Assembly: GCF_900102425.1 (NCBI RefSeq)
Contig: NZ_FNBT01000002.1
Coordinates: 310,001 to 374,000 of the forward strand
From: Blastococcus aurantiacus
GTDB lineage: Bacteria > Actinomycetota > Actinomycetes > Mycobacteriales > Geodermatophilaceae
Length of the DNA: 64,000 nt
Direction of reading: 5' to 3'
Shown in pieces: positions 1 to 64,000 of the stretch (position 1 is its first letter; every line of letters starts with the position of its first letter). The notes beneath the pieces are model-generated. The model saw only the letters and a list, made by a program, of their open reading frames with translations. It was not told where the DNA came from and ran no database searches. Position numbers and translations under genes: made by a program.

Positions 1-1183
<1,183 letters not shown>

Positions 1184-1283
1184 GGGTCGGTGCCTCCATC
1201 CGTCGGGACCGGCCGCGCGGCAGCGACCGTCCGGAGTTCTACCAGGGGTGTCCGACAGGGATGACCGGTCGAGGACCGACTTC

Positions 1284-1697
1284 TCAGCTGCGCTGCTGGA
1301 TCCGGACGGTGTTGCCGGCCGGGTCGCGGAAGGCGCAGTCACGGACGCCGTAGGGCTGGTCGGCCGGCTCCTGCATGACCTCGGCCCCGCTGGCGACCAT
1401 CCGCTCGAACACCCCGGCGAGGTCCCCGGTGGCCAGGATCAGGGAGGCGTAGGTGCCCTTGGCCATCATCTCGGCGATGGTCCGCCGCTCGTCGTCGGTG
1501 ATGCCGGGGTCGGCCGCTGGCGGGTGCAGGACGAGGGTCGTCGCAGCCGGGTCGCCGGCCGGGCCCAGGGTGAGCCAGCGCATGCCCTCGTAGCCGACGT
1601 CGTTGCGGAGCTCGAAGCCAAGCGCGTCGCGGTAGAAGGCCAGGGAGGCGTCGGGGTCGGTGTGCGGCAGGAACGCGTGGTGGATGGTGAGGTCCAT
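1284..1697 (-). CDS. VOC (glyoxalase/bleomycin-resistance) family protein
   Basis: 137 residues from ATG 1697. It is a single-chain pair of beta-alpha-beta-beta-beta modules: HHAFLPHTDPDASLAFYRDA opens the first, and FRDPAGNTVRIQQ closes the second, which is the typical VOC ending. The family includes metal-dependent lyases, dioxygenases and antibiotic-binding proteins, so substrate cannot be named. The start is 10 bp downstream of an AraC-type regulator on the same strand, so the two are probably cotranscribed and the regulator may control this gene. Confidence 0.85.
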   Translation of the reverse strand: MDLTIHHAFLPHTDPDASLAFYRDALGFELRNDVGYEGMRWLTLGPAGDPAATTLVLHPPAADPGITDDERRTIAEMMAKGTYASLILATGDLAGVFERMVASGAEVMQEPADQPYGVRDCAFRDPAGNTVRIQQRS

Positions 1698-1707
1698 GCC
1701 GGTCACG

Positions 1708-2166
1708 CTAGGGACGGGTGCCCGACCGCTGCTTCTCGATTCCTGACCGATCCGTGACCCTGACCGGCCGGGTGACCTGCTTGGCGACGCACGCCGGCAG
1801 GCCGGCCGTCCCACCGGCCCGCTGCCGGTAGACGCTGGGCGGCATGCCCACCAACTCGGTGAAGCGGGTGCTGAACGTGCCCAGCGACGAGCAGCCCACG
1901 GCGAAGCAGACCTCGGTGACGGTCAGGTCGCCGCGGCGCAGCAGCGTCATGGCCCGCTCGATGCGGCGGGTCATCAGGTAGGCGTAGGGCGACTCGCCGT
2001 AGGCCGCCCGGAACTCGCGGCTGAGGTGCCCGGCCGACATGTGCGCCCCCCGGGCCAGCGCCTCGACGTCCAGCGGCTGCGCGTACTCCCGGTCGATGCG
2101 GTCCTTCACCCGGCGCAGGCGGGCGAGATCGCGCAGGCGCTGCTCCGCGACCGGTTCGCTGCCCAC
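1708..2166 (-). CDS. AraC family transcriptional regulator
   Basis: 152 residues from GTG 2166; the open frame continues upstream but without family-like sequence, so this start is preferred. The AraC-type double helix-turn-helix fills most of the protein: RIDREYAQPLDVEALARGAH for the first helices, then EVCFAVGCSSLGTFSTRF and the closing GMPPSVYR. There is no sensor domain beyond a short N-terminus. It is encoded immediately upstream of the VOC gene, and such regulator-VOC pairs are common in actinobacteria. Effector unknown. Confidence 0.88.
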   Translation of the reverse strand: MGSEPVAEQRLRDLARLRRVKDRIDREYAQPLDVEALARGAHMSAGHLSREFRAAYGESPYAYLMTRRIERAMTLLRRGDLTVTEVCFAVGCSSLGTFSTRFTELVGMPPSVYRQRAGGTAGLPACVAKQVTRPVRVTDRSGIEKQRSGTRP

Positions 2167-2268
2167 CGGTCGGATGCTGCCACGGCGGGCAAACGTGGTG
2201 AACCGCCCCGCTCCCCCGACCGAGGGAGGAGCGCTCAATCCGGCGTGCGGGCGAGCCGACACCGTGGC

Positions 2269-2784
2269 ATGACGATCGCGCCCTCCACCCCTCCCGGTCC
2301 GGCGGTCACCCCGGGTCCCGACGACGCCGCGGTCTCCGACGTGACCGTCCTGCTGCCGACCCGCGAGGACCTCCTCGCCCGGCTCGACGAGACGCTGCCC
2401 ACCGCCCGCCGCTGGCCGAGCACCCTGCTGATCGTGGGTCTGCTGCGCCGCGACGACGGCTGGCCGACCCCCGCCACGACGCTGGCCTCGACCACGATGC
2501 TGCTCGCCCGCTCGCTGCGCGGTGACGACTGGCTCGGGTCCGCGGGCGCAGCCGAGTTCGCCATCGTGCTCGCCGGTGACGAGAGCGCCGCCGAGGTCGC
2601 TGCCCGGCGGCTGACGACCGCCGTCGCCGCGCTCGGCATCCCCGGCCTGTCCGCGGCCGCGGGCATCGCCTCGCTGCGTACCGGTCTGACGCCGCACGAG
2701 GTCTTCCGGCGCGCCACGCTCAGCCTCACCGCCGCCCGGCGGACCGGGCCGACGACGGTGATCCGCTACCGCGAGCCGGTCTAG
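2269..2784 (+). CDS. Degenerate GGDEF-domain protein
   Basis: 171 residues from ATG 2269. The fold resembles a diguanylate cyclase domain without sensor: TREDLLARLDE at the start, LLIVGL in place of the first catalytic strand, and GSAGAAEFAIVLAG (about residues 89-102) where active enzymes have GGDEF. The signature therefore reads GAAEF, losing one glycine and the catalytic aspartate. Later features (AAAGIASLR, TPHEVFRRATLSLTAARR) match the GGDEF C-terminal half. It is unlikely to make c-di-GMP and may bind nucleotide or partner proteins. Its last 4 bp overlap the end of the convergent dapC. Confidence 0.7.
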   Translation: MTIAPSTPPGPAVTPGPDDAAVSDVTVLLPTREDLLARLDETLPTARRWPSTLLIVGLLRRDDGWPTPATTLASTTMLLARSLRGDDWLGSAGAAEFAIVLAGDESAAEVAARRLTTAVAALGIPGLSAAAGIASLRTGLTPHEVFRRATLSLTAARRTGPTTVIRYREPV

Positions 2785-3899
2785 CCGGCCAGGCGCTCCA
2801 CGGCGGCGTCGATGCGCTCGTCGGTCGCGGTGAGCGCCATGCGGACGTGCCGCGCCCCGGCGGGCCCGTAGAAGCTGCCAGGGGCGGCGACGACCCCGAG
2901 CCCCGCCAGCCAGTCGATCGTCGCCCAGCAGTCCTCGTCGCGGGTGACCCAGAGGTACAGGCCGGCCTCGGAGTGGTCGATCCGCAGCCCCGCGGCGCGC
3001 ACCGCCGCGGCCAGCCGGTCACGGCGGGCGCGGTAGCGCTCGCGCTGCGCGTCGACGTGCGCGTCGTCGCCCAGGGCCGCGGTGATCGCGGCCTGCACAG
3101 GCGTGGGCACGAGCAGCCCGAGGTGCCGGCGGACCTCCCACACGCGGCGCACCAGCGCCGGGTCACCGGACAGCAGGCCGCCGCGGTACCCCGCGGCACT
3201 GGACTGCTTGGAGAGCGAGTGGACCGCGAGCAGCCCGGTGTGGTCGTCCCCGGCGACCGCGGGGTGCAGGATCGACCGCGGCTCGACCTCCCAGCCCAGC
3301 GTCACGTAGCACTCGTCGGCCGCGACGGGCACGCCGTGCGCCCGGCCCCACTCGACCCACGCGCGCAGCTCGTCGTCGCCCAGGACCCGGCCGTGCGGGT
3401 TGCCCGGGGAGTTCAGCCAGACCAGGACGACGCCGTCGGCGTCCTCCGGGGGGACGTCGGTACGCAGGACGGTCAGCCCGGCGACCACCGCGCCCACCTC
3501 GTACGTGGGGTAGGCGACCGAGGGGATCAGGACCGTGCCTCCGGCGGGCAGCCCCAGCAGCGTCGGCAGCAGCGCGACCAGCTCCTTGGAGCCGACCGTG
3601 GGGATCACCGAGGGGACGGCCGCGAGCGGGTCGGCGAGCGTGACGCCCAGCCGCCGCTGCAGCCAGCCGGCGGCCGCCGTGCGCAGCACTGCGGTGCCCA
3701 ACGCGGTCGGGTAGCCCGGCGCGTTGCCTGCCGCGGCCAGCGCCTCGCCGAGCAGCGCCGGGGTGTCGTCGACCGGGGTGCCGATCGAGAGATCGACGAC
3801 CCCGTCAGGGTGCTGCGCGGCCCGCAGCCGGGCCGGCTCCAGCGAGTCCCACGGGAAGTCCGGCAGGACGCGCCCCGGGCCGGGGACCTGGGCGGTCAG
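2781..3899 (-). CDS. dapC: Succinyldiaminopimelate transaminase DapC
   Basis: About 372 residues, a fold-type I PLP aminotransferase. Visible landmarks are VVDLSIGTPVDDTP, the substrate loop PTVGSKELVALLP, the PLP aspartate/tyrosine region LVWLNSPGNPHGR, and the Schiff-base lysine in SLSKQSSAAGYRGG. It converts N-succinyl-2-amino-6-ketopimelate in lysine and peptidoglycan biosynthesis. The gene follows fdxA on the same strand, and this pairing is conserved in actinobacteria. No ATG/GTG/TTG lies at the expected N-terminus. The best start is a CTG at 3899 overlapping the fdxA stop in CTGA, so the exact start is uncertain. Confidence 0.85.
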   Translation of the reverse strand: MTAQVPGPGRVLPDFPWDSLEPARLRAAQHPDGVVDLSIGTPVDDTPALLGEALAAAGNAPGYPTALGTAVLRTAAAGWLQRRLGVTLADPLAAVPSVIPTVGSKELVALLPTLLGLPAGGTVLIPSVAYPTYEVGAVVAGLTVLRTDVPPEDADGVVLVWLNSPGNPHGRVLGDDELRAWVEWGRAHGVPVAADECYVTLGWEVEPRSILHPAVAGDDHTGLLAVHSLSKQSSAAGYRGGLLSGDPALVRRVWEVRRHLGLLVPTPVQAAITAALGDDAHVDAQRERYRARRDRLAAAVRAAGLRIDHSEAGLYLWVTRDEDCWATIDWLAGLGVVAAPGSFYGPAGARHVRMALTATDERIDAAVERLAG

Positions 3900-4222
3900 T
3901 GCCCTTCGCCCTGGGGCGGGAGAGCCGCGACCAGCGGGTGGTCCTTGTTGATCTTCCCGGTCTTGGCGGCGCCCCCGGGGCTGCCCAGGTCGGAGAAGAA
4001 CTCCACGTTGGCGTTGTAGAAGTCCTTCCACTTGTCCGGGACGTCGTCCTCGTAGTAGATGGCCTCGACCGGGCAGACCGGCTCGCACGCACCGCAGTCG
4101 ACGCACTCGTCGGGGTGGATGTAGAGCATCCGGTCGCCCTCGTAGATGCAGTCCACCGGGCACTCGTCGATGCACGCCTTGTCGAGGACGTCGACGCAGG
4201 CCTGTGTGATGACGTAGGTCAC
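3896..4222 (-). CDS. fdxA: 7Fe ferredoxin (3Fe-4S/4Fe-4S)
   Basis: 108 residues from GTG 4222. The N-terminal half has the bacterial 7Fe pattern: cysteines spaced as in QACVDVLDKACIDECPVDC, then the 4Fe-4S set CVDCGACEPVCP. An acidic C-terminal extension follows. This is the long FdxA type used as a low-potential electron carrier in the cytosol. It precedes dapC with an overlapping stop. An 18-bp palindrome lies 90 bp upstream and may be an operator. Confidence 0.93.
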   Translation of the reverse strand: MTYVITQACVDVLDKACIDECPVDCIYEGDRMLYIHPDECVDCGACEPVCPVEAIYYEDDVPDKWKDFYNANVEFFSDLGSPGGAAKTGKINKDHPLVAALPPQGEGH

Positions 4223-4311
4223 GGTGGTTCCTCCCGAGGGACGGTGCGGGCGGCGACCGCGGGGACGGTCGATCGGCTGAATTAGTATCACCCTCCCGCG
4301 GCCGGACGGCC

Positions 4312-4329
4312 GGGAAGGGTGCCCTTCCC
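4312..4329. promoter_or_regulatory. 18-bp palindrome upstream of fdxA
   Basis: GGGAAGGGTGCCCTTCCC has perfect 8-bp arms around TG, in the divergent interval between fdxA (minus) and the GNAT gene (plus). The 2-nt centre is too tight for an RNA hairpin, so a protein-binding site is more likely. Its AAGG/CCCTT core is shared with the palindrome at 31249-31266 upstream of sdhC. Confidence 0.45.
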
Positions 4330-4386
4330 CGCGCGCTCACCCGGTGGAGGGAGACCGCGCGTACCCGCTCGAGACCAGAGGTAGGC

Positions 4387-5133
4387 ATGCCCGGCGCGTA
4401 CCCCCTCGACGTGCGCGGCCTGGAGGAGCTCGCCGCCCGCACCTGGCGCGGCGTGGAGGAGGAGCGCTACGGCGACTGGCTGCTCCGCGCCGGTGGCGGA
4501 TTCAGCGGGCGGGCCAACTCCGCGCTCGTCGTCGGCGACGCCCCCGAGCCGCTCGCCGACGCCGTTCCCGCGGTCGCCCGCTGGTACGCCGATCGGGGTC
4601 TGCCGCCCAGGGCCCAGCTGCCCGGCCCGCCGGGCGAGGCAGACACGGCGTTCGCCGCCGCGGGCTGGACGCGCGCCGAGGACGTCCTGGTGCTCACCGC
4701 GCCGCTGACGGACTGGCCGGCGCCCGACGTCCCGGTGGAGCTCTCCCCCGCACCGGACGCCGCCTGGCTGGCCGGGTACCGCTACCGCGGCGCGGCCCTG
4801 CCACCGGCGGCCCGCGCCGTGCTCACCCGGGCGGACGACCCGCTGTTCGCCTCGGTGCGCCCCGCATCGTCGCCCGCCCTCGCCGCCGCCGTCGCCCGCG
4901 GAGCGGTGGAGGACGGCTGGCTGGTCATCACCGCGGTCACCGTCGACGGGGAGTTCCGCCGCCGGGGGCTGGCCCGCGCGGTCATGGCGGCGCTCGCCAC
5001 CGCGGGGCGCGAGCGCGGCGCGCACTCCTGCCTGCTGCAGGTGAGCGAGGACAACGAGCCGGCGCTGGCGCTCTACGCGCGGCTGGGCTTCACCGAGCAC
5101 CACCGCTACCACTACCGGTCGGCGCCGGTCTGA
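4387..5133 (+). CDS. GNAT family N-acetyltransferase
   Basis: 248 residues from ATG 4387. The C-terminal GNAT domain shows the acetyl-CoA loop as VDGEFRRRGLARAVMAAL (about residues 187-204) and the closing [13 protein letters not shown]. The N-terminal region, with GGFSGRANSALVVGD, resembles the additional domain of Rv0428c-type actinobacterial acetyltransferases. The acetyl acceptor is unknown. The last 44 bp overlap the 3' end of the convergent small membrane protein gene. Confidence 0.88.
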   Translation: MPGAYPLDVRGLEELAARTWRGVEEERYGDWLLRAGGGFSGRANSALVVGDAPEPLADAVPAVARWYADRGLPPRAQLPGPPGEADTAFAAAGWTRAEDVLVLTAPLTDWPAPDVPVELSPAPDAAWLAGYRYRGAALPPAARAVLTRADDPLFASVRPASSPALAAAVARGAVEDGWLVITAVTVDGEFRRRGLARAVMAALATAGRERGAHSCLLQVSEDNEPALALYARLGFTEHHRYHYRSAPV

Positions 5134-5506
5134 CCGGCGCGGCCAGGATCCGGCCGACGGCGAACGCCGCCGCCACGACGCCGAGCACCAGGAAGGCCAG
5201 CCCGACCCCACCGGTCACCCCGGAGCCGACCAGCACCAGGTCGCCCTCCGGACGGCGCACGGTCGCACCCAGGGCCACGACCAGCCACACCACCCCCGGC
5301 AGGACGCCGACCGCGCGCGAGCCCGACAGCCGGTGCGCCAGCGGCACGAGCAGCAGGTTGCCCGCCACGGCCGCCAGCACCGACAGGGGGATCGGCACCG
5401 CGCCGGCCCGCAGCGGCAGCCAGAACGCCTCGACCAGCGCCAGCCAGGCAGCGGCGACGACGGCGAGCAGCGCCCACCCGATGCGCGCGGCGATCCGGAC
5501 TATCAC
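5090..5506 (-). CDS. Small integral membrane protein (DUF6113-like)
   Basis: 138 residues from GTG 5506, which overlaps the mshB stop in GTGA, so translation is probably coupled. Four hydrophobic segments are visible (about residues 10-30, 40-58, 66-82 and 98-122), with few polar loops and a Gly/Ser/Pro-rich tail. It resembles the DUF6113 protein commonly found after mshB in actinomycetes. No function is known. It is the last gene of the long minus-strand array that starts with the peptide-binding protein. Confidence 0.75.
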
Positions 5507-6396
5507 CTGTCCAGGCCGGCGAACAGGTCGTCCTCCCAGCCGTGCGGACCGCCGCCCGGGCCGCGCTCCCCGCGCACCAGGCGGTAGTGCTCGACGGCGG
5601 CCAGCTCCAGCCCCAGGTTGTTGGAGAGGGCGAAGAAAGGCCCGTCCACCAGGATCTGCGTGGGGTGCGCGCGCATGGCGGCGTCCTTGTGCTGGGCGAA
5701 CGCGCCGCCGTCCACCTCCGTCGTCACGACGTCGTCCGGCACGGCGAACGGCAGGTCGTCGGCGCTCGTGACCCCGTCGAAGAACGTCGTGTCACCGGCG
5801 GCGGCCATGGCGTCGATGCCCTGCTGCAGGAGCGTGCGGGGCATGGCGTTCCAGTAGACCTTCGCGATCGTCCACGCCAGGCCCAGGTCGGGCCGGAAGC
5901 CGGGGTCCGCGGCCAGGTCGGCGGCGCGCATCGCCACCCGGTGCGCCTGGATGTGGTCGGGGTGGCCGTAGCCCCCGAAGTCGTCGTAGGTGACCAGCAC
6001 CTGGGGGCGGACCTCGCGGATCACCGCGACCGCGTGCGACGCCGCCTCGTCGAGGTCGGCGTTCCAGAACGCGCGGGGGTGCTCGTTGGCCGGCGTCCCC
6101 ATCATCCCGGAGTCCCGGTAGCGGCCCGCACCGCCGAGGAAGCGGAAGTCGGTGACGCCGAGCGCCGCCATGGCCCCCCGGAGTTCGCCGATGCGGTAGC
6201 CGCCGAGCTGGTCGGCCTGGTCGGCCGCCAGCTGCGCGAGCTCGGGGACGAGGATCTCGCCCTCCTCACCCAGGGTGCAGGTGAGCAGGGTGACCCCGGC
6301 CCCCTCTGCGACGTACCGCGCCATGGTGGCGCCGTTGTTGATCGTCTCGTCGTCGGGGTGGGCGTGCACGAGGAGGACGCGCCGGTCGGGAGCCAT
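5503..6396 (-). CDS. mshB: N-acetyl-1-D-myo-inositol-2-amino-2-deoxy-alpha-D-glucopyranoside deacetylase
   Basis: 297 residues from ATG 6396 (an in-frame ATG 24 bp upstream is less likely). It is a LmbE/PIG-L-type zinc deacetylase: metal-binding AHPDDE near residue 13 and [11 protein letters not shown] near residue 145. MshB removes the acetyl group from GlcNAc-inositol in mycothiol synthesis, the main low-molecular-weight thiol of actinobacteria. The gene begins 27 bp after the end of the ATPase gene of the peptide importer, so cotranscription is possible. Length and motifs match MshB rather than the mycothiol conjugate amidase Mca. Confidence 0.93.
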
Positions 6397-6423
6397 CACA
6401 CCGTGATCCTGCCGGATCACCGC

Positions 6424-7518
6424 TCAGTCGACGTCGACCGGTACGACCGTCCGGGCCTCGGCGAAGTGGCAGGCCGCCGGGTGACCCTGGCCGCGGTCGA
6501 CCAGCGCCGGCGCCTCGGTGGCGCAGATGTCCTGCGCCTTCCAGCAGCGGGTCCGGAACCGGCAGCCCGACGGCGGGTCGGCGGGGCTGGGCACGTCGCC
6601 CTGCAGCAGGATGCGGTCCTTCTGGCCGCGCAGGTGCGGCTCGTGCAGCGGCACCGAGGACAGCAGCGCCTGGGTGTATGGGTGCGACGGCGTCGTGTAG
6701 ACCTGCTCGTCGGTGCCCTCCTCGACGATCGAGCCGAGGTACATCACCGACACCCGGTCGGAGATGTGCCGGACCACCGACAGGTCGTGGGCGATGAACA
6801 GGTAGGACAGCCCGAACTCGTCCTGCAGGTCCTCGAGCAGGTTGACCACCTGGGCCTGCACCGAGACGTCGAGGGCCGAGACCGGCTCGTCGCAGACGAT
6901 GACCTCGGGCCGCAGGGCCAGCGCGCGGGCGATGCCGATGCGCTGCCGCTGACCGCCGGAGAACTGGTGCGGGTAGCGGTTGACGTAGTCGGGGTTCAGG
7001 CCGACCCGGTCCAGCAGCTCCTGCGTGCGCTCGAGGCGGTTCTTGCGGGGCGCGATGTCGGCGTGCACCGACCAGCCCTCGGCGACGATGTCGCCGACGG
7101 TCATCCGCGGGTTCAGCGAGGAGTACGGGTCCTGGAAGATGATCTGGACCTCGCGCCGGTACTCCTTGAGGGCGCGGCCGGACATGCCCGCCAGGTCCTT
7201 GCCCTTGTAGAGGATCGACCCACCCGTCGGCTTCTCCAGCGCGACCAGCAGCTTCGACACGGTCGACTTCCCGCAGCCGGACTCGCCGACCAGGCCGACG
7301 GTCTCGCCGCGGCGCAGGGTCATGTTGACGCCGTCGACCGCGCGGACGTGGCCGATCGTGCGCTTGAACAGGACGCCCTGCGTCAACGGGAAGTGCTTCT
7401 GCAGGTCGCGCATCTCCAGCAACGTCTCACCGAGCGGGCCTCGCGCGGACGCGCTCGCCGGAGCGGTGGACACGGCGGACGCGGCGGTCGCGCCGGTGGA
7501 CTCAGACGGCTCGGACAC
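6424..7518 (-). CDS. dppF: Peptide ABC transporter ATPase, DppF/OppF type
   Basis: 364 residues from GTG 7518, overlapping the preceding ATPase gene by 17 bp. Walker [10 protein letters not shown], signature [15 protein letters not shown], and Walker [13 protein letters not shown] are all intact. The C-terminal oligopeptide-type extension carries cysteines ([16 protein letters not shown]) typical of the Fe-S or cysteine motif of this family. It should form the ATPase heterodimer with the neighbouring DppD-like subunit. A 30-residue Ala/Ser-rich N-terminus precedes the domain. Confidence 0.93.
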
Positions 7519-8557
7519 CGAGGACCTCCTCGCTGTAGTGGCACGCTGCCTCGCGGCCGGAGGCGACCAGGCGCAGCGGCGGGACGTCGATCGAGCACTC
7601 GCGGCCGGGCGCCGCCTCGGCGCCGAGGCGACGGCGGGCGCACCGCGGGTGGAAGGGGCAGCCGCTCGGGATGGCGGCCAGGTTCGGCGGCTGGCCGACG
7701 ATCGGCTGCAGCCGGCCGCCCTTGGCCTCGACCTGCGGCACCGAGTTCATCAGCCCCTCGGTGTAGGGGTGGCCGGCGTCGGTGAAGACGTCGTCGACGG
7801 TGCCCCGCTCCACGATCCGGCCGGCGTACATGACCGCGACGTTGTCGGCGACCTCGTTCACCACGCCGAGGTCGTGGGTGATGAGGATCAGACCCATGCC
7901 CGTCTCCCGCTGCAGGTCCTTGAGCAGGTCCATGACCTGCGCCTGCACCGTGACGTCGAGGGCGGTGGTGGGCTCGTCGGCGATGAGGATGCGCGGGTCC
8001 AGCGCGATCGCCATGGCGATCATGACGCGCTGGCGCATGCCGCCGGAGAACTGGTGCGGGTAGTCGTCGACCCGCTTGGCCGCGGCCGGGATGCGCACGC
8101 GGTCCATCAGCTCGACGGCCTTGCGCTTGGCCTCCTTGCGGGAGGCCCCCTGGTGCACCCGGAACATCTCCCCGATCTGCCACCCGACGCTGTAGACCGG
8201 GTTCAGGGACGACAGCGCGTCCTGGAAGATCATCGAGATGCCCGGGCCGCGGACCTGGCGCTGGTCCTCCGCGGACATGGCGAGCATGTCGCGGCCCTCG
8301 AACCGGATGGCGCCGCTGACCACCGCCGGCGGGACGTCGAGGATGCCCATGATCGCCTGGGCGGAGACGGACTTGCCCGAGCCGGACTCGCCGAGGATCG
8401 CCAGCGTCTCCCCCTCCGCCAGCGAGTAGCTGATGCCGTTGACGGCGCTGACGACGCCGGACCGCTGCCGGAACTCGACGTGCAGGTCCTCGACCTCGAG
8501 CAGGGTGGCACCGGTGGTCGCGCGGGACGGCGCGGGGTCGGTCTGGAACTGGGTCAT
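7502..8557 (-). CDS. dppD: Peptide ABC transporter ATPase, DppD/OppD type
   Basis: 351 residues from ATG 8557, which overlaps the stop of the upstream permease gene in ATGA. Walker [10 protein letters not shown], signature [12 protein letters not shown] and Walker [13 protein letters not shown] are complete. The C-terminal oligopeptide/dipeptide extension carries [12 protein letters not shown]. It is the second nucleotide-binding subunit of the importer, acting at the inner face of the membrane. Confidence 0.94.
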
Positions 8558-9525
8558 GCGCGCTGCCTCGGGTCGAGGGCGTCGCGCAGTGCGTCGCCCA
8601 TCAGGATGAAGGCCATCACCGTCAGGGTCAGGACGATGCTGGGGAAGAGCACCAGGTGCGGGGCATCGCGCACGTCGCTCTGGCCGGCCTCGATCTGCAG
8701 GCCCCAGGAGAACGCCGGGCGCTGCAGGCCCACGCCCAGGTAGGTGAGCGTCGCCTCGGCCGCGATGATCACGCCGATGGTGATCGTCGTGTAGACCAGC
8801 ACCGGCGCGACGGCGTTCGGGAGGATGTGCCGCACCAGGATCCGGGTGTTGCCCGCCCCCATGGCCCGCGCGGCGGCGACGTAGTCCGAGCTCTTGACCG
8901 CGATCACCTGCGAGCGGACCAGCCGCATCGCGGTCATCCAGCCGAACAGCGCCAGCGCGAGGGCGACCGCACCCGGCCCCCGAGAGTTGATGATCGGGAT
9001 GCTCGTCTCGGGACCGACGCGGAGCAGGACCAGCGCGCCGAGGATGAGCGGCAGCGCGTAGAAGATGTCCGCGATCCGGGACAGGATGCCATCGGTGACG
9101 CCCCCGAAGTAGCCGGCGATGGCCCCCACGGCGACGCCCAACAGCAGGATGACCACCACGGCGAAGACGCCGATGATCAACGAGTTGCGCGCCCCGTAGA
9201 CGACGTTGGACAGGTAGTCGCAGCCCTGCACGTCGTAGCCGAACCAGTGGTCGGCCGACGGCAGCGCCCGGGAGTTGGCCAGGTCGCAGGCCCGCGGGTC
9301 CTGCCCGCGGGCGAAGACCTGCGGCACGATCGCCATCACGGTGAACAGCACGGTGAGGACGGCGCCGATCCAGAACAACGGGTTGCGCTTGAGCGCGGCC
9401 CACGCGTCGGACCAGAGGCTGTTCTGCCGGTCGCTGGTCGGATCGACGGAGGGGCTGGCCAGGCCGGTCGTCGTCCCCGCCTCGATCTCGTCCTTGCGCA
9501 GGTCGGCCTGCTGCTGGTCAGTCAT
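8554..9525 (-). CDS. dppC: Peptide ABC transporter permease, DppC type
   Basis: 323 residues from ATG 9525, overlapping the dppB stop by 8 bp. A cytosolic N-terminus of about 35 residues is followed by one membrane segment, then a periplasmic loop, then the five-helix permease core. The EAA coupling loop is visible as YVAAARAMGAGNTRILVRHI, ending ILPNAVAPVLV. It pairs with DppB to form the translocation path. Confidence 0.94.
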   Translation of the reverse strand: MTDQQQADLRKDEIEAGTTTGLASPSVDPTSDRQNSLWSDAWAALKRNPLFWIGAVLTVLFTVMAIVPQVFARGQDPRACDLANSRALPSADHWFGYDVQGCDYLSNVVYGARNSLIIGVFAVVVILLLGVAVGAIAGYFGGVTDGILSRIADIFYALPLILGALVLLRVGPETSIPIINSRGPGAVALALALFGWMTAMRLVRSQVIAVKSSDYVAAARAMGAGNTRILVRHILPNAVAPVLVYTTITIGVIIAAEATLTYLGVGLQRPAFSWGLQIEAGQSDVRDAPHLVLFPSIVLTLTVMAFILMGDALRDALDPRQRA

Positions 9526-10441
9526 AACGGATCCTCGGGTCCAGGACGGCGTAGAGCACGTCGACCACCAGGTTGAAGAAGATGAAGAAGAAGACCATCA
9601 GCGTCACGATGCCGACGACGACGGCGCCCTCCTGGGCGCGGATGGCGTCGAAGACCTCCCGGCCGATACCGGGCAGGTTGAAGACGGTCTCGGTGACGAT
9701 CGCGCCGCCGAGCAGGGCGCCGATGTCGGCCCCGATGAAGGTGACGACCGGGATCAGGCTGTTGCGCAGCGTGTGCTGGACGATGATCCGCCTCGGCGGC
9801 AGACCCTTGGCCTTTGCCGTCCGCACGTAGTCGGCGCGCAGGTTCTCGGCGATGCTCGTCCGGGTCAGCCGGGCCACGTAGGCCAGCGAGCCGGAGGCCA
9901 GGACCAGGCCGGGCAGCACGTAGCCGTACCAGCCCTCCCGGGTACCCGCGATGGGGAACCAGCCGAGCTTCAGGCCGAACAGCAGCTGGGCCAGGAAGGC
10001 CAGCACCAGGATCGGGATGGCGACGACGACCGTCGTCGACACCAGGACGAGGTTGTCGAAGTAGCTGTTGCGGCGGATGCCGGCGAGCACACCGGCGGTC
10101 AGGCCGATGACGATCTCGAAGATGACCGCGACGATGGTCAGCCGGATCGTCACCGGGAGCGTCCGCTCGATGGTGTCGAGGACCGGGCGGCCGCGGAAGT
10201 CGGTGCCCAGGTCGCCCTGGAAGAGCCCCTTGAGGTACTCCCAGTACTGCATCCAGAGCGGGTCGTCGAGGTGGAACCGCTCGGTGAGCACCTGGACGAC
10301 GGCCGGGGACACCGGACGGTCGCCGGCGAGGGCGCGGATCGGGTCGCCGGGAAGTGCGTAGACCACCGAGAAGATCAAGATGGACGCGCCCAGCATGACC
10401 GGGATGGTGAGCAAGAGTCGGCGCGCGACGTAGCGGCCCAT
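9518..10441 (-). CDS. dppB: Peptide ABC transporter permease, DppB type
   Basis: 307 residues from ATG 10441. It opens with the family hallmark GRYVARRLLLTIPVMLGASI and has six membrane segments. The EAA loop is DYVRTAKAKGLPPRRIIVQH, followed by LRNSLIPVVTF. First of four overlapping genes (dppBCDF). The binding-protein gene is 142 bp upstream on the same strand, separated by a strong hairpin. Confidence 0.94.
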   Translation of the reverse strand: MGRYVARRLLLTIPVMLGASILIFSVVYALPGDPIRALAGDRPVSPAVVQVLTERFHLDDPLWMQYWEYLKGLFQGDLGTDFRGRPVLDTIERTLPVTIRLTIVAVIFEIVIGLTAGVLAGIRRNSYFDNLVLVSTTVVVAIPILVLAFLAQLLFGLKLGWFPIAGTREGWYGYVLPGLVLASGSLAYVARLTRTSIAENLRADYVRTAKAKGLPPRRIIVQHTLRNSLIPVVTFIGADIGALLGGAIVTETVFNLPGIGREVFDAIRAQEGAVVVGIVTLMVFFFIFFNLVVDVLYAVLDPRIRYD

Positions 10442-10520
10442 GGTCCCCCTCCGGGGTGTCTGCGCCCCTGGTCAGGCAGGGGCGCCGGTGTCCATCGTGC
10501 CGGTCCGGCGGCACTCGCGC

Positions 10521-10560
10521 CGCCGGGGGCCCCGTCCTCAGCGGACGGGTGCCCCCGGCG
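10521..10560 (-). terminator. Strong hairpin between binding-protein and permease genes
   Basis: CGCCGGGGGC pairs perfectly with GCCCCCGGCG, and an inner CCCGTCC pairs with GGACGGG around a short TCAGC loop. It lies 24 bp after the binding-protein stop and 80 bp before dppB on the same strand. There is no clear U tract. It may be a partial terminator or an RNA-stabilising stem that lets the binding protein be made in excess. Confidence 0.65.
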
Positions 10561-10583
10561 GGTCGTGCGGGCCGCTAGGGCCG

Positions 10584-12200
10584 TCAGCCGTTGACGGTGA
10601 CCTCGGACCAGACGGGACGCTGGAACAGGTCGATCCGGACGTTGTCCACGTTGTCGGTGTGGACGGACTGGATCTGGGTGAAGAACATCGGCGCGTACGG
10701 CATGTCCTCGGCGATGAGGTCCTCGGCCTGCTGGTAGAAGCCGATGGCCTCTTCCTCGCTACCGGCCTTGTCACCCTCGGCGATCAGGGCGTCGGCCTCT
10801 GCGTTGCCGTAGAACGAGTAGTTCGAGCCCAGCGGCGGCAGGGACGACTCGCTGAACAGCGGGGTCAGGTAGCTCTCCGCGGCCGGGTAGTCGAAGCTCC
10901 AGCCCATGCGGAAGGGGCCGGTGAAGCCCTTCTGCTCACCCAGCGGCAGGTACTGGGCGAAGTCGAGGTTGCCCTGGAGGCTGAACTCGATGCCCAGGTT
11001 GGTGCGCAGCTGGTTGCCGACGGCCTCCATCCACGCGTCGTGGCCGCCACCGGCGTTGAACCACAGGTTGACCGGCTGGCTCTTGTCGAAGCCGGCCTCC
11101 TCGAGCAGCTGGTTGGCCGCGTCGACGTCGAAGGTGCAGAACTCGCAGGACCCCTCGCGGTAGCCGTCGACGACCGGCGCGATAAACGAGTCGGCCGCGG
11201 TGCGGGTGCCGGAGAAGATCGCCTCGGAGATGGCGTCCCGGTCGATCGCCATGGAGATGGCCTGGCGGACCCGCGGGTCGCTGAAGCGGGCGTCGTAGGT
11301 CGGGAAGCCCAGGTAGGTGATCTGGGAGACCTCGGTGTTGATGAAGTTGTCGCCGAACTCGCTCTCGGCCGACTTGATGACCTCCGGCGGGATGACGTCG
11401 ACGATGTCGACGTTGCCGTCCTGGGCGTCGGTGTAGGCGGTGGCCTGGTCGGCGTAGACGATGAACTCCATGCCCTCGGCCTGGGCCTTGTCCTCACCGG
11501 CGTAGTCCTCGTACCGGGTCAGGGTGATGCCCTGGCCGGGCACGTACTCGCTGTCGGCCTGGAACGGGCCGTTGCCGATCGGGTTGGTCCCGAAGGCCTC
11601 CGGGTCCTCGAAGAAGGCCTCGGGGAGCGGGTTGAAGGCGTCGTAGCCGACGACCGCCGGGAACAGCGAGAACGGCGCGGCGAGCGCGACGGTGAAGGTC
11701 AGGTCGTCCTCGACCGCGAGGCCGCTGAGCTCGGTGGCGGCACCGTCCTGCAGCTCCTGGAACCCGGCGATGCGGGCCAGGTACGAGCCGCCGTCCTGGG
11801 CGTTCTCCGGGTTGGCGGTGTAGTTCCAGGCGTCGACGAACGACTGCGCGGTGACCTCGGAGCCGTCGTGGAACGTCCACCCGTCCTTGAGGGTGATCGT
11901 CCAGTTCTGGTTGTCCTCGGACTCGATGGACTCGGCGACGCCGGTGTACTCGACCTCGCCCTCCTCCGAGTAGCCCACGAGGCCGGTCCACAGGGCGGCG
12001 ATGACCTTGGCGCCCTCGCTCTCGGTGGTGTTGCCGGGGATGAGCGGGCTCTTCGGCTCGCCGATGTAGGCGGTGAAGGTGCCGCCGTCGCCGCCGGAGC
12101 CGGATCCGTTGTCATCGCTGCCGCCGCCACAGGCGGACAGCAGCATCGCGCCGGCCAGGGCCGTGGCGACGAGCGCACCAGGGCGCTTGTTGAGCTTCAC
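10584..12200 (-). CDS. Peptide ABC transporter substrate-binding lipoprotein (family 5)
   Basis: 538 residues from GTG 12200, with a GAGAGG ribosome-binding site just upstream; the longer open frame lacks signal-peptide logic. The lipoprotein signal ends in LLSAC with the lipidated cysteine at residue 24, followed by a Gly/Ser/Asp linker. The mature part is a family 5 solute-binding protein (DppA/OppA): GWTFHDGSEVTAQSFVDAWN and DPRVRQAISMAIDRDAI are characteristic. It captures peptides or related solutes for the dppBCDF importer downstream. Exact ligand unknown. Confidence 0.93.
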   Translation of the reverse strand: MKLNKRPGALVATALAGAMLLSACGGGSDDNGSGSGGDGGTFTAYIGEPKSPLIPGNTTESEGAKVIAALWTGLVGYSEEGEVEYTGVAESIESEDNQNWTITLKDGWTFHDGSEVTAQSFVDAWNYTANPENAQDGGSYLARIAGFQELQDGAATELSGLAVEDDLTFTVALAAPFSLFPAVVGYDAFNPLPEAFFEDPEAFGTNPIGNGPFQADSEYVPGQGITLTRYEDYAGEDKAQAEGMEFIVYADQATAYTDAQDGNVDIVDVIPPEVIKSAESEFGDNFINTEVSQITYLGFPTYDARFSDPRVRQAISMAIDRDAISEAIFSGTRTAADSFIAPVVDGYREGSCEFCTFDVDAANQLLEEAGFDKSQPVNLWFNAGGGHDAWMEAVGNQLRTNLGIEFSLQGNLDFAQYLPLGEQKGFTGPFRMGWSFDYPAAESYLTPLFSESSLPPLGSNYSFYGNAEADALIAEGDKAGSEEEAIGFYQQAEDLIAEDMPYAPMFFTQIQSVHTDNVDNVRIDLFQRPVWSEVTVNG

Positions 12201-12573
12201 GTGGAGGCCTCTCTCGTTCCGCGAGCGCGGAGTCTCGGACTGGTCGGCCAGGACCTGCACGGGCGTGGGCCTGGCGATCGTGTGTCGGACACGCACGTGT
12301 ACGGGTCGGGAACCCGACGTGCACGGGGAGCAACGCTAAGCATCCGCCGGAGGGGTTGCCACCAGCGTTGTCCATTTGTGACCTGTCTCCACGATGTCAC
12401 AGCAGCCACCGCAAGGGCTCCTGGGGTCCTGCCCTGCGACGGGACGGACCGAGGCCTTCACGCCTTCCTTCCCGGACACCTTGCGGTGGGCCCGCGGCGG
12501 CGACGACGCGCCGACGTGTCGGCCAGGGCGGCCAGGGGTAGGTGGAGGGCTGGACCACGAGAGAGGACGACGC
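12201..12573. other. Divergent intergenic region, no gene seen
   Basis: 373 bp between the binding-protein gene (minus) and csbD (plus) must hold both promoters. Imperfect inverted sequence around CGGGTCGGGAACCCG lies at about 12301-12315. A GTGTC...GGGTAG arrangement (12515-12541) is only loosely like a stress-sigma promoter for csbD. I found no convincing ORF or riboswitch. Confidence 0.4.
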
Positions 12574-12744
12574 ATGAGCGGCGAGGACAAGGCCAACAAC
12601 AAGGTCGAGGAGTTCGGCGGCAAGGCCAAGGAGGCCCTCGGCAACGCGACCGGCGACAAGGACCTCCAGGCGGCCGGCGAGAAGGACCAGACGAAGAGCA
12701 ACCTGAAGCAGGCCGGCGAGAAGGTCAAGGACGCCTTCAAGTAG
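12574..12744 (+). CDS. CsbD family stress protein
   Basis: 56 residues from ATG 12574 with ribosome-binding site GAGAGGAC upstream. Highly charged and hydrophilic, with the CsbD pattern of repeats: KVEEFGGKAKEALGNATGDK, then QAAGEKDQTKSNLKQAGEKV. CsbD proteins are small, abundant stress-response proteins of unknown mechanism, often controlled by general-stress sigma factors. It is monocistronic and followed by a perfect hairpin. Confidence 0.92.
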   Translation: MSGEDKANNKVEEFGGKAKEALGNATGDKDLQAAGEKDQTKSNLKQAGEKVKDAFK

Positions 12745-12758
12745 ACCCGCACCACGCA

Positions 12759-12797
12759 CGGCGGAGGCCGCAGCCCACCGGGGTGCGGCCTCCGCCG
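12759..12797 (+). terminator. csbD terminator hairpin
   Basis: CGGCGGAGGCCGCA pairs perfectly with TGCGGCCTCCGCCG across an 11-nt loop, starting 14 bp after the csbD stop. A following run of C and T is weakly U-rich. Typical of actinobacterial terminators. Confidence 0.75.
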
Positions 12798-12806
12798 CGT
12801 CTCCCT

Positions 12807-12850
12807 GCTTTTCCGCGGTAAAGCGGTCTGCTTTTCCGCGGAAAAGCAGA
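12807..12850. repeat. CCGCGG palindrome repeat, cluster 1 (2 units)
   Basis: Two tandem units of the type GCTTTTCCGCGGAAAAGC; CCGCGG cores at 12813 and 12836, exactly 23 bp apart. The second unit lies in a perfect 24-bp palindrome (12827-12850). The first has one mismatch (TAAAGC). The cluster starts 10 bp beyond the stop codon of the minus-strand DUF559 gene. Same family as 13799-13840 and 20498-20563. Confidence 0.9.
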
Positions 12851-12860
12851 TCAGGCACCG

Positions 12861-13745
12861 TCAGCCGGCGCCCGGTCGCGTCCGGAGCGCGGTGGCTATC
12901 CGGCTGACGACGTCGTCCATGTGACGCAGGTCGGCGGCCGAGAGCCGGATGACGCGCCAGCCGGCGGCGACCAGCGCGGCCAGGCGGGCGTCGTCCTTCA
13001 CGATCTGCAGCCCCTCGAAGTGGTGCTCGCCGTCGTACTCGACGATCAGCCGCTGCTCCGGCCAGGCCAGGTCGACGCGCGCCAGCCACGCGCCGTCCTC
13101 CACCACCTCGTACTGCAGGACGGGAGCCGGCAGCCCGCCGAGAGCGCACGCGACCCGGACCCAGGACTCGGGCGGCGACTCGCTCCGCCCGTCGACCAGG
13201 CCGAACGCCCGCCGCGCTCGTCTGGACCGCCATGCCGCCACCGGGCGCTCCTGCATCTGCTGCAGGGTGCCGACGTCCAGCAGACGCATCCGCACCATCG
13301 CGTCGAGCACCCCGACCGCCGTGCCGATCGGCTCGAGCGCCGCGACGTCCCATGCCGTCCTGCGGGGGCAGGTGTGGCGGATGCCCTCCTCGTCGATCAG
13401 CACGTCGGACGTCGGGACGTCGGCGGTGTGGACGCGCACCCCGCCCGGTCCTCTCCATTTCGTCCCCGGTGGGACGACGACCGTCACCGGGTCGCCGTAA
13501 CCGGGCGCCGGGACGCCCATCAGCGTGGCGGCGGACCGACCAGCCAGCACCGCTGATGCCGGCATCAACAGCGCGGCTGCACGGCAGCGCAGTCCGTGAT
13601 CCCGGGCCAGCGACGGATCGGCGTAGACGCCGTGCAGCACTCGGAGGTAGGGGCCGTTCTGCAGCTGGTGCCGGGTGAGCACCCCTTCGGAGACGGCGTG
13701 TGCCCCGATGAACACGCCGTGCAGTCCCAGGGACCGGAGATACAT
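12861..13745 (-). CDS. DUF559 (PD-(D/E)XK-like) protein with AbiEi-type N-terminus
   Basis: 294 residues from ATG 13745. The N-terminus (VLTRHQLQNGPYLRVLHGVY) resembles the winged-helix region of AbiEi-type antitoxins. The C-terminal 100 residues are a DUF559 nuclease-like domain: RVDLAWPEQRLIVEYDGEHH, then WRVIRLSAADL. DUF559 is related to very-short-patch-repair endonucleases, and the D/E-YDG-H residues are present. Such proteins are very common in actinobacteria as solitary genes, and function is undetermined. No toxin partner is adjacent, so a toxin-antitoxin role is not supported here. Confidence 0.85.
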   Translation of the reverse strand: MYLRSLGLHGVFIGAHAVSEGVLTRHQLQNGPYLRVLHGVYADPSLARDHGLRCRAAALLMPASAVLAGRSAATLMGVPAPGYGDPVTVVVPPGTKWRGPGGVRVHTADVPTSDVLIDEEGIRHTCPRRTAWDVAALEPIGTAVGVLDAMVRMRLLDVGTLQQMQERPVAAWRSRRARRAFGLVDGRSESPPESWVRVACALGGLPAPVLQYEVVEDGAWLARVDLAWPEQRLIVEYDGEHHFEGLQIVKDDARLAALVAAGWRVIRLSAADLRHMDDVVSRIATALRTRPGAG

Positions 13746-13798
13746 CCCGGCATGGTCGCCGTCCCGGCCCCTTCCGCGCTCCCGCCGTCCACAGCCCC

Positions 13799-13840
13799 GC
13801 TCTTCCGCGGAGAAGCGGGACGCTTTTCCGCGGTAAAGCG
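13799..13840. repeat. CCGCGG palindrome repeat, cluster 2 (2 units)
   Basis: Two units with CCGCGG cores at 13805 and 13828, again exactly 23 bp apart. The first unit is GCTCTTCCGCGGAGAAGC, the second CGCTTTTCCGCGGTAAAGCG. It ends 3 bp beyond the stop codon of the minus-strand NUDIX gene and lies upstream of the DUF559 gene start. Confidence 0.88.
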
Positions 13841-13843
13841 GGG

Positions 13844-14602
13844 TCAGGAGCGGGTGAGGAGGGTGCGGACGGCGGGGAGAAGAGGGCGGTCGGCGGCGAT
13901 CCAGTCGACGTCGTCCAGCTCGTCGGCCGTCACCCACCGCAGCGCGGCGTGCTCGTGGGCCACCGGCTCCCCCGACACGACCCGCGCCGCCCACACCCGC
14001 ATGGTCGAGGCCCCCCGCGGTCCGCCGCCGACGACGCCGTCGAGCGGAACCTCGCCGAGGAAGTCGCCCGGCTCGACGGTCGCGCCCAGCTCCTCGGCGC
14101 ACTCGCGCACCAGCGCCGCCAGCTGCGACTCGCCCGGCTCGACCTTGCCGCCCGGGAACTCCCAGCAGCCGTCGTACGGCCCGCCCGACCGCTGCGCCAC
14201 CAGCACCCGGCCGGCATCGACGAGCGCAGCCCCGACCACCTGCACGACCTCGTGCGCCCGGGCCTCCGCGGCAGCGACGTAGCCGGCCAGGTCCACCCGC
14301 ACCGCCCGCTGCAGCCGGCGGCGCAGCACCCGGTCGGCCACCCAGCCCAGCGGACCCCGCAGCCCGCTCCCGCCGTCGATCCGCTGGTCGACCAGCGTGC
14401 CGTCCGCGGTCGCGGTGAACCGGCGCGCGGAGGTCACCCGACCACGCCCGGTCGGGGATTCCGTGACGTGGACGTCGGAGTACGGGCGGTCCGACTCCAC
14501 CTCCCGCAGCGGCGTCGGCCAGGAGCGGCCCGGAGCGCGGGCGACGTCGAACGCGACGGTCAGCGGCGCCTCCACCAAGGTGGTGAAACGCAGGCTGAAC
14601 AC
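13844..14602 (-). CDS. SRPBCC-NUDIX fusion protein
   Basis: 252 residues from GTG 14602. Residues 1-120 look like a polyketide-cyclase/SRPBCC ligand-binding fold: RFTTLVEAPLTVAFDVARAP at the start, ending RVDLAGYVAAAEAR. Residues 125-252 are a NUDIX hydrolase of the MutT type with a complete Nudix box, from GGKVEPGES through RECAEELG, preceded by GCWEFPG. MutT-like enzymes hydrolyse oxidised nucleoside triphosphates. The N-terminal domain may add a second substrate or regulate the first. The domain order and absence of a stop between them are directly visible. Start codon choice is moderately certain. Confidence 0.82.
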   Translation of the reverse strand: MFSLRFTTLVEAPLTVAFDVARAPGRSWPTPLREVESDRPYSDVHVTESPTGRGRVTSARRFTATADGTLVDQRIDGGSGLRGPLGWVADRVLRRRLQRAVRVDLAGYVAAAEARAHEVVQVVGAALVDAGRVLVAQRSGGPYDGCWEFPGGKVEPGESQLAALVRECAEELGATVEPGDFLGEVPLDGVVGGGPRGASTMRVWAARVVSGEPVAHEHAALRWVTADELDDVDWIAADRPLLPAVRTLLTRS

Positions 14603-14638
14603 GCGGCCACTCTCCCAGACCACGGCAGGATGGCCCCC

Positions 14639-15100
14639 GTGCGCATCAACGCCCGGGTCGACTACGCCATCCGAGCCGTCGTCGAACTGGCCGCCGTCGC
14701 ACCGGACTCGATGACGGCCGATGCCATCGCCACCGCCCAGGGCATCCCCAGCAGGTTCCTGCAGGCAATCCTCACCGACCTGCAGCGGGCCCGCGTGGTC
14801 ACCAGCCAGCGGGGCCGGGACGGCGGCTACCGCCTCGGGCTGCCGGCCTCGGAGATCTCCATCGCGCGCATCATGCGGATCGAGCAGGGCTTCCTCGCCG
14901 AGGTGCACGGCCAGCGGCCCGAGGACGTGAGCTACCCGGGCGCGGCCGCCGCCCTCGCGCCGGTGTGGGTCGCGGCGCGCGAGGCCTACCGCCGGGTGCT
15001 CGAGGGCGTCACCGTCGCCGACGTCGTCGAGGGACGACTCCCCGAGCACGCCGCCGAGCTGGTCGCGATGGACGAGGCGTGGCGCTCGTTCGGCAGCTGA
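14639..15100 (+). CDS. Rrf2 family regulator, cysteine-free
   Basis: 153 residues from GTG 14639 (ATG nine bases upstream is an alternative). Rrf2 winged-helix: RINARVDYAIRAVVELAA, then ADAIATAQGIPSRFLQAIL and RGRDGGYRLG. I find no cysteine anywhere, so it cannot hold the Fe-S cluster of IscR/NsrR/RsrR. That resembles CymR, the cysteine-metabolism repressor that works with CysK. It sits just ahead of the leader peptide and sulfite reductase genes, so control of sulfur assimilation is a reasonable inference. Confidence 0.88.
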   Translation: MRINARVDYAIRAVVELAAVAPDSMTADAIATAQGIPSRFLQAILTDLQRARVVTSQRGRDGGYRLGLPASEISIARIMRIEQGFLAEVHGQRPEDVSYPGAAAALAPVWVAAREAYRRVLEGVTVADVVEGRLPEHAAELVAMDEAWRSFGS

Positions 15101-15161
15101 GGCGCCGAGGTGTGAGCCGCTCCACGGCACCGGCCCGGTGAGCTGTGGCACCATCATCGGT

Positions 15162-15248
15162 GTGACGGGCCGCGGCGTACTCCTCGTGGCGCGCTTGCAC
15201 ATCGATCTCGCGCGCGTCTCCAGCGCCGCCTGTCGCGCCTCGCGCTGA
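15162..15248 (+). CDS. Cysteine-type leader peptide upstream of sulfite reductase
   Basis: A 28-residue ORF, GTG 15162 to TGA 15248. It contains ARLHIDLARVSSAACRASR, matching the recurrent actinobacterial leader pattern R-x-H-x-D-x-x-R-x-S...C-R found ahead of sulfur genes. A single late cysteine followed by arginine fits a ribosome-stalling or attenuation role sensing cysteine supply. The gene for sulfite reductase starts 108 bp later. I could not define a clear terminator/antiterminator pair. Confidence 0.7.
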   Translation: MTGRGVLLVARLHIDLARVSSAACRASR

Positions 15249-15356
15249 CCCAGGTCCCTCCCCGCAGACATCCACTGCGACCCGAACCGGCAGCGCCCTC
15301 CCCAACCATCGCGGCCGCCGCCGTGCCGGGGCCAGGCGCAGGAAGAAGTACCGAAC

Positions 15357-17030
15357 GTGACGACCCCCACCCGCACGAGCAACCGCCCCAAGCGCGGCGA
15401 GGGCCAGTGGGCTCTGGGCTACCGGGAGCCGCTCAACCCGAACGAGCGGATGAAGAAGGACTCCGACGGCCTCGAGGTACGCCAGCGGATCATCGACATC
15501 TACTCGAAGAGCGGGTTCGACAGCATCGACCCCGGTGACCTCCGCGGCCGCATGCGGTGGATGGGGCTGTACACCCAGCGGGCGCAGGGCATCCCCGGCG
15601 GCAAGACCGCCGTGCTGGAGCCCGAGGAGCTCGAGGACAAGTACTTCATGATGCGGGCCCGCATCGACGGCGGGCAGCTGACCAGCGACGCCCTGCGGGT
15701 CATCGGCGGCATCAGCACCGACTTCGGCCGCGACGTCGCCGACGTCACCGACCGGCAGAACGTCCAGTACCACTGGATCCGCATCGAGGACGTCCCCGAG
15801 ATATGGCGGCGGCTCGAGTCCGTGGGCCTCAGCACGATGGAGGCGTGCGGCGACGTGCCGCGCGTCATGCTCGGCTGCCCGCTGGCCGGGATCCTGGAGG
15901 ACGAGATCCTCGACGCCACCGACGTCATCGCCGAGACCGTGGCGAAGTACGTCGGCAACCCCGAGTTCAGCAACCTCCCGCGCAAGTGGAAGACCTCGAT
16001 GTCGGGGTGCGTGGACCACTGCACCGAGCCCGAGATCGACGACGTCTCCTTCGTGGGGGTCGTGAACGAGGCCGGCGAGGCCGGCTACGACCTCTGGGTC
16101 GGCGGCGGGCTGTCCACCAACCCGATGTTCGCCCAGCGTGTCGGCGTCTTCGTCCGTCCCGACCAGGTGACCGAGGTCTGGGCCGCCTGCACCAGCGTCT
16201 TCCGCGACTACGGCTACCGCCGCCAGCGCAACCGCGCCCGCATCAAGTTCCTCATCGCCGACTGGGGCCCCGAGAAGTTCCGCCAGGTCCTGCAGGACGA
16301 GTACCTGCACGCCGCCCTGCCGGACGGCCCCGCCCCCGCGCCGGCCAAGCACGACCAGCGTGACCACGTCGGCGTCAGCCGGCAGAAGGACGGCCTCAAC
16401 GCCGTCGGCTTCGCCCTGCGCACCGGACGGATCACCGGCTCGCTGCTCACCACGATCGCGAACCTGGCCGACGAGTACGGGCAGGGCCGGATCCGGACGA
16501 CGACGCAGCAGAAGCTGGTCATCCTCGACGTCCCGGACGAGAAGGTGGAGGCGCTGGTCGCCGCGCTCGCCGAGCACGACCTGCAGGTGCGCCCGAGCGC
16601 CTTCCGCCGCGGCACGATGGCCTGCACCGGCCTGGAGTTCTGCAAGCTGGCGATCGTCGAGACCAAGCAGCACGCGCAGGACCTCTACGCCGAGCTGGAG
16701 AAGCGGCTGCCGGACTTCGACGTCCCGATCGGGATCAACGTCAACGGCTGCCCGAACAGCTGCGCCCGCTTCCAGACCGCCGACATCGGGTTCAAGGGCT
16801 CGATGGTCAAGGACGACAACGGCGAGATGGTCGAGGGCTTCCAGGTGCACCTGGGCGGCCATCTGGGCGTGGAGGCCACCTTCGGCCGCAAGTTCCGCGG
16901 CCACAAGGTGACCAAGGCCGAGACGGCCGACTACTGCGAGCGGGTGCTGCGCGGTTTCCTGGACCGCCGCACGCCCGGTGAGTCCTTCGCCCACTACGTC
17001 TCGCGCGCCGAGGAGGACTGGCTCCTGTGA
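15357..17030 (+). CDS. Ferredoxin-dependent assimilatory sulfite reductase
   Basis: 557 residues from GTG 15357. Two-fold repeated siroheme reductase with cluster cysteines in ACTGLEFCKLA and NGCPNSCARF (about residues 420-465). The first repeat has GDVPRVMLGCPL and the redox-active Tyr/Cys neighbourhood MGLYTQRAQ. It resembles mycobacterial SirA (NirA), which reduces sulfite to sulfide with ferredoxin electrons. The next gene overlaps by 4 bp, and APS reductase follows, giving a minimal APS-to-sulfide module. A nitrite reductase reading is less likely given the cysH neighbour. Confidence 0.92.
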   Translation: MTTPTRTSNRPKRGEGQWALGYREPLNPNERMKKDSDGLEVRQRIIDIYSKSGFDSIDPGDLRGRMRWMGLYTQRAQGIPGGKTAVLEPEELEDKYFMMRARIDGGQLTSDALRVIGGISTDFGRDVADVTDRQNVQYHWIRIEDVPEIWRRLESVGLSTMEACGDVPRVMLGCPLAGILEDEILDATDVIAETVAKYVGNPEFSNLPRKWKTSMSGCVDHCTEPEIDDVSFVGVVNEAGEAGYDLWVGGGLSTNPMFAQRVGVFVRPDQVTEVWAACTSVFRDYGYRRQRNRARIKFLIADWGPEKFRQVLQDEYLHAALPDGPAPAPAKHDQRDHVGVSRQKDGLNAVGFALRTGRITGSLLTTIANLADEYGQGRIRTTTQQKLVILDVPDEKVEALVAALAEHDLQVRPSAFRRGTMACTGLEFCKLAIVETKQHAQDLYAELEKRLPDFDVPIGINVNGCPNSCARFQTADIGFKGSMVKDDNGEMVEGFQVHLGGHLGVEATFGRKFRGHKVTKAETADYCERVLRGFLDRRTPGESFAHYVSRAEEDWLL

Positions 17031-17200
17031 GCGAGGAGGCGGGCGCGGGAAGGACCCGGCAGTTGCCGGTGTTCCACTGCCCGTACTGCGGGGACGAGGA
17101 CCTCACCCCGTACGAGGGTGAATCGGCCGACGGCTGGCGTTGCAGCGCCTGCCTCCGGGCGTTCTCCGTCCGTCTGATCGCAACGGGAGTGCAGCACTGA
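17027..17200 (+). CDS. Small zinc-ribbon protein in sulfur operon
   Basis: 57 residues from GTG 17027, which overlaps the sulfite reductase stop in GTGA; its own TGA overlaps the cysH start (TGATG). Two CxxC pairs, FHCPYCGDEDL and WRCSACLRAF, form a zinc- or iron-binding ribbon. It is translationally locked between sulfite reductase and APS reductase, so a role in that pathway (assembly, electron transfer or regulation) is likely. No biochemical function is known to me. Confidence 0.85.
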   Translation: MSEEAGAGRTRQLPVFHCPYCGDEDLTPYEGESADGWRCSACLRAFSVRLIATGVQH

Positions 17201-17910
17201 TGACGACCGCCATCGCAGCGACGCCGGAGCAGGCCGCCGAGGCCGACGCCCGTTTCGGTGCCATCGCCGACCCGGTCGAGCAGGCGCTGGCCGCCCTGGA
17301 GTGGGCCGGGGAGACCTTCGGCGACCAGTTCGCGATCACCTCGTCCATGGCCGACGGCCTGCTCGCCCACCTGGCGAGCCGGGCGATCCCCGGCGTGCAC
17401 GTCATCTTCCTCGACACCGGCTTCCACTTCGCCGAGACGATCGGCACGCGGGACTGGATCACCGGGGTGCTCCCCGTGACCCTGGTCAACGTCACCGCGC
17501 CCCAGACGCCGGCCGAGCAGGAGCTCTCCTTCGGGCCGAAGCTCTACGAGCGCGACCCCGACCTGTGCTGCTCGATGCGCAAGGTGGAGCCGCTGGCCAA
17601 GACGCTGTCCGGCTACTCCGCCTGGGGCTCGGGCGTGCGCCGCGACGAGTCCGCGACCCGCGCCGACACGAAGCTGGTCGACTGGGACGCCAAGCGCGGC
17701 ATGGTGAAGGTCAACCCGATCGCCGCCTGGACCCAGGCGGACGTCGACGCCTACATCGCCGAGCACCAGGTGCCGGTGAACCCGCTGTTCGAGCTGGGCT
17801 ACGGCTCGATCGGCTGCTCGCCCTGCACCCGGCCGGTGGCACCCGGCGAGGACCCGCGCGCCGGACGCTGGGCGGGCTCGACCAAGACGGAGTGCGGCCT
17901 GCACACCTGA
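17200..17910 (+). CDS. cysH: Adenylylsulfate (APS/PAPS) reductase
   Basis: 236 residues from ATG 17200. It has the 4Fe-4S cysteines of APS-type reductases (LCCSMRK and GCSPCTRP) and the catalytic cysteine in TECGLH at the C-terminus. The substrate loop is ITSSMADGLLAHLA, and FLDTGFHFAET is the usual conserved segment. The cluster cysteines indicate APS as substrate, giving sulfite for the reductase encoded upstream. The start overlaps the preceding stop by one base. Confidence 0.94.
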   Translation: MTTAIAATPEQAAEADARFGAIADPVEQALAALEWAGETFGDQFAITSSMADGLLAHLASRAIPGVHVIFLDTGFHFAETIGTRDWITGVLPVTLVNVTAPQTPAEQELSFGPKLYERDPDLCCSMRKVEPLAKTLSGYSAWGSGVRRDESATRADTKLVDWDAKRGMVKVNPIAAWTQADVDAYIAEHQVPVNPLFELGYGSIGCSPCTRPVAPGEDPRAGRWAGSTKTECGLHT

Positions 17911-17921
17911 GCGAGGCCCCC

Positions 17922-18212
17922 GTGCCGCGTCCTCCGCGACTCTCCCCCGACGACGTCGCCCGCGCGCTCACCGAGCTGCCGCTGTGGTCCGGGGATGCCG
18001 ACGGCCTGCGGCGCTCCGTGGAGCTGCCCGGCTTCCGGGACGCCGTCGCCGCGATCGTCGCCATCGCGGACGTCGCCGAGGCGATGGACCACCACCCCGA
18101 CGTCGACCTGCGATGGCGGACGCTGCACCTGTCGCTGGTCAGCCACTCCGAGGGTGGCGTGAGCGAGTTGGATCTCGAGCTGGCGCGCCGCATCGACGCA
18201 CTGCTCCCCTGA
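17922..18212 (+). CDS. 4a-hydroxytetrahydrobiopterin dehydratase (PCD/DCoH) family
   Basis: 96 residues from GTG 17922, 11 bp after cysH. The conserved active-site motif MDHHPDVDLRWRTLHLSL is present, and the length is right for a single PCD domain. PCD recycles 4a-hydroxypterins, and in bacteria lacking phenylalanine hydroxylase some members assist molybdopterin or other pathways. Position after cysH may be coincidental or mean cotranscription. A bidirectional terminator follows. Confidence 0.88.
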   Translation: MPRPPRLSPDDVARALTELPLWSGDADGLRRSVELPGFRDAVAAIVAIADVAEAMDHHPDVDLRWRTLHLSLVSHSEGGVSELDLELARRIDALLP

Positions 18213-18216
18213 CGCG

Positions 18217-18253
18217 ACGCGAGCCCCACACCGGTCCGGTGCGGGGCTCGCGT
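18217..18253. terminator. Bidirectional terminator between PCD gene and phoX
   Basis: ACGCGAGCCCC pairs with GGGGCTCGCGT, extended by CACCGG/CCGGTG around a one-base loop with one mismatch. It sits 4 bp after the PCD stop and 8 bp beyond the stop of the convergent phosphatase gene, so it can serve both. Confidence 0.8.
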
Positions 18254-18261
18254 GCATGGCG

Positions 18262-20382
18262 TCAGCTGCCGACGCGGCCGCCGTCCTGGCGGTAGGCGAC
18301 GGCGACGCTCGGCCGGGGGAACGGATTGACCCGGCGCCGGTCCGGCCACGTGCTCGACGGCGCGTCGACCGTGGAGCCGTCGGTCTCCCCCGGGTGCTGC
18401 ACCGCGACGAACACCGACCGCGCGTCCCGGGTGATCAGCGGACCGCTGCACTCGGCCCCGAACGGCACCGTGAGGAACCGCTTCACCTGGCCGCGCTCGC
18501 GCCCCTCGGTGGGGACGGCGTAGAGGCCGTCGTTGCTGCCGGGGAGGTTGCTCGGGCTGCCGTCGGTCGAGATCCACAGGTTGCCGGCGGGGTCGAACTC
18601 GACGTTGTCGGGGCAGGAGATCGCGCTGACCTTGGTCTTGTCGAAGCCGGCGAAGTAGGTGCTCGGGTCGGACGGGTCACCGGCCACCAGGAAGATCCGC
18701 CAGGAGAACCGCTCGCCCGCGGCTCCTGCGGTCTCCTTCCACTCGACGATGTGCCCGTGCCGGTTCCTGCTGCGCGGGTTGGCCTCGTCCGCCGCGGGGT
18801 TCGTCCCGACACCTCGGTTGGTGTTGTTGGTCAGCGCCGCGTACACCCGCCCGTTGACCGGATTGACCTGGATGTCCTCCGGCCGGTCCATCTTCGTGGG
18901 CGCCCATTCGGGGCCGCGTGCGCTCAGCTCGTCGGCGGCCAGGCGGGTGAAGGTGAGCACCCAGTCGACCTTCCGACCCGGAACCATCGACGCGCCGTTC
19001 TTCACCAGCGGGATCCACCGGCCGGTGCCGTCGAACTCGCCGTCCGAGGGCAGCGTCCCTGTGCCGTCGATCTCGGCCGCCGAGTCGCCGGTGAACTGCG
19101 CGACGTAGAGGTCGCCCTCGTCGAGCAGGGTCAGGTTGTGCGCGCGGGAGGCCCGGTCGTGTCCCCGCCGGAACTTCTTCTTCGAGACGAACTTGTAGAT
19201 GTAGTCGAAGCGCTCGTCGTCACCGGAGTAGGCGACGACGCGCCCGTCCTCGGCGATGCGCACGTCGGCGCCCTCGTGCTTGAACCGGCCCATGGCCGTG
19301 CGCTTCTTCGGCCGCGACGTCGGGTCGTAGGGGTCGACCTCCACGACCCAGCCGAAGCGGTTGACCTCGTTCGGCTCGGCGGCGACGTCGAAGCGCGGGT
19401 CCACCTCGTGCCACCGGCGTCCGGCCGCCGCGCTGGTGGAGATGCCGTACCGGGCGAGGCGCCGCTCGGGGTCGGCCACCGGACCGGCCGCCGGGCCGAA
19501 GTACTGGTTGAAGTTCTCTTCGCCGTGCAGCGTGGTCCCCCACGGCGTCTGACCGCCGGCGCAGTTGTTGAGCGTGCCGAGAACGGTGCGCCCGCGCGGG
19601 TCGGCCTTGGTCCTGAGGTACTCCGAGCCGGCCGCGGGGCCGGTGAACTCCATGGGGGTGTCCGCGGTGATCCGGCGGTTGCGGCGGCCGTTGCGGACGG
19701 GGCGCCACTCGCCGGTGTTGCCGTGCCGCCGGACCTCCACCACGGAGATCCCGTGGGCCATCATCGCGATCCGCTTCTGCTGCGGAGTCGTCGGCGAGGA
19801 CTCGGTCGCGACGCCGGAGAACATCAGCTGTTCGTTGGTGTACTCGTGGTTGACGACGAGCAGGGCCTCACGGTCCTTGTCGTCCAGCGGCAGCAGGCCG
19901 ATGTAGTCGCAGTTGTAGCCGAACTGCTTGGCCTGGGCCTCCGGGGTCTGCCGGGCGATGTCGAACTCCGGCGCGCCGGCCACGACGGGGTCGCCCCACC
20001 GCATGACCACCGAGTAGCGGTACCCCTGCGCGGTGACCAGCTCGTCCAGCGTGTTCTGCTCGACCGGCCGGAACGTCAGCGCCCCACCCCGGGTGCTCCC
20101 CCCGGGCCGGCCCGACGGACCGCGCTCGTTCGCGGCGGCCGGGGCCAGAGGCCCGGCGGCCACGATGAGCGCACCGGCGCCGGCCGCCTTGAGCATGTTG
20201 CGCCGGCTGAAGGCCGTCTGTACGACGTCGGCGAACGTGGGGTTGTCGCTCTGGTTCGGGATGGCGGAGTCGCAGGCGTTGCCGCACTTGTAGAAACACG
20301 TCACGTGGCTGCGGTTGCCGTGCCGCTTGAGGTCGAGGAAGGGCAGCAGCGCGCGACGGCGCGGCTCCTGGAGGTCGGTCAT
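18262..20382 (-). CDS. PhoX family phosphatase (Tat-exported)
   Basis: 706 residues from ATG 20382 with GAGGG upstream. The N-terminus has TCFYKCGNAC (residues 28-37) before an internal twin-arginine signal SRRNMLKAAGAG (residues 59-70), as in PhoX/DUF839 proteins. The rest is the six-bladed propeller: SPDNVEF-type blades, WISTDGSPSNLPG, and MEFTGPAAGS. PhoX enzymes are calcium/iron phosphatases that release phosphate from organic esters outside the membrane. Three repeat palindromes lie about 115 bp upstream of the start. Confidence 0.9.
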   Translation of the reverse strand: MTDLQEPRRRALLPFLDLKRHGNRSHVTCFYKCGNACDSAIPNQSDNPTFADVVQTAFSRRNMLKAAGAGALIVAAGPLAPAAANERGPSGRPGGSTRGGALTFRPVEQNTLDELVTAQGYRYSVVMRWGDPVVAGAPEFDIARQTPEAQAKQFGYNCDYIGLLPLDDKDREALLVVNHEYTNEQLMFSGVATESSPTTPQQKRIAMMAHGISVVEVRRHGNTGEWRPVRNGRRNRRITADTPMEFTGPAAGSEYLRTKADPRGRTVLGTLNNCAGGQTPWGTTLHGEENFNQYFGPAAGPVADPERRLARYGISTSAAAGRRWHEVDPRFDVAAEPNEVNRFGWVVEVDPYDPTSRPKKRTAMGRFKHEGADVRIAEDGRVVAYSGDDERFDYIYKFVSKKKFRRGHDRASRAHNLTLLDEGDLYVAQFTGDSAAEIDGTGTLPSDGEFDGTGRWIPLVKNGASMVPGRKVDWVLTFTRLAADELSARGPEWAPTKMDRPEDIQVNPVNGRVYAALTNNTNRGVGTNPAADEANPRSRNRHGHIVEWKETAGAAGERFSWRIFLVAGDPSDPSTYFAGFDKTKVSAISCPDNVEFDPAGNLWISTDGSPSNLPGSNDGLYAVPTEGRERGQVKRFLTVPFGAECSGPLITRDARSVFVAVQHPGETDGSTVDAPSSTWPDRRRVNPFPRPSVAVAYRQDGGRVGS

Positions 20383-20497
20383 CGGATCCCTCTGGTCGGA
20401 ACGGGCGAGACCCGAGGGACGCTAGGAAGTCCAGGACGCGGCTGGATGGACGCCGGGTGAACGCTGGGAGAGCGCAGGGACACGGCTCGCCCCGTCC

Positions 20498-20563
20498 GCT
20501 TTTCCGCGGAGAAGCGGTCCGCTTTTCCGCGGAGAAGCGGTCTGCTTTTCCGCGGAAAAGCAG
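20498..20563. repeat. CCGCGG palindrome repeat, cluster 3 (3 units)
   Basis: Three tandem units with CCGCGG cores at 20504, 20527 and 20550, exactly 23 bp apart. Units 1 and 2 are CCGCTTTTCCGCGGAGAAGC; unit 3 is the perfect form TGCTTTTCCGCGGAAAAGCA. It ends 2 bp beyond the stop codon of the minus-strand DUF3037 gene and lies upstream of phoX. Confidence 0.92.
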
Positions 20564-20565
20564 GG

Positions 20566-20961
20566 TCAGGCGGTGACGGGCAGGACCAGCAGGCGGAGGA
20601 GCCGGTCGGCCTCGGCGTCGGGGTCGGCGGTCAGACCGGTGTGCACCGGTCCGGGCTGGATGACGGTGCTGCGCGGCGCGGTCAGCCAGCGGAACCGCGA
20701 CCCGAGCGCCTCCCGCCCGGCCGCCCCGGCCCCGGGGTCCGCGGCGCACACGTCGGTCGCGGCCTGCAGCGCGCGGCCGATCGCCGCCGCGTCGGCCGTG
20801 GCGTCCAGGGCGCGCAGCCGCTCGGGGTCCAGGTGCACGCGGGCACCGAGGTAGTCCCGCTGCCGGCAGTAGACGAGGACGCCGGCGTTGAGGAACTCGC
20901 CCCGCTCGACCCGCGGCACGACGCGCAGCACGGCGTATTCGAAGGTGTCCCGACCCGTCAT
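20566..20961 (-). CDS. DUF3037 family protein
   Basis: 131 residues from ATG 20961, overlapping the HipA-like stop in ATGA. It starts with FEYAVLRVVPRVERGEFLNA and continues GVLVYCRQRDYLGARV, the DUF3037 hallmark. Function is unknown. It is repeatedly found with a HipA-like kinase gene, as here, so the two products probably act together. The stop is directly followed by repeat cluster 3. Confidence 0.88.
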   Translation of the reverse strand: MTGRDTFEYAVLRVVPRVERGEFLNAGVLVYCRQRDYLGARVHLDPERLRALDATADAAAIGRALQAATDVCAADPGAGAAGREALGSRFRWLTAPRSTVIQPGPVHTGLTADPDAEADRLLRLLVLPVTA

Positions 20962-21803
20962 CGCTGGGTGATCCCGTCCGGCGGCGGAGGACCCAGCCAC
21001 GACGGGCGGTTCTCGCCCCGCGGCGCCCTGCGGCGGCCCGCTCCCCCGGCCTCGGTGGCCGCGACCAGCCCCGGCAGCCAGGAGTCCCGCGCCGCAAGCC
21101 GGGCGAGGAGCTGCTCGACGTAGCGAACACGCAGCTCCGCGGGCGCCTCGCCCTGCAGCCAAGAGTCCGGCACCAACCCGAGCACCCCGTCCAGCAACTC
21201 GCGGGTGACCCTCGGCGCCAGCGCGGCGTCGGCGGCGGGCACGTCCGGCGCGCACTCGATCAGCGCGTGCGCCGACGCGTCGTAGGGCCGGGCCACCGCG
21301 GCGGCGGCACCAGGCCAGTGGTGGTGGAAGGTCAGCGCGGCGCCGTGGTCGATGAGCTGCAGCCGGTCGTGCCAGAAGAGCATGTTCGGGTTGCGCCAGG
21401 AGCGGTCGACGTTGCCCACGAGCGCGTCGAACCACAGCACGCGGCCGGCCAGCCCGCCGTCCACGCCGTCGGCGCCGGCCTCGAAGTCCAGCGCACCGGG
21501 CAGGTAGTCCAGGCCCAGGTTCAGGCCGGCGGAGCGCTGCAGCAGCTCCTGCACCTCGACGTCCGGCTCCCCCACCGCGAGCTCCGGGGCGACGTCGACG
21601 GTGACCAGCGTCGGCACCGGCAGGTCCAGCGCCCGGGCCAGCTCGCCGCAGACGACCTCGGCGACCAGCACGTTCACGCCCTGCCCGGCGGCCTGCCACT
21701 TCACCACGTAGGTGCCCAGGTCGTCGGCCTCCATGAGCCCCGGCAGCGAGCCACCCTCACGGAGTGGGGTGACGTAGCGGGTGGCGGTGACGGAGGCGAG
21801 CAC
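20958..21803 (-). CDS. HipA-like kinase family protein
   Basis: 281 residues from GTG 21803. HipA-fold features are visible: YVVKWQAAGQGVNVLVAEVV for the ATP-lysine/Gly loop, FDALVGNVDRSWRNPNML for the catalytic Asn/Asp loop, and LQLIDHGAAL for the metal-binding Asp. There is no HipB-type DNA-binding partner; instead DUF3037 is translationally coupled. HipA kinases phosphorylate proteins such as tRNA synthetases. Target here unknown. Confidence 0.85.
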   Translation of the reverse strand: MLASVTATRYVTPLREGGSLPGLMEADDLGTYVVKWQAAGQGVNVLVAEVVCGELARALDLPVPTLVTVDVAPELAVGEPDVEVQELLQRSAGLNLGLDYLPGALDFEAGADGVDGGLAGRVLWFDALVGNVDRSWRNPNMLFWHDRLQLIDHGAALTFHHHWPGAAAAVARPYDASAHALIECAPDVPAADAALAPRVTRELLDGVLGLVPDSWLQGEAPAELRVRYVEQLLARLAARDSWLPGLVAATEAGGAGRRRAPRGENRPSWLGPPPPDGITQR

Positions 21804-21816
21804 AGTGCCGGCGACC

Positions 21817-22287
21817 CTACCGGGGTGCCGTCCGCCAGTAGCCGGACATCAGCTCGTGCGACCAGGCCGGCTGGCGGATCTCGCCCCGTGGTGCGAACTC
21901 CGTCATGTAGGGCTTGAGGTCGAGCACCGGTGTGCCGTCGATGGCGTCCAGGGCGTGCACCGTCAGGGTGAGCCCGTCCATCGCGAGCAGGCGGCAGACG
22001 CTGACCCCGATCCGGTTGGGCCGGCCCTTCGCGCGCTGGGCGAAGATCCCGACCTTCGGCCAGTCCTCGTTGCCGCGCGGGTGCCGGGCGCGGGTCTGGA
22101 CCGTGGACGGCTCGACGCGGTCGAAGACGTAGACGACCTCGACGTGCGAGAAGTCGGCCAGCCCGTCGAGCGCGTCAGGGGTGAACCGCTCGGCGTCGAG
22201 CGTGACGGTCGCCGTCACCGTGTCCCAGTCGTCGTCCAGCGGCTCGGTGCGAGGTGAGTTGACGTAGCCGATCGGGGTCATCTCCAT
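21817..22287 (-). CDS. TrmO/TsaA family SAM-dependent methyltransferase
   Basis: 156 residues from ATG 22287. It opens with PIGYVNSPRTEPLDDDWDTV and has ADFSHVEVVYVFDRVE and RPNRIGVSVCRLL, the single beta-barrel UPF0066 fold of TrmO. TrmO methylates the N6 of t6A37 in some tRNAs. This protein lacks the C-terminal domain of E. coli TrmO, so it is a short-form family member and the substrate is inferred. Confidence 0.85.
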   Translation of the reverse strand: MEMTPIGYVNSPRTEPLDDDWDTVTATVTLDAERFTPDALDGLADFSHVEVVYVFDRVEPSTVQTRARHPRGNEDWPKVGIFAQRAKGRPNRIGVSVCRLLAMDGLTLTVHALDAIDGTPVLDLKPYMTEFAPRGEIRQPAWSHELMSGYWRTAPR

Positions 22288-22312
22288 GCGGGCAGCGTGC
22301 CAGCCGCCGACT

Positions 22313-22440
22313 TCAGGGGGTGCGCTGCGGCTGCAGGTCGATCTCCACGGGGCACACGTGCGGCGGTGTCGCGACCATCCAGCGGACGGCCGCGGCGACG
22401 TCGTCGGCCTGCAGCAGCCGTCGGGCCGCACGCCCGGCGC
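22313..22440 (-). pseudogene. C-terminal remnant of a short-chain dehydrogenase
   Basis: The minus frame ending at TGA 22313-22315 reads LLQADDVAAAVRWMVATPPH followed by VCPVEIDLQPQ. This is the usual end of actinobacterial SDR oxidoreductases (DVA-A-W-PPHV then an I-L-P strand). Upstream it runs into a C-rich low-complexity stretch and then the divergent DUF1990 gene, so the Rossmann domain is absent. It is read as a truncated relic. Confidence 0.6.
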
Positions 22441-22529
22441 CCGCGCCCCCGCCCCGGCCGCCACCAGCCCCCCGGGCGCCCCTGCCCCCCGCGTCGGGGA
22501 ACACTCAGCCCCGACGAGGGGAGGCGACG

Positions 22530-23084
22530 ATGGGGCTGTTCCGGGCGACCGACCCCGCGGCGCTGCGCGGCACGCCCTTCAGCTACCCCGAGGTGGGCGG
22601 CACGGGCGCGGCGGAGCTGCCCGCGGGCTACCGCACCGCGACGTACTCGTCGGTCGTGGGCACCGGCCGGGCCGACTTCGAGCGGGCGGTGACCGCCGTC
22701 TTCGACTGGCGGGCCCAGCGCAGCGTCGGGTTCGTCGTGCGCGCCGACGGCCCGGCGAGCACGCCCGGCACCGTCGTCGTCCTGACCGCCGGACTGCCGC
22801 GCCTGGGCTACGAGCTGCCGTGCCGGGTGGTCGAGGCGCGGGCCGACGGCGACGAGCGAAGCTTCTCCTACGGCACGCTGGCCGGCCACCCGGAGAGCGG
22901 CGAGGAGCGCTTCACGGTGCGGCTGCTGCCCGACGGCGACGTCGTCTACGAGATCCGGGTGTTCTTCCGGCTGGCCTCCCCCGCCGCCCGCGTGGCCGGG
23001 CCGCTGAGCCTCGTGCTGCAGCGGCTGGGCACCCGGCGGTACCTCGCCGCGATCGGCGCGGCCGCCCGGGGGCGAGGCGGGTGA
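22530..23084 (+). CDS. DUF1990 family protein
   Basis: 184 residues from ATG 22530 with GAGGGGAGG upstream. The family pattern is clear: FSYPEVGGTGAAELPAGYRT early, then GRADFERAVTAVFDWRAQR, and a C-terminal IRVFFRLASPAARVAGPLS. Function is unknown; the fold is thought SRPBCC-like. It lies 64 bp ahead of the serine hydrolase gene on the same strand. Confidence 0.87.
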   Translation: MGLFRATDPAALRGTPFSYPEVGGTGAAELPAGYRTATYSSVVGTGRADFERAVTAVFDWRAQRSVGFVVRADGPASTPGTVVVLTAGLPRLGYELPCRVVEARADGDERSFSYGTLAGHPESGEERFTVRLLPDGDVVYEIRVFFRLASPAARVAGPLSLVLQRLGTRRYLAAIGAAARGRGG

Positions 23085-23148
23085 CCGATGAGTCGCCCGA
23101 CGCCGAGCGGTCGGTACGTGCACGTCCACCGGCAGGGAGCAGAGGCAT

Positions 23149-24303
23149 ATGGGGCTGGCAACGGACGTCGAGGCGGTGGTCGCCGCTGCGGTGGCCGACG
23201 GGCAGGTACCCGGAGCGGCGTGGCGGGTCGACCGCGGGGACGAGGTGGCCGTGGGCGCGGCGGGCACGCACACCCCCGGTGGGGACGACGCGATGCGCCC
23301 CGACGCCGTCTTCCGGCTGTCCTCCACCACCAAGCCGGTGGTCGCCGTCGCGGCCCTCGCCCTGGTCGACGCCGGCCTCCTCGACCTCGAGGGACCGGTG
23401 GACGCGCACCTGCCCGAGCTGGCCGACCCGGTGGTGCTGGCCGATCCCGCCGACGCCGCCGCGGGCACCGTGCCGGCCCGCCGCCCGATCACCGTGCGGG
23501 ACGTCCTGACCTTCCGGTTGGGCCTGGGCATGGACTTCACCGCGCCGTGGCCGACACCCACCATCACCGCGCTGGCGGCCACCGGTCTGCCGGCCGGACC
23601 GCCCCAGCCGCAGGGCGCCCCACCGCCGGACGAGTGGCTGCGCCGCCTGTCGACGGTGCCGCTGGCGTACCAACCCGGGGAGCGTTGGCTGTACCACCTC
23701 GGGGCGTCGGTGCTCGGCGTCCTGGTCGCCCGGGCTGCCGGCCGTCCGCTGCCGGAGGTGCTGGCCGAGCGGGTGCTCGCACCGCTGGGTCTGGCGGACA
23801 CCGGCTTCGGCGTCCCCGCCTCCGCGCGGAACCGGCTGGGCCCGCACTGGACGCCGCCGGACGCCGAGGGCCGGCGGGAGTGCTACGACCCACCGGACGG
23901 GCAGTGGAGCCGGCCCCCCGCGTTCCCCGACGGCGGCGACGGGCTGGTCTCCACGGTCGACGACCTGGCGGCGGTCGCCGCGATGCTGCGGAACGGCGGC
24001 CGGGCACCGGACGGCGGGACCGTCCTCCGCGAAACCACCGTGGCGGAGATGCTGACCGAGCAGGTCGGCCCGGTCGACGACGAGGGCGGCGGCTGGGGGC
24101 TGGGGCTGGGCGTGCGCCGGACGGACGAGCCCGGTGGCCGCTCGGCCGGTTCCTACGGGTGGGACGGCGGCCTGGGCAGCTCGTGGTGGAGCGATCCGCG
24201 CACGGGGGTGTCGGCAGTGCTGCTGACCAACCAGATGTGGTCATCCCCCACCCCGCCGCCGGTCTTCGACGCGTTCCGGGCCGTCGCGTTCGGCCCGCGC
24301 TAG
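23149..24303 (+). CDS. Serine hydrolase (class C beta-lactamase / esterase family)
   Basis: 384 residues from ATG 23149. Active-site SxxK as SSTTKP (near residue 59) and a YxxS-type second motif at LYHLGASVLG. The C-terminal part includes WGLGLGVRR and the region of the third motif. No signal peptide is visible, so it is probably an intracellular esterase or peptidase-like enzyme rather than a secreted beta-lactamase. Its last bases overlap the stop of the convergent permease gene. Confidence 0.88.
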   Translation: MGLATDVEAVVAAAVADGQVPGAAWRVDRGDEVAVGAAGTHTPGGDDAMRPDAVFRLSSTTKPVVAVAALALVDAGLLDLEGPVDAHLPELADPVVLADPADAAAGTVPARRPITVRDVLTFRLGLGMDFTAPWPTPTITALAATGLPAGPPQPQGAPPPDEWLRRLSTVPLAYQPGERWLYHLGASVLGVLVARAAGRPLPEVLAERVLAPLGLADTGFGVPASARNRLGPHWTPPDAEGRRECYDPPDGQWSRPPAFPDGGDGLVSTVDDLAAVAAMLRNGGRAPDGGTVLRETTVAEMLTEQVGPVDDEGGGWGLGLGVRRTDEPGGRSAGSYGWDGGLGSSWWSDPRTGVSAVLLTNQMWSSPTPPPVFDAFRAVAFGPR

Positions 24304-25046
24304 ACGTCCCGTCGCTCGTGCAGCACGGCGCCGAGCACCCACGCGCCGACGGCCCAGGCCGCCACGACTGCCATCCCGACCGGCCAGCTGGTGGGCACCG
24401 AGAAGAAGGCGTCCTGCCCGACCCGCACCATGGGCAGCGCCTGGGCGAGCCGCTCGGCCCACCGCGGTCCGGACAGCGCGAGCACCGGCGGGAGCACCAG
24501 CACCAGCGCCGTCCCCACCATCACGGCTCCCGCGGTGGAGCGCAGCACCGTGCCCAGGGCGATTCCCAGCACCCCCACGAGCGCCGCGGCGCCCGCCTGC
24601 AGGCCGAGGGTGCGCAGCACCGCCGGATCGGTGGGGGGCACGCCGCCGGGCACCGCGGTGAGGGTGCGGGCGGCGAGGAAGCACAGCGCGGCGAGGACGA
24701 CGGCGAGCAGCAGGCACCAGACCACGACCACGACGGTCTTCGCCAGGAGCAGCCGCGTGCGCCGGGGCACGGCGGTGAGGGTGCTGACCGCGCTCCCCGA
24801 CGCGAACTCCGCGGTCACGGTGAGCAACCCGACCACCAGCAGCGCCAGCTGCCCGAAACCGAAGCCGATGAGAGCCGTCTGGACGGCGACCTCCGGCCGG
24901 TCGGCGGTGTCGGTGCTCGCGGCCGCCAGCGCGCCCACGGCCCCTACGACGAGGACGAACACCCCCGTGGCCCACCAGGTGGAGCGCACCGACCAGAGCT
25001 TCGTCCACTCGCTGCCCACCACGGCCGAGAAGGGCACTCCCCTCAC
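24300..25046 (-). CDS. ABC transporter permease (ABC-2 type)
   Basis: 248 residues from GTG 25046, overlapping the ATPase stop in GTGA. It starts VVGSEWTKLWSVRSTWW, the usual amphipathic entry of this family, and has six hydrophobic segments. It forms the membrane part of a two-gene exporter with the ATPase encoded upstream. Substrate unknown; related systems move antibiotics, lantibiotics or lipids. Confidence 0.88.
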   Translation of the reverse strand: MRGVPFSAVVGSEWTKLWSVRSTWWATGVFVLVVGAVGALAAASTDTADRPEVAVQTALIGFGFGQLALLVVGLLTVTAEFASGSAVSTLTAVPRRTRLLLAKTVVVVVWCLLLAVVLAALCFLAARTLTAVPGGVPPTDPAVLRTLGLQAGAAALVGVLGIALGTVLRSTAGAVMVGTALVLVLPPVLALSGPRWAERLAQALPMVRVGQDAFFSVPTSWPVGMAVVAAWAVGAWVLGAVLHERRDV

Positions 25047-25957
25047 CGTGCCGCCGCCCGGTACTCGACGTCGTCGCCGGTCAGGGCCAGGTAGGCGGCC
25101 TCGAGCGAGGCGGTCACCTGCGTCAGCTCGTGCACCCGGACCCCGGACAGGAAGGCGACGTCGCCCACCTGGTCGGTGTCCAGCCCTTCGACCCGCAGCG
25201 AGCCGTCGATCTGCAGCTCGATCGCCGCCCCGGCCCGCTGCAGCGCGGCGGCCAGCAGCGGCGCCTGCGGGCTGCGCACGCGGACGGCGGAGTGCGCGCC
25301 CAGCAGATCGCTCATCGGCACGTCGGCGAGCAACCGGCCCCTCCCGAGGACGACGAGGTGGTCGGCGGTGTCCTCCATCTCGCTCATCAGGTGGCTGGAC
25401 ACCAGCACCGTGCGGCCCTCGTCGGCGAGGTCGCGCAGCAGCTCGCGCATCCAGCGGATGCCTTCGGGGTCCAGCCCGTTGACCGGCTCGTCGAGCAGCA
25501 GGACGTCGGGATCGCCGAGCAGCGCGGCCGCGATGCCCAGCCGCTGCCCCATGCCGAGGGAGAAGCCGCCCACCCGGTCGTGGGCGACGCTCTCCAGGCC
25601 GACCAGCTCGATGACGTCGTCCACCCGGGAGGCGGGCAGTGCGTTGCTCCGGGCAAGCGCCAGCAGGTGGGCGTAGGCGCTCCGCCCGGGGTGCCGTGCC
25701 CGGGGGTCGACGAGCGCGCCGACACGCCGCATCGGGTGCGCCAGGTCGCGGTAGGGGCGGCCGAGCACCCGCGTCGTCCCGGAGGTCGGGCGGGTGAGAC
25801 CCAGGACGCAGCGCATCGTCGTCGTCTTGCCGGAGCCGTTGGGTCCGAGGAAGCCGGTGACGCGGCCCGGGTGGACGGTGACGGTGAGATCGGAGACGGC
25901 GGCCCGGGAGCGGTACTCCTTGGTCAGCGCCTCGACCTCGATCACGGGCGACAGCAT
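25043..25957 (-). CDS. ABC transporter ATPase (exporter type)
   Basis: 304 residues from ATG 25957. Walker A GPNGSGKTTTMRC, signature FSLGMGQRLGIAAAL, Walker B VLLLDEPVNGLD and the H-loop SSHLMSEM are intact. A C-terminal extension of about 80 residues follows, as in CcmA/DrrA-type exporters. Pairs with the coupled permease. Confidence 0.92.
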   Translation of the reverse strand: MLSPVIEVEALTKEYRSRAAVSDLTVTVHPGRVTGFLGPNGSGKTTTMRCVLGLTRPTSGTTRVLGRPYRDLAHPMRRVGALVDPRARHPGRSAYAHLLALARSNALPASRVDDVIELVGLESVAHDRVGGFSLGMGQRLGIAAALLGDPDVLLLDEPVNGLDPEGIRWMRELLRDLADEGRTVLVSSHLMSEMEDTADHLVVLGRGRLLADVPMSDLLGAHSAVRVRSPQAPLLAAALQRAGAAIELQIDGSLRVEGLDTDQVGDVAFLSGVRVHELTQVTASLEAAYLALTGDDVEYRAAAR

Positions 25958-25993
25958 GGCGAGCCGCCCGCCCCCGGCGGAAGAGGCGCGCCC

Positions 25994-26815
25994 TCACCCC
26001 TCGGTGCGGACGTCGTCGCGCTCGCGCTGGATCAGCTCCTTGCTGCGCACCAGCCGCAGCGCGGTGACCACCAGCAGGCCACCGGCCATGTTGAGCAGGG
26101 TCGTGTACCAGAACCACGCGATCCAGTCGCCGTAGCCGAACGGCCCGCCCGCGTGGATGCCGGCGAAGATGATCAGCGAGTCCAGGATCGAGTGGAACAG
26201 CACCAGACCAGCCAGGACGAAGGCGCCCGCCACGGCGGCGACGATCTTGCCGGTCTCGGACTCCGCGCCCTGCTGCATGCGGGTCATCAGGGTGATGGAG
26301 CTGCCGGCGAGGAAGGCGAGGCACACCGACTGCAGGTCCAGCGGCGCGTCGACGAAGGTGGTCGCCGACTCGATCGCCGTGACGCCCAGCTCCGGCAGCG
26401 CGTGCACGACGATCCACATCACCAGCCAGCCCCCGACCAGATTGGCGACCAGCGTCCCGCTCCACAGCTTCGCCAGCTGGCCGATCCCCGCCCGGCCGGC
26501 GACGACCGCGGTGACCGGCACCAGGAACCCCTCGGTGAAGAGCTCGCTGCGGGCCAGCAGCAGCGCGATGAACCCGATGCTGAACGCGAGGCCGGCCAGC
26601 AGGTGGCTGCCGGTCTCGGCGTAGACGGCGAGCAGGGCCAGCACGCCGACCCCGACCTCCAGCCCGCCGGCCAGCCCTGTGGACAGCACCTCGCGCCACG
26701 TCCGGTGCAGCCGCTGCGCCCCCTGGCTGACGATCCGGTCGAACGCCTGGGCGACCTCGTCCTCCTCGGGGGCGTCGGTCTCGCCGAGCTCGCTGCGTGC
26801 CTCGTCGGTGGTCAC
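25994..26815 (-). CDS. Formate/nitrite transporter family channel
   Basis: 273 residues from GTG 26815. An acidic N-terminal 30 residues precede six membrane helices of the FNT fold. Family landmarks are LARSELFTEGFLVPVTAVV, WSGTLVANLVGGW and SILDSLIIFAGI. FNT channels conduct formate, nitrite, hydrosulfide or similar anions. The ion cannot be decided from sequence. No formate or nitrite enzyme is adjacent. Confidence 0.86.
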   Translation of the reverse strand: MTTDEARSELGETDAPEEDEVAQAFDRIVSQGAQRLHRTWREVLSTGLAGGLEVGVGVLALLAVYAETGSHLLAGLAFSIGFIALLLARSELFTEGFLVPVTAVVAGRAGIGQLAKLWSGTLVANLVGGWLVMWIVVHALPELGVTAIESATTFVDAPLDLQSVCLAFLAGSSITLMTRMQQGAESETGKIVAAVAGAFVLAGLVLFHSILDSLIIFAGIHAGGPFGYGDWIAWFWYTTLLNMAGGLLVVTALRLVRSKELIQRERDDVRTEG

Positions 26816-26944
26816 GGGTCCCCTTCTCCCCCGCGTTCCCGGGCGGCCCGCGGCGCAGGGGCGCTACCCCCCGCCCGGCCGGGCACACGTCGCCGCACCC
26901 GGTCGGGTCGCCGCGGGCCGCCGCGACCAGCAGGATCAGCGACC

Positions 26945-27742
26945 GTGGACCGCGACCTGCTCGACTACGCCGTGGAGCTGGTCGAGGAGGCCGGCGGCCT
27001 GGCGGCCCGGTGGTTCACCGTCGCCAGCCCGCGGACCACGGCCGCCGGTGCGTCACCGGTCGAGGTGGAGGTGGAGCGGCTGCTGCGCACCCGCATCGCC
27101 GCCCGGTACCCCGACGACGCGGTTCTCGGCAAGGAGTCCGAGATCTCGGCCGGCACCGACGGCCGCCGGTGGGTGCTCGACCCGATCAACGGCACCAGCC
27201 TGTTCGCCCACCGGGTGCCGACCTTCAACGTGCTGCTGGCGGTCGAGGACGCCGAGGGTCCGCTCGTGGCCGTGGCCGGCTACCCGATGAGCGACGAGCT
27301 GCTCTACGCCGGGCGGGGCCTGGGCTGCTGGCACGCGCTGGCCGGGCGCCCGGTGCGGCAGGTCCGCGTCAACGACCACACGCGGCTGCGTGGCGCCCTG
27401 GTCGAGATGCTCAACCCGCTGGCCTGGTCCGAGGAGCTGCTGGTCACCCTGCACCGCGAGCTCTACCTGCAACCGTGGACCAAGGGCGACGTCGACCTGG
27501 CCACGGGGCTCGCCGACGCACTGGTGATCGCCGGCGCCCCGATGGGCTACGAGGACCTCGCCGTCCTCCCCCTGCTGATCGGGGAGGCCGGCGGCCGGGT
27601 CACCGACCTCTCGGGGCGGGACGTGCTGCGTGGCGACGGCTCGGTGCTCGCCACCAACGGCCGGCTGCACGACGCCCTGCTGGACCTGGTCGCCGGGCTC
27701 CCGCACGGGCGGGACTTCGCCGCGCTCCGCCGGGAGCCCTGA
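26945..27742 (+). CDS. Inositol monophosphatase family protein, altered metal site
   Basis: 265 residues from GTG 26945. The fold is clear: LGKESEIS for the first metal Glu, VLDPINGTSLFAHRVPTFNV for motif A, and GYEDLAVLPLLIGEAGG for motif B. Motif A normally reads DPIDGT; here residue 82 is Asn (DPINGT), removing one of the metal-binding aspartates. That could lower or abolish phosphatase activity, or mark a divergent subfamily with different chemistry. No frameshift is visible and the length is normal. Confidence 0.82.
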   Translation: MDRDLLDYAVELVEEAGGLAARWFTVASPRTTAAGASPVEVEVERLLRTRIAARYPDDAVLGKESEISAGTDGRRWVLDPINGTSLFAHRVPTFNVLLAVEDAEGPLVAVAGYPMSDELLYAGRGLGCWHALAGRPVRQVRVNDHTRLRGALVEMLNPLAWSEELLVTLHRELYLQPWTKGDVDLATGLADALVIAGAPMGYEDLAVLPLLIGEAGGRVTDLSGRDVLRGDGSVLATNGRLHDALLDLVAGLPHGRDFAALRREP

Positions 27743-27819
27743 CCCGCGCCCGAGGAACGGCGACCGGCCTCCGGTCACGCCTGGCGACATTCCGGCACCG
27801 GCACGTGTTGGATCACGTC

Positions 27820-28140
27820 ATGATCCGTGGACTGCGTCAGGCCCTGCTCATGATCGTCGCGGGGGCCCTCACGGGTCTGGTCGCCGGAGCCGTCTGGGCA
27901 GCTGTCGGTGACACCGGCTTCCAGCGCGCGGCCGGCATCTGCCTGATGGCGGTCGCCGGACTCCTCGCGCTGACCGGCGGGAGCGTGCTGTCCCGTGCCA
28001 CCACCACGGACGCGCGGGCCTTCCTCGGCCGGGGTCCCTCGCGCGAGGACCCCGCCAGCGGTGAGGGGCTCACCGCCGCCGGCGTCTTCCTCTTCGTGTC
28101 CCTGCCCCTGCTGGTGCTCGGGCTCGTCCTGCTCGGCTGA
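27820..28140 (+). CDS. Small membrane protein, unknown
   Basis: 106 residues from ATG 27820. Three hydrophobic segments: about residues 8-28, 36-52 and 85-105, with a polar loop LSRATTTDARAFLGRGPSRE between the second and third. I recognise no family. Convergent with the aldehyde dehydrogenase gene, leaving 11 bp between stops and no clear terminator. Confidence 0.65.
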   Translation: MIRGLRQALLMIVAGALTGLVAGAVWAAVGDTGFQRAAGICLMAVAGLLALTGGSVLSRATTTDARAFLGRGPSREDPASGEGLTAAGVFLFVSLPLLVLGLVLLG

Positions 28141-28151
28141 CCGCGCGCCGC

Positions 28152-29738
28152 CTACTTGAGGAAGGGCGCCCGCTTCAGCAGCTTGAGGCCGGTGGTCATC
28201 AGCGACGCGTACTTCTCCAGCGGCTGACCGGGGATCGGGCCGATCGGCATCCCGCGCTGCACCGCGACCGTCTGCGACTCCGTGTACTTGAGGATGCCCT
28301 CGCGCCCGTGCCGCCGGCCGACGCCGGAGTCCTTCATGCCGCCCATGGGTGCGTCGTGCGAGGCCCAGGCCGCGGCGTAGCCCTCGTTGACGTTGACCGT
28401 GCCGGCCTGGATGCGGGTCGCGAGCTCCGCGCCCCGCTTCGCCGTCGTCCAGATGCTGGCGTTGAGCCCGTAGTCGGTGTCGTTGGCGCGGCGGACCGCC
28501 TCCTCGGCGTCGGCCACCCGGGCGACGGCGACGACCGGCCCGAAGGTCTCGTCGCGGGCCAGGGCCATCTCGTCGGTCACGCCCTCGAGCACGGTGGGCT
28601 CGTAGAACAGCGGGCCGAGGTCGGGGCGCGGCTGCCCGCCCGCGAGCACGCGCGCGCCCTTGGCGACGGCGTCGTCGACGTGCCGGGTGACGACGTCGAG
28701 CTGGTCGGAGCTCACCAGCGAACCCATGTCGGCGTCCCAGCCCAGACCGGCGCCGAGCTCCATCGCCTCCACCCGCTCGGCGAACGCCGGCACGAACCGG
28801 TCGTAGATCGCGTCCTCGACGTACATCCGCTCCACGCTGATGCACAACTGGCCGGAGTTGGAGAAGCAGGCGCGGATCGCGCCCTCGACCGCCTTGTCCA
28901 GGTCGGCGTCGGCCAGCACGATCATCGGGTTCTTGCCGCCGAGCTCGGCGGAGAAGCCGATCAGCCGGCGCGCGCACTGCTCGGCGACGATCCGGCCGGT
29001 CGCGGTGGAGCCGGTGAACATCAGGTACTCGACGCCCTCGATGAGCGGGGCCCCCAGCACCCGGCCCGCGCCGGTGACGACCTGGAACAGGTCGCGGGGC
29101 AGGCCTGCCTCGAACAGCAGCTCGACGGCGATCAGCGCGGTGAACGGCGTCTGCGCGTCGGGCTTGAGCACGATGCCGTTGCCGGCGAGCAGCGCGGGGA
29201 TGGCGTCGGAGACCGCCAGGGTCAGCGGGTAGTTCCAGGGGCTGATCACGCCGATCAGGCCCTTGGGGTGGTGGTGCTCCACGGTGCGGGTCAGCACCGG
29301 CAGCGCCCCCTGCCGACGGGTCGGCCGCAGGTGCGATGCGGCGGTGTTCGCGTAGTACCGCGCGGTCATGGCGACGTCGGCGAGCTCCTCGAAGGCGCTC
29401 ACCCGGTTCTTGCCGGTCTCGACCTGCGTGATGTCCAGGATCTGGTCCTGCCGCTCGAGGACCAGGTCGTGGTAGCGGAGCATGACCGCCCGCCGCTCGG
29501 CCAGCGGGCGGGCGGCCCACTCGACCTGCGCCGCCCGCGCCCGGCGCTGCGCCTCGGCGACGTCCTCGGCGGTGCAGGTGGGCACCTCGCCGATCAGCGC
29601 CCCGTCGAACGGGGCGTGGGACGCCTGCCGCGGACGGCCGGGTGCGGCGGTGACCAGCGCGGCCAGCCGGGTCACGAGGTCGTGGGCGAGGGGGCCGGGG
29701 GCGGCGGTGCCCGTCGGGGCGAGCTCGGCGGTCGACAT
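28152..29738 (-). CDS. Succinate-semialdehyde dehydrogenase (aldehyde dehydrogenase family)
   Basis: 528 residues from ATG 29738. NAD(P) aldehyde dehydrogenase with catalytic Glu in SAELGGKNPMIVL, catalytic Cys in NSGQLCIS, and FGPVVAVARVADAEEAVRRA in the C-terminal half. N-terminal GEVPTCTAEDVAEAQRRAR and the length resemble the GabD2-type SSADH of actinobacteria. It oxidises succinate semialdehyde to succinate. No gabT lies nearby. Substrate assignment is by similarity. Confidence 0.85.
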   Translation of the reverse strand: MSTAELAPTGTAAPGPLAHDLVTRLAALVTAAPGRPRQASHAPFDGALIGEVPTCTAEDVAEAQRRARAAQVEWAARPLAERRAVMLRYHDLVLERQDQILDITQVETGKNRVSAFEELADVAMTARYYANTAASHLRPTRRQGALPVLTRTVEHHHPKGLIGVISPWNYPLTLAVSDAIPALLAGNGIVLKPDAQTPFTALIAVELLFEAGLPRDLFQVVTGAGRVLGAPLIEGVEYLMFTGSTATGRIVAEQCARRLIGFSAELGGKNPMIVLADADLDKAVEGAIRACFSNSGQLCISVERMYVEDAIYDRFVPAFAERVEAMELGAGLGWDADMGSLVSSDQLDVVTRHVDDAVAKGARVLAGGQPRPDLGPLFYEPTVLEGVTDEMALARDETFGPVVAVARVADAEEAVRRANDTDYGLNASIWTTAKRGAELATRIQAGTVNVNEGYAAAWASHDAPMGGMKDSGVGRRHGREGILKYTESQTVAVQRGMPIGPIPGQPLEKYASLMTTGLKLLKRAPFLK

Positions 29739-29767
29739 GGCACATACCTACCCCGCTGACCTGCGGT

Positions 29768-30472
29768 TCAGGCAGGGGGCCCGCTCGGGCCGAACCGCTC
29801 CACCCGGATCGAGGACGCGGGCTGACCGGCGGTCTCGAGCAGCTGGGTGGCCGCCTCGGCGAAGGACGCCGACCCGCAGACGTAGGCGGTCTGTCCCGGT
29901 TCCCATAGCGGGATCAGCTCGTGCGCGGCCAGCCGGCCGGCCGGGCGGATGCCGTGCTGCTCGCGGGTCAGCGCGATCAACGCACCGGCCGCGGCCAGCT
30001 CGTCGGCGTAGGGCAGCGCGGCCAGGGTGCGGGCGGAGACGGCGATGCGCAGCAGGTCCTCCCTGCCGATAGCGCGGGCGTGCCGCAGCATCGAGACGAA
30101 GGGGACGACGCCCGATCCGCCGGCCACCAGTAGCGCCGGCGTCTCGCCGTCCCACACGAACCAGCCCCCGATCGGGCCGCGCACCTCCAGTTCGTCGCCC
30201 GGCTCGACGACGTCGGCCAGGTAGGTGGACACCTCGCCGTCGTCCAGCCGCTCCACGAAGAGCTCGACCAGCGGGTCGCCCGGCGCGGAGGCCACCGAGT
30301 ACGAGCGCTGGGCGGTGTAGCCGTCCTCGGCGGTCAGCCGGACGACGTAGTGCTGCCCGGGCAGGTGGTCGATCCGGTCGTGCACGTCCAGCCGCAGCTC
30401 CACGGACCGCTGGATCGGGCGTCGCACGCCGGACACCGTCGCCGTCGTCCAGCCACCCGCGGGGGCCTTCAC
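29768..30472 (-). CDS. Ferredoxin-NADP reductase-like flavoprotein
   Basis: 234 residues from GTG 30472. FAD-binding RSYSVASAPG (near residue 60), the NAD(P) loop LLVAGGSGVVPFVSML, and the C-terminal AYVCGSASFAEAATQLLE. No ferredoxin domain. It lies 66 bp downstream of a molybdopterin oxidoreductase gene on the same strand. The likely role is electron transfer between pyridine nucleotide and that enzyme. Confidence 0.88.
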   Translation of the reverse strand: MKAPAGGWTTATVSGVRRPIQRSVELRLDVHDRIDHLPGQHYVVRLTAEDGYTAQRSYSVASAPGDPLVELFVERLDDGEVSTYLADVVEPGDELEVRGPIGGWFVWDGETPALLVAGGSGVVPFVSMLRHARAIGREDLLRIAVSARTLAALPYADELAAAGALIALTREQHGIRPAGRLAAHELIPLWEPGQTAYVCGSASFAEAATQLLETAGQPASSIRVERFGPSGPPA

Positions 30473-30538
30473 TGCGCCACCCGGCCTCGCTGCAGGGCCC
30501 CGCGGCGAGCGTGCGAGTCGTGGGGGGCAGCGAGGTCC

Positions 30539-31147
30539 TTAATCACCCTGGTACCGCTGCTGCCGCCAGGGGTCGCCCAGGTCGTGGTAGCCGTTCTGCT
30601 CCCAGAAGCCGGGCTGGTCGCGCTGCAGGAGGGTGAGCCGGGTGACCCACTTGGCGCTCTTCCAGAAGTAGAGGTGCGGCACGAGCAGCCGGACCGGCCC
30701 GCCGTGCTCGATCGGCAGCGGCTTGCCGTCGTACTCCCAGACGATCCACGCCTTGCCGCCGGTGATGTGCTCCAGCGGCAGGTTGGTCGTGTAGCCGGTC
30801 TTCGACGTCGCCATGACGAAGCGCGCCTCGGCGGTCGGCCGGGCCGCCTCGAGCAGGGAGTCGACGGAGACCCCGGCGAACCAGGTGCCGAACTTCGACC
30901 ACGTCGTCACGCAGTGGATGTCCCCGCGGTACTCCGACCGGGGCAGGGCGTGGGCCTGGTCCCAGTCCCAGGTCGTGGGCGACTCGACCGCGCCGTCGAC
31001 GGTGATCGACCACGTCTCCGGCGCGATGCGCGGGGTGGGCTCGGCGGTGAGCACGGGCCAGTCGGTGCCGGCGTCGTACTGGCCGGGCGGGAGGCGGGGG
31101 TCGCGGTCGCGGCGGCGCCCCAGGAAGCCGCGGGTGGGTCCAGGCAT
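30539..31147 (-). CDS. Molybdopterin-dependent sulfite-oxidase-like protein
   Basis: 202 residues from ATG 31147. It is a single sulfite-oxidase-family Moco domain with the molybdenum-ligand cysteine in DIHCVTTWS, followed by FAGVSVDSLLEAA, and the C-terminal VRLLVPHLYFWKSAKWV. No signal peptide or haem/dimerisation domain. It resembles the cytosolic short members (YedY/YuiH-like) that are paired with a flavin reductase, as here. Physiological substrate unknown. Confidence 0.87.
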   Translation of the reverse strand: MPGPTRGFLGRRRDRDPRLPPGQYDAGTDWPVLTAEPTPRIAPETWSITVDGAVESPTTWDWDQAHALPRSEYRGDIHCVTTWSKFGTWFAGVSVDSLLEAARPTAEARFVMATSKTGYTTNLPLEHITGGKAWIVWEYDGKPLPIEHGGPVRLLVPHLYFWKSAKWVTRLTLLQRDQPGFWEQNGYHDLGDPWRQQRYQGD

Positions 31148-31248
31148 GCCGTCACTCTGCCGCATCCGGGGTGCCCGGAGGACGACCGTCCGGGCCCCGG
31201 CGCACCGCCCGGAACAGGTCCGACCCGCCAGTGAACGATCCCGGCGGC

Positions 31249-31266
31249 GGTAAGGCAACCCTTACG
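31249..31266. promoter_or_regulatory. Inverted repeat upstream of sdhCAB
   Basis: GGTAAGGCAACCCTTACG contains the perfect inverted repeat GTAAGG-N4-CCTTAC, 62 bp before the sdhC start. By hand it matches the IdeR/DtxR box consensus at 12 of 19 positions, and the fdxA palindrome (4312-4329) at 12 of 18. It is a candidate operator; the regulator is not identified. Confidence 0.45.
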
Positions 31267-31314
31267 AGAGACGTGTCACCGCGCGTTAACGTGGTGGGCG
31301 GCCCGGGAACGTCC

Positions 31315-31320
31315 TAGTTT
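31315..31320 (+). promoter_or_regulatory. Putative -10 element of sdhC, leaderless start
   Basis: TAGTTT resembles a -10 hexamer. Exactly 7 nt separate it from GTG 31328, so transcription could begin at the start codon itself, giving a leaderless mRNA as is common in actinobacteria. No good -35 is seen at the usual spacing. Confidence 0.4.
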
Positions 31321-31327
31321 GGGCGCC

Positions 31328-32029
31328 GTGGTGACGGTGACGGACTCGACGCAGCGCAGGGCACCCAAGGCGGCCAAGACCACCTCGGTCTTCAAGAAGG
31401 CCGTCATGGCGATCAGCGGCATCATCCTGGTGCTGTACCTGATCGCGCACATGATCGGGAACCTCAAGGCCTTCTCGGGCGAAGAGGAGTTCAACCACTA
31501 CTCCGAGTGGCTGCGGACCATCGGCAACCCCGCGCTCCCGGGCTCGACCGCGCTCTGGTTGATCCGGATCGTGCTGCTGGTCGCCGTGTTCGCCCACATG
31601 TGGGCCGCGATCTCGCTGTGGCGCCAGGCCAAGCGCGCCCGCCCCCAGGGCTACGTCACGAAGAAGGCGATGGCCCAGAGCTACGCCTCGCGGACCATGC
31701 GCTGGGGCGGCGTGATCATCGCCGCCTTCGTCATCTGGCACCTGCTCGACCTCACCTGGGGCACGGTGAACAGCGCGGCCGACTCCGGGCCCTACGACAA
31801 GCTGGTCGCCAGCTTCTCCAACCCGGTCTCCACCGCGTTCTACGCGATCGCGGTCATCCTCGTGGGCATGCACCTGCGCCACGGCATCTGGAGCGCCACC
31901 CAGACCCTCGGCCAGAGCAACCGCCGCCGGGAGGTGACCGTGAACTACGCCGCCACCGCCATCGCCACGGTCCTCACCCTCGGCTTCCTGCTCGTGCCCT
32001 TCTCCGTCCTCTTCGGTCTGATCGACTAA
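31328..32029 (+). CDS. sdhC: Succinate dehydrogenase cytochrome b subunit
   Basis: 233 residues from GTG 31328 (TTG 31319, GTG 31331 and 31337 are in frame). Five membrane segments begin at about residues 30, 75, 120, 165 and 205, as in the single-anchor cytochrome b558 family of Bacillus and actinobacteria. Haem-ligand histidines are available: YLIAHMIGNL, FAHMWAAI, VIWHLLDLTW, GMHLRHGIW. It anchors SdhAB to the membrane and passes electrons to quinone. First of three genes; no SdhD, consistent with this type. Confidence 0.93.
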   Translation: MVTVTDSTQRRAPKAAKTTSVFKKAVMAISGIILVLYLIAHMIGNLKAFSGEEEFNHYSEWLRTIGNPALPGSTALWLIRIVLLVAVFAHMWAAISLWRQAKRARPQGYVTKKAMAQSYASRTMRWGGVIIAAFVIWHLLDLTWGTVNSAADSGPYDKLVASFSNPVSTAFYAIAVILVGMHLRHGIWSATQTLGQSNRRREVTVNYAATAIATVLTLGFLLVPFSVLFGLID

Positions 32030-32041
32030 GGATCCCCAGGC

Positions 32042-33984
<1,943 letters not shown>

Positions 33985-33988
<4 letters not shown>

Positions 33989-34806
33989 CAGCGACCCACG
34001 AAGACACGATGCGCTCCAGCGTCGGCGACCCCGGCGCGGGCAAGCGCGGCATGAACCTGACGCTGCGCGTCTGGCGCCAGCAGGGGCCGACCGTCAAGGG
34101 CAAGATGGTGACCTACAAGGTCACCGACATCTCCCCCGACATGTCGTTCCTCGAGATGCTCGACGTGCTCAACGAGCAGCTGATCCTGCAGGGCGACGAC
34201 CCGGTCGCCTTCGACCACGACTGCCGCGAGGGCATCTGCGGCATGTGCGGCGTCGTCATCAACGGCATGGCGCACGGCCCGCAGCAGACGACGACCTGCC
34301 AGCTGCACATGCGGTCGTTCAAGGACGGCGACACGATCGACGTCGAGCCGTGGCGCGCCACCGCCTTCCCGATCATCAAGGACCTCGCCGTCGACCGGCG
34401 GGCGCTGGACCGGATCATCCAGGCCGGCGGCTACATCAGCGTCCCGACCGGCACCGCTCCCGAGGCGCACGCCACCCCGGTGCCGAAGAAGGACGCCGAC
34501 AACGCGTTCGACGCCGCCACCTGCATCGGCTGCGGCGCCTGCGTGGCGGCCTGCCCGAACGCCTCCTCGATGCTGTTCACCGCCGCCAAGGTCACGCACC
34601 TGGGCCTGCTCCCCCAGGGGCAGCCCGAGCGCAACGACCGCGTGGTCAACATGGTCGCCCAGCAGGACCGCGAGGGCTTCGGTGGCTGCACCAACATCGG
34701 CGAGTGCTCCGCGGCGTGCCCGAAGGGCATCTCCATGGAGACCATCTCCCGGCTGAACCACGACCTGCTCGGCGCCCTGCGCGCGGGGGCCCGCCCCAAG
34801 AGCTGA
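33985..34806 (+). CDS. sdhB: Succinate dehydrogenase iron-sulfur subunit
   Basis: 273 residues from GTG 33985, overlapping the sdhA stop in GTGA. 2Fe-2S ligands in [11 protein letters not shown] and the later TTTCQLH. 4Fe-4S/3Fe-4S ligands in [16 protein letters not shown] and [15 protein letters not shown]. It relays electrons from SdhA to the haem subunit. Ends with a clear terminator. Confidence 0.95.
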
Positions 34807-34820
34807 CAGAAGGACGCACA

Positions 34821-34852
34821 GAGGCCCCCGCCGGAACATCGGCGGGGGCCTC
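34821..34852 (+). terminator. sdhCAB terminator
   Basis: GAGGCCCCCGCCG pairs perfectly with CGGCGGGGGCCTC across a 6-nt loop, then TCTC. It starts 15 bp after the sdhB stop and 44 bp before the convergent GGDEF-EAL gene's end. Confidence 0.85.
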
Positions 34853-34896
34853 TCTCGTGCTGCGGCGCCGGGGTCAGGGGCGCCGCGGTCGGTGGG

Positions 34897-37188
34897 TCAG
34901 GCGACGGGGACCTCGGCCCGCTCGTCGAGCCAGGACCACAGCGCCTCGGCCGGCAGCGGCCGGCTGAGGTGGTAGCCCTGGACGACGTCGCAGCCGTGGA
35001 AGGTGAGCGCGTCGACCGTGGCCTGGTCCTCGGCGCCCTCGGCCACGAGCACCAGCCCGAGGGCGTGGGCCAGCTGCAGGGTCGAGGTGACGATCGACTC
35101 GGCCCGGGGGCTGCCGGTCATCTCGCCGACGAAGGTGCGGTCCAGCTTGAGCTCGGTGACCGGCAGCGCGGCGAGGTACGCCAGGCTGGAGTAGCCGGTC
35201 CCGTAGTCGTCGATGGCGACCCCCACACCGTCGTCGCGGAGTCGGCCGAGCACGCGCACGGCACGCTCGCGGTCCTCCATGAGCAGGCTCTCGGTCACCT
35301 CGAGCACCAGGCAGCCCGCCGACAGCTCGTGCTCGGCCAGCAGCGCCCGCACCTGGTCGGGGAAGGCCTCGTCCACCAGGTTGGACGGGCTGACGTTGAC
35401 CGCCATGGTGAGCAGGCGGCCGCGGTCGGACCACGACCGGCACTGGGCCAGCGCGATGTCGATGACCCGGCTGGTCAGCTGCGCCATGAGCCCGGCGGAC
35501 TCGGCGAGCTCGATGAAGGCGTCGGGGAACAGCAGGCCGCGGGTCGGGTGCTGCCAGCGGACCAGCGCCTCCACGCCGTCGACGGTGCCGGTCGCGAGCG
35601 CCAGCTTGGGTTGGTAGTGCAGCACCAGCTCGTCCTGCTCGATGGCGCGGCGCAGCTGGGCGACGTCCTCCAGCCGGTGGCGGCCGTGTCCGTCGCGCTC
35701 CTCGTCGTACACCGCGACACCGGTGCGGCCGGACTTCGCCGCGTACATGGCCAGGTCGGCCAGCTGGAGCAGCTCCACGGCGCTGATCGACTCGTCCGGG
35801 CCGATCGCGACGCCCACGCTGACGTCGACATCGAGGACCATGCCGCTGAAGCCGAAGGGGCGCTGCAGCTCGGCCCGCAGGCGCTGGGCCAGGCCCAGTG
35901 CCTCCGCGGCGTCGAGGTCCTGCGCCAGGACGACGAACTCGTCGCCGCCCAGTCGGGCCAGCACGTCGTCGGCCCGGAGCTGGGCACGCAGCCGGGGGCC
36001 CACCTGGGCCAGCAGCGCATCACCGACGGCGTGGCCGAGCGAGTCGTTGATCTCCTTGAACCTGTCCAGGTCGAGCACCAGGACGGCGGTCCGTTCGCCG
36101 GCGGCCAGCCGGAGGTCGGCCTCGGCGAGGGCCTCGAAGACCGACCGCCGGTTGGGCAGCCCGGTCAGCTCGTCGGTGCGCGCCTGCCGTCGGCTGTCGG
36201 CCAGCGCCCGCACGTCGCGGAAGGTCAGCCCCGTCCGGGCCAGGGCGGCGAGGACGGCGACGAGCGCGAAGGCGCCGGCCACGGGGTCGCCGGTGGCCAG
36301 GTACCCCGTGAACAGCAGGGTGAGCGCGGCGACGGCACAGGCGCCCGGGATGACCAGCGCGCTGCCCCCGTCGATCCGTCCGCGGCCCCCGCGAGAGGTG
36401 CGCTGGATGGCGGCCATGCCGCAGCAGACGAAGGCGAGGCCCCAGGCGATGTCGAGCGGTCCGCCGACGGTGTAGGTGCCCTCCGCCAGCTGGTAGGCGT
36501 AGACGGTGTCGGTGACGACGAACAGCCCCAGGGCGGCGGTGACCCACCACCAGCCCGGCCCGGCGTCACGGCCGATGAGGGCCAGCCCGCCGGCGACCAG
36601 GCTGAGCAGCAGCAGGTCGCCGATCGGGTAGAGCATCGCGGTCGCCACGACCAGCCTGCCGCCGTCGGCCGACTGGAGCAGGGCGCCGATGCCGGCGGCC
36701 GCGGCGACCGCGGCGGCGGTGCAGCCGGTGACGATGCAGTCGAGCCACATGTTGGCCGTCAGCCGCCGGACGCGCCCGCGGAGCAGGAGCAGGAAGGCGA
36801 CGAAGGCGAGCGGGAAGAAGCCGAGGAACGCGGCATCGGACCACGCGGGGTCCGGCATCTCGTCGAGATCGCGGTAGTGGAACTCGTAGGCGGCCGCGCC
36901 GCTGAAGTAGGAGAACACCGCCGCGGCGAAGCACCACCAGGAGGCGCGGTCGGCCGACCCGGCGCCGCGCACGACCAGGATGAGCACGAGCCCGGCGAGG
37001 AAGAAGAGCTTGCCCTGAGCGGCCAGCAGGTCGCCGACGGCGTCCGCGCCGAGCGCGACGGCGGTCAGCGCGACCACCCAGATGCCGACCAGCAGGACCG
37101 CGAGCCGGCGGACCACGCGCAACGGGCGCGCGTCGTCGCGCGCCTCGTCGGACAGGTCCTCCAGGACGTCCGGTAGCCGATCCCTCAT
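34897..37188 (-). CDS. Membrane GGDEF-EAL cyclic-di-GMP protein
   Basis: 763 residues from ATG 37188. About nine to ten membrane segments fill residues 25-325. A GGDEF domain follows: TDELTGLPNRR, then intact LGGDEFVVL near residue 415. The EAL domain has the motif VEALVRWQHP near residue 540, plus NVSPSNL, EVTESLL, DDYGTGYSSLAYL, LKLDRTFVG and VVQGYHLSRP. Key residues for both cyclase and phosphodiesterase chemistry look present. The membrane domain probably senses an unknown signal. Divergent from a second GGDEF-EAL gene. Confidence 0.92.
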   Translation of the reverse strand: MRDRLPDVLEDLSDEARDDARPLRVVRRLAVLLVGIWVVALTAVALGADAVGDLLAAQGKLFFLAGLVLILVVRGAGSADRASWWCFAAAVFSYFSGAAAYEFHYRDLDEMPDPAWSDAAFLGFFPLAFVAFLLLLRGRVRRLTANMWLDCIVTGCTAAAVAAAAGIGALLQSADGGRLVVATAMLYPIGDLLLLSLVAGGLALIGRDAGPGWWWVTAALGLFVVTDTVYAYQLAEGTYTVGGPLDIAWGLAFVCCGMAAIQRTSRGGRGRIDGGSALVIPGACAVAALTLLFTGYLATGDPVAGAFALVAVLAALARTGLTFRDVRALADSRRQARTDELTGLPNRRSVFEALAEADLRLAAGERTAVLVLDLDRFKEINDSLGHAVGDALLAQVGPRLRAQLRADDVLARLGGDEFVVLAQDLDAAEALGLAQRLRAELQRPFGFSGMVLDVDVSVGVAIGPDESISAVELLQLADLAMYAAKSGRTGVAVYDEERDGHGRHRLEDVAQLRRAIEQDELVLHYQPKLALATGTVDGVEALVRWQHPTRGLLFPDAFIELAESAGLMAQLTSRVIDIALAQCRSWSDRGRLLTMAVNVSPSNLVDEAFPDQVRALLAEHELSAGCLVLEVTESLLMEDRERAVRVLGRLRDDGVGVAIDDYGTGYSSLAYLAALPVTELKLDRTFVGEMTGSPRAESIVTSTLQLAHALGLVLVAEGAEDQATVDALTFHGCDVVQGYHLSRPLPAEALWSWLDERAEVPVA

Positions 37189-37401
37189 GCCCTCCCATCG
37201 GTCGAGAGGTGGGTGACCTGCAGCACTTATCCCGAACTGGCGTCACGGTTCCCCCGTCGGAGGGAGCGGCGGCACGGGCGCCGCTGTCCCGGGTGTCGGG
37301 CGAACCCTCACTGCTCCTCCCCACGGGTGACCGGGGTTCAGCTCGGTGAGCCGCCTGTCGACGTCGTGCGGGGACGACCACGGCGGGAGGAGGACGGGCG
37401 C

Positions 37402-39987
37402 ATGGACGGGGACCACGGCCACACGGGGGCGCAGGACGACCGCACCCCTCGGCGGCTCGGCCGGACCGGCCGGCTGCTGTGTGTGGCGGTGCTCGTCGCG
37501 GTCCTGCTGGCCATCGCCCTCGCCGTGGGCATCCCCGGGCGGGACGACCCGGCGCTGCTGGACCAGGTGCACCTGCCGTGGTGGGTGCTCGCACTGGCCT
37601 TCATCGCCACGGAGACGTTCGTCCTCAACGTCCAGGTGCGGCGCGAGACGCAGACGATCTCCCTCAGCGAGATCCCGCTCGTCCTCGGCCTCTTCTTCGC
37701 CGCACCGCTGCCCCTGCTCCTGGCACGGGTGGTCGCCAACGCCGCAGTGATGGTCGTGGTCCGCCGCTCACCACCGGTGAAGATGGTGTTCAACGTCGCC
37801 CTGCTGATCGGGTCGACGTGCGTCGCGATCAGCGTGTTCTCCGCGCTGGCGCCCTCGACCGGCGAGCTGACGGCCTCGTCGTGGCTGGCCGCGTACGCGG
37901 CCGCGCTGCTCGCCGACGTGCTGTGCGCGCTGGCCATCGGGGCCATGATCGCCGTCCACGACGGCGGCGTGAACGTGCGCGGGCTGCTCACCGAGGCGGG
38001 CTCGGTGCTCGTACCGGCCCTCGGCGTGACCATCGGCCTGCTGGCGGTGACGAGCCTGGTGGCGTCGACGAGCAGCGCATGGCTGCTGGTGGCGCTCGGT
38101 GCCGGCCTCCTGGTGGGCTTCCGCGCCTACGCCTCGCTGGCCGAGCGGCACCTGAACCTCGAACGGCTCTACCGCTTCAGCCAGGCGGTGAGCAGCACCC
38201 CGGGAACCGACGAGCTCATGGGCAACGTGCTGACCGAGGCGCGGGAGATCCTCCGGGCCGAGCACGCCACGGTCGTCTTCGTCGCCTCCGACGGTGGCCT
38301 GGTGGCGAGGATCGGTCTCGGCGCCACCGGACGGCTCACCCGGTCGGAGGCGCCGCCCAGCGAGCAGGACGCGTGGATGATCCGCGAGGTGGTCGACGGC
38401 GGCGGGACCCTGCTCATGCCCCGGGGCACCCGCGACCCCCGGATGCGCGAGTGGCTGGAGGCGGCCGGTGTCCGTGACGCGGTGGCGGTGCCGCTGACCG
38501 GTGGGGCGGGCATCGTCGGTGTGCTCGTCGTCGCCGATCGCTGGGGGGACGTGAAGACCTTCGAGCCCGACGACGTCCTGCTGCTGGAGACCGTGACCAA
38601 CCACGCCGGTGTGGCGCTGCGCAACGGCGAGCTCATCGGCCGGCTCCGGCACGACGCGCTCCACGACGCGCTCACCGGGCTGCCGAACCGCACCCTGCTG
38701 CAGCGCGAGCTCGCCGCCGCGCTGGAGGCGGTCGCGAGCGGCCGCTCGGCCGGGGCCGCCGTCATGGTCCTCGACCTGGACGGGTTCAAGTCCGTCAACG
38801 ACACCCTCGGGCACCAGCAGGGCGACGCGCTGCTCGTCGAGGTGGGGGCGCGGCTCACCGCCGCGCTCGGCCGGGCCGGCACGGTCGGGCGGCTCAGCGG
38901 CGACGAGTTCGCCGTGGTGCTGACCGGTGCGGACGACGAGGAGGCCGCTGTACGGGTCGGGCGCCGGGTCCTGCGCGCGCTGGAGCACCCGGTGGTCCTG
39001 GACGGGCTCGAGGTCGTCATCGGCGCCTCGCTCGGCATCGCGCTCGCTCCGGCGCACGGCGACGACCCGGCGGGCCTGCTCAAGCGCGCCGACCTCGCCA
39101 TGTACGACGCCAAGACCTCGACCCGGAGCCTGCGCGTCTACGAGGCCGACCTGGACGCCGACCACCCGCGCCGGCTGACCCTCGCATCCGACCTGCGCAC
39201 CGCGCTGCAGCAGGGCGACCTGCAGGTGCACGTGCAACCGCAGGCGCGGCTGGACACCGACGCGGTCGTCGGCGTCGAGGCACTGGTCCGCTGGGAGCAC
39301 CCCCGGCTCGGCTGGGTGTCCCCGGACGAGTTCGTCCCCGTGGCGGAGCGCGCCGGCCTCATCGGCGCCCTGACCAGTCAGGTGCTGGAGATCGCGCTCG
39401 CCGCTGTCGCCTCGTGGCGCGCGGCCGGGAGGGACCTGGGGATCGCCGTCAACCTCTCCACCCGCAGCCTCCAGGACCCCGACCTGGTCGACGAGATCGC
39501 CCGCCTGCTGCGGCGCCACGACGTGCCGGCGGCCCGGTTGACCCTCGAGGTCACCGAGAGCTCCGTGATGGGCGACCCCGCCCGGGCGGTGGCGCTCCTG
39601 CACCAGCTCCGCGATCTCGGCGTGCGCCTGTCGGTGGACGACTTCGGCACCGGGTACTCGTCGCTGTCCTACCTGCAGCGCCTCCCCGTCCAGGAGGTGA
39701 AGATCGACCGCAGCTTCGTCGCCGGGCTGGACCGCGGCACGGAGAACGTCGCCATCGTCCGGGCCATCGTCGACCTGGGCCGGAACCTGGGCCTGGACGT
39801 CGTGGCCGAGGGGGTCGAGGACCAGGCGACGCGCGACCGGCTCGCGGCCATGGACTGCGATCTGCTGCAGGGGTGGCACCTGGCCCGGGCCATGCCGGTC
39901 GAGGAACTCCTGCCCTGGCTCACCGCACGCGACCAGGCCCCCCACCGTCGCACGGTCCGCGCCGTCGACAGCTCTCGCCGGGCCTGA
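37402..39987 (+). CDS. Membrane GAF-GGDEF-EAL cyclic-di-GMP protein
   Basis: 861 residues from ATG 37402 with GGGAGGAGG upstream. Membrane segments occupy residues 20-245. A GAF-like domain follows (SSTPGTDELMGNVLTEAREI to LLLETVTNHAGVALRNGEL). The GGDEF domain reads HDALTGLPNRTLL and then RLSGDEFAVVL near residue 500, the common SGDEF variant. The EAL domain has VEALVRWEHP near residue 626, DDFGTGYSSLSYL, KIDRSFVAG, VAEGVEDQ and LLQGWHLARAM. It can in principle both make and break c-di-GMP. Confidence 0.92.
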   Translation: MDGDHGHTGAQDDRTPRRLGRTGRLLCVAVLVAVLLAIALAVGIPGRDDPALLDQVHLPWWVLALAFIATETFVLNVQVRRETQTISLSEIPLVLGLFFAAPLPLLLARVVANAAVMVVVRRSPPVKMVFNVALLIGSTCVAISVFSALAPSTGELTASSWLAAYAAALLADVLCALAIGAMIAVHDGGVNVRGLLTEAGSVLVPALGVTIGLLAVTSLVASTSSAWLLVALGAGLLVGFRAYASLAERHLNLERLYRFSQAVSSTPGTDELMGNVLTEAREILRAEHATVVFVASDGGLVARIGLGATGRLTRSEAPPSEQDAWMIREVVDGGGTLLMPRGTRDPRMREWLEAAGVRDAVAVPLTGGAGIVGVLVVADRWGDVKTFEPDDVLLLETVTNHAGVALRNGELIGRLRHDALHDALTGLPNRTLLQRELAAALEAVASGRSAGAAVMVLDLDGFKSVNDTLGHQQGDALLVEVGARLTAALGRAGTVGRLSGDEFAVVLTGADDEEAAVRVGRRVLRALEHPVVLDGLEVVIGASLGIALAPAHGDDPAGLLKRADLAMYDAKTSTRSLRVYEADLDADHPRRLTLASDLRTALQQGDLQVHVQPQARLDTDAVVGVEALVRWEHPRLGWVSPDEFVPVAERAGLIGALTSQVLEIALAAVASWRAAGRDLGIAVNLSTRSLQDPDLVDEIARLLRRHDVPAARLTLEVTESSVMGDPARAVALLHQLRDLGVRLSVDDFGTGYSSLSYLQRLPVQEVKIDRSFVAGLDRGTENVAIVRAIVDLGRNLGLDVVAEGVEDQATRDRLAAMDCDLLQGWHLARAMPVEELLPWLTARDQAPHRRTVRAVDSSRRA

Positions 39988-40078
39988 CCGCGACGAGGGA
40001 GGACCGCCACCGCGTTCCCGTCCGAGGCGGGTTGCGTTCCCTGGCCCGGGGCCGTCGTCCTGCCCTACGGTGCCCGGC

Positions 40079-40471
40079 ATGGCGACCTGGGACGACGTGG
40101 CCCGGACGTGTCTGGCGCTCCCGCAGACGAGCGAGGGCGTCTCGCGCGGATGGCGGCAGTGGAAGGTGCGGGACAAGGCCTTCGTGTGGGAGCGCCCGCT
40201 CGGGAAGAAGGACGTCGCCGAGCTGGGCGACGCCGCCCCGACCGGCCCGGTGATGGCGGCCTACGTCCCCGACGAAGGCGCGAAGGCCGCCCTCGTCGCC
40301 GAGGAGCCGGAGCTCTACTTCACGACCTCGCACTTCGACGGCTACGCAACGGTGCTGTGCCGCCTGGACCGGCTGGGTCAGCGGGACCTGACCGAGCTCG
40401 CGACCGAGGCGTGGGCCTGCCGCGCCCCGCGCCGGCTGCTGGCCGAGCACCCGCCGCCGCAAGGTCCCTGA
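40079..40471 (+). CDS. MmcQ/YjbR family protein
   Basis: 130 residues from ATG 40079. It starts TWDDVARTCLALPQTSEGVS, typical of the MmcQ/YjbR fold, with KVRDKAFVWERPL, YFTTSHFDGYATVLCRLD and a C-terminal helix EAWACRAPRRL. YjbR-like proteins bind DNA in some structural reports, but function is unsettled. Single-gene unit; convergent with the DUF1028 gene. Confidence 0.87.
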   Translation: MATWDDVARTCLALPQTSEGVSRGWRQWKVRDKAFVWERPLGKKDVAELGDAAPTGPVMAAYVPDEGAKAALVAEEPELYFTTSHFDGYATVLCRLDRLGQRDLTELATEAWACRAPRRLLAEHPPPQGP

Positions 40472-40475
40472 CGCC

Positions 40476-41375
40476 TCAACCCCGCGCGGGGACGATCCGC
40501 TCGATGACGTCGGCCGGCATCAGCCCCGCCTTGCCGAAGCGCCGGGCGGCCTCCACGAACTGCGGCGCGCACGATCCGAGGTCGACGAGCATCTCGCGGG
40601 CGGCGTCCTCCCGGCCGGCCAGGGCGGCGACCACGGCCCGCCACATGAGCTGGTCGGGCTCGGTGCTGGCGTCCATCGGGCGCAGCAGCTCGAGCTCACG
40701 GTCGGCGGTGACCGGGTCGCCGTCGATGGCGAGCTGGAACGCCCGGACGACGTCCTGGTACCGGGCGCGGGTGACCAGCAGGTCCGCGAGCGCGGTGATC
40801 GGATCGTGCGAGTCGTCGACCCGCAGGTCGACCACCATGTCGTGCCAGGGGCGGCCGGTGGTGGTCGCGCGGATGACCATGATCGCGGCCGACCGCCGTC
40901 CCCGGAAGTCACCGCCCGCCTCCTCCCCCGCCTGCAGGGCGCTCAGCAGCCGCTCGGCCAGCGGACCACCGGAGCTCTCGAACCGCTCCACCATGCATTC
41001 CCACACCTGCTCGGAAGCGGCCATGTTGGCCAGGGCCACGCAGGTGTCGCCGACCAGGTGGCCGGCGGCGTCGACGCACTGCCCTCCGGTGTAGGCGGCG
41101 AGGTCACCGGTGACGCCGAGGACGGCGACCTGCCGGCGCTCGGGCTGCGGGTCGACGCTGCTCAGCGCGGTGAGCACCTCCTGGGCGGTGAACCCGCCGC
41201 GCAGGAGGTCCAGGCCGACGGCCCCGTACATGGGCTCGGCCATCGACTGGGTGGCGATGACCCCGTGGCCGGGCAGGGCGAAGGGCACGCTGTTGCCGAC
41301 GGCGAAGGCCTGGGACTGGGTGGCAACGCCCAGGTCCCCGCTCTCGGGGTCCCGGGCGACGATCGAGTACGTCAC
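40476..41375 (-). CDS. DUF1028 family protein (Ntn-hydrolase-like)
   Basis: 299 residues from GTG 41375. N-terminal 200 residues match DUF1028: TYSIVARDPESGDLGVATQS, AFAVGNSVPFALPGHGVIAT, then GVTGDLAAYTGGQC and FRGRRSAAIMVIR. An extra C-terminal helical domain of about 90 residues (AFQLAIDGDPVTADRELELL) resembles tetratricopeptide or peptidoglycan-linked appendages of the family. Biochemical function unknown. Confidence 0.86.
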   Translation of the reverse strand: MTYSIVARDPESGDLGVATQSQAFAVGNSVPFALPGHGVIATQSMAEPMYGAVGLDLLRGGFTAQEVLTALSSVDPQPERRQVAVLGVTGDLAAYTGGQCVDAAGHLVGDTCVALANMAASEQVWECMVERFESSGGPLAERLLSALQAGEEAGGDFRGRRSAAIMVIRATTTGRPWHDMVVDLRVDDSHDPITALADLLVTRARYQDVVRAFQLAIDGDPVTADRELELLRPMDASTEPDQLMWRAVVAALAGREDAAREMLVDLGSCAPQFVEAARRFGKAGLMPADVIERIVPARG

Positions 41376-41458
41376 CCGGAAAGCCTGCCCGCACCGGCCC
41401 GTCGGACAAACACCGGTCGCCCGGCGCGTGCGGCGCCTGAGCGGGGTAGGGAGACGGC

Positions 41459-41911
41459 ATGCGTTTCTCCCCGGCCGTATTCCTGCCGGTCCTCGCGCTG
41501 TCCGCCCTCGTCGGGTGCGGCGGCAAGGAGCAGCCCGACGATGCGGCTGCGACCACCACTGCCGAGCCGGCCCCCGAGTCCAGTGCGCCAGGCTCGTCCT
41601 CCGCCACCGCCTCGGACTCCCCCGGCGCCGCGAGTCCCGGGCAGGTCCCGCGGCCCGGACCGGACAGCTGCGAACCCGTGGCCGAGGCCCCCGACGGCGT
41701 GTACGTCGTCGCCGACGCGGGCGAGGTGATCCTGCGTCTGGAGGATTCCGGGATCACCCTCGACGTCCGCTCGACCGACGGGTGGTCCACCTCCGTCGAC
41801 AGCGACGAGGACGAGGCCGACGTCGAGTTCACCCGCGGCGACGAGACCATCGACTTCGAGGCCGACGTCGAGGCGGGCAGGCTCGTCATCCAGGTCTGCG
41901 ACGAGGACTGA
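41459..41911 (+). CDS. Small lipoprotein, unknown
   Basis: 150 residues from ATG 41459. Lipoprotein signal with lipobox ALVGC, Cys at residue 20. Then a low-complexity Ala/Ser/Thr/Pro linker to about residue 65, and an acidic compact domain with one cysteine near each end (DSCEPVAE and VIQVCDED), perhaps a disulfide. I recognise no family. Likely anchored to the outer leaflet of the membrane. Confidence 0.75.
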
Positions 41912-41926
41912 GCCCGCCCGGGCCGC

Positions 41927-42916
41927 TCAGGCGCGCACGGACTCCATCGCCTGGGCCAGCAGCTCGACCGACCGCAGCCGGCCCTCCACGGACGAGGACT
42001 GGTGGGCGATGATCAGCTCGTCGGCGTCGGAGAATTCCCGGAAGCCCTCGACGTACTCGGCGAGCTGACCCGGTGCACCGACGGCGGTGTGGGTGAGCAT
42101 CCCCTCCACGTGGTGCCCGGCGCCCTGGACGAGCAGCTGGTCGGCCTGCTCGTCGGTCAGCGACTGCCCGCGCCCGAACAGCCCGATGGCGAGGTTGCGC
42201 TTGACCGCCTGCAGCTGCTCGCGGGCGGCGTCCTCGGTGTCGGCGGCGACCACGTTCATGCCGGCGATCACGTACGGGCGGTCCAGCTGCTCCGAGGGCT
42301 TGAACTCGCGGCGGTAGGCCTCGACCGCCGGCTGGAGCATCTGCGGGGCGAAGTGCGAGGCGAACGCGTAGGGCAGTCCGAGTGCGGCGGCCAGCGTCGC
42401 GCCGAACATCGAGGAGCCCAGGATGTACAGCGGCACGCGCGAGCCCTTGCCGGGGATGGCGTCGACGCCGGCCACGCGCGTCTCGCCGGCGAGGTACCCC
42501 TGGAGCTCCAGCACGTCCTGCGGGAAGCGGTCGGCGGAGTTCGGGTTGCGGCGGAGCGCGTACATCGTGTTCTGGTCGCTGCCGGGCGCACGGCCCAGGC
42601 CCAGGTCGATGCGGCCGGGGTACATCGCGTCGAGCGTGCCGAACTGCTCGGCGATGGTCAGCGGCGAGTGGTTGGGCAGCATGACGCCGCCGGCGCCGAG
42701 GCGGATCGTGCGGGTGTGCGCCCCGACGTGCGAGATGAGGACGCTGGTCGCCGACGAGGCGATCCGCGGCATGTTGTGGTGCTCGGCGTACCAGACCCGC
42801 TCGTAGCCGTGCTCCTCGGCGCGCTGGGCGAGGGCCACGCTGGCGGCGATGCTGCTGGAGGCCGTCTCCCCCCGGTTGATCGGCGCGAGGTCGAGGACGG
42901 ACAGCGGGATGCGCAT
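41927..42916 (-). CDS. LLM-class flavin-dependent oxidoreductase (MsnO8-like)
   Basis: 329 residues from ATG 42916. Bacterial luciferase-like TIM barrel: [19 protein letters not shown] start, [54 protein letters not shown], and the C-terminal [20 protein letters not shown]. These enzymes use reduced FMN for monooxygenation. No flavin reductase is adjacent. Substrate unknown. Confidence 0.9.
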
Positions 42917-42996
42917 GGAGAGGTGCCTTTCACGTCGGTTGCCATGCGCAACCCCGCCGTCGGCCCCAGGCTTCCCGCGACCCCGGCGGTCGTGCC

Positions 42997-43617
42997 TCAG
43001 CGGCTCTGCAGCGCGTCCAGCGCCACCGCCATGGCCGCCGCGACGCGGAAGTCCAGCCGCGGGTCGGGCACGGTCACGTCGTACCGGTCGCGGATGGCCT
43101 TCCGGCGCTCGCTCACCAGGACCGGCGCGCCGGTCGCGGTGTCGGCGAAGTCGAAGTGGAAGACGAAGGGCACCCAGACGTCGCCGAGGTAGGGGATCAG
43201 CTCCCACATGCGGCGGAGGACGGCGATGACCGGCCGGCGTTCCCGGCCCACCGCCTCGATCCCCGGTGCGGACAGCTCCCAGGTGGACCGGAGCAGGCTG
43301 GCGCCGAACTTCTTGCTGAAGCTCCCCAGCGGGGTGCCGTGCTCGTCGAGCACGTCGTGCCGGGCGTGGACGTCGAGCCGCTGGCGCGCCTTGAACGAGA
43401 AGACCGGCCGGCTCCGGGACTCGTCGGAGAAGAAGACCACCTCCTCCTTGAGCTTCATGCGCTTCTGCTCGGCGAAGGCCAGCAGCGCGCCCTCGGTCCC
43501 GTCCGGGTGCACGGCCCGGATCTCGTACCGGTTCACCATCACCGTCACCCGCTGCGAGACGGTGAACCTCGGCACCACCATCGGTGCCGGCTGCTGCGGA
43601 GCCGGGGGCGTGCTCAC
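42997..43617 (-). CDS. LURP-one/scramblase-like (Tubby C2) protein
   Basis: 206 residues from GTG 43617 with AGGAG upstream. After a Pro-rich start it shows [80 protein letters not shown] and a short hydrophobic run, the pattern of the LURP-one-related/phospholipid-scramblase fold. Function in bacteria is unknown. Confidence 0.78.
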
Positions 43618-43764
43618 GTAGAACTCCTCGTGGGTCGGGTCGGGTCGGGTCGGCCGGAGCGGCCGGCCTGCAGTGGATCAGGGCGGTGGAGCGGTGGACA
43701 CTTCTCCACCGGATGTTCGGGCCGTCGTCATCCGATCGACACCTCGGAGCGTCACGCTCCTGGG

Positions 43765-44013
43765 ATGACAGCCAGCCTCTTCGTGACCGGGACGCCCGTG
43801 GCGTGGACCGGCCGCGACCCGCGGGACGCGGAGGCGTCCGGGGCCGACCTCGTGCACGCCGTGGCCAAGCCCGTGGTCGACGGCCTGGACTCCTCGGTCT
43901 GCGGGCAGCTGGTGACCGCCAGCGCGGGCCGGGACTGGTCCGTCGATCCGGGCACCGCCCGCTGCCCCGAGTGCGCCCGGATCGCCGATCACGCGGGCGG
44001 CGTCGCGCGGTAG
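43765..44013 (+). CDS. Small conserved-type hypothetical protein with CPEC motif
   Basis: 82 residues from ATG 43765. It shows [20 protein letters not shown] and ends in [17 protein letters not shown]. The three cysteines could bind a metal. No recognised family and no strong ribosome-binding site (CTGGG only). Its last 25 bp overlap the 3' end of the convergent PspC-domain gene. Likely real but only moderately supported. Confidence 0.55.
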
Positions 44014-44324
44014 CCGTTGACGGCGGCGTGCAGCCGCCGGGCCAGCCGCTCCAGCGGGCTCAGCGCCTCCCCGGGACCACCGGCCGCGGGCGGCGGCAGC
44101 AGCACCCAGAGCAGCAGGTAGAGCAGGACCCCGCTGCCACCCAGGAGCGTCAGGGCCACGAACCCCACGCGCCAGAGGACGGCGTCGATCCCGGTGTGGT
44201 CGGCCAGGCCACCGCAGACCCCGCCGGCCATCCGGTCGGTGCCGCTGCGCCGGGCCTCCGGACGAGGGCCGGGAGACGTGGGCGGCTGGTCGAGGGACGG
44301 GGTGTCGAACGCTGCATCGGTCAT
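43989..44324 (-). CDS. PspC domain membrane protein
   Basis: 111 residues from ATG 44324. A 28-residue Pro-rich cytosolic lead, then the PspC hallmark [37 protein letters not shown], and a membrane segment [13 protein letters not shown]. PspC proteins sense envelope stress or act as anchors. Here the domain is standalone without a histidine kinase. Confidence 0.9.
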
Positions 44325-44466
44325 GGGGAGAGCCTGCCGACGACGGCGCCCCAGAACCATCCGGTGACGCCCGGATCCGTCCCCCATCCCGCGGTCAGGG
44401 TCCTGCCCGGGGTCCGGCCGCTCGTGGAGCCGACACGCCGCCCCGAGCAGACGTACCGTCGACGGG

Positions 44467-45924
44467 GTGAGCGTCCTCCCCGCCCAGGCCCTCCGCCTCG
44501 ACGACCGCTTCGCCCGCGCGCTGCCCGAGATGGCCCTGCCGTGGCAGGCCGAGGAGGCGCCCGAGCCGCGCCTGCTCGCGCTGAACGAGCCGCTGGCCGC
44601 CGAGCTCGGCCTCGACCCCGCCGCCCTGCGCACCCCCGAGGGCCTGCGCCTGCTCGTCGGCACCGCGGTGCCCGAGGGCGCGCGCCCGGTCGCCCAGGCG
44701 TACTCCGGCCACCAGTTCGGCGGCTACTCCCCGCGGCTCGGTGACGGCCGCGCCCTCCTGCTGGGCGAGCTCGTCGATGCGCAGGGCACGGTGCGCGACC
44801 TGCACCTCAAGGGCTCCGGCCGCACACCGTTCGCGCGCGGGGGCGACGGCCTGGCCGCCGTCGGCCCGATGCTGCGCGAGTACGTCATCAGCGAGGCGAT
44901 GCACGCCCTCGGCATCCCGACGACCCGATCCCTGGCCGTGGTCGCGACCGGTCGGCGGATCCGCCGGGAGACGGTGCTGCCGGGCGCTGTCCTGGCGCGG
45001 GTGGCGAGCAGCCACCTCCGGGTCGGCAGCTTCCAGTACGCCCGCGCCACCGACGACGTCGACCTGCTCCGCCGCCTGGCCGACCTCGCCATCGAGCGGC
45101 ACCACCCACGCGCCGCCGAGGCGGAGAACCGCTACCTCGCGCTGTTCGAGGCGGTGCTCGCGGTGCAGGCGTCGCTGGTGGCGCAGTGGATGCTGGTCGG
45201 CTTCATCCACGGGGTCATGAACACCGACAACATGACGATCTCCGGCGAGACGATCGACTACGGCCCGTGCGCCTTCATGGAGGCCTACGACCCGGACACC
45301 GTCTACAGCTCGATCGACGAGGGCGGCCGGTACCGCTACGGCAACCAGCCCCTGGCGGCGGAGTGGAACCTCGCCCGGCTGGCCGAGGCGCTGCTCCCGC
45401 TGATCTCCGACGACACCGAGCAGGCGATCGCGCTGGCGGTGGAGACGCTGAAGACCTTCCGGCCGCGGTACGACGCCGCCCTCGCCGAGGGGATGCGGGC
45501 CAAGCTCGGGCTGCCCGCCGACGCCGACGGAACCGCGCTCGTCGACGAGCTGCTGGACCTCCTCCAGGGCAACCACGTCGACTGGACGTCGTTCTTCCGC
45601 CGGCTGGCCGACGCCGCCCGCGGCGACGCCGAGCCGGTGCGGCTGTTGTTCCTCGACCTCGCCGGCATCGACGGCTGGCTGGAGCGCTGGCGCTCGCTGG
45701 GCCCCGACGGGGAGGCGATGGACCGGGTGAACCCGGTCTACATCCCGCGCAACCACCTGGTCGAGGAGGCGCTGGACGCCGCGACGGCCGGCGACACGAC
45801 CCTCGTCGAGGAGCTGGTGGAGGTGCTGAGCGCGCCCTTCGCCGAGCGCCCCGACCACGAGCGGTACGCCGGACCGGCACCCCAGGACTTCGGGGCCACG
45901 TTCCGCACCTTCTGCGGGACCTGA
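44467..45924 (+). CDS. selO: Protein adenylyltransferase SelO (YdiU family)
   Basis: 485 residues from GTG 44467. Pseudokinase-fold AMPylator: [54 protein letters not shown] and the metal-binding [14 protein letters not shown]. The C-terminal TFRTFCGT keeps a single cysteine in place of the selenocysteine of eukaryotic forms. SelO transfers AMP to protein Ser/Thr/Tyr and is linked to oxidative-stress responses. Length is normal and motifs intact. Confidence 0.93.
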
Positions 45925-46107
45925 CCCTCCCGCACCCCGGCCGGCTGGTGCCGGCGTGACCCCAGGCGCGGCTGGTGTCGCAGGGGTGGACGGGGAAGCG
46001 AGGACCGTCCGGAGGGTGACCGGTACCACCATCGCCGGCGGGAAAGGGGATATTTGTCGGTCGGCAGCTGTTCGCCGGCGGCGAGCGACGAGCGAGGGAG
46101 GCATGTG

Positions 46108-48288
46108 ATGGCGGGTGCGAGCACCCCGGCCGACCCGCGCCGTCCCGAGCCCGACACCGCCGGGGGCAGCGGCGCCCCGGCCGAGAAGCAGCACTTCCGG
46201 CCTGACATCCAGGGCCTGCGCGCGGTCGCCGTCGGGCTCGTCGTCGCCGACCACGTGTTCGGGTGGCCCGCCGGCGGCTTCATCGGCGTCGACGTGTTCT
46301 TCGTGATCTCGGGCTTCCTGATCACCAGCCTGCTCGTCCGCGAGCGCTCGCGGACCGGCCGGATCTCCTTCCGGGCCTTCTACGCCCGGCGCGCGCGGCG
46401 CCTGCTCCCGGCGGCCCTCGTCGCCCTGGCGGCCACGACGGTCGCCGCCTACCTGGTCTTCCTGGGCGGCCGGTTCCGGGAGACCGTCACCGACGTCGTC
46501 TGGGCGGCGCTGTTCGGCGCCAACATCAACTTCGCCCGTCAGGGCACCGACTACTTCGAGGGGACGGCCGCGCCGTCGCTGGTGCAGCACTTCTGGTCGC
46601 TGTCGGTCGAGGAGCAGTTCTACCTCGTCTGGCCCGCGCTGATCCTGCTCGCCTTCACCTTCTCGGGGCGGGGCGGGCGACGCCGTGGGGCGCATGCCGC
46701 CCCCTCCCGGCGCTCCCCCGCGCTCGCGCTGTGGCTGCTGCTCGGGACGGTCACCGCGGCCTCCTTCGCCTGGTCGGTGCACGCGACGGGCGCCTCCCCG
46801 GTGACCGCCTACTTCTCCACCTTCACCCGCGCCTGGGAGCTGGGCGTGGGCGCGCTCGTCGCGATCTCGGTGAGCCGGCTGCAGCGCCTGCCCTCGCCGC
46901 TGCGTGCGCTGCTCGCCTGGGCCGGCCTGGCCGTCGTGGCCGGCGCCGCCTTCGTCATCGACGACGGGACGCCGTTCCCCGGCACCGCCGCGTCGCTGCC
47001 GGTCCTCGGGGCGGCGCTCCTGCTCGCCTGGGGCGGCGCGCCGGGCGGCCCGGGTACCCGGTGGGCCCTGGGCAGTGCACCCGCCGGTTTCCTCGGGGCC
47101 ATCTCGTACTCGCTGTACCTGTGGCACTGGCCGGTCCTGATCATCGCCGGAGCGCTCCTGACGCCCGGTTCGACGGTGTTCTACGCCGTCGCCGTCGGAG
47201 TCGCGCTGGCCGCGGCCACGGTGTCCTACTACTGCATCGAGCAGCCGGTGCTGCACACCAACTGGCTGCTGCCGCACCGCCCGGTCGATCCCGCCCGCGC
47301 CCGGCCGGTCTTCGTCCGAGCCGGCGCCGTCGGGCTGGTCGCCGCCGGTGTCGCGGCCATGACCGTCGTCGCCGTGGTCGTGGCGCCGTGGGGCCAGGGG
47401 GGCAACGCCCGGGCCGACGCGGCACGGGCCGCGGCGCAGGCCGACGAGGCCGCCCTGGACGCCGGTGGCCCGCCGCTCACCCCCCTGCAGCAGGACATCC
47501 GGGCCGCGACGCTGGCCACCGAGTGGCCGGCCGACCTCGACCCGAGCCTGGAGGAGCTGCCGGCCTACGGCGACGAGGTGTGGCCGGCAGGCTGCCTGGT
47601 CGTCGACGAGAAGGGTCTCGACGAGTGCGGGTTCGGCGACCAGGATGCCGAGCGGACCGCCGTCGTCCTGGGCGACTCCTACGGCGCCGCCTGGGTGCCG
47701 GCCCTGGCGAGCGGGCTGGTCCCGCGCGGCTGGTACGTGCAGGCCCTGACCATGGCCGGGTGCGGGAACGTCACCGCACCGACGCTCCTGTACGGCAAGC
47801 CCTTCACCGACTGCACGGAGCACCGGGAGTGGGCGATCGAGCGCGTCCTCGATACCCGCCCCGACCTCGTGGTGCTCAGCAACGCGTGGACCGCCGACTT
47901 CGTCGACGACTCCACCGACCGCGCGACGCTGTACCGGGACGGGCTCACCGAGGTGGTGCGGCGCGTCCAGGCGTCGGGTGCGCGGATCGTCATCCTGGCC
48001 GGCCCGCCCGGCTCGGCGAACCTCCAGGAGTGCCCGACCGGGATCAACGGACCGGACGACTGCCTCGAGGGGCCGGTGAAGAGCTTCGCGACCGAGGTGG
48101 CCACCGAGCGCGAGGTGGCGGCCGCGACCGGCGCGCTGGCGATCGACCCGGAGCAGTGGTTCTGCATCGACGGGCTGTGCCCGACCTTCGTGGCCGGCAC
48201 GGCGGTGTACACGGACGGGCGCCACATCACGGTGGAGTACGGGGAGCGGATCGGACCGGAGGTCGTGGCTGCGTTCGGCCTCCCGTGA
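46108..48288 (+). CDS. Acyltransferase 3 family protein with SGNH domain (copy 1)
   Basis: 726 residues from ATG 46108 with GAGGGAGG upstream. Residues 28-425 form the OafA-type acyltransferase: HFRPDIQGLRAVAVGLVVAD, GVDVFFVISGFLITSLLVRE, FYARRARRLLPAAL, HFWSLSVEEQFYLVWPAL, and about ten membrane segments. The C-terminal 280 residues are an extracytoplasmic SGNH domain (VVLGDSYGAAWVPAL, GRHITVEYGERIG). Such proteins O-acetylate surface polysaccharide or peptidoglycan. A close paralogue follows. Confidence 0.92.
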   Translation: MAGASTPADPRRPEPDTAGGSGAPAEKQHFRPDIQGLRAVAVGLVVADHVFGWPAGGFIGVDVFFVISGFLITSLLVRERSRTGRISFRAFYARRARRLLPAALVALAATTVAAYLVFLGGRFRETVTDVVWAALFGANINFARQGTDYFEGTAAPSLVQHFWSLSVEEQFYLVWPALILLAFTFSGRGGRRRGAHAAPSRRSPALALWLLLGTVTAASFAWSVHATGASPVTAYFSTFTRAWELGVGALVAISVSRLQRLPSPLRALLAWAGLAVVAGAAFVIDDGTPFPGTAASLPVLGAALLLAWGGAPGGPGTRWALGSAPAGFLGAISYSLYLWHWPVLIIAGALLTPGSTVFYAVAVGVALAAATVSYYCIEQPVLHTNWLLPHRPVDPARARPVFVRAGAVGLVAAGVAAMTVVAVVVAPWGQGGNARADAARAAAQADEAALDAGGPPLTPLQQDIRAATLATEWPADLDPSLEELPAYGDEVWPAGCLVVDEKGLDECGFGDQDAERTAVVLGDSYGAAWVPALASGLVPRGWYVQALTMAGCGNVTAPTLLYGKPFTDCTEHREWAIERVLDTRPDLVVLSNAWTADFVDDSTDRATLYRDGLTEVVRRVQASGARIVILAGPPGSANLQECPTGINGPDDCLEGPVKSFATEVATEREVAAATGALAIDPEQWFCIDGLCPTFVAGTAVYTDGRHITVEYGERIGPEVVAAFGLP

Positions 48289-48305
48289 GCGGCGGGGGGC
48301 CGTAA

Positions 48306-48322
48306 TGCCCGGGGCCCGGGCA
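48306..48322 (+). terminator. Hairpin between the two acyltransferase genes
   Basis: TGCCCGGGGCCCGGGCA has perfect 7-bp arms around GGC, 17 bp after the copy 1 stop. No U tract. Possible terminator. Confidence 0.4.
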
Positions 48323-48425
48323 CACTGGCGCTCCGGGACGGGACAGGCGGGATCCCGCCGATGAAGAGTTGACCGACGAGGTGCTGCGCGGCGGCACGCG
48401 ATGGAGCACCGAGGAGAGGACGTCG

Positions 48426-50603
48426 ATGGCGGGCGCGACCACCCTGGCCGGCTCACGCTCTCCGGAGCCGGACGGCGTCCGCGCCACCCCCACCGTCGCC
48501 GACGGACGGGGGCACTTCCGGCCGGACATCGAGGGTCTCCGCGCCGTCGCGGTCGGTCTGGTCTTCGCCGATCACGTCTTCGGGTGGCCCGCCGGCGGCT
48601 TCATCGGCGTCGACGTCTTCTTCGTGATCTCGGGGTTCCTGATCACCAGCCTGCTCGTCCGCGAGCGGGCCAGGACGGGGCGGATCTCCTTCCGCGGCTT
48701 CTACGCCCGCCGAGCGCGCCGGTTGTTCCCCGCCGCCTTCCTCACCCTCGCCGCGACCACGGCGGCGGCCTGGTTCGTATTCCTCGGCGGCCGCTTCCAG
48801 GAGACCGTCACCGACGTCGTCTGGGCGGCGCTCTTCGGCGCCAACATCAACTTCGCCCGGCAGGGCACCGACTACTTCGAGGCGACCGCCGCGCCGTCCC
48901 TCGTGCAGCACTTCTGGTCGCTGGCGGTCGAGGAGCAGTTCTACCTGGTCTGGCCCGCGCTGATCCTGGTCGCCTTCGCCCTCCCCGCCGTGCGTGCCCG
49001 CCATCGCGCAGCTCCGCCGGAGGGTGCCGGTACCCGGACGGTGGCCCTGGTGATCCTGCTCGGCACGGTCACCGCGGCGTCCTTCGCCTGGTCGGTGCAC
49101 GCCACCAGCGCCTCACCGGTGACCGCCTACTTCTCCACCTTCACCCGCGCCTGGGAGCTCGGCGTCGGGGCGCTGGTCGCGGTGACCGCCACCCAGCTGC
49201 ACCGGGTCCCCGCGCCGGTGCGCGCCGCCCTGGCCTGGATCGGGCTGGGCGCGGTCGTGTCGGCCGCGTTCCTCATCGACGACGGCACGTCCTTCCCCGG
49301 CACCGCAGCCGCCCTCCCGGTGCTCGGCACCGCAGCGCTCGTCGCCTGGGGGGCGACGCCGGGCGGCCCGGGGACGCGGTGGCTGCTGTCCAGCGCACCG
49401 GCCGGATTCCTCGGCGCGATCTCGTACTCGCTCTACCTGTGGCACTGGCCCGTGCTGATCCTCGCCGGGGCGCTGGTGCTGCCCGGGTCGGCGGTGTTCT
49501 ACGCCGGGGTCGTCGGCGCCTCGCTGCTGCTGGCGACCTTCTCGTACTACTGCGTCGAGCAGCCGGTCCTGCACACGAACTGGCTGCTCCCCCACCGCCC
49601 CATCCAGCCGGCGCGCGCACGGCCGGTCTTCCGCCGGGCTCGGACGGTCGGCCTCGGCGCCGTGGTGGTCACGGTGGCGGTGGTCGCCACGGTGGTCGTC
49701 GCGCCGTGGGGCGACGGTGGGGACGCCCGGGCCGAGGCGGCACGGGCGGCGGAACAGGCCGACGCCGAGCGGGCCGAGCTGGGGCTGCCGCCCCTGACCC
49801 CCCTCCAGCGGGACATCCAGGCGGCGACCTTCGCGACCGAGTGGCCGGCCGACCTCGAGCCGAGCCTGGACGAGCTGCCCGGCTACCTCAAGAAGCAGTG
49901 GGACCAGGGCTGCCTGCACATCAGCGAGTCGAACGTCGACCGGTGCCGGTCCGGTGACCCCGCGGCACCCCGGTCCCTCGTCGTCCTCGGCGACTCCTTC
50001 GCCGCCGCGTGGATCCCGGGTCTCAGCGAGGAGCTCGTGCCGGCGGGCTGGTCGGTGGAGAGCCTGACGTTCGGCCTCTGCCCGAACATCACCGCGATGA
50101 CCCTCTTCGAGGGTCAACCCTTCGAGGCGTGCCCGGAGCACCGGGAGTGGGCGATCGAGCGCATCCTCGAGCAGCGGCCGGACGTGGTGGTGCTGAGCCA
50201 CTCCTGGCGCGCGCAGCTGGAGGACGGGGTCGACCGGCGGGAGCTGTACCTGGACGGGCTCACCCAGGTGGTGCGACGGGTGCAGGCGTCCGGCGCCGAG
50301 GTGGTCATCCTGGGCGCACCTCCCGGCTCGGAGAGCCTGCAGGACTGCCCGACCGGGCTCAACCGGCCGACCGACTGCCTCCGGGGTCCGGCCGACAGCT
50401 TCTTCCCGCAGGTGGAGAGCGAGCAGCTCGTTGCCGCCGCCACCGGGGTCCGGGCCATCGATCCCCAGCAGTGGTTCTGCTACGACGGGGTCTGCCCCAC
50501 GTTCGTCGGGAACACACCGGTCTACGGCGACGGCCAGCACCTGACCGCCGAGTACGCCCGGCGCATCGCACCGGACCTGGTGACCGCGATCCTCCAACCC
50601 TGA
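48426..50603 (+). CDS. Acyltransferase 3 family protein with SGNH domain (copy 2)
   Basis: 725 residues from ATG 48426. Same architecture as copy 1: HFRPDIEGLRAVAVGLVFAD, GVDVFFVISGFLITSLLVRE, HFWSLAVEEQFYLVWPAL, then an SGNH domain with VVLGDSFAAAWIPGL and GQHLTAEYARRIA. The two differ most around residues 185-205 and in the SGNH domain, and are near-identical over long membrane stretches, so they arose by tandem duplication. Divergence of the SGNH half suggests different acceptors. Confidence 0.92.
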   Translation: MAGATTLAGSRSPEPDGVRATPTVADGRGHFRPDIEGLRAVAVGLVFADHVFGWPAGGFIGVDVFFVISGFLITSLLVRERARTGRISFRGFYARRARRLFPAAFLTLAATTAAAWFVFLGGRFQETVTDVVWAALFGANINFARQGTDYFEATAAPSLVQHFWSLAVEEQFYLVWPALILVAFALPAVRARHRAAPPEGAGTRTVALVILLGTVTAASFAWSVHATSASPVTAYFSTFTRAWELGVGALVAVTATQLHRVPAPVRAALAWIGLGAVVSAAFLIDDGTSFPGTAAALPVLGTAALVAWGATPGGPGTRWLLSSAPAGFLGAISYSLYLWHWPVLILAGALVLPGSAVFYAGVVGASLLLATFSYYCVEQPVLHTNWLLPHRPIQPARARPVFRRARTVGLGAVVVTVAVVATVVVAPWGDGGDARAEAARAAEQADAERAELGLPPLTPLQRDIQAATFATEWPADLEPSLDELPGYLKKQWDQGCLHISESNVDRCRSGDPAAPRSLVVLGDSFAAAWIPGLSEELVPAGWSVESLTFGLCPNITAMTLFEGQPFEACPEHREWAIERILEQRPDVVVLSHSWRAQLEDGVDRRELYLDGLTQVVRRVQASGAEVVILGAPPGSESLQDCPTGLNRPTDCLRGPADSFFPQVESEQLVAAATGVRAIDPQQWFCYDGVCPTFVGNTPVYGDGQHLTAEYARRIAPDLVTAILQP

Positions 50604-50656
50604 CCGGCCGCAGGATGGTTACGTTGCCGCTTCACACCCCGAGCACAGGGATGGTC

Positions 50657-51256
50657 ATGCGCCGTTCGGTTCTTCCCGCCCTCTCGCTGGCGCTCGTCCT
50701 GAGCGCCTGCGGGTTCAGCGACGCCGCGGACGGGGACGCCGACGCGAGCAGCACCGCCGCACCGTCCACGAGCAGCGAGGCGGCGCCGGGCACCGAAGTG
50801 GAGCTCAACGAGCGCGGCAACATCGCGGTGGAGTTCGGCGAGGAGGCCGCCATCCGCGCGTCGTCCGACCCGGAGGCGCCGCCGATGCTGACGCTGACCA
50901 TCGAGGAGTTGCTCGTCGACCCGCCCTGCGACGACGAGTCGGAGGTGCCTCCGGAGAACGGTCACTACCTGGCCTTCCGGATGCGGGCGGTGGCCTCGGA
51001 CGACTTCGATCCGAGGGTGGCGAGCCCGATCGCCGACTACGACTTCAGCGTCCTGGGGTCCGACGGCACCAGCTTCGACCCGGTCAGCCCGGCCGGCCGG
51101 GCCTGCTTCGGCCCGCCGCGGTTGATCCAGAACATGCGGGTGGGGCCGGGTTACGAGTACGAGGGCTGGATGGTGCTCGACGCGCCGGTCGAGAGCGGCG
51201 CCCTGGTCTACGCACCCGGCGGCGAAGGACCCAACCAGTGGGAGTGGCAGTTCTGA
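50657..51256 (+). CDS. Lipoprotein, unknown
   Basis: 199 residues from ATG 50657 (AGGG at good spacing; ATG 50651 is also in frame). Lipobox LVLSAC with Cys at residue 18. A short Ser/Thr/Ala linker, then a beta-rich domain: LTLTIEELLVDPPCDDE, GHYLAFRMRAVASDDF, FGPPRLIQNMRVGPGYEYEG and GWMVLDAPVESGALVY. The layout (binding-type beta sandwich with a vicinal disulfide candidate) resembles DUF4352-like lipoproteins, but this is only an impression. Confidence 0.8.
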   Translation: MRRSVLPALSLALVLSACGFSDAADGDADASSTAAPSTSSEAAPGTEVELNERGNIAVEFGEEAAIRASSDPEAPPMLTLTIEELLVDPPCDDESEVPPENGHYLAFRMRAVASDDFDPRVASPIADYDFSVLGSDGTSFDPVSPAGRACFGPPRLIQNMRVGPGYEYEGWMVLDAPVESGALVYAPGGEGPNQWEWQF

Positions 51257-51322
51257 GCGTCCGCGCCCGCTGACGCCCGCGGTCACCGCGCGGGAACGGC
51301 CACGGGTGGGCAGGCTCACCAG

Positions 51323-52507
51323 GTGACACGACACGAGGTCCTCATCGTCGGCGCCGGCAACGCCGGCATCTCCCTGGCCGCCCGGCTGCTCCGCGACGGC
51401 GCCCGGGACGTCGCCGTCCTCGCCGCCCAGCCGGTGCACCGCTACAAGCCGCTGCTGAACTACGTGGCCGCGGGCGAGGCGACGATGGCCGACCTCGAAC
51501 GCCCCATGGCCGACGTCGTCCCCGAGGGCTGCACGTGGATCCGCGACAGCGCCGCCGCGGTCGACCCCGCCGCCCTGACCGTCCGGACGCGCTCGGGGCG
51601 CACGCTGCAGTACGGGACTCTGGTCGTCTGTCCGGGTCTGGAGGAGGACTGGGCGGCCACCCCGGGGCTGCAGGCCGCCTACGCCGACGGGTGGGCCGCC
51701 TCGTCCTACGTGCCGGGGAGCACGCCCACGGTCTGGCCCCGGCTGTCGGCGCTGCGCGGCGGCTCCGTCGTCTTCACCGTGCCGCCGGAGCCGGCGTCGT
51801 GCGGGCCGACGGCGCTGAAGCCGCTGCTCATGGCCTGCGACCACTGGCGGCGGGCCGGCGTCCTCGGCGCACTGGAGGTGCGGCTCGTCCTGCCCGGCGT
51901 GACGGCGACGGGCGTGCCGCGGGCCGACGAGGTGCTGGAGAACAGGTTCGCCGACTTCGGCATCCAGGTGCTGCGCGAGGCGCGCATCGAGTCGGTGGAC
52001 GCCGAGGCGCACGCGCTCACCGTCGCCTCGGCCACCGGGCGGCAGGTGCTGGCGGACGTCGCCTTCGCGCACGCGGTGCCGCACTACCGCGCCCCGCGCT
52101 GGATCGCCGACGCCGGGCTCGCCGCCGAAGCCGCGCCGGGCCTGGTCGACATCGACCCGCAGACCCTGCGCTCCCGCCGGCACGAGTCGATCTGGGCGAT
52201 CGGCGACGCCGCGGACGCGGCCACCCGGCCCTCGGGTGGTGGGCTGCGCAAGCAGGTGGACGTCCTCGCCCGGAACATCGCCGCCGCCCGGGAGGCGAAG
52301 CCGCTGCAGCACTACGACGGCTACACCGTCGTGCCCATCACCGTGGACCGGCGGAAGCTGGCGCTCAACGAGGTGGACCGCGAGGGCAACCCGAGCCCGT
52401 CCGTACCGTTCATCGACCCCTTCGTGCCTCGTCGCACGGCCTGGCTGTTCGACCGCTACGGGCTCCCGCAGGTCTACTTCCGGCGCATCCTCCGCGGCCG
52501 GGTCTGA
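51323..52507 (+). CDS. FAD-dependent pyridine nucleotide oxidoreductase, SQR-like
   Basis: 394 residues from GTG 51323. FAD loop VLIVGAGNAGISLAARL, second FAD region SIWAIGDAADAATRPSGGG, and C-terminal RTAWLFDRYGLPQVYF. The overall arrangement matches the sulfide:quinone reductase/NDH-2 superfamily. One cysteine in PPEPASCGPTALKPLLM lies where SQR has its first redox cysteine, but I see no second partner cysteine near LRKQV. Sulfide oxidation is therefore uncertain; a quinone-linked dehydrogenase is the safer call. Confidence 0.82.
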   Translation: MTRHEVLIVGAGNAGISLAARLLRDGARDVAVLAAQPVHRYKPLLNYVAAGEATMADLERPMADVVPEGCTWIRDSAAAVDPAALTVRTRSGRTLQYGTLVVCPGLEEDWAATPGLQAAYADGWAASSYVPGSTPTVWPRLSALRGGSVVFTVPPEPASCGPTALKPLLMACDHWRRAGVLGALEVRLVLPGVTATGVPRADEVLENRFADFGIQVLREARIESVDAEAHALTVASATGRQVLADVAFAHAVPHYRAPRWIADAGLAAEAAPGLVDIDPQTLRSRRHESIWAIGDAADAATRPSGGGLRKQVDVLARNIAAAREAKPLQHYDGYTVVPITVDRRKLALNEVDREGNPSPSVPFIDPFVPRRTAWLFDRYGLPQVYFRRILRGRV

Positions 52508-52508
52508 C

Positions 52509-54767
52509 TCAACCGGCGGTGCGCCGGCGCACCGCCAGCAGCACCACGCAGCCCAGCAGGAGGACGGCGGCACCCGCGGCGAGCATGGGCAGCACCTCCG
52601 TGCCCGTGCGCGCCAGCTCGGGGTCCGGGGAGCCGTCCGCAGGCGCGGACGGGTCGGCCGGCGTCGACGGGTCAGCCGGCTCCTCGGCGCCGTCCGGGGG
52701 GACGGGCGGGGCGGGATCCGGTCCGCCGCCCGGCGACCCGGTGCCGGTGACCGCCGCCGCAGCGCTGGTGGCGCTGCCCGCGGTGTTGGTGAACACCGCG
52801 CGGAAGAGCGTCGTCCCGGTCCTGGCGGTCGTCGTCAGGGAGCTGCCCGTCGCGCCGGGGACGTCGGTCCAGGTGCCGCCTCCGTCGCGGGAGGTCTGCC
52901 ACTGCACGGTCGGTGCGGGAGCGCCCGCCGCGGCGGCGGTCAACGTCGCCGCGCTGCCGGTCGCGGCCGTGACCGGCGCCGGATCGGTGGTGACCACGGG
53001 GGCCACGTCGGTCCCGGGCGCCGCCACGACCACGACGGCCGTCAGCGCGGACGTCGTGCCGTCGGGAGCCGCACCCAGCGCGACGAGTCGCCACACGCCA
53101 CCCGCGGTGAGGACCGGCATGGCGGCGAAGGCGCCGGTGTCGTCGGCCTGCACGGATCCGAGGTCGACCGGCGCGGGAGCCGCGGCGGCGGCCATGGACG
53201 CCGTCGCCACGGCCGGCGCCGGAGCGCTCAGCAGGTAGCCGACCAGCGTGACCCGGGCGCCGGGCGCCAGCCCGGTACCGCTCACGGCAGTACCCGAACC
53301 CGGCGTGACCGGGGCGGTCGGTGCCGTCAGCGCTCCGGTCGGGGAAGGTGCGGCCGCCGGCGGCAGGGGGCGGAAGCAGGTCGCCGGTCCGTCGACCTCG
53401 TTGCCCCCGCCGTCGACGACCACGTCCCCGAGCGGAATGGGCCCGTCGCCCCAGAGGATGCGGCAGGAGCCGCCGCTGTTGCCCACCACGCTCGCGCGGG
53501 TGAGGGTCAGCGGCCCGTAGGTGGCCAGGCCGCCACCGTACGTCCCGTTGCCCGGCGCCACGGCGCCGGCGACGTTCGCCTCGACGACGGAGTCGACCAC
53601 CTCGACCGGGCCCCCGCGGGTGAACAGCCCGCCACCGACCAGCGCCCGGTTCCCCTCGACGACGGAGTCCGCCACGGTCGCCGGCGTGCCCTGCAGCACC
53701 ACGCCACCGCCGAAGCCGTTGGCCGCCAGCCCGTTGAACCGGTCGGGGAAGCCGTTGTCCAGCACGTCGACGCCCGTGAGGCTCGTGGCGGCCTCTCGGA
53801 TGGAGGCGGCCAGGATCGCGCCGCCGTACCCCGTGCCGGGCGTGCCGACCTCGTTGCCTTCGAAGCGCGTGTCCGAGATCGAGAGCTCGTGGTCGAACGA
53901 GGCCACCGCCCCTCCGCCGTACATCCGGTCCACGCCGGCCCGCCAGTCGAGCGTCACGCCGTTGCCGGTGAAGGTGCTGCCGGTGATCACCAACGGCGCA
54001 CCGAACGGGCTGGGGGGCAGCGGCTCGGGCGGGGGCTGGGTGGCGAGCCCCGAGTAGAGACTGGAGACGTAGGCCAGGACCGCACCACCGGAGGCGAGCC
54101 CGGTCGCCGTGTTGTCGGTGAAGACGGTGCCCGTGATCGTGGTCTGCTGGCGCTGCCGTACGGCGATGGCTCCTCCGCCGGACCCGTCGTTCGGGCACGT
54201 CACGCGGTTGCCGGCGAACTCGCTGTCGACGACGGTCAGTCGGCCGAAACCCTGGGACAGGATGGCGCCGCCGCGGTTGAAGGCCCGGTTGTCGACGAAG
54301 CGCACCCGTTCGGCGACCAGGTTCGCGAGGTTCCAGACGGCGCCTCCACCGGGGTAGCCGGCGTCCTGCGACCAGCCGGCCCTGAGCGTGAGGTCCCGGA
54401 GGGTCAGCGTCGGCAGGTCGTCGGGCGACGAGACCTCGGACCCGGCCTGGACGGCGAACAACGAGGTCCGCTGCGCGCCGTCGATGACCACGTCGTGCCC
54501 GGCCCCGCTGATGGTCACCGACTTGTCCACGATGATCGTGCTGCCGCCCTCGGGGGTGACCACGATGGGGTCGTCGCACGCGATGGCCACGGTGCCGCCG
54601 TCGGGGACGTCGGCGAGCGCCTGGCGCAGCGCGGCCTCGGTGCAGTCGGTGACCGTCTGGTCGCCGGGTGCGGCGGCGGCGGGGCCGACGCCGGACCCCA
54701 GCACGAGGCCGAGCACGCCCCCAGCCACCAGCAGGGCTCGACGCCGCGGTGCAGGACGACTCGACAC
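52509..54767 (-). CDS. Surface beta-helix protein with LAxTG sortase anchor
   Basis: 752 residues from GTG 54767. Signal peptide (LLVAGGVLGLVLGSGVGPAA). Right-handed beta-helix turns over residues 40-440 carry repeated GGA/GGG-type rungs such as YPGGGAVWNLAN and NRGGAILSQGFG. An Ig-like module follows (VQWQTSRDGGGTWTDVPG), then a Pro/Ala/Asp wall-spanning stretch. The C-terminus has LARTG, a membrane segment and RRR, the class E (LAxTG) sortase signal. Probably a wall-bound adhesin or polysaccharide-binding protein. Confidence 0.88.
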   Translation of the reverse strand: MSSRPAPRRRALLVAGGVLGLVLGSGVGPAAAAPGDQTVTDCTEAALRQALADVPDGGTVAIACDDPIVVTPEGGSTIIVDKSVTISGAGHDVVIDGAQRTSLFAVQAGSEVSSPDDLPTLTLRDLTLRAGWSQDAGYPGGGAVWNLANLVAERVRFVDNRAFNRGGAILSQGFGRLTVVDSEFAGNRVTCPNDGSGGGAIAVRQRQQTTITGTVFTDNTATGLASGGAVLAYVSSLYSGLATQPPPEPLPPSPFGAPLVITGSTFTGNGVTLDWRAGVDRMYGGGAVASFDHELSISDTRFEGNEVGTPGTGYGGAILAASIREAATSLTGVDVLDNGFPDRFNGLAANGFGGGVVLQGTPATVADSVVEGNRALVGGGLFTRGGPVEVVDSVVEANVAGAVAPGNGTYGGGLATYGPLTLTRASVVGNSGGSCRILWGDGPIPLGDVVVDGGGNEVDGPATCFRPLPPAAAPSPTGALTAPTAPVTPGSGTAVSGTGLAPGARVTLVGYLLSAPAPAVATASMAAAAAPAPVDLGSVQADDTGAFAAMPVLTAGGVWRLVALGAAPDGTTSALTAVVVVAAPGTDVAPVVTTDPAPVTAATGSAATLTAAAAGAPAPTVQWQTSRDGGGTWTDVPGATGSSLTTTARTGTTLFRAVFTNTAGSATSAAAAVTGTGSPGGGPDPAPPVPPDGAEEPADPSTPADPSAPADGSPDPELARTGTEVLPMLAAGAAVLLLGCVVLLAVRRRTAG

Positions 54768-54901
54768 GGGGCTCCCTCGGGCTGATCCACCGGGCCCACG
54801 CGGGCGCCGGCGGCATACTTGCAGGTCGCAGGGCCTGCGGGGCGCTCATCCGGCGCGGACACGCGGCCTGCCGGCCCGGGTGGGCTCTGGGACGACGCAG
54901 G

Positions 54902-54928
54902 TGTCACATCCCGGCCGAGCGCGGTGTC
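54902..54928 (+). promoter_or_regulatory. Candidate ECF41 promoter of the CMD-sigma operon
   Basis: TGTCACA (54902-54908), then 16 bp, then TGTC (54925-54928). The published ECF41 target consensus is TGTCACA-N16-CGTC; this differs at one base. It lies 35-61 bp upstream of the CMD gene start, in the expected position for autoregulation. Confidence 0.7.
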
Positions 54929-54962
54929 TCCATGTCGACACCATCGACGACCTGGAGGAGAC

Positions 54963-55556
54963 ATGGCGAGCAGCACGCGGGTTCCCCCGACCGAGATCAC
55001 CGGCATCTACGGGGGACTCCTGAAGAAGATGAGCCGGCGGATGCTGGGGCAGGTGCCGGACGCCGCCGGGGTGCTGTGGCACTACCCGGCCCTGCTCAAG
55101 GACGCCATGGGGTTCGGGCGCAAGGTCGAGTCGTGGAACCGGCTCGACCGGGACCTCGCCTCGTTCGCGGCCATGGCCGTTGCCGGGGTGATCGGCTGCA
55201 GCTTCTGCCTCGACCTCCACTACTTCATGACGCACAACCTCGGGCTGGACGAGGCCAAGGCGCGCGAGGTGCCACGCTGGCGCGAGTCCGCCGTCTTCAC
55301 GCCCCTGGAGCGCAGCGTCATGGAGTACGCCGAGGCGATGTGCCACACCCCGCCGACCGTGACCGACGAGCTGTCGGCCGAACTGCTCGAGGCGCTCGGG
55401 GCGCCGGCGATGCTGGAGCTCACCTTCCGCGTCGGGGCGATGAACATGACGGCCCGCGGCAACGTGGCCCTCGGTATCCGGTCGCAGGAGTTCGCGGCGT
55501 CCTGCGGGTTGCCGCCGCTGGCGTCCCCGGCGGCCGGTGGTCTGACCCCCGCATGA
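54963..55556 (+). CDS. Carboxymuconolactone decarboxylase (AhpD-like) family protein
   Basis: 197 residues from ATG 54963 with GGAGGAGA upstream. CMD fold with the redox pair and histidine in GCSFCLDLHYFM (about residues 79-90), preceded by FAAMAVAGVI. This is the AhpD-like CxxC-H active site that handles peroxides or thiols. It is translationally coupled to an ECF41 sigma factor, a conserved pairing in which the CMD gene is the sigma factor's target. Confidence 0.92.
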   Translation: MASSTRVPPTEITGIYGGLLKKMSRRMLGQVPDAAGVLWHYPALLKDAMGFGRKVESWNRLDRDLASFAAMAVAGVIGCSFCLDLHYFMTHNLGLDEAKAREVPRWRESAVFTPLERSVMEYAEAMCHTPPTVTDELSAELLEALGAPAMLELTFRVGAMNMTARGNVALGIRSQEFAASCGLPPLASPAAGGLTPA

Positions 55557-56425
55557 CCGACGACCCGTTCACCGCCCACCGCAGCCTGCTCTTCACCGTC
55601 GCCTACGAGATGCTCGGCTCGGCAGCCGACGCGGACGACACGGTGCAGGAGACCTGGCTGCGGTGGGCGGACGTCGACCGGGCGACGGTGCGGGACCCGC
55701 GGGCCTACCTGGTGCGCATGGTCACGCGACAGGCGCTCAACCGATTGCGCACGGTGTCCCGCAGACGCGAGGACTACGTGGGCGAGTGGCTGCCGGAGCC
55801 GCTGCTGACCAGCCCCGACGTCGCCGACGACGTCGAGCTGGCCGAGAGCGTCTCGATCGCGATGCTCACGGTGCTCGAGACGCTGGGCCCGACCGAGCGG
55901 GCCGTCCTCGTGCTGCACGAGGTGTTCGTCGTGCCCTACGACGAGATCGCCGCGGCAGTGGGCAAGTCGTCGGCGGCGGTACGGCAGATCGCGCACCGGG
56001 CGCGCGAGCACGTGGCCGCGCGGCGACCCCGCATGACGGTGAGCCGTGAGGAGCAGCAGCGGGTCGTGGACCGTTTCCTGACCGCCCTCACCGCGGGCGA
56101 CCTGCAGGGGCTGCTGGACGTGCTGGCCCCGGACGTCGTCGTCGTCGCGGACGGCGGCGGCCTGGCGCCGGCGGCGCTGCGTCCCTTCCGCGGCCGGGCG
56201 AGGGTGGCCAACGCCCTCTCCCGCTTCACCGCGTTCGTACCGGCCACGCCGCCGATGACGACTGCGCTGATCAACGGCGCGGTGGCCGCACGGCTGGATC
56301 CGGGCGGCGAGTTCGACACCGCCATCACCTTCGTGATCGAGGACGGCCTGATCTCCCAGATGCACGCGATCCGCAACCCGCAGAAACTCGGCCGGCTCGA
56401 CACCGTCGCCGAACTCCGGCGCTGA
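55553..56425 (+). CDS. ECF41 family RNA polymerase sigma factor (SigJ type)
   Basis: 290 residues from ATG 55553, overlapping the CMD stop in ATGA. Sigma region 2 (FTVAYEMLGSAADADDTVQE) and region 4 (LVLHEVFVVPYDEIAAAVGK) are followed by a fused SnoaL-like C-terminal domain. The ECF41 signatures are all present: WLPEP in the linker (near residue 79), DGGG (near residue 200) and NPQKL (near residue 275). The C-terminal domain both activates and inhibits the sigma, so no anti-sigma gene is expected. Confidence 0.93.
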   Translation: MTDDPFTAHRSLLFTVAYEMLGSAADADDTVQETWLRWADVDRATVRDPRAYLVRMVTRQALNRLRTVSRRREDYVGEWLPEPLLTSPDVADDVELAESVSIAMLTVLETLGPTERAVLVLHEVFVVPYDEIAAAVGKSSAAVRQIAHRAREHVAARRPRMTVSREEQQRVVDRFLTALTAGDLQGLLDVLAPDVVVVADGGGLAPAALRPFRGRARVANALSRFTAFVPATPPMTTALINGAVAARLDPGGEFDTAITFVIEDGLISQMHAIRNPQKLGRLDTVAELRR

Positions 56426-56614
56426 CGCCGGGGCGGACGGCGACCACTGCCCGACCGACCCCGCCTCCACGGCTCGGCTGCCTGGCCACGCCATACTCTC
56501 CGCGTCGCCCAGCGGGGTGACCTGTCCGGCGGGCCACGGGGGCGTGCCGCCGGAGGAACGGTCGTCGGAGCGCGGGCTCCACCTGCGGACGCCCCCCCGG
56601 AGGCGAGGGCGACC

Positions 56615-57499
56615 GTGCGCAGTCCTGTTCCCACCGACGGCCGCCGCGCGTTCCTGCTGCTGGCCGCCGCGGGGCTGGCGTCCGCCTGCGCACCCTCGGC
56701 CGCGCCGCCGCACGAACGGGCACAGGCGCCGACCCGCACTCCGGCCGCCCCCACCGCCAGTGCGCCTCCGGTCCCGCCGGTCACCGCTCCCGCCGGCCCG
56801 ACGCGGGAGGACGTCGTCGCGCGGTACGCCGGCGTGGCGCCAGCGGCGTTCGGGCTCGACGTGCCGGGCGTGGTGAACCGGCTCCCTACGCGGGAGCGCG
56901 TCGTCGCGCTGACCTTCGACGCGTGCGGCGGCGCGCGGGGCAGCGGCTACGACGCCGCGCTGATCGACACCCTGCGGGCGTCGGGGACGCCGGCCACGCT
57001 CTTCCTGAACCAGCGCTGGATCCTCGCCCACCCCGACCGCGCCGCGGAGCTGGCGGCCGACCCGCTGTTCGAGCTGGCCAACCACGGCACGACCCACCTG
57101 CCGCTGTCGGTGCGCGGAGCCGCGGCCTACGGGATCCCTGGGACGAGCGACCCGGGTGCGGTGTTCGACGAGATCTCCGGCAACCGGCGGGCGCTGACCG
57201 AGCTGACCGGCGCCCCTCCGCGGTTCTTCCGGTCGGGGACGGCGCACTACGACGACGTCGCCGTCCGGATCGCCGGGGACATCGGTGAGACGGTGGTGAA
57301 CTTCGACGTCAACGGCGACGCCGGTGCGACGTTCGGCCCGCGGCAGGTGACCGCCGCCCTCTGCACCGCGACGCCCGGGTCGATCGTCATCGGCCACCTG
57401 AACCAGCCCGGCGGCGGCACCGCCGCCGGTGTGGCGGCCGCCCTGCCCCGGCTGGCAGCGGACGGATTCCGCTTCGCACGGCTGTCGGAGCACCGCTAG
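56615..57499 (+). CDS. Polysaccharide deacetylase lipoprotein
   Basis: 294 residues from GTG 56615. The signal combines twin arginines (DGRRAFLLL) with a lipobox LASAC, Cys at residue 25. The NodB-type catalytic domain has ALTFDACGGARGSGYD (metal Asp) and NHGTTHLPLS (HxxxH type), with FFRSGTAHYDD and a C-terminal IVIGHLNQPGGG. It likely removes acetyl groups from cell-envelope polysaccharide. Standalone gene. Confidence 0.88.
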   Translation: MRSPVPTDGRRAFLLLAAAGLASACAPSAAPPHERAQAPTRTPAAPTASAPPVPPVTAPAGPTREDVVARYAGVAPAAFGLDVPGVVNRLPTRERVVALTFDACGGARGSGYDAALIDTLRASGTPATLFLNQRWILAHPDRAAELAADPLFELANHGTTHLPLSVRGAAAYGIPGTSDPGAVFDEISGNRRALTELTGAPPRFFRSGTAHYDDVAVRIAGDIGETVVNFDVNGDAGATFGPRQVTAALCTATPGSIVIGHLNQPGGGTAAGVAAALPRLAADGFRFARLSEHR

Positions 57500-57643
57500 C
57501 GGACAGCCGCTCCTCCGGCCGGCCCGCCGGCGAGAAGTGCTGATCTGGACAAGCAGGCGAGGATGTGACCGCACGGTCCCGCTCGGCGCCGTGCAGTGCG
57601 CGCACCTCGCCTCATACCTGACGCTGCCAGGAGGACCGAGACC

Positions 57644-59332
57644 GTGACCGGTTACGTGCTGCGCCGCTCCCTGCTGTCCCTCATGGCTCTCACCACCCTG
57701 CTCGCGGGGGCCGGCGCCCTGCTCCTCGTGTGGGGCGCGCCGCTCTGGCTGCCGGTCGTGCTGGCCGTGGTGGTCGTCGGCGCGCAGTGGGCGCTCTCGC
57801 CCTACCTGATCAGCTGGTTGATCCCGGCGTTCGAGCTCCCACGGAAGACGGGCCGGTACGACACCTTCGAGTACGACGTCAGGGACTATCCGAGGGCCCG
57901 GCTGCTCGCCGAGATGGTGGAGCGGCGCTGCCTCGAGGCCGGGGTCGAGCCGGTCCGGCTCGGCATCGTGGACGACGGCACCCCCAACGCCTTCACCTTC
58001 GGGCACACCCGGGGCAACGCCCGCATCTACGTCACCCGCGGCCTCCTCGACCGGCTCGACGAGCGCGAGCTCGACGCAGTGGTCAGCCACGAGGTGGGGC
58101 ACGTGCGGCAGAACGACGTCGTCGTCATGGCGATCGCCGCGACGGTGCCGATCGTCCTGTACTACGCCTACCTCGCGCTCCGGGACAGCCGGCAGCAGGC
58201 CACCGTCGTCCCGGCCCTGGTCAGCTTCGTCGGCTATCTGCTGTCGCAGCTGGTGGTGCTGGCGCTCAGCCGGGCACGGGAGCTGGGCGCGGACCACTAC
58301 AGCTGCCGCGTCACCGGTGACGGCGACGCGCTCTGCAGCGCACTGGTCTCCATCGGCTACGGCATGGGGAAGGTGGACGCCGCACGTGCGTCCCGCATCA
58401 CCGCCGCGCGCGCGGGCAAGGACAAGGACCTCCAGCGGGCCGCAGCCAAGGAGGAGCGCCGCGCCTCCCGGCTGCGCGCGGCCGGGGTGCTCGGCATCGC
58501 GGACGTCGGCCAGGGCGCAACGGTGCTCGCCGCCACCGAGCGCGGTCTGGAGCCGACCGAGGTCATCGGAGCGCTGCGCTGGGACACCTGCACCCCGTGG
58601 GCCCGGTTCAGCCAGCTCTTCTCCACCCACCCCCTCGTGGTGCGACGCATCGCTGCCCTCGAGGACAGCGGCCTTCCCGGGTCGCCGCAGCGCTGGAGTG
58701 CGCGGGAGGTCGCCACCACCTGCTCCGGTCCCGATCTCGACCGGGCACGGCGGCGCTTCGTCCCGGAGGCGGTGGCCCGGTACGCACCGTTCGTGGCCCT
58801 GGCCGTGTTCCTCGTCGCCTGGTCCTGGGACGACGGCGTGTTGATGGCGCAGGCCGCCACCCTCGGGGGGCTCGCGCTGGTCGTCCGCACCGCGCTGCAG
58901 CGGCCGCTCCGGAGCCCGGAACCGACCGAGCGGATCGCCTCGCTGCTGCCCCGCTTGGATGCGAACCCGGCCAGCGGCATCCCGGTCGAGGTCCGTGGCC
59001 AGGTGACCGGCCGCGGGATGCCCGGCTACGTGCTCTCGCCCGACCTGGTCGTGCAGGACGACTCGGGCTTCGTGCCCGTGCTCTACCAGCAGCCCTGGCC
59101 GTTCGCGCGCAGCATCTTCGGCCTGCTCCGCGTGCCCGACCTCCTCGAGCAGGAGGTCGTCGTCCGCGGCTGGTACCGCCGCACGCCGGCTCCCGTCCTC
59201 GAGCTCCGCGAGCTGGTGCCCGCCCGGGGAGGGCGGGTCCGCGGCTTCGCGTGGGTCGCCGCCTACGCCCTGTCGCTCGGCATCACGCTGGCCGGCGGCG
59301 TCGCATGGTGGCTGCTGACGCTCCCCGGCTGA
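57644..59332 (+). CDS. M48 family metallopeptidase (HtpX-like membrane protease)
   Basis: 562 residues from GTG 57644 with AGGAGG upstream. Two N-terminal membrane segments, then the zinc motif SHEVGHVRQND (near residue 151) and third ligand in RARELGADHYSC. Two further segments (AIAATVPIVLYYAYLAL and the one ending LSQLVVLALS) flank the site. The C-terminal 200 residues carry extra membrane segments and an OB-like domain (PVEVRGQVTGRGMPGYVLSP). Related to HtpX quality-control proteases but longer. Confidence 0.88.
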   Translation: MTGYVLRRSLLSLMALTTLLAGAGALLLVWGAPLWLPVVLAVVVVGAQWALSPYLISWLIPAFELPRKTGRYDTFEYDVRDYPRARLLAEMVERRCLEAGVEPVRLGIVDDGTPNAFTFGHTRGNARIYVTRGLLDRLDERELDAVVSHEVGHVRQNDVVVMAIAATVPIVLYYAYLALRDSRQQATVVPALVSFVGYLLSQLVVLALSRARELGADHYSCRVTGDGDALCSALVSIGYGMGKVDAARASRITAARAGKDKDLQRAAAKEERRASRLRAAGVLGIADVGQGATVLAATERGLEPTEVIGALRWDTCTPWARFSQLFSTHPLVVRRIAALEDSGLPGSPQRWSAREVATTCSGPDLDRARRRFVPEAVARYAPFVALAVFLVAWSWDDGVLMAQAATLGGLALVVRTALQRPLRSPEPTERIASLLPRLDANPASGIPVEVRGQVTGRGMPGYVLSPDLVVQDDSGFVPVLYQQPWPFARSIFGLLRVPDLLEQEVVVRGWYRRTPAPVLELRELVPARGGRVRGFAWVAAYALSLGITLAGGVAWWLLTLPG

Positions 59333-59480
59333 GTGGCCGCAGCCTGCCGAGGGCGCTCCACGGCCCTGGAACCCACTGTTGGCGGCGCCCTTCCCTGCTG
59401 TGTGCGCGGCGCTCGCCCCCGGGTCATGTCGCGGCCGGAGCCTCGTGGTGCCCGAACGCCGACCGTCCCAGGAGGAAGCC

Positions 59481-59978
59481 ATGACCACGCCCTCGGCCAC
59501 GAACCCCAAGGCCACCGACACCGCCGCGGCGAAGCGCACCGCGGACGTCTCCCCGCAGCCCGCGACCGGCGGTCCCGACGAGATGGAGGAGCTCGCGCGC
59601 ACCCGCGACGAGGCGGAGGACCGCGCCCGCGAGCTGCTGGCCGCACAGGTCCTGCAGGAGTCGCGCAACGGGTCGCACGACGAGCGGGCCCGCCAGCTCG
59701 TCCTCGCCGTCCGCCGCGACCTGCTCGTGGAGCTGCGCGAGCAGGAGCAGGAGCAGGCCCGGCGGCAGCTCGCCTCGGCCGCCGACAGCAGCGAGGATGC
59801 CGTCGAGGGCCTCGTGCAGGGCGTGACGACGATCGTGCGCAGCCTCGTGCCGGCCGTGCTCGTGCGTCCGGAGGAGGTCATCGAGACCACCTACGCACTG
59901 GCCGACCAGAGTCTCCGCGTGACCCGCCGGCTGGCGCTGGTGCTCACCCAGAGCGTGCGCAGCCTCGTCACGGCCTGA
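59481..59978 (+). CDS. Hypothetical charged helical protein
   Basis: 165 residues from ATG 59481, with GGAGGAAG at ideal spacing. The first 35 residues are disordered and Thr/Ala/Pro-rich. Then a long charged helix (EELARTRDEAEDRARELLAA to LLVELREQEQEQARRQL), probably coiled coil, and an amphipathic C-terminal half (VTTIVRSLVPAVLVRPEEVI). I do not recognise the family. Monocistronic. Confidence 0.7.
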   Translation: MTTPSATNPKATDTAAAKRTADVSPQPATGGPDEMEELARTRDEAEDRARELLAAQVLQESRNGSHDERARQLVLAVRRDLLVELREQEQEQARRQLASAADSSEDAVEGLVQGVTTIVRSLVPAVLVRPEEVIETTYALADQSLRVTRRLALVLTQSVRSLVTA

Positions 59979-60119
59979 CGCACCGGACGCACGCGGGTGG
60001 CCGTCGGAGCAGGTGTTCGGCGGTCACCCGCCCCGCGGTGATCCCGTCGGACCCATGACCGATGAGTTCCCGCCGGCGGGAGGTCTTCTCTGGGACCGCT
60101 TCCACGAGAGGACGCCGAG

Positions 60120-60689
60120 ATGGACACCGCCCAGTCCCCCGCCGAGGAGTACCGCGAGATCGGCGGCCGCTTCACCCGCCTGGTCGAGGGGGTCCGCGAC
60201 GCCGCGACCTGGGACCGGCCCGCCCCGGTCGCCGGCTGGAGCGCACGCGACGTCGTCCGGCACCTGGTCGAGTGGTTCCCAGGCTTCCTGCACGCGGGCG
60301 CCGGTGTCGAGCTGCCCACCGGGCCGCCGGTCGACGACGACCCGGTGGCCGCCTGGCGGACCTTCAGCGCAGGGGTGCAGGCGCTGCTCGACGACCCGGC
60401 GTCCGCCGACCTCGTGGTCCGCAATCCGCACATCGGCGACGTGCCGCTGCCGCGCGCGGTGTCGCAGTTCTTCACCGCCGACGTCTTTCTGCACTCCTGG
60501 GACCTGGCCCGCGCCACCGGGCAGGACGAGACGCTCGATCCCGAACGCTGCGCGGCGATGCTCGAGGGCATGGAGCCGATGGACGAGCTCCTGCGGTCCA
60601 GCGGTCAGTACGGGCCCCGGGTGCCGGTGCCTGCGGACGCCGACCCGCAGACCCGGCTGCTCGCCTTCATCGGCCGCGATCCCCGCTGA
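60120..60689 (+). CDS. TIGR03086 family metal-binding protein (DinB/MDMPI fold)
   Basis: 189 residues from ATG 60120 with ribosome-binding GAGAGGACG. The N-terminal four-helix region has GWSARDVVRHLVEWFPG, with the typical metal-ligand histidine, and VFLHSWDLARATGQ carrying a second. This fits the mycothiol-dependent maleylpyruvate isomerase superfamily (TIGR03086). Enzyme activity unknown. Consistent with a mycothiol-making host. Confidence 0.88.
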   Translation: MDTAQSPAEEYREIGGRFTRLVEGVRDAATWDRPAPVAGWSARDVVRHLVEWFPGFLHAGAGVELPTGPPVDDDPVAAWRTFSAGVQALLDDPASADLVVRNPHIGDVPLPRAVSQFFTADVFLHSWDLARATGQDETLDPERCAAMLEGMEPMDELLRSSGQYGPRVPVPADADPQTRLLAFIGRDPR

Positions 60690-60733
60690 CCTCCCGCCAC
60701 CGCGGCGCCCCCCGCGTGGCTAGCGTGCCGGGG

Positions 60734-61690
60734 GTGGACAGCCGTGACGGCTCGCGCGACTGGGTGAGGTCCGTGCCGAGCGTCGCCACCGTGAGCCGCC
60801 TCGTCGAGTCCGAGTACCGGGTTGCCGTCACCGGAGCCGTCCTGGTGCGGTCGTCCACCAACGACGTCTACCGGGTGGATACCGCGGTGCGCTCTTATGC
60901 CGTGAAGGTCTACGGGGCAGGCCGGTGGACGCCCGACGAGGTGCGCTGGGAACAGCAGCTGGCGCGACACCTCACCGACTCCGGGTTCCCGATCGCCGCC
61001 GACGTGCCGTTGGCCGACGGCGACACCGTCGGGATCCTGTCCGCGCCCGAGGGAGAACGCCCCGTTGCCATGGCGGAGTGGATGCCTGGCGAGAAGCCAC
61101 AGCCGCCGGGGACCGACGCCCTCTACCGGGATCTCGGGAGATCGCTGGCACAATTCCATGTCGCTGCCGACCACTTCCGCAGCAGCCGTCCGCGTCGCAC
61201 CGTCCGCACGGCTTCCGAAGTCCGCGAGGTGAGCGATGTACTGGACACCGACTCCCCTCGCCGGCGTCTAATCGAGGGTGCCGCCGCCGAGGCGCAGCGG
61301 CAACTCACCCGGCTCGCCGACCAGGGCTTGCACTGGGGGATCCGACATGGCGACGCCTCGCTGGACAACATCCATGTCAGCGACTCGGGACTGCACTTCT
61401 ACGACCTGGATCTCGCCGGGCCGGGTTGGCAGGTCGAGGACCTCACCCCGGCTTTGTCGACCGGCTTCGCCGATGCCTTCCTGGCCGGCTACACCGCCGT
61501 CCGACCGCTCCCATCGGTCGAGCTGGAGGCGCTGCCCTGGCTGCGCATCATGAACTGCCTCCAGAACCTCCACTTCCATCTCGTCCGCAGGCCGGCGTCG
61601 GAGGGCACCGCATCGCTGGCCGAGGGCTGGGTCGAGGCAGGCTTCGAGGCCCTTGCTGCCACCGCTGGTCCACTCGGGCTCGACATCTGA
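60734..61690 (+). CDS. Aminoglycoside phosphotransferase (APH) family kinase
   Basis: 318 residues from GTG 60734. Kinase-like fold: AVKVYGAGRW for the ATP lysine, IRHGDASLDNIHVSD for the Brenner-type catalytic loop, and HFYDLDLAGPGWQVEDL for the metal-binding Asp. C-terminal helices include YTAVRPLPSVELEALPWL. APH family members phosphorylate small molecules such as aminoglycosides, choline or homoserine. Nothing nearby fixes the substrate. Resistance should not be assumed. Base use is somewhat less GC-rich than upstream genes. Confidence 0.85.
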   Translation: MDSRDGSRDWVRSVPSVATVSRLVESEYRVAVTGAVLVRSSTNDVYRVDTAVRSYAVKVYGAGRWTPDEVRWEQQLARHLTDSGFPIAADVPLADGDTVGILSAPEGERPVAMAEWMPGEKPQPPGTDALYRDLGRSLAQFHVAADHFRSSRPRRTVRTASEVREVSDVLDTDSPRRRLIEGAAAEAQRQLTRLADQGLHWGIRHGDASLDNIHVSDSGLHFYDLDLAGPGWQVEDLTPALSTGFADAFLAGYTAVRPLPSVELEALPWLRIMNCLQNLHFHLVRRPASEGTASLAEGWVEAGFEALAATAGPLGLDI

Positions 61691-61840
61691 GGCCACGACG
61701 CTGACGTGTGGTGGCTCCGCTGAGAGACGGTCTCCGACCTGCACTGCTACCGCTGGGCCTTCATGGAGGGCCGCGGGCGAAACCGAACGTTGTGCGGACA
61801 ATCTGCGGACTCGATGCGGACTGGGCTCTGGATGTGCGGG

Positions 61841-62058
61841 TCGACCCTGGCACGTCGACGCGGCGCACGCTCAGCTACGAGACTTCCTCCGGAATCTGCT
61901 CGTCGAGGGCGCGGCGGCGGGTGAGGCGCGTTGACGTGCCACTGGACGAGCTCGCCGAGTCCGGGCTCAGCGCACTGTCGGCGGCCGGGAGCCTGACCTC
62001 GCAGGCGGTGCACCGGCTGGTCGCCGTGACGCTTGCCGGACTGCGCCCCTCCAACTGA
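61841..62058 (+). pseudogene. Frameshifted C-terminal remnant of a TetR-family regulator
   Basis: One frame gives AQLRDFLRNLLVEGAAAGEA and stops at TGA 61932-61934. The frame one base over continues DVPLDELAESGLSALSAAGS then AVHRLVAVTLAGLRPSN to 62058. Joined by removing one T at 61931-61932, they read as the ligand-domain end of a TetR regulator. No N-terminal helix-turn-helix was found upstream. The left boundary is approximate. Confidence 0.6.
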
Positions 62059-62140
62059 CTCGCGCACCCACTCCCCACCCGCCACCAGCGGGACGACCGG
62101 TTGACCCACCGCCGATCGATCGCCTCCACCCCTGGCGGGC

Positions 62141-62157
62141 ATACCCCAGGGGGGTAC
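62141..62157 (+). promoter_or_regulatory. CsoR-type metal operator ahead of the P-type ATPase
   Basis: ATACCCCAGGGGGGTAC contains TACCCC-N3-GGGGTA, matching the GC-rich pseudopalindrome bound by copper-sensing CsoR repressors. It lies 44 bp upstream of the ATPase start codon. No csoR gene is in the window, so the repressor would act in trans. Confidence 0.65.
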
Positions 62158-62200
62158 GGTGCTAGGTACGGCAGGAAAGCCGGACCGAGGAGGAGTGGTC

Positions 62201-64000
62201 ATGCCAGCTCAACAGCGGACGGCCGTGCTCGAGGTCGCCGGAGTGCACTGGGCGTCAGAGAAGTCGACGGTTGAGCGGCTGCTCGGTCGCCGGCCAGGCG
62301 TGCTCGCAGTGGACGCCAACCCAGTCGGGCAGACGGCCACCGTCAGCTACGACCCGACGCAGACCTCGGTGACCGAGCTGGCTGCGTGGGTGCGCGAGTG
62401 CGGCTACCACTGTGCCGGGCAGTCGGTTCCCCAGCACGTGTGCGACCCCGCGGCAGAGCCGAGTCGAGCACATGACCGGCAGGACCGGCAAGACGCCGAG
62501 GCGGAGGCCTCCGACGCGGACCCCGGTCACGACGGTCACGACGCAGGCGGCCAGGTCGCAATGACCGCGCAGGACGCGATGGGTCACGGCGGGCACCACG
62601 GCTCGATGTCGATGGCCGACATGGCCCGCGACATGCGCAACCGGTTCCTGGTCGCAGCGGTGCTCTCGGTGCCCATCCTGCTGTGGTCACCGATCGGGCG
62701 GGACGTGCTCGGCTTCGACACCGCCGCCCCGTTCGGGCTGCGTGACGACGTCTTCTCGCTGGCGCTGAGCCTGCCGGTCATCTTCTGGTCGGCCTGGATT
62801 TTCTTCGACGGTGCCTACCGTGCGCTCAAGGCCCGCACCCTGGACATGATGGTGCTCGTCGCCGTGGCCATCGGGGCTGGCTGGGGCTACAGCGTGGTCA
62901 TCACCTTCACCGGCGGTGGCGAGGTGTTCTACGAGGCCGCGACCGTGCTGACCGCATTCGTGCTGCTCGGCCACTGGTTCGAGATGCGCGCCCGCGGCGG
63001 GGCGAACGACGCCATCCGCACCCTGCTCGAGCTGGCGCCGCCGCGCGCGGTGGTCCTCCGCGACGGCCAGCCGGTCGAGGTGCCCACCGCCGAGGTGGTC
63101 GTCGGTGACCTGCTGCTGGTCCGCCCCGGTGCGAAGGTGCCCGTCGACGGAGTCGTGGAAGACGGCGAGTCCGAGGTCGACGAGTCGATGGTGACCGGCG
63201 AAAGCCTGCCGGTGCCCAAGGCATCGGGCGGCCAGGTCATCGGCGCGTCGGTCAACACGACCGGCACGCTGCGGGTGCGGGCGACGAAAGTCGGCTCGGA
63301 CACAGCGCTGGCGCAGATCGTCGCCCTGGTCCAGCAGGCGCAGGCGTCCAAGGCGCCCGGGCAGCGACTGGCCGACCGGGCCGCGTTCTGGCTGGTCCTG
63401 GTCGCGCTCATCGGCGGCGCCCTGACGCTGGCGGTGTGGCTGGCCGTCGGGGCGTCGCTGGCGACCGCCATGCTGTTCGCGGTGACGGTCGTGGTCATCA
63501 CCTGCCCCGACGCCCTAGGCCTGGCCACCCCGACCGCCATCATGGTCGGCACCGGCCTGGGCGCCCAGCGCGGTGTGCTCTTCAAGAGCGCGACCGCGCT
63601 GGAGACCGCCGCGCACATCGCCACGGTGGCCTTCGACAAGACCGGCACCCTGACAAAGGGCGAGCCGGAGGTCACCGACGTCATCGTCGACGGAAGCGCC
63701 GTAGGCCTGGACGAGGACACCGTGCTGGCGCTGGCCGCCGCCGTGGAGCGGGAGTCCGAGCACCCTCTGGCCGCTGCGGTCGCCGCCTACGCCGCAGACC
63801 GCGCAGCGCCGGTGCTGCCCGCGACCGGGTTCCACAACGTGCCCGGACACGGAGCCATCGCACAGGTCGACGGCCGGACCGTCGCCGTGGGCAACGCCAA
63901 GCTGCTGGCCGCCGAAGGTGTCGACCTCGGGCGGCTGGGCCCCCGTCGGGACCAACTGGCCGCCGGCGGGCGTACCGCGGTGCTCGTCGCCATCGACGGG
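62201..64000 (+). CDS. Heavy-metal P1B-type ATPase with CPD motif, partial
   Basis: First 600 residues from ATG 62201 (GGAGGAG upstream); the C-terminus is beyond the window. Residues 8-70 form a heavy-metal-associated domain in which CxxC is replaced ([13 protein letters not shown]). A His/Met/Asp-rich region spans about 105-150 ([24 protein letters not shown]). The ATPase core has VTGESLP, phosphorylation site [11 protein letters not shown] (Asp479) and SEHPLAAAV. The membrane motif is [10 protein letters not shown] (Cys435) instead of CPC. The upstream CsoR-type box suggests copper, but the CPD motif leaves the metal open. Codons such as TCA, CAA and GTT near the start differ from neighbours. 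Confidence 0.88.

Follow-up and report, generated by a model that had tools for sequence, protein, structure and literature searches.

Phased palindromic arrays at gene ends of Blastococcus aurantiacus: a probable REP-like family without a detectable RAYT transposase

Palindromic arrays and genes at the locus

The window, a 64,000-nucleotide stretch of the genome of the soil actinobacterium Blastococcus aurantiacus, contains three clusters of short palindromes, which lie beside genes encoding CsbD-like, DUF559, NUDIX, PhoX-like phosphatase, and DUF3037 proteins (Table 1). The original prediction of two, two, and three units at these positions was confirmed, and the CCGCGG cores are precisely 23 bp apart in all three clusters. 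Each cluster sits close to a minus-strand stop codon, as had been proposed; counted to the last base of the 18-mer unit, the distances are 13, 4, and 4 nt for arrays 1, 2, and 3, and the 10, 3, and 2 bp given earlier come from slightly wider edges. Array 1 is also 62 bp behind the stop codon of the plus-strand CsbD-like gene, and thus lies within a convergent pair.

Table 1. Arrays, hairpin, and genes around the palindromes (positions within the window).
Feature	Coordinates	Strand	Remarks
CsbD-like gene	12574..12744	+	Convergent neighbour of array 1; PF05532, E 9e-15
Separate long GC-rich hairpin behind CsbD	12759..12797	+	Ordinary terminator-like stem-loop; 12745-12806 folded, -42.8 kcal/mol, z -5.2
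Array 1	12807..12847	.	Two palindromic units 23 bp apart (12807-12824, 12830-12847); folds as one hairpin, z -7.2 (+), -5.4 (-)
DUF559 gene	12861..13745	-	Arrays 1 and 2 on either side; PF04480, E 2e-7
Array 2	13799..13839	.	Two units (13799-13816, 13822-13839) between NUDIX stop and DUF559 start; fold z -7.1 (+), -6.3 (-)
NUDIX gene	13844..14602	-	Stop 4 nt from array 2; PF00293, E 3e-21
PhoX-like phosphatase gene	18262..20382	-	Start 115 bp from array 3; PF05787, E 6e-161
Array 3	20498..20561	.	Three units (20498-20515, 20521-20538, 20544-20561) between DUF3037 stop and PhoX start; fold z -7.8 (+), -6.0 (-)
DUF3037 gene	20566..20961	-	Stop 4 nt from array 3; PF11236, E 7e-44

We rejected a gene family shared by the neighbours: among the 10 of 70 array neighbours scanned against Pfam, families differ except for two AraC-type regulators. 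DUF559 was also rejected as a general partner, having eight matches in the genome, just one of which adjoins an array by coordinates.

Copy number, phase, and placement

The pattern CTTTNCCGCGGAAAAG, with up to three mismatches, has 14 matches in the window (seven places, both strands) against 0.45 expected from 100 shuffles, the largest of which gave 3. With up to two mismatches, it occurs at 79 places in the genome under study (G000) and at one for the reversed-pattern control. These counts refute the idea that the pattern arose by chance or is a by-product of a GC-rich genome, a reading for which we found no supporting point and to which we assign virtually no probability. The array statistics cover 75 of the 79 units, from the stretches of genome examined, which group into 37 arrays. 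The units are near-identical and occur mostly in pairs, and some arrays have a third and fourth unit.

The spacing is 23 bp in 44 of 45 cases in G000 and in 34/34 in the nearest relative (G001). Spacings of 24 or 25 bp also occur among the listed copies of G018 and G007, and G016 has one of 24 bp; the exact period that had been claimed therefore applies to G000 and G001 and is relaxed in these other three genomes.

The 37 arrays of G000 comprise 17 in convergent gaps, 11 and seven in co-directional gaps on the plus and minus strands, respectively, one in a divergent gap, and one at a contig edge. Convergent gaps are enriched (17/36 orientable arrays versus 35/248 other gene pairs, p = 1.6e-5) and divergent gaps depleted (1/36 versus 50/248, p = 0.005). 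A stop codon is at most 15 nt away for 32/37 arrays, and the stop codon is nearer than the next start for 27 of the 28 arrays in co-directional gaps of G000 and G001. The search of the genome and its relatives, tabulated against stop codons and strand, thus places most of the 37 arrays at gene ends with no minus-strand rule. The proposal that arrays always follow a minus-strand stop reflected a sample of three, as array 1, within its convergent pair, already indicates. Neither of the patterns named beforehand as speaking against a functional element, copies at random positions inside genes and spacing not centred on 23 bp, was found in G000, where no array (0/37) lies wholly within a predicted gene.

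Array architecture and folding

The working unit of the family is probably the array. Its consensus, YCY-GCTTTTCCGCGGAAAAGC-RGNCY-GCTTTTCCGCGGAAAAGC-RGR, is approximately 47 bp long and symmetric about its middle, and almost every one of the 74 tabulated flanks has the YCY or RGR edge. Array ends lack a GTAG or CGTC tag and have no head/tail polarity. An idealised two-unit array is one palindrome that folds into a 22-bp hairpin (-39.7 kcal/mol). In two-unit arrays the outer arms are conserved (GCTTTT and AAAAGC, each 22/28) and the inner arms vary; the contrast between a conserved and a variable half that had been noted is real, yet is better placed between outer and inner arms.

In 45 two-unit arrays from G000 and G001, the arms of one unit pair with those of the other (outer arms, p = 0.003; inner arms, p = 0.001), a long-palindrome signal that is carried by G000 and is non-significant in G001 alone. 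Within units, arms do not covary when the two genomes are pooled (p = 0.88 and 0.19), and L2-R2 pairing alone reaches p = 0.04 in G000. The suggested compensating slack thus has moderate support: it is seen between the units of an array but not inside a unit, and falls short of significance when G001 is taken alone.

Folding was better on the sense strand for eight arrays, better on the antisense strand for 18, and equal for two (28 arrays, mean +1.5 kcal/mol, p = 0.10). These figures lend no support to selection on the sense RNA strand and count against a transcript-strand constraint. Inspection of the array sequences found no U-tract behind the hairpin, the T-tracts being inside the stem, and no Rfam family matched the 64-kb window at gathering score.

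Turnover among relatives

Among 23 genomes of the genus, unit copy number is 79, 74, 35, 35, and 11 in five, and the remaining 18 have 0 to 4 units each. One convergent pair has its stop codons separated by 47 bp in G000, a gap that consists entirely of element, and by 3, 7, 11, 15, and 15 bp in the empty sites of G002, G018, G003, G019, and G021. At another pair they are 48 bp apart in G000 versus 2 bp in G006 and G009 and 4 bp in G012 and G013. The comparison of orthologous intergenic regions thus found, at the two junctions examined, relatives that are either empty (stops 2-15 bp apart) or filled with other hairpins. From this we infer array gain at junctions; some empty sites could be losses.

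Unit number differs in 12 of 23 orthologous array pairs between G000 and G001, and these orthologous arrays are barely more similar than shuffled partners. Some gene ends have sequence-unrelated palindromes (GTGCAC; CTTTCGG..CCGAAAG), and G007, G001, and G010 each have more than one palindrome family. Arrays and DUF559 go together at the window's DUF559 locus: palindromes flank both gene ends in 10/10 genomes in which the gene was found, in three unrelated dialects (G009 judged by eye), the genomes without the gene there numbering 11, some of them not clean. We could not explain this association beyond inheritance.

The differing palindromes at some shared sites of sister species suggest that these gene-end elements are of a mobile type and belong to a family that changes quickly. 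Because the DUF559 locus is occupied in every carrier in three dialects, and orthologous arrays hardly exceed shuffled likeness, some gene ends might be lasting slots, in which the site is inherited and the palindrome is rewritten genome-wide to the species' current dialect by a trans-acting system of changing specificity. We consider this possible but doubtful.

Insertion sequences and the spreading enzyme

Arrays are landing sites for insertion sequences. An IS30-like element occupies the array spacer of G001 in one fixed register (6/6 ends found, in DNA picked for containing units and hence biased), and IS110-like and ISL3-like ends adjoin arrays. The IS30-like ends, GGGTTCAAGG and GGATTTAACT, do not resemble array ends, and inspection by eye saw no target-site duplication at array flanks. 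The Y1_Tnp domain of RAYT transposases (PF01797) is absent from all 23 genus genomes and was detected in 5/14 control genomes, and on this basis we rejected a RAYT/Y1 transposase as the spreader.

Interpretation

The palindromes probably constitute a REP-like family of dispersed short elements that lack both the GTAG/CGTC tag and RAYT and that the host either tolerates or uses as hairpins for 3' ends in both directions. The original prediction had offered both a mobile REP-like element and a 3'-end signal. The former is supported by the many intergenic copies at gene ends, their patchiness between species, the empty sites, and the insertion sequences inside arrays; the latter gains no support from folding, which is no better on the sense strand (8 versus 18 of 28), from Rfam, which gave no match, or from the stem, which has no U-tract behind it.

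Copy number, placement, empty sites at two junctions, and unit-number turnover suggest that arrays move into the narrow space that follows a stop codon and would then be kept there. Either strand of an array is predicted to form a hairpin of approximately 20 bp, and an array lying between convergent genes could thus be a barrier or terminator at the 3' end of each gene, a role suggested by placement. In other species, different palindromes of comparable build appear to have spread, often at identical gene ends, and the copying enzyme would be something other than a Y1/RAYT transposase detectable in the 23 genomes.

Native bidirectional terminators or RNA 3' stabilisers, selected for one sequence and not mobile, would also produce gene-end placement, convergent bias, and, for both strands, strong hairpins (window arrays, z -5.4 to -7.8), and unrelated hairpins do occupy the same junctions in other species. 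Such an origin is nevertheless unlikely: a 41-bp sequence common to 37 unrelated gene ends requires copying rather than point mutation, relatives have empty junctions, and the stem has neither a U-tract behind it nor a sense-strand preference. Another candidate is a non-autonomous MITE that depends on a DDE transposase (e.g., IS30-like), or else a sequence that such an element targets or leaves as a scar, and the conserved outer ends, variable interior, and single IS30-like position in the spacer (6/6, in DNA picked for units) fit this. The insertion sequence, however, has ends unlike those of the arrays, interrupts arrays instead of mobilising them, and comes with no target duplication visible by eye, making this account very unlikely.

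Dialect-like species differences, conserved palindromic cores, regular phase, and the lack of strand preference could instead indicate sites bound by a chromosomal or uptake protein, akin to the DNA uptake sequences (DUS), spread and homogenised as the cell's machinery prefers such DNA. DUS number in the thousands, whereas the arrays number tens, and more than one family occurs per genome (G007, G001, G010). DUS dialects also form inverted pairs associated with terminators, according to part of PMC3630211, but the same part describes intragenic DUS as common, and no array is wholly intragenic. We judge this alternative distinctly unlikely.

If the REP-like reading is true, Geodermatophilaceae have several palindrome families, alike in build but unrelated in sequence, that spread to gene ends without the REP transposase that accounts for such elements elsewhere. 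Culturable bacteria would then allow direct tests of two questions: by what means REP-like elements spread in the absence of RAYT, and whether gene-end hairpins persist for their structure, with their sequence free to change. Insertion hot spots could be marked by the register at which the IS30-like element lands in the spacer.

Comparison with known systems

No description of these repeats was found in the open-licence literature searched, and the unit's inner 14 letters occur in none of those papers. Unlike intrinsic terminators, the arrays have no U-tract after the GC stem. Mobile-looking repetitive hairpin and double-hairpin elements are reported from mitochondrial genomes, and differ in being organellar. 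Neisseriaceae DUS share with the arrays species-specific dialects and inverted pairs at terminators (PMC3630211, in part); the arrays differ in their tens of copies, of which 0/37 examined are wholly intragenic, their unrelated cores, and their multiple families per genome.

The closest likeness is to REPs and BIMEs (GTAG and CGTC superfamilies), which, according to PMC3733652 and PMC2817692, are short palindromes with many intergenic copies, mainly in convergent and co-directional gaps, whose pairs can often fold into one large stem-loop and whose families differ by species. Blastococcus arrays are likewise short palindromic repeats in many intergenic copies, 17 convergent, 18 co-directional, and one divergent of 36. 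They differ in their fixed 23-bp phase (in G000), the lack of Y1/RAYT in 23 genus genomes, the missing GTAG/CGTC tag, and a unit that is symmetric, with head and tail indistinguishable; with no tag and no polarity, they are not REPs by the published definition. REPs are targets of five insertion sequence families (IS3, IS110, IS4, IS256, and IS5), and there too the insertion sequence sits in the repeat at one fixed point (PMC1525189, in part); here, the element is IS30-like and the host an actinobacterium. In E. coli, a stop codon is no more than 15 nt away for 260/496 REPs in an earlier study and for 446/4,072 found by RepRanger (PMC12306157, in part), and 32/37 Blastococcus arrays occupy the same position.

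Phased palindromes in the window and the source genome

The three CCGCGG clusters described in the original prediction were borne out in the sequence, with cores 23 bp apart as claimed, and each of their units is a perfect or near-perfect 18-bp palindrome, GCTTTTCCGCGGAAAAGC. The predicted pattern matched the window 14 times at ≤3 mismatches (seven places, each on both strands), against 0.45 expected and a maximum of 3 in 100 shuffles. Tandem Repeats Finder called a period of 23 for arrays 2 and 3 of the window, and array 1 was absent from its output. The window also carries a GGGTC pentamer with 4.4 error-free repeats.

In the 4.16-Mb draft genome that contains the window (G000), CTTTTCCGCGGAAAAG occurs at 79 places at ≤2 mismatches, against 1 for the reversed-pattern control. 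The stretches around the listed matches plus the window (301,191 bases, covering 75 of the 79 places) hold 37 arrays (29 with two units, 8 with three), 82 units altogether. Units are spaced 23 bp apart in 44 of 45 cases and 40 bp in one; in the closest relative in the tree (G001), all 34 spacings are 23 bp.

Array anatomy and predicted folding

Conservation is strong to 3 bp beyond the 18-mers (YCY ahead and RGR behind in the G000 array flanks), and 34 of the 44 five-base spacers read RGNCY; this makes a two-unit array nearly one long palindrome with the spacer at its middle. The predicted fold of an idealised 47-base array is a 22-bp hairpin (-39.7 kcal/mol). On either strand, window arrays 1 to 3 have much lower folding energies than shuffles (z -5.4 to -7.8). 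The outer arms of two-unit arrays are near-constant and the inner arms variable. Among 45 two-unit arrays from two genomes, pairing across the array exceeded shuffles for outer (p = 0.003) and inner arms (p = 0.001), values that overstate the evidence because copies related by descent are non-independent. Pairing of arms within a unit did not exceed shuffles in this set (p = 0.88 and 0.19), and no arm-pairing test was significant in G001 taken alone. The fixed spacing, we infer, arises because the two units form one hairpin. The transcribed strand did not fold better (8 versus 18 of 28 arrays, 2 equal; Wilcoxon p = 0.10), which counts against a purely RNA-level constraint.

Placement at gene ends

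With genes called by a simple, purpose-written codon-usage gene finder, none of the 37 G000 arrays is wholly intragenic; L069 alone runs into the end of a predicted gene. Counting this overlap, 32 of 37 have a stop codon within 15 nt. Seventeen arrays lie between convergent genes, 18 between co-directional genes, one between divergent genes, and one at a contig edge. Compared with other gene pairs of the same loci, convergent gaps are over-represented (17/36 versus 35/248, p = 1.6e-5) and divergent gaps under-represented (1/36 versus 50/248, p = 0.005). Of the 28 arrays in co-directional gaps in G000 and G001, 27 lie nearer the upstream stop than the downstream start. Eight convergent gaps are almost wholly taken up by the element, measuring 47–51 bp from stop to stop with ≤5 bp on each side of a 41-bp array. 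One G001 stretch carries two CCGCGG units 77 bp apart followed by two CTTTCGGTACCGAAA units; the sequence ahead of the CCGCGG units resembles the tail of a 5S rRNA gene.

Distribution across the genus and family

The two-unit pattern has matches in 31 named stretches: 27 from Blastococcus (sp. TF02-09, sp. CCUG 61487, and saxobsidens), one from an actinobacterial MAG, and three from other genera. These three are single matches in Lachnoclostridium, Eisenbergiella, and Oscillibacter records and are probably chance or unrelated. Across 23 genomes of the genus, unit counts are 79 in G000, 74 in G001, 35 each in G004 and G018, 11 in G007, 4 in G016, 3 in G009, and 0 or 1 in the remaining 16. Of the 112 Geodermatophilaceae genomes scanned, those outside the genus have ≤9 units each. 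Spacings of 24 or 25 bp also occur in G018 and G007 among the matches listed, and of 24 bp in G016.

Other palindrome families occupy the same gene ends

Inspection of orthologous gene ends in relatives brought further palindrome families, or dialects, to light. The GTGCAC family (CGNTTNGTGCACNAANCG, ≤1 mismatch) counts 30 units in G014, 22 in G069, 19 in G012, 15 in G015, 14 in G010, 9 in G000, and 7 in G007, with ≤4 in the other 105 of 112 genomes and 0–2 in controls. The CTTTCGG..CCGAAAG family counts 100 in G064, 62 in G070, 55 in G010, 50 in G009, 44 in G067, 39 in G019, 38 in G022, 32 in G127, and 26 in G124, with ≤16 in the remaining genomes and 0 or 1 in controls. Among the matches listed, neighbouring GTGCAC units are often 23–24 bp apart (41 bp in G010 and two G000 places) and CTTTCGG units often 33–34 bp. 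Units resembling CGGTTCGTGCACGAACCG, spaced exactly 41 bp, are perhaps a further tandem palindrome family. The families do not track the species tree (22 species, up to seven proteins).

Of the bases in 60 stretches from relatives (424,856 bases), 4.0% belong to the ten gene ends that G000 arrays mark. At laxer thresholds (reversed-sequence control: 8 GTGCAC matches, none for the other two), these slots hold 35 of 36 CCGCGG, 21 of 25 GTGCAC, and 7 of 15 CTTTCGG units, to be read against a baseline in which all three families live at gene ends, of which the slots are by our estimate about one third, and with units that are non-independent, there being several per array and related species. The TAG stop codon of the neighbouring ADH reading frame lies within the GTGCAC palindrome in G014 and G015. 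Many other junctions hold yet other hairpins. Examples of further hairpin families at the same junctions are GTTGATCATCGTC..GACGATGATCAAC in several species, GCCGAGTGNGCACTTG in G006 and G011, and GGCATAGGAGGCTATGC in G008 with a variant in G016.

Sharing of gene ends is clearest at the DUF559 locus of the window. Ten of 21 genomes were found to have the gene between csbD and NUDIX, and all ten have palindromes at both of its ends: CCGCGG in G000, G001, G004, G018, and (diverged, by eye only) G009; GTGCAC in G007, G012, G014, and G015; and GGCGCC in G019. In the 11 genomes where DUF559 was not found, the slot scan detected no palindrome behind NUDIX; by eye, G016 has one diverged CCGCGG unit there, G008 has TTCCGCGGAA about 100 bp on, G010 has a different hairpin type, and the G006 gene end was unreadable.

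Locations of features in the window and in fetched stretches
Feature	Genome	Location
Array 1	G000	window 12807-12847
Array 2	G000	window 13799-13839
Array 3	G000	window 20498-20561
GGGTC repeat	G000	window 43632-43653
CGGTTCGTGCACGAACCG-like units	G000	C14:136484-136542, C14:145227-145285
CGGTTCGTGCACGAACCG-like units	G010	C1:9166-9306
Convergent junction with empty sites in relatives	G000	C18:313286
Second gap with empty sites in relatives	G000	C18:285604
CCGCGG units followed by CTTTCGGTACCGAAA units	G001	L219:1-285
GTGCAC palindrome containing the stop of the neighbouring gene	G014, G015	L118, L189, L190
Other junction hairpins		L129-L143, L177-L191
Two-unit matches in other genera		L018, L028, L046
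GGGTTCAAGG/GGATTTAACT IS ends beside units	G001	L175, L176, L205, L213, L214, L217
Transposase ends immediately beside arrays (weakly IS110-like, ISL3-like)	G001	L202:1-135 and last 130 bases of L210

Empty sites and turnover

At one convergent junction, the 47 bp from stop to stop in G000 are entirely element, and the orthologous stops lie 3 (G002), 7 (G018), 11 (G003), 15 (G019), and 15 bp (G021) apart; most remaining relatives have another, longer hairpin-like sequence. A second gap measures 48 bp in G000, 2 bp in G006 and G009, and 4 bp in G012 and G013, and is filled by CCGCGG arrays in G004, G018, and G016 and by a single unit in G019. Arrays thus occupy sites that are almost without intergenic DNA in several relatives, which in part accounts for their closeness to stop codons. 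The short gaps suggest gain rather than loss.

Flanks of orthologous arrays in G000 and G001 are ~90% identical. We compared 23 orthologous pairs, covering 22 of 26 G001 arrays, with one G001 partner common to two G000 arrays and five pairs placed by one flank alone. Unit number is unequal in 12 of them. Array ends are scarcely more alike between orthologous than shuffled partners (0.834 versus 0.823, p = 0.055), full arrays of the ten 2:2 pairs slightly more so (0.857 versus 0.834, p = 0.014), leaving a weak sign of shared ancestry; another comparison gave 0.890 for orthologous and unrelated copies alike, the unrelated being given the better of two orientations. In 10 of 23 pairs, the 20 bp beyond one array edge match at ≥70% without gaps; no pair matches in this way beyond both edges. 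A shift by a few bases would explain much of this pattern, and insertion at orthologous junctions may have been independent.

Insertion sequences within arrays

Several G001 contigs terminate inside insertion sequences situated in arrays. One, IS30-like, bears the ends GGGTTCAAGG and GGATTTAACT, which at six of six distinct places lie in the spacer, 7 bp behind a unit, in one fixed register, a count biased because the G001 stretches were chosen for units and copies elsewhere would be missed (L035 is the same place as L205; a text match in L132 has no unit next to it and continues differently). Its 38-residue end matches plasmid features at 67–77% identity, of which, among the matches listed, four of eight are annotated "IS30 family transposase" and four unannotated; Pfam and NCBIfam gave no match on its short pieces. 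Two further ends resemble other families, one IS110 weakly (NCBIfam E 0.12) and the other ISL3 (E 0.00027).

Comparison with known elements

The original prediction offered a 3'-end signal or a mobile REP-like element. The most economical function is a putative bidirectional 3'-end hairpin, as placement suggests, and the anatomy and behaviour of the arrays are those of REP-like elements. REP elements are described as targets of insertion (PMC1525189), and a nearly palindromic insertion hot spot is reported for Escherichia coli IS30 (PMC9333248). The tag and transposase that define REP were both tested and are absent here, so we do not class the arrays as REP. New here are the symmetric, phased unit, the several unrelated dialects of like build within one bacterial family, and the gene ends that these dialects have in common.
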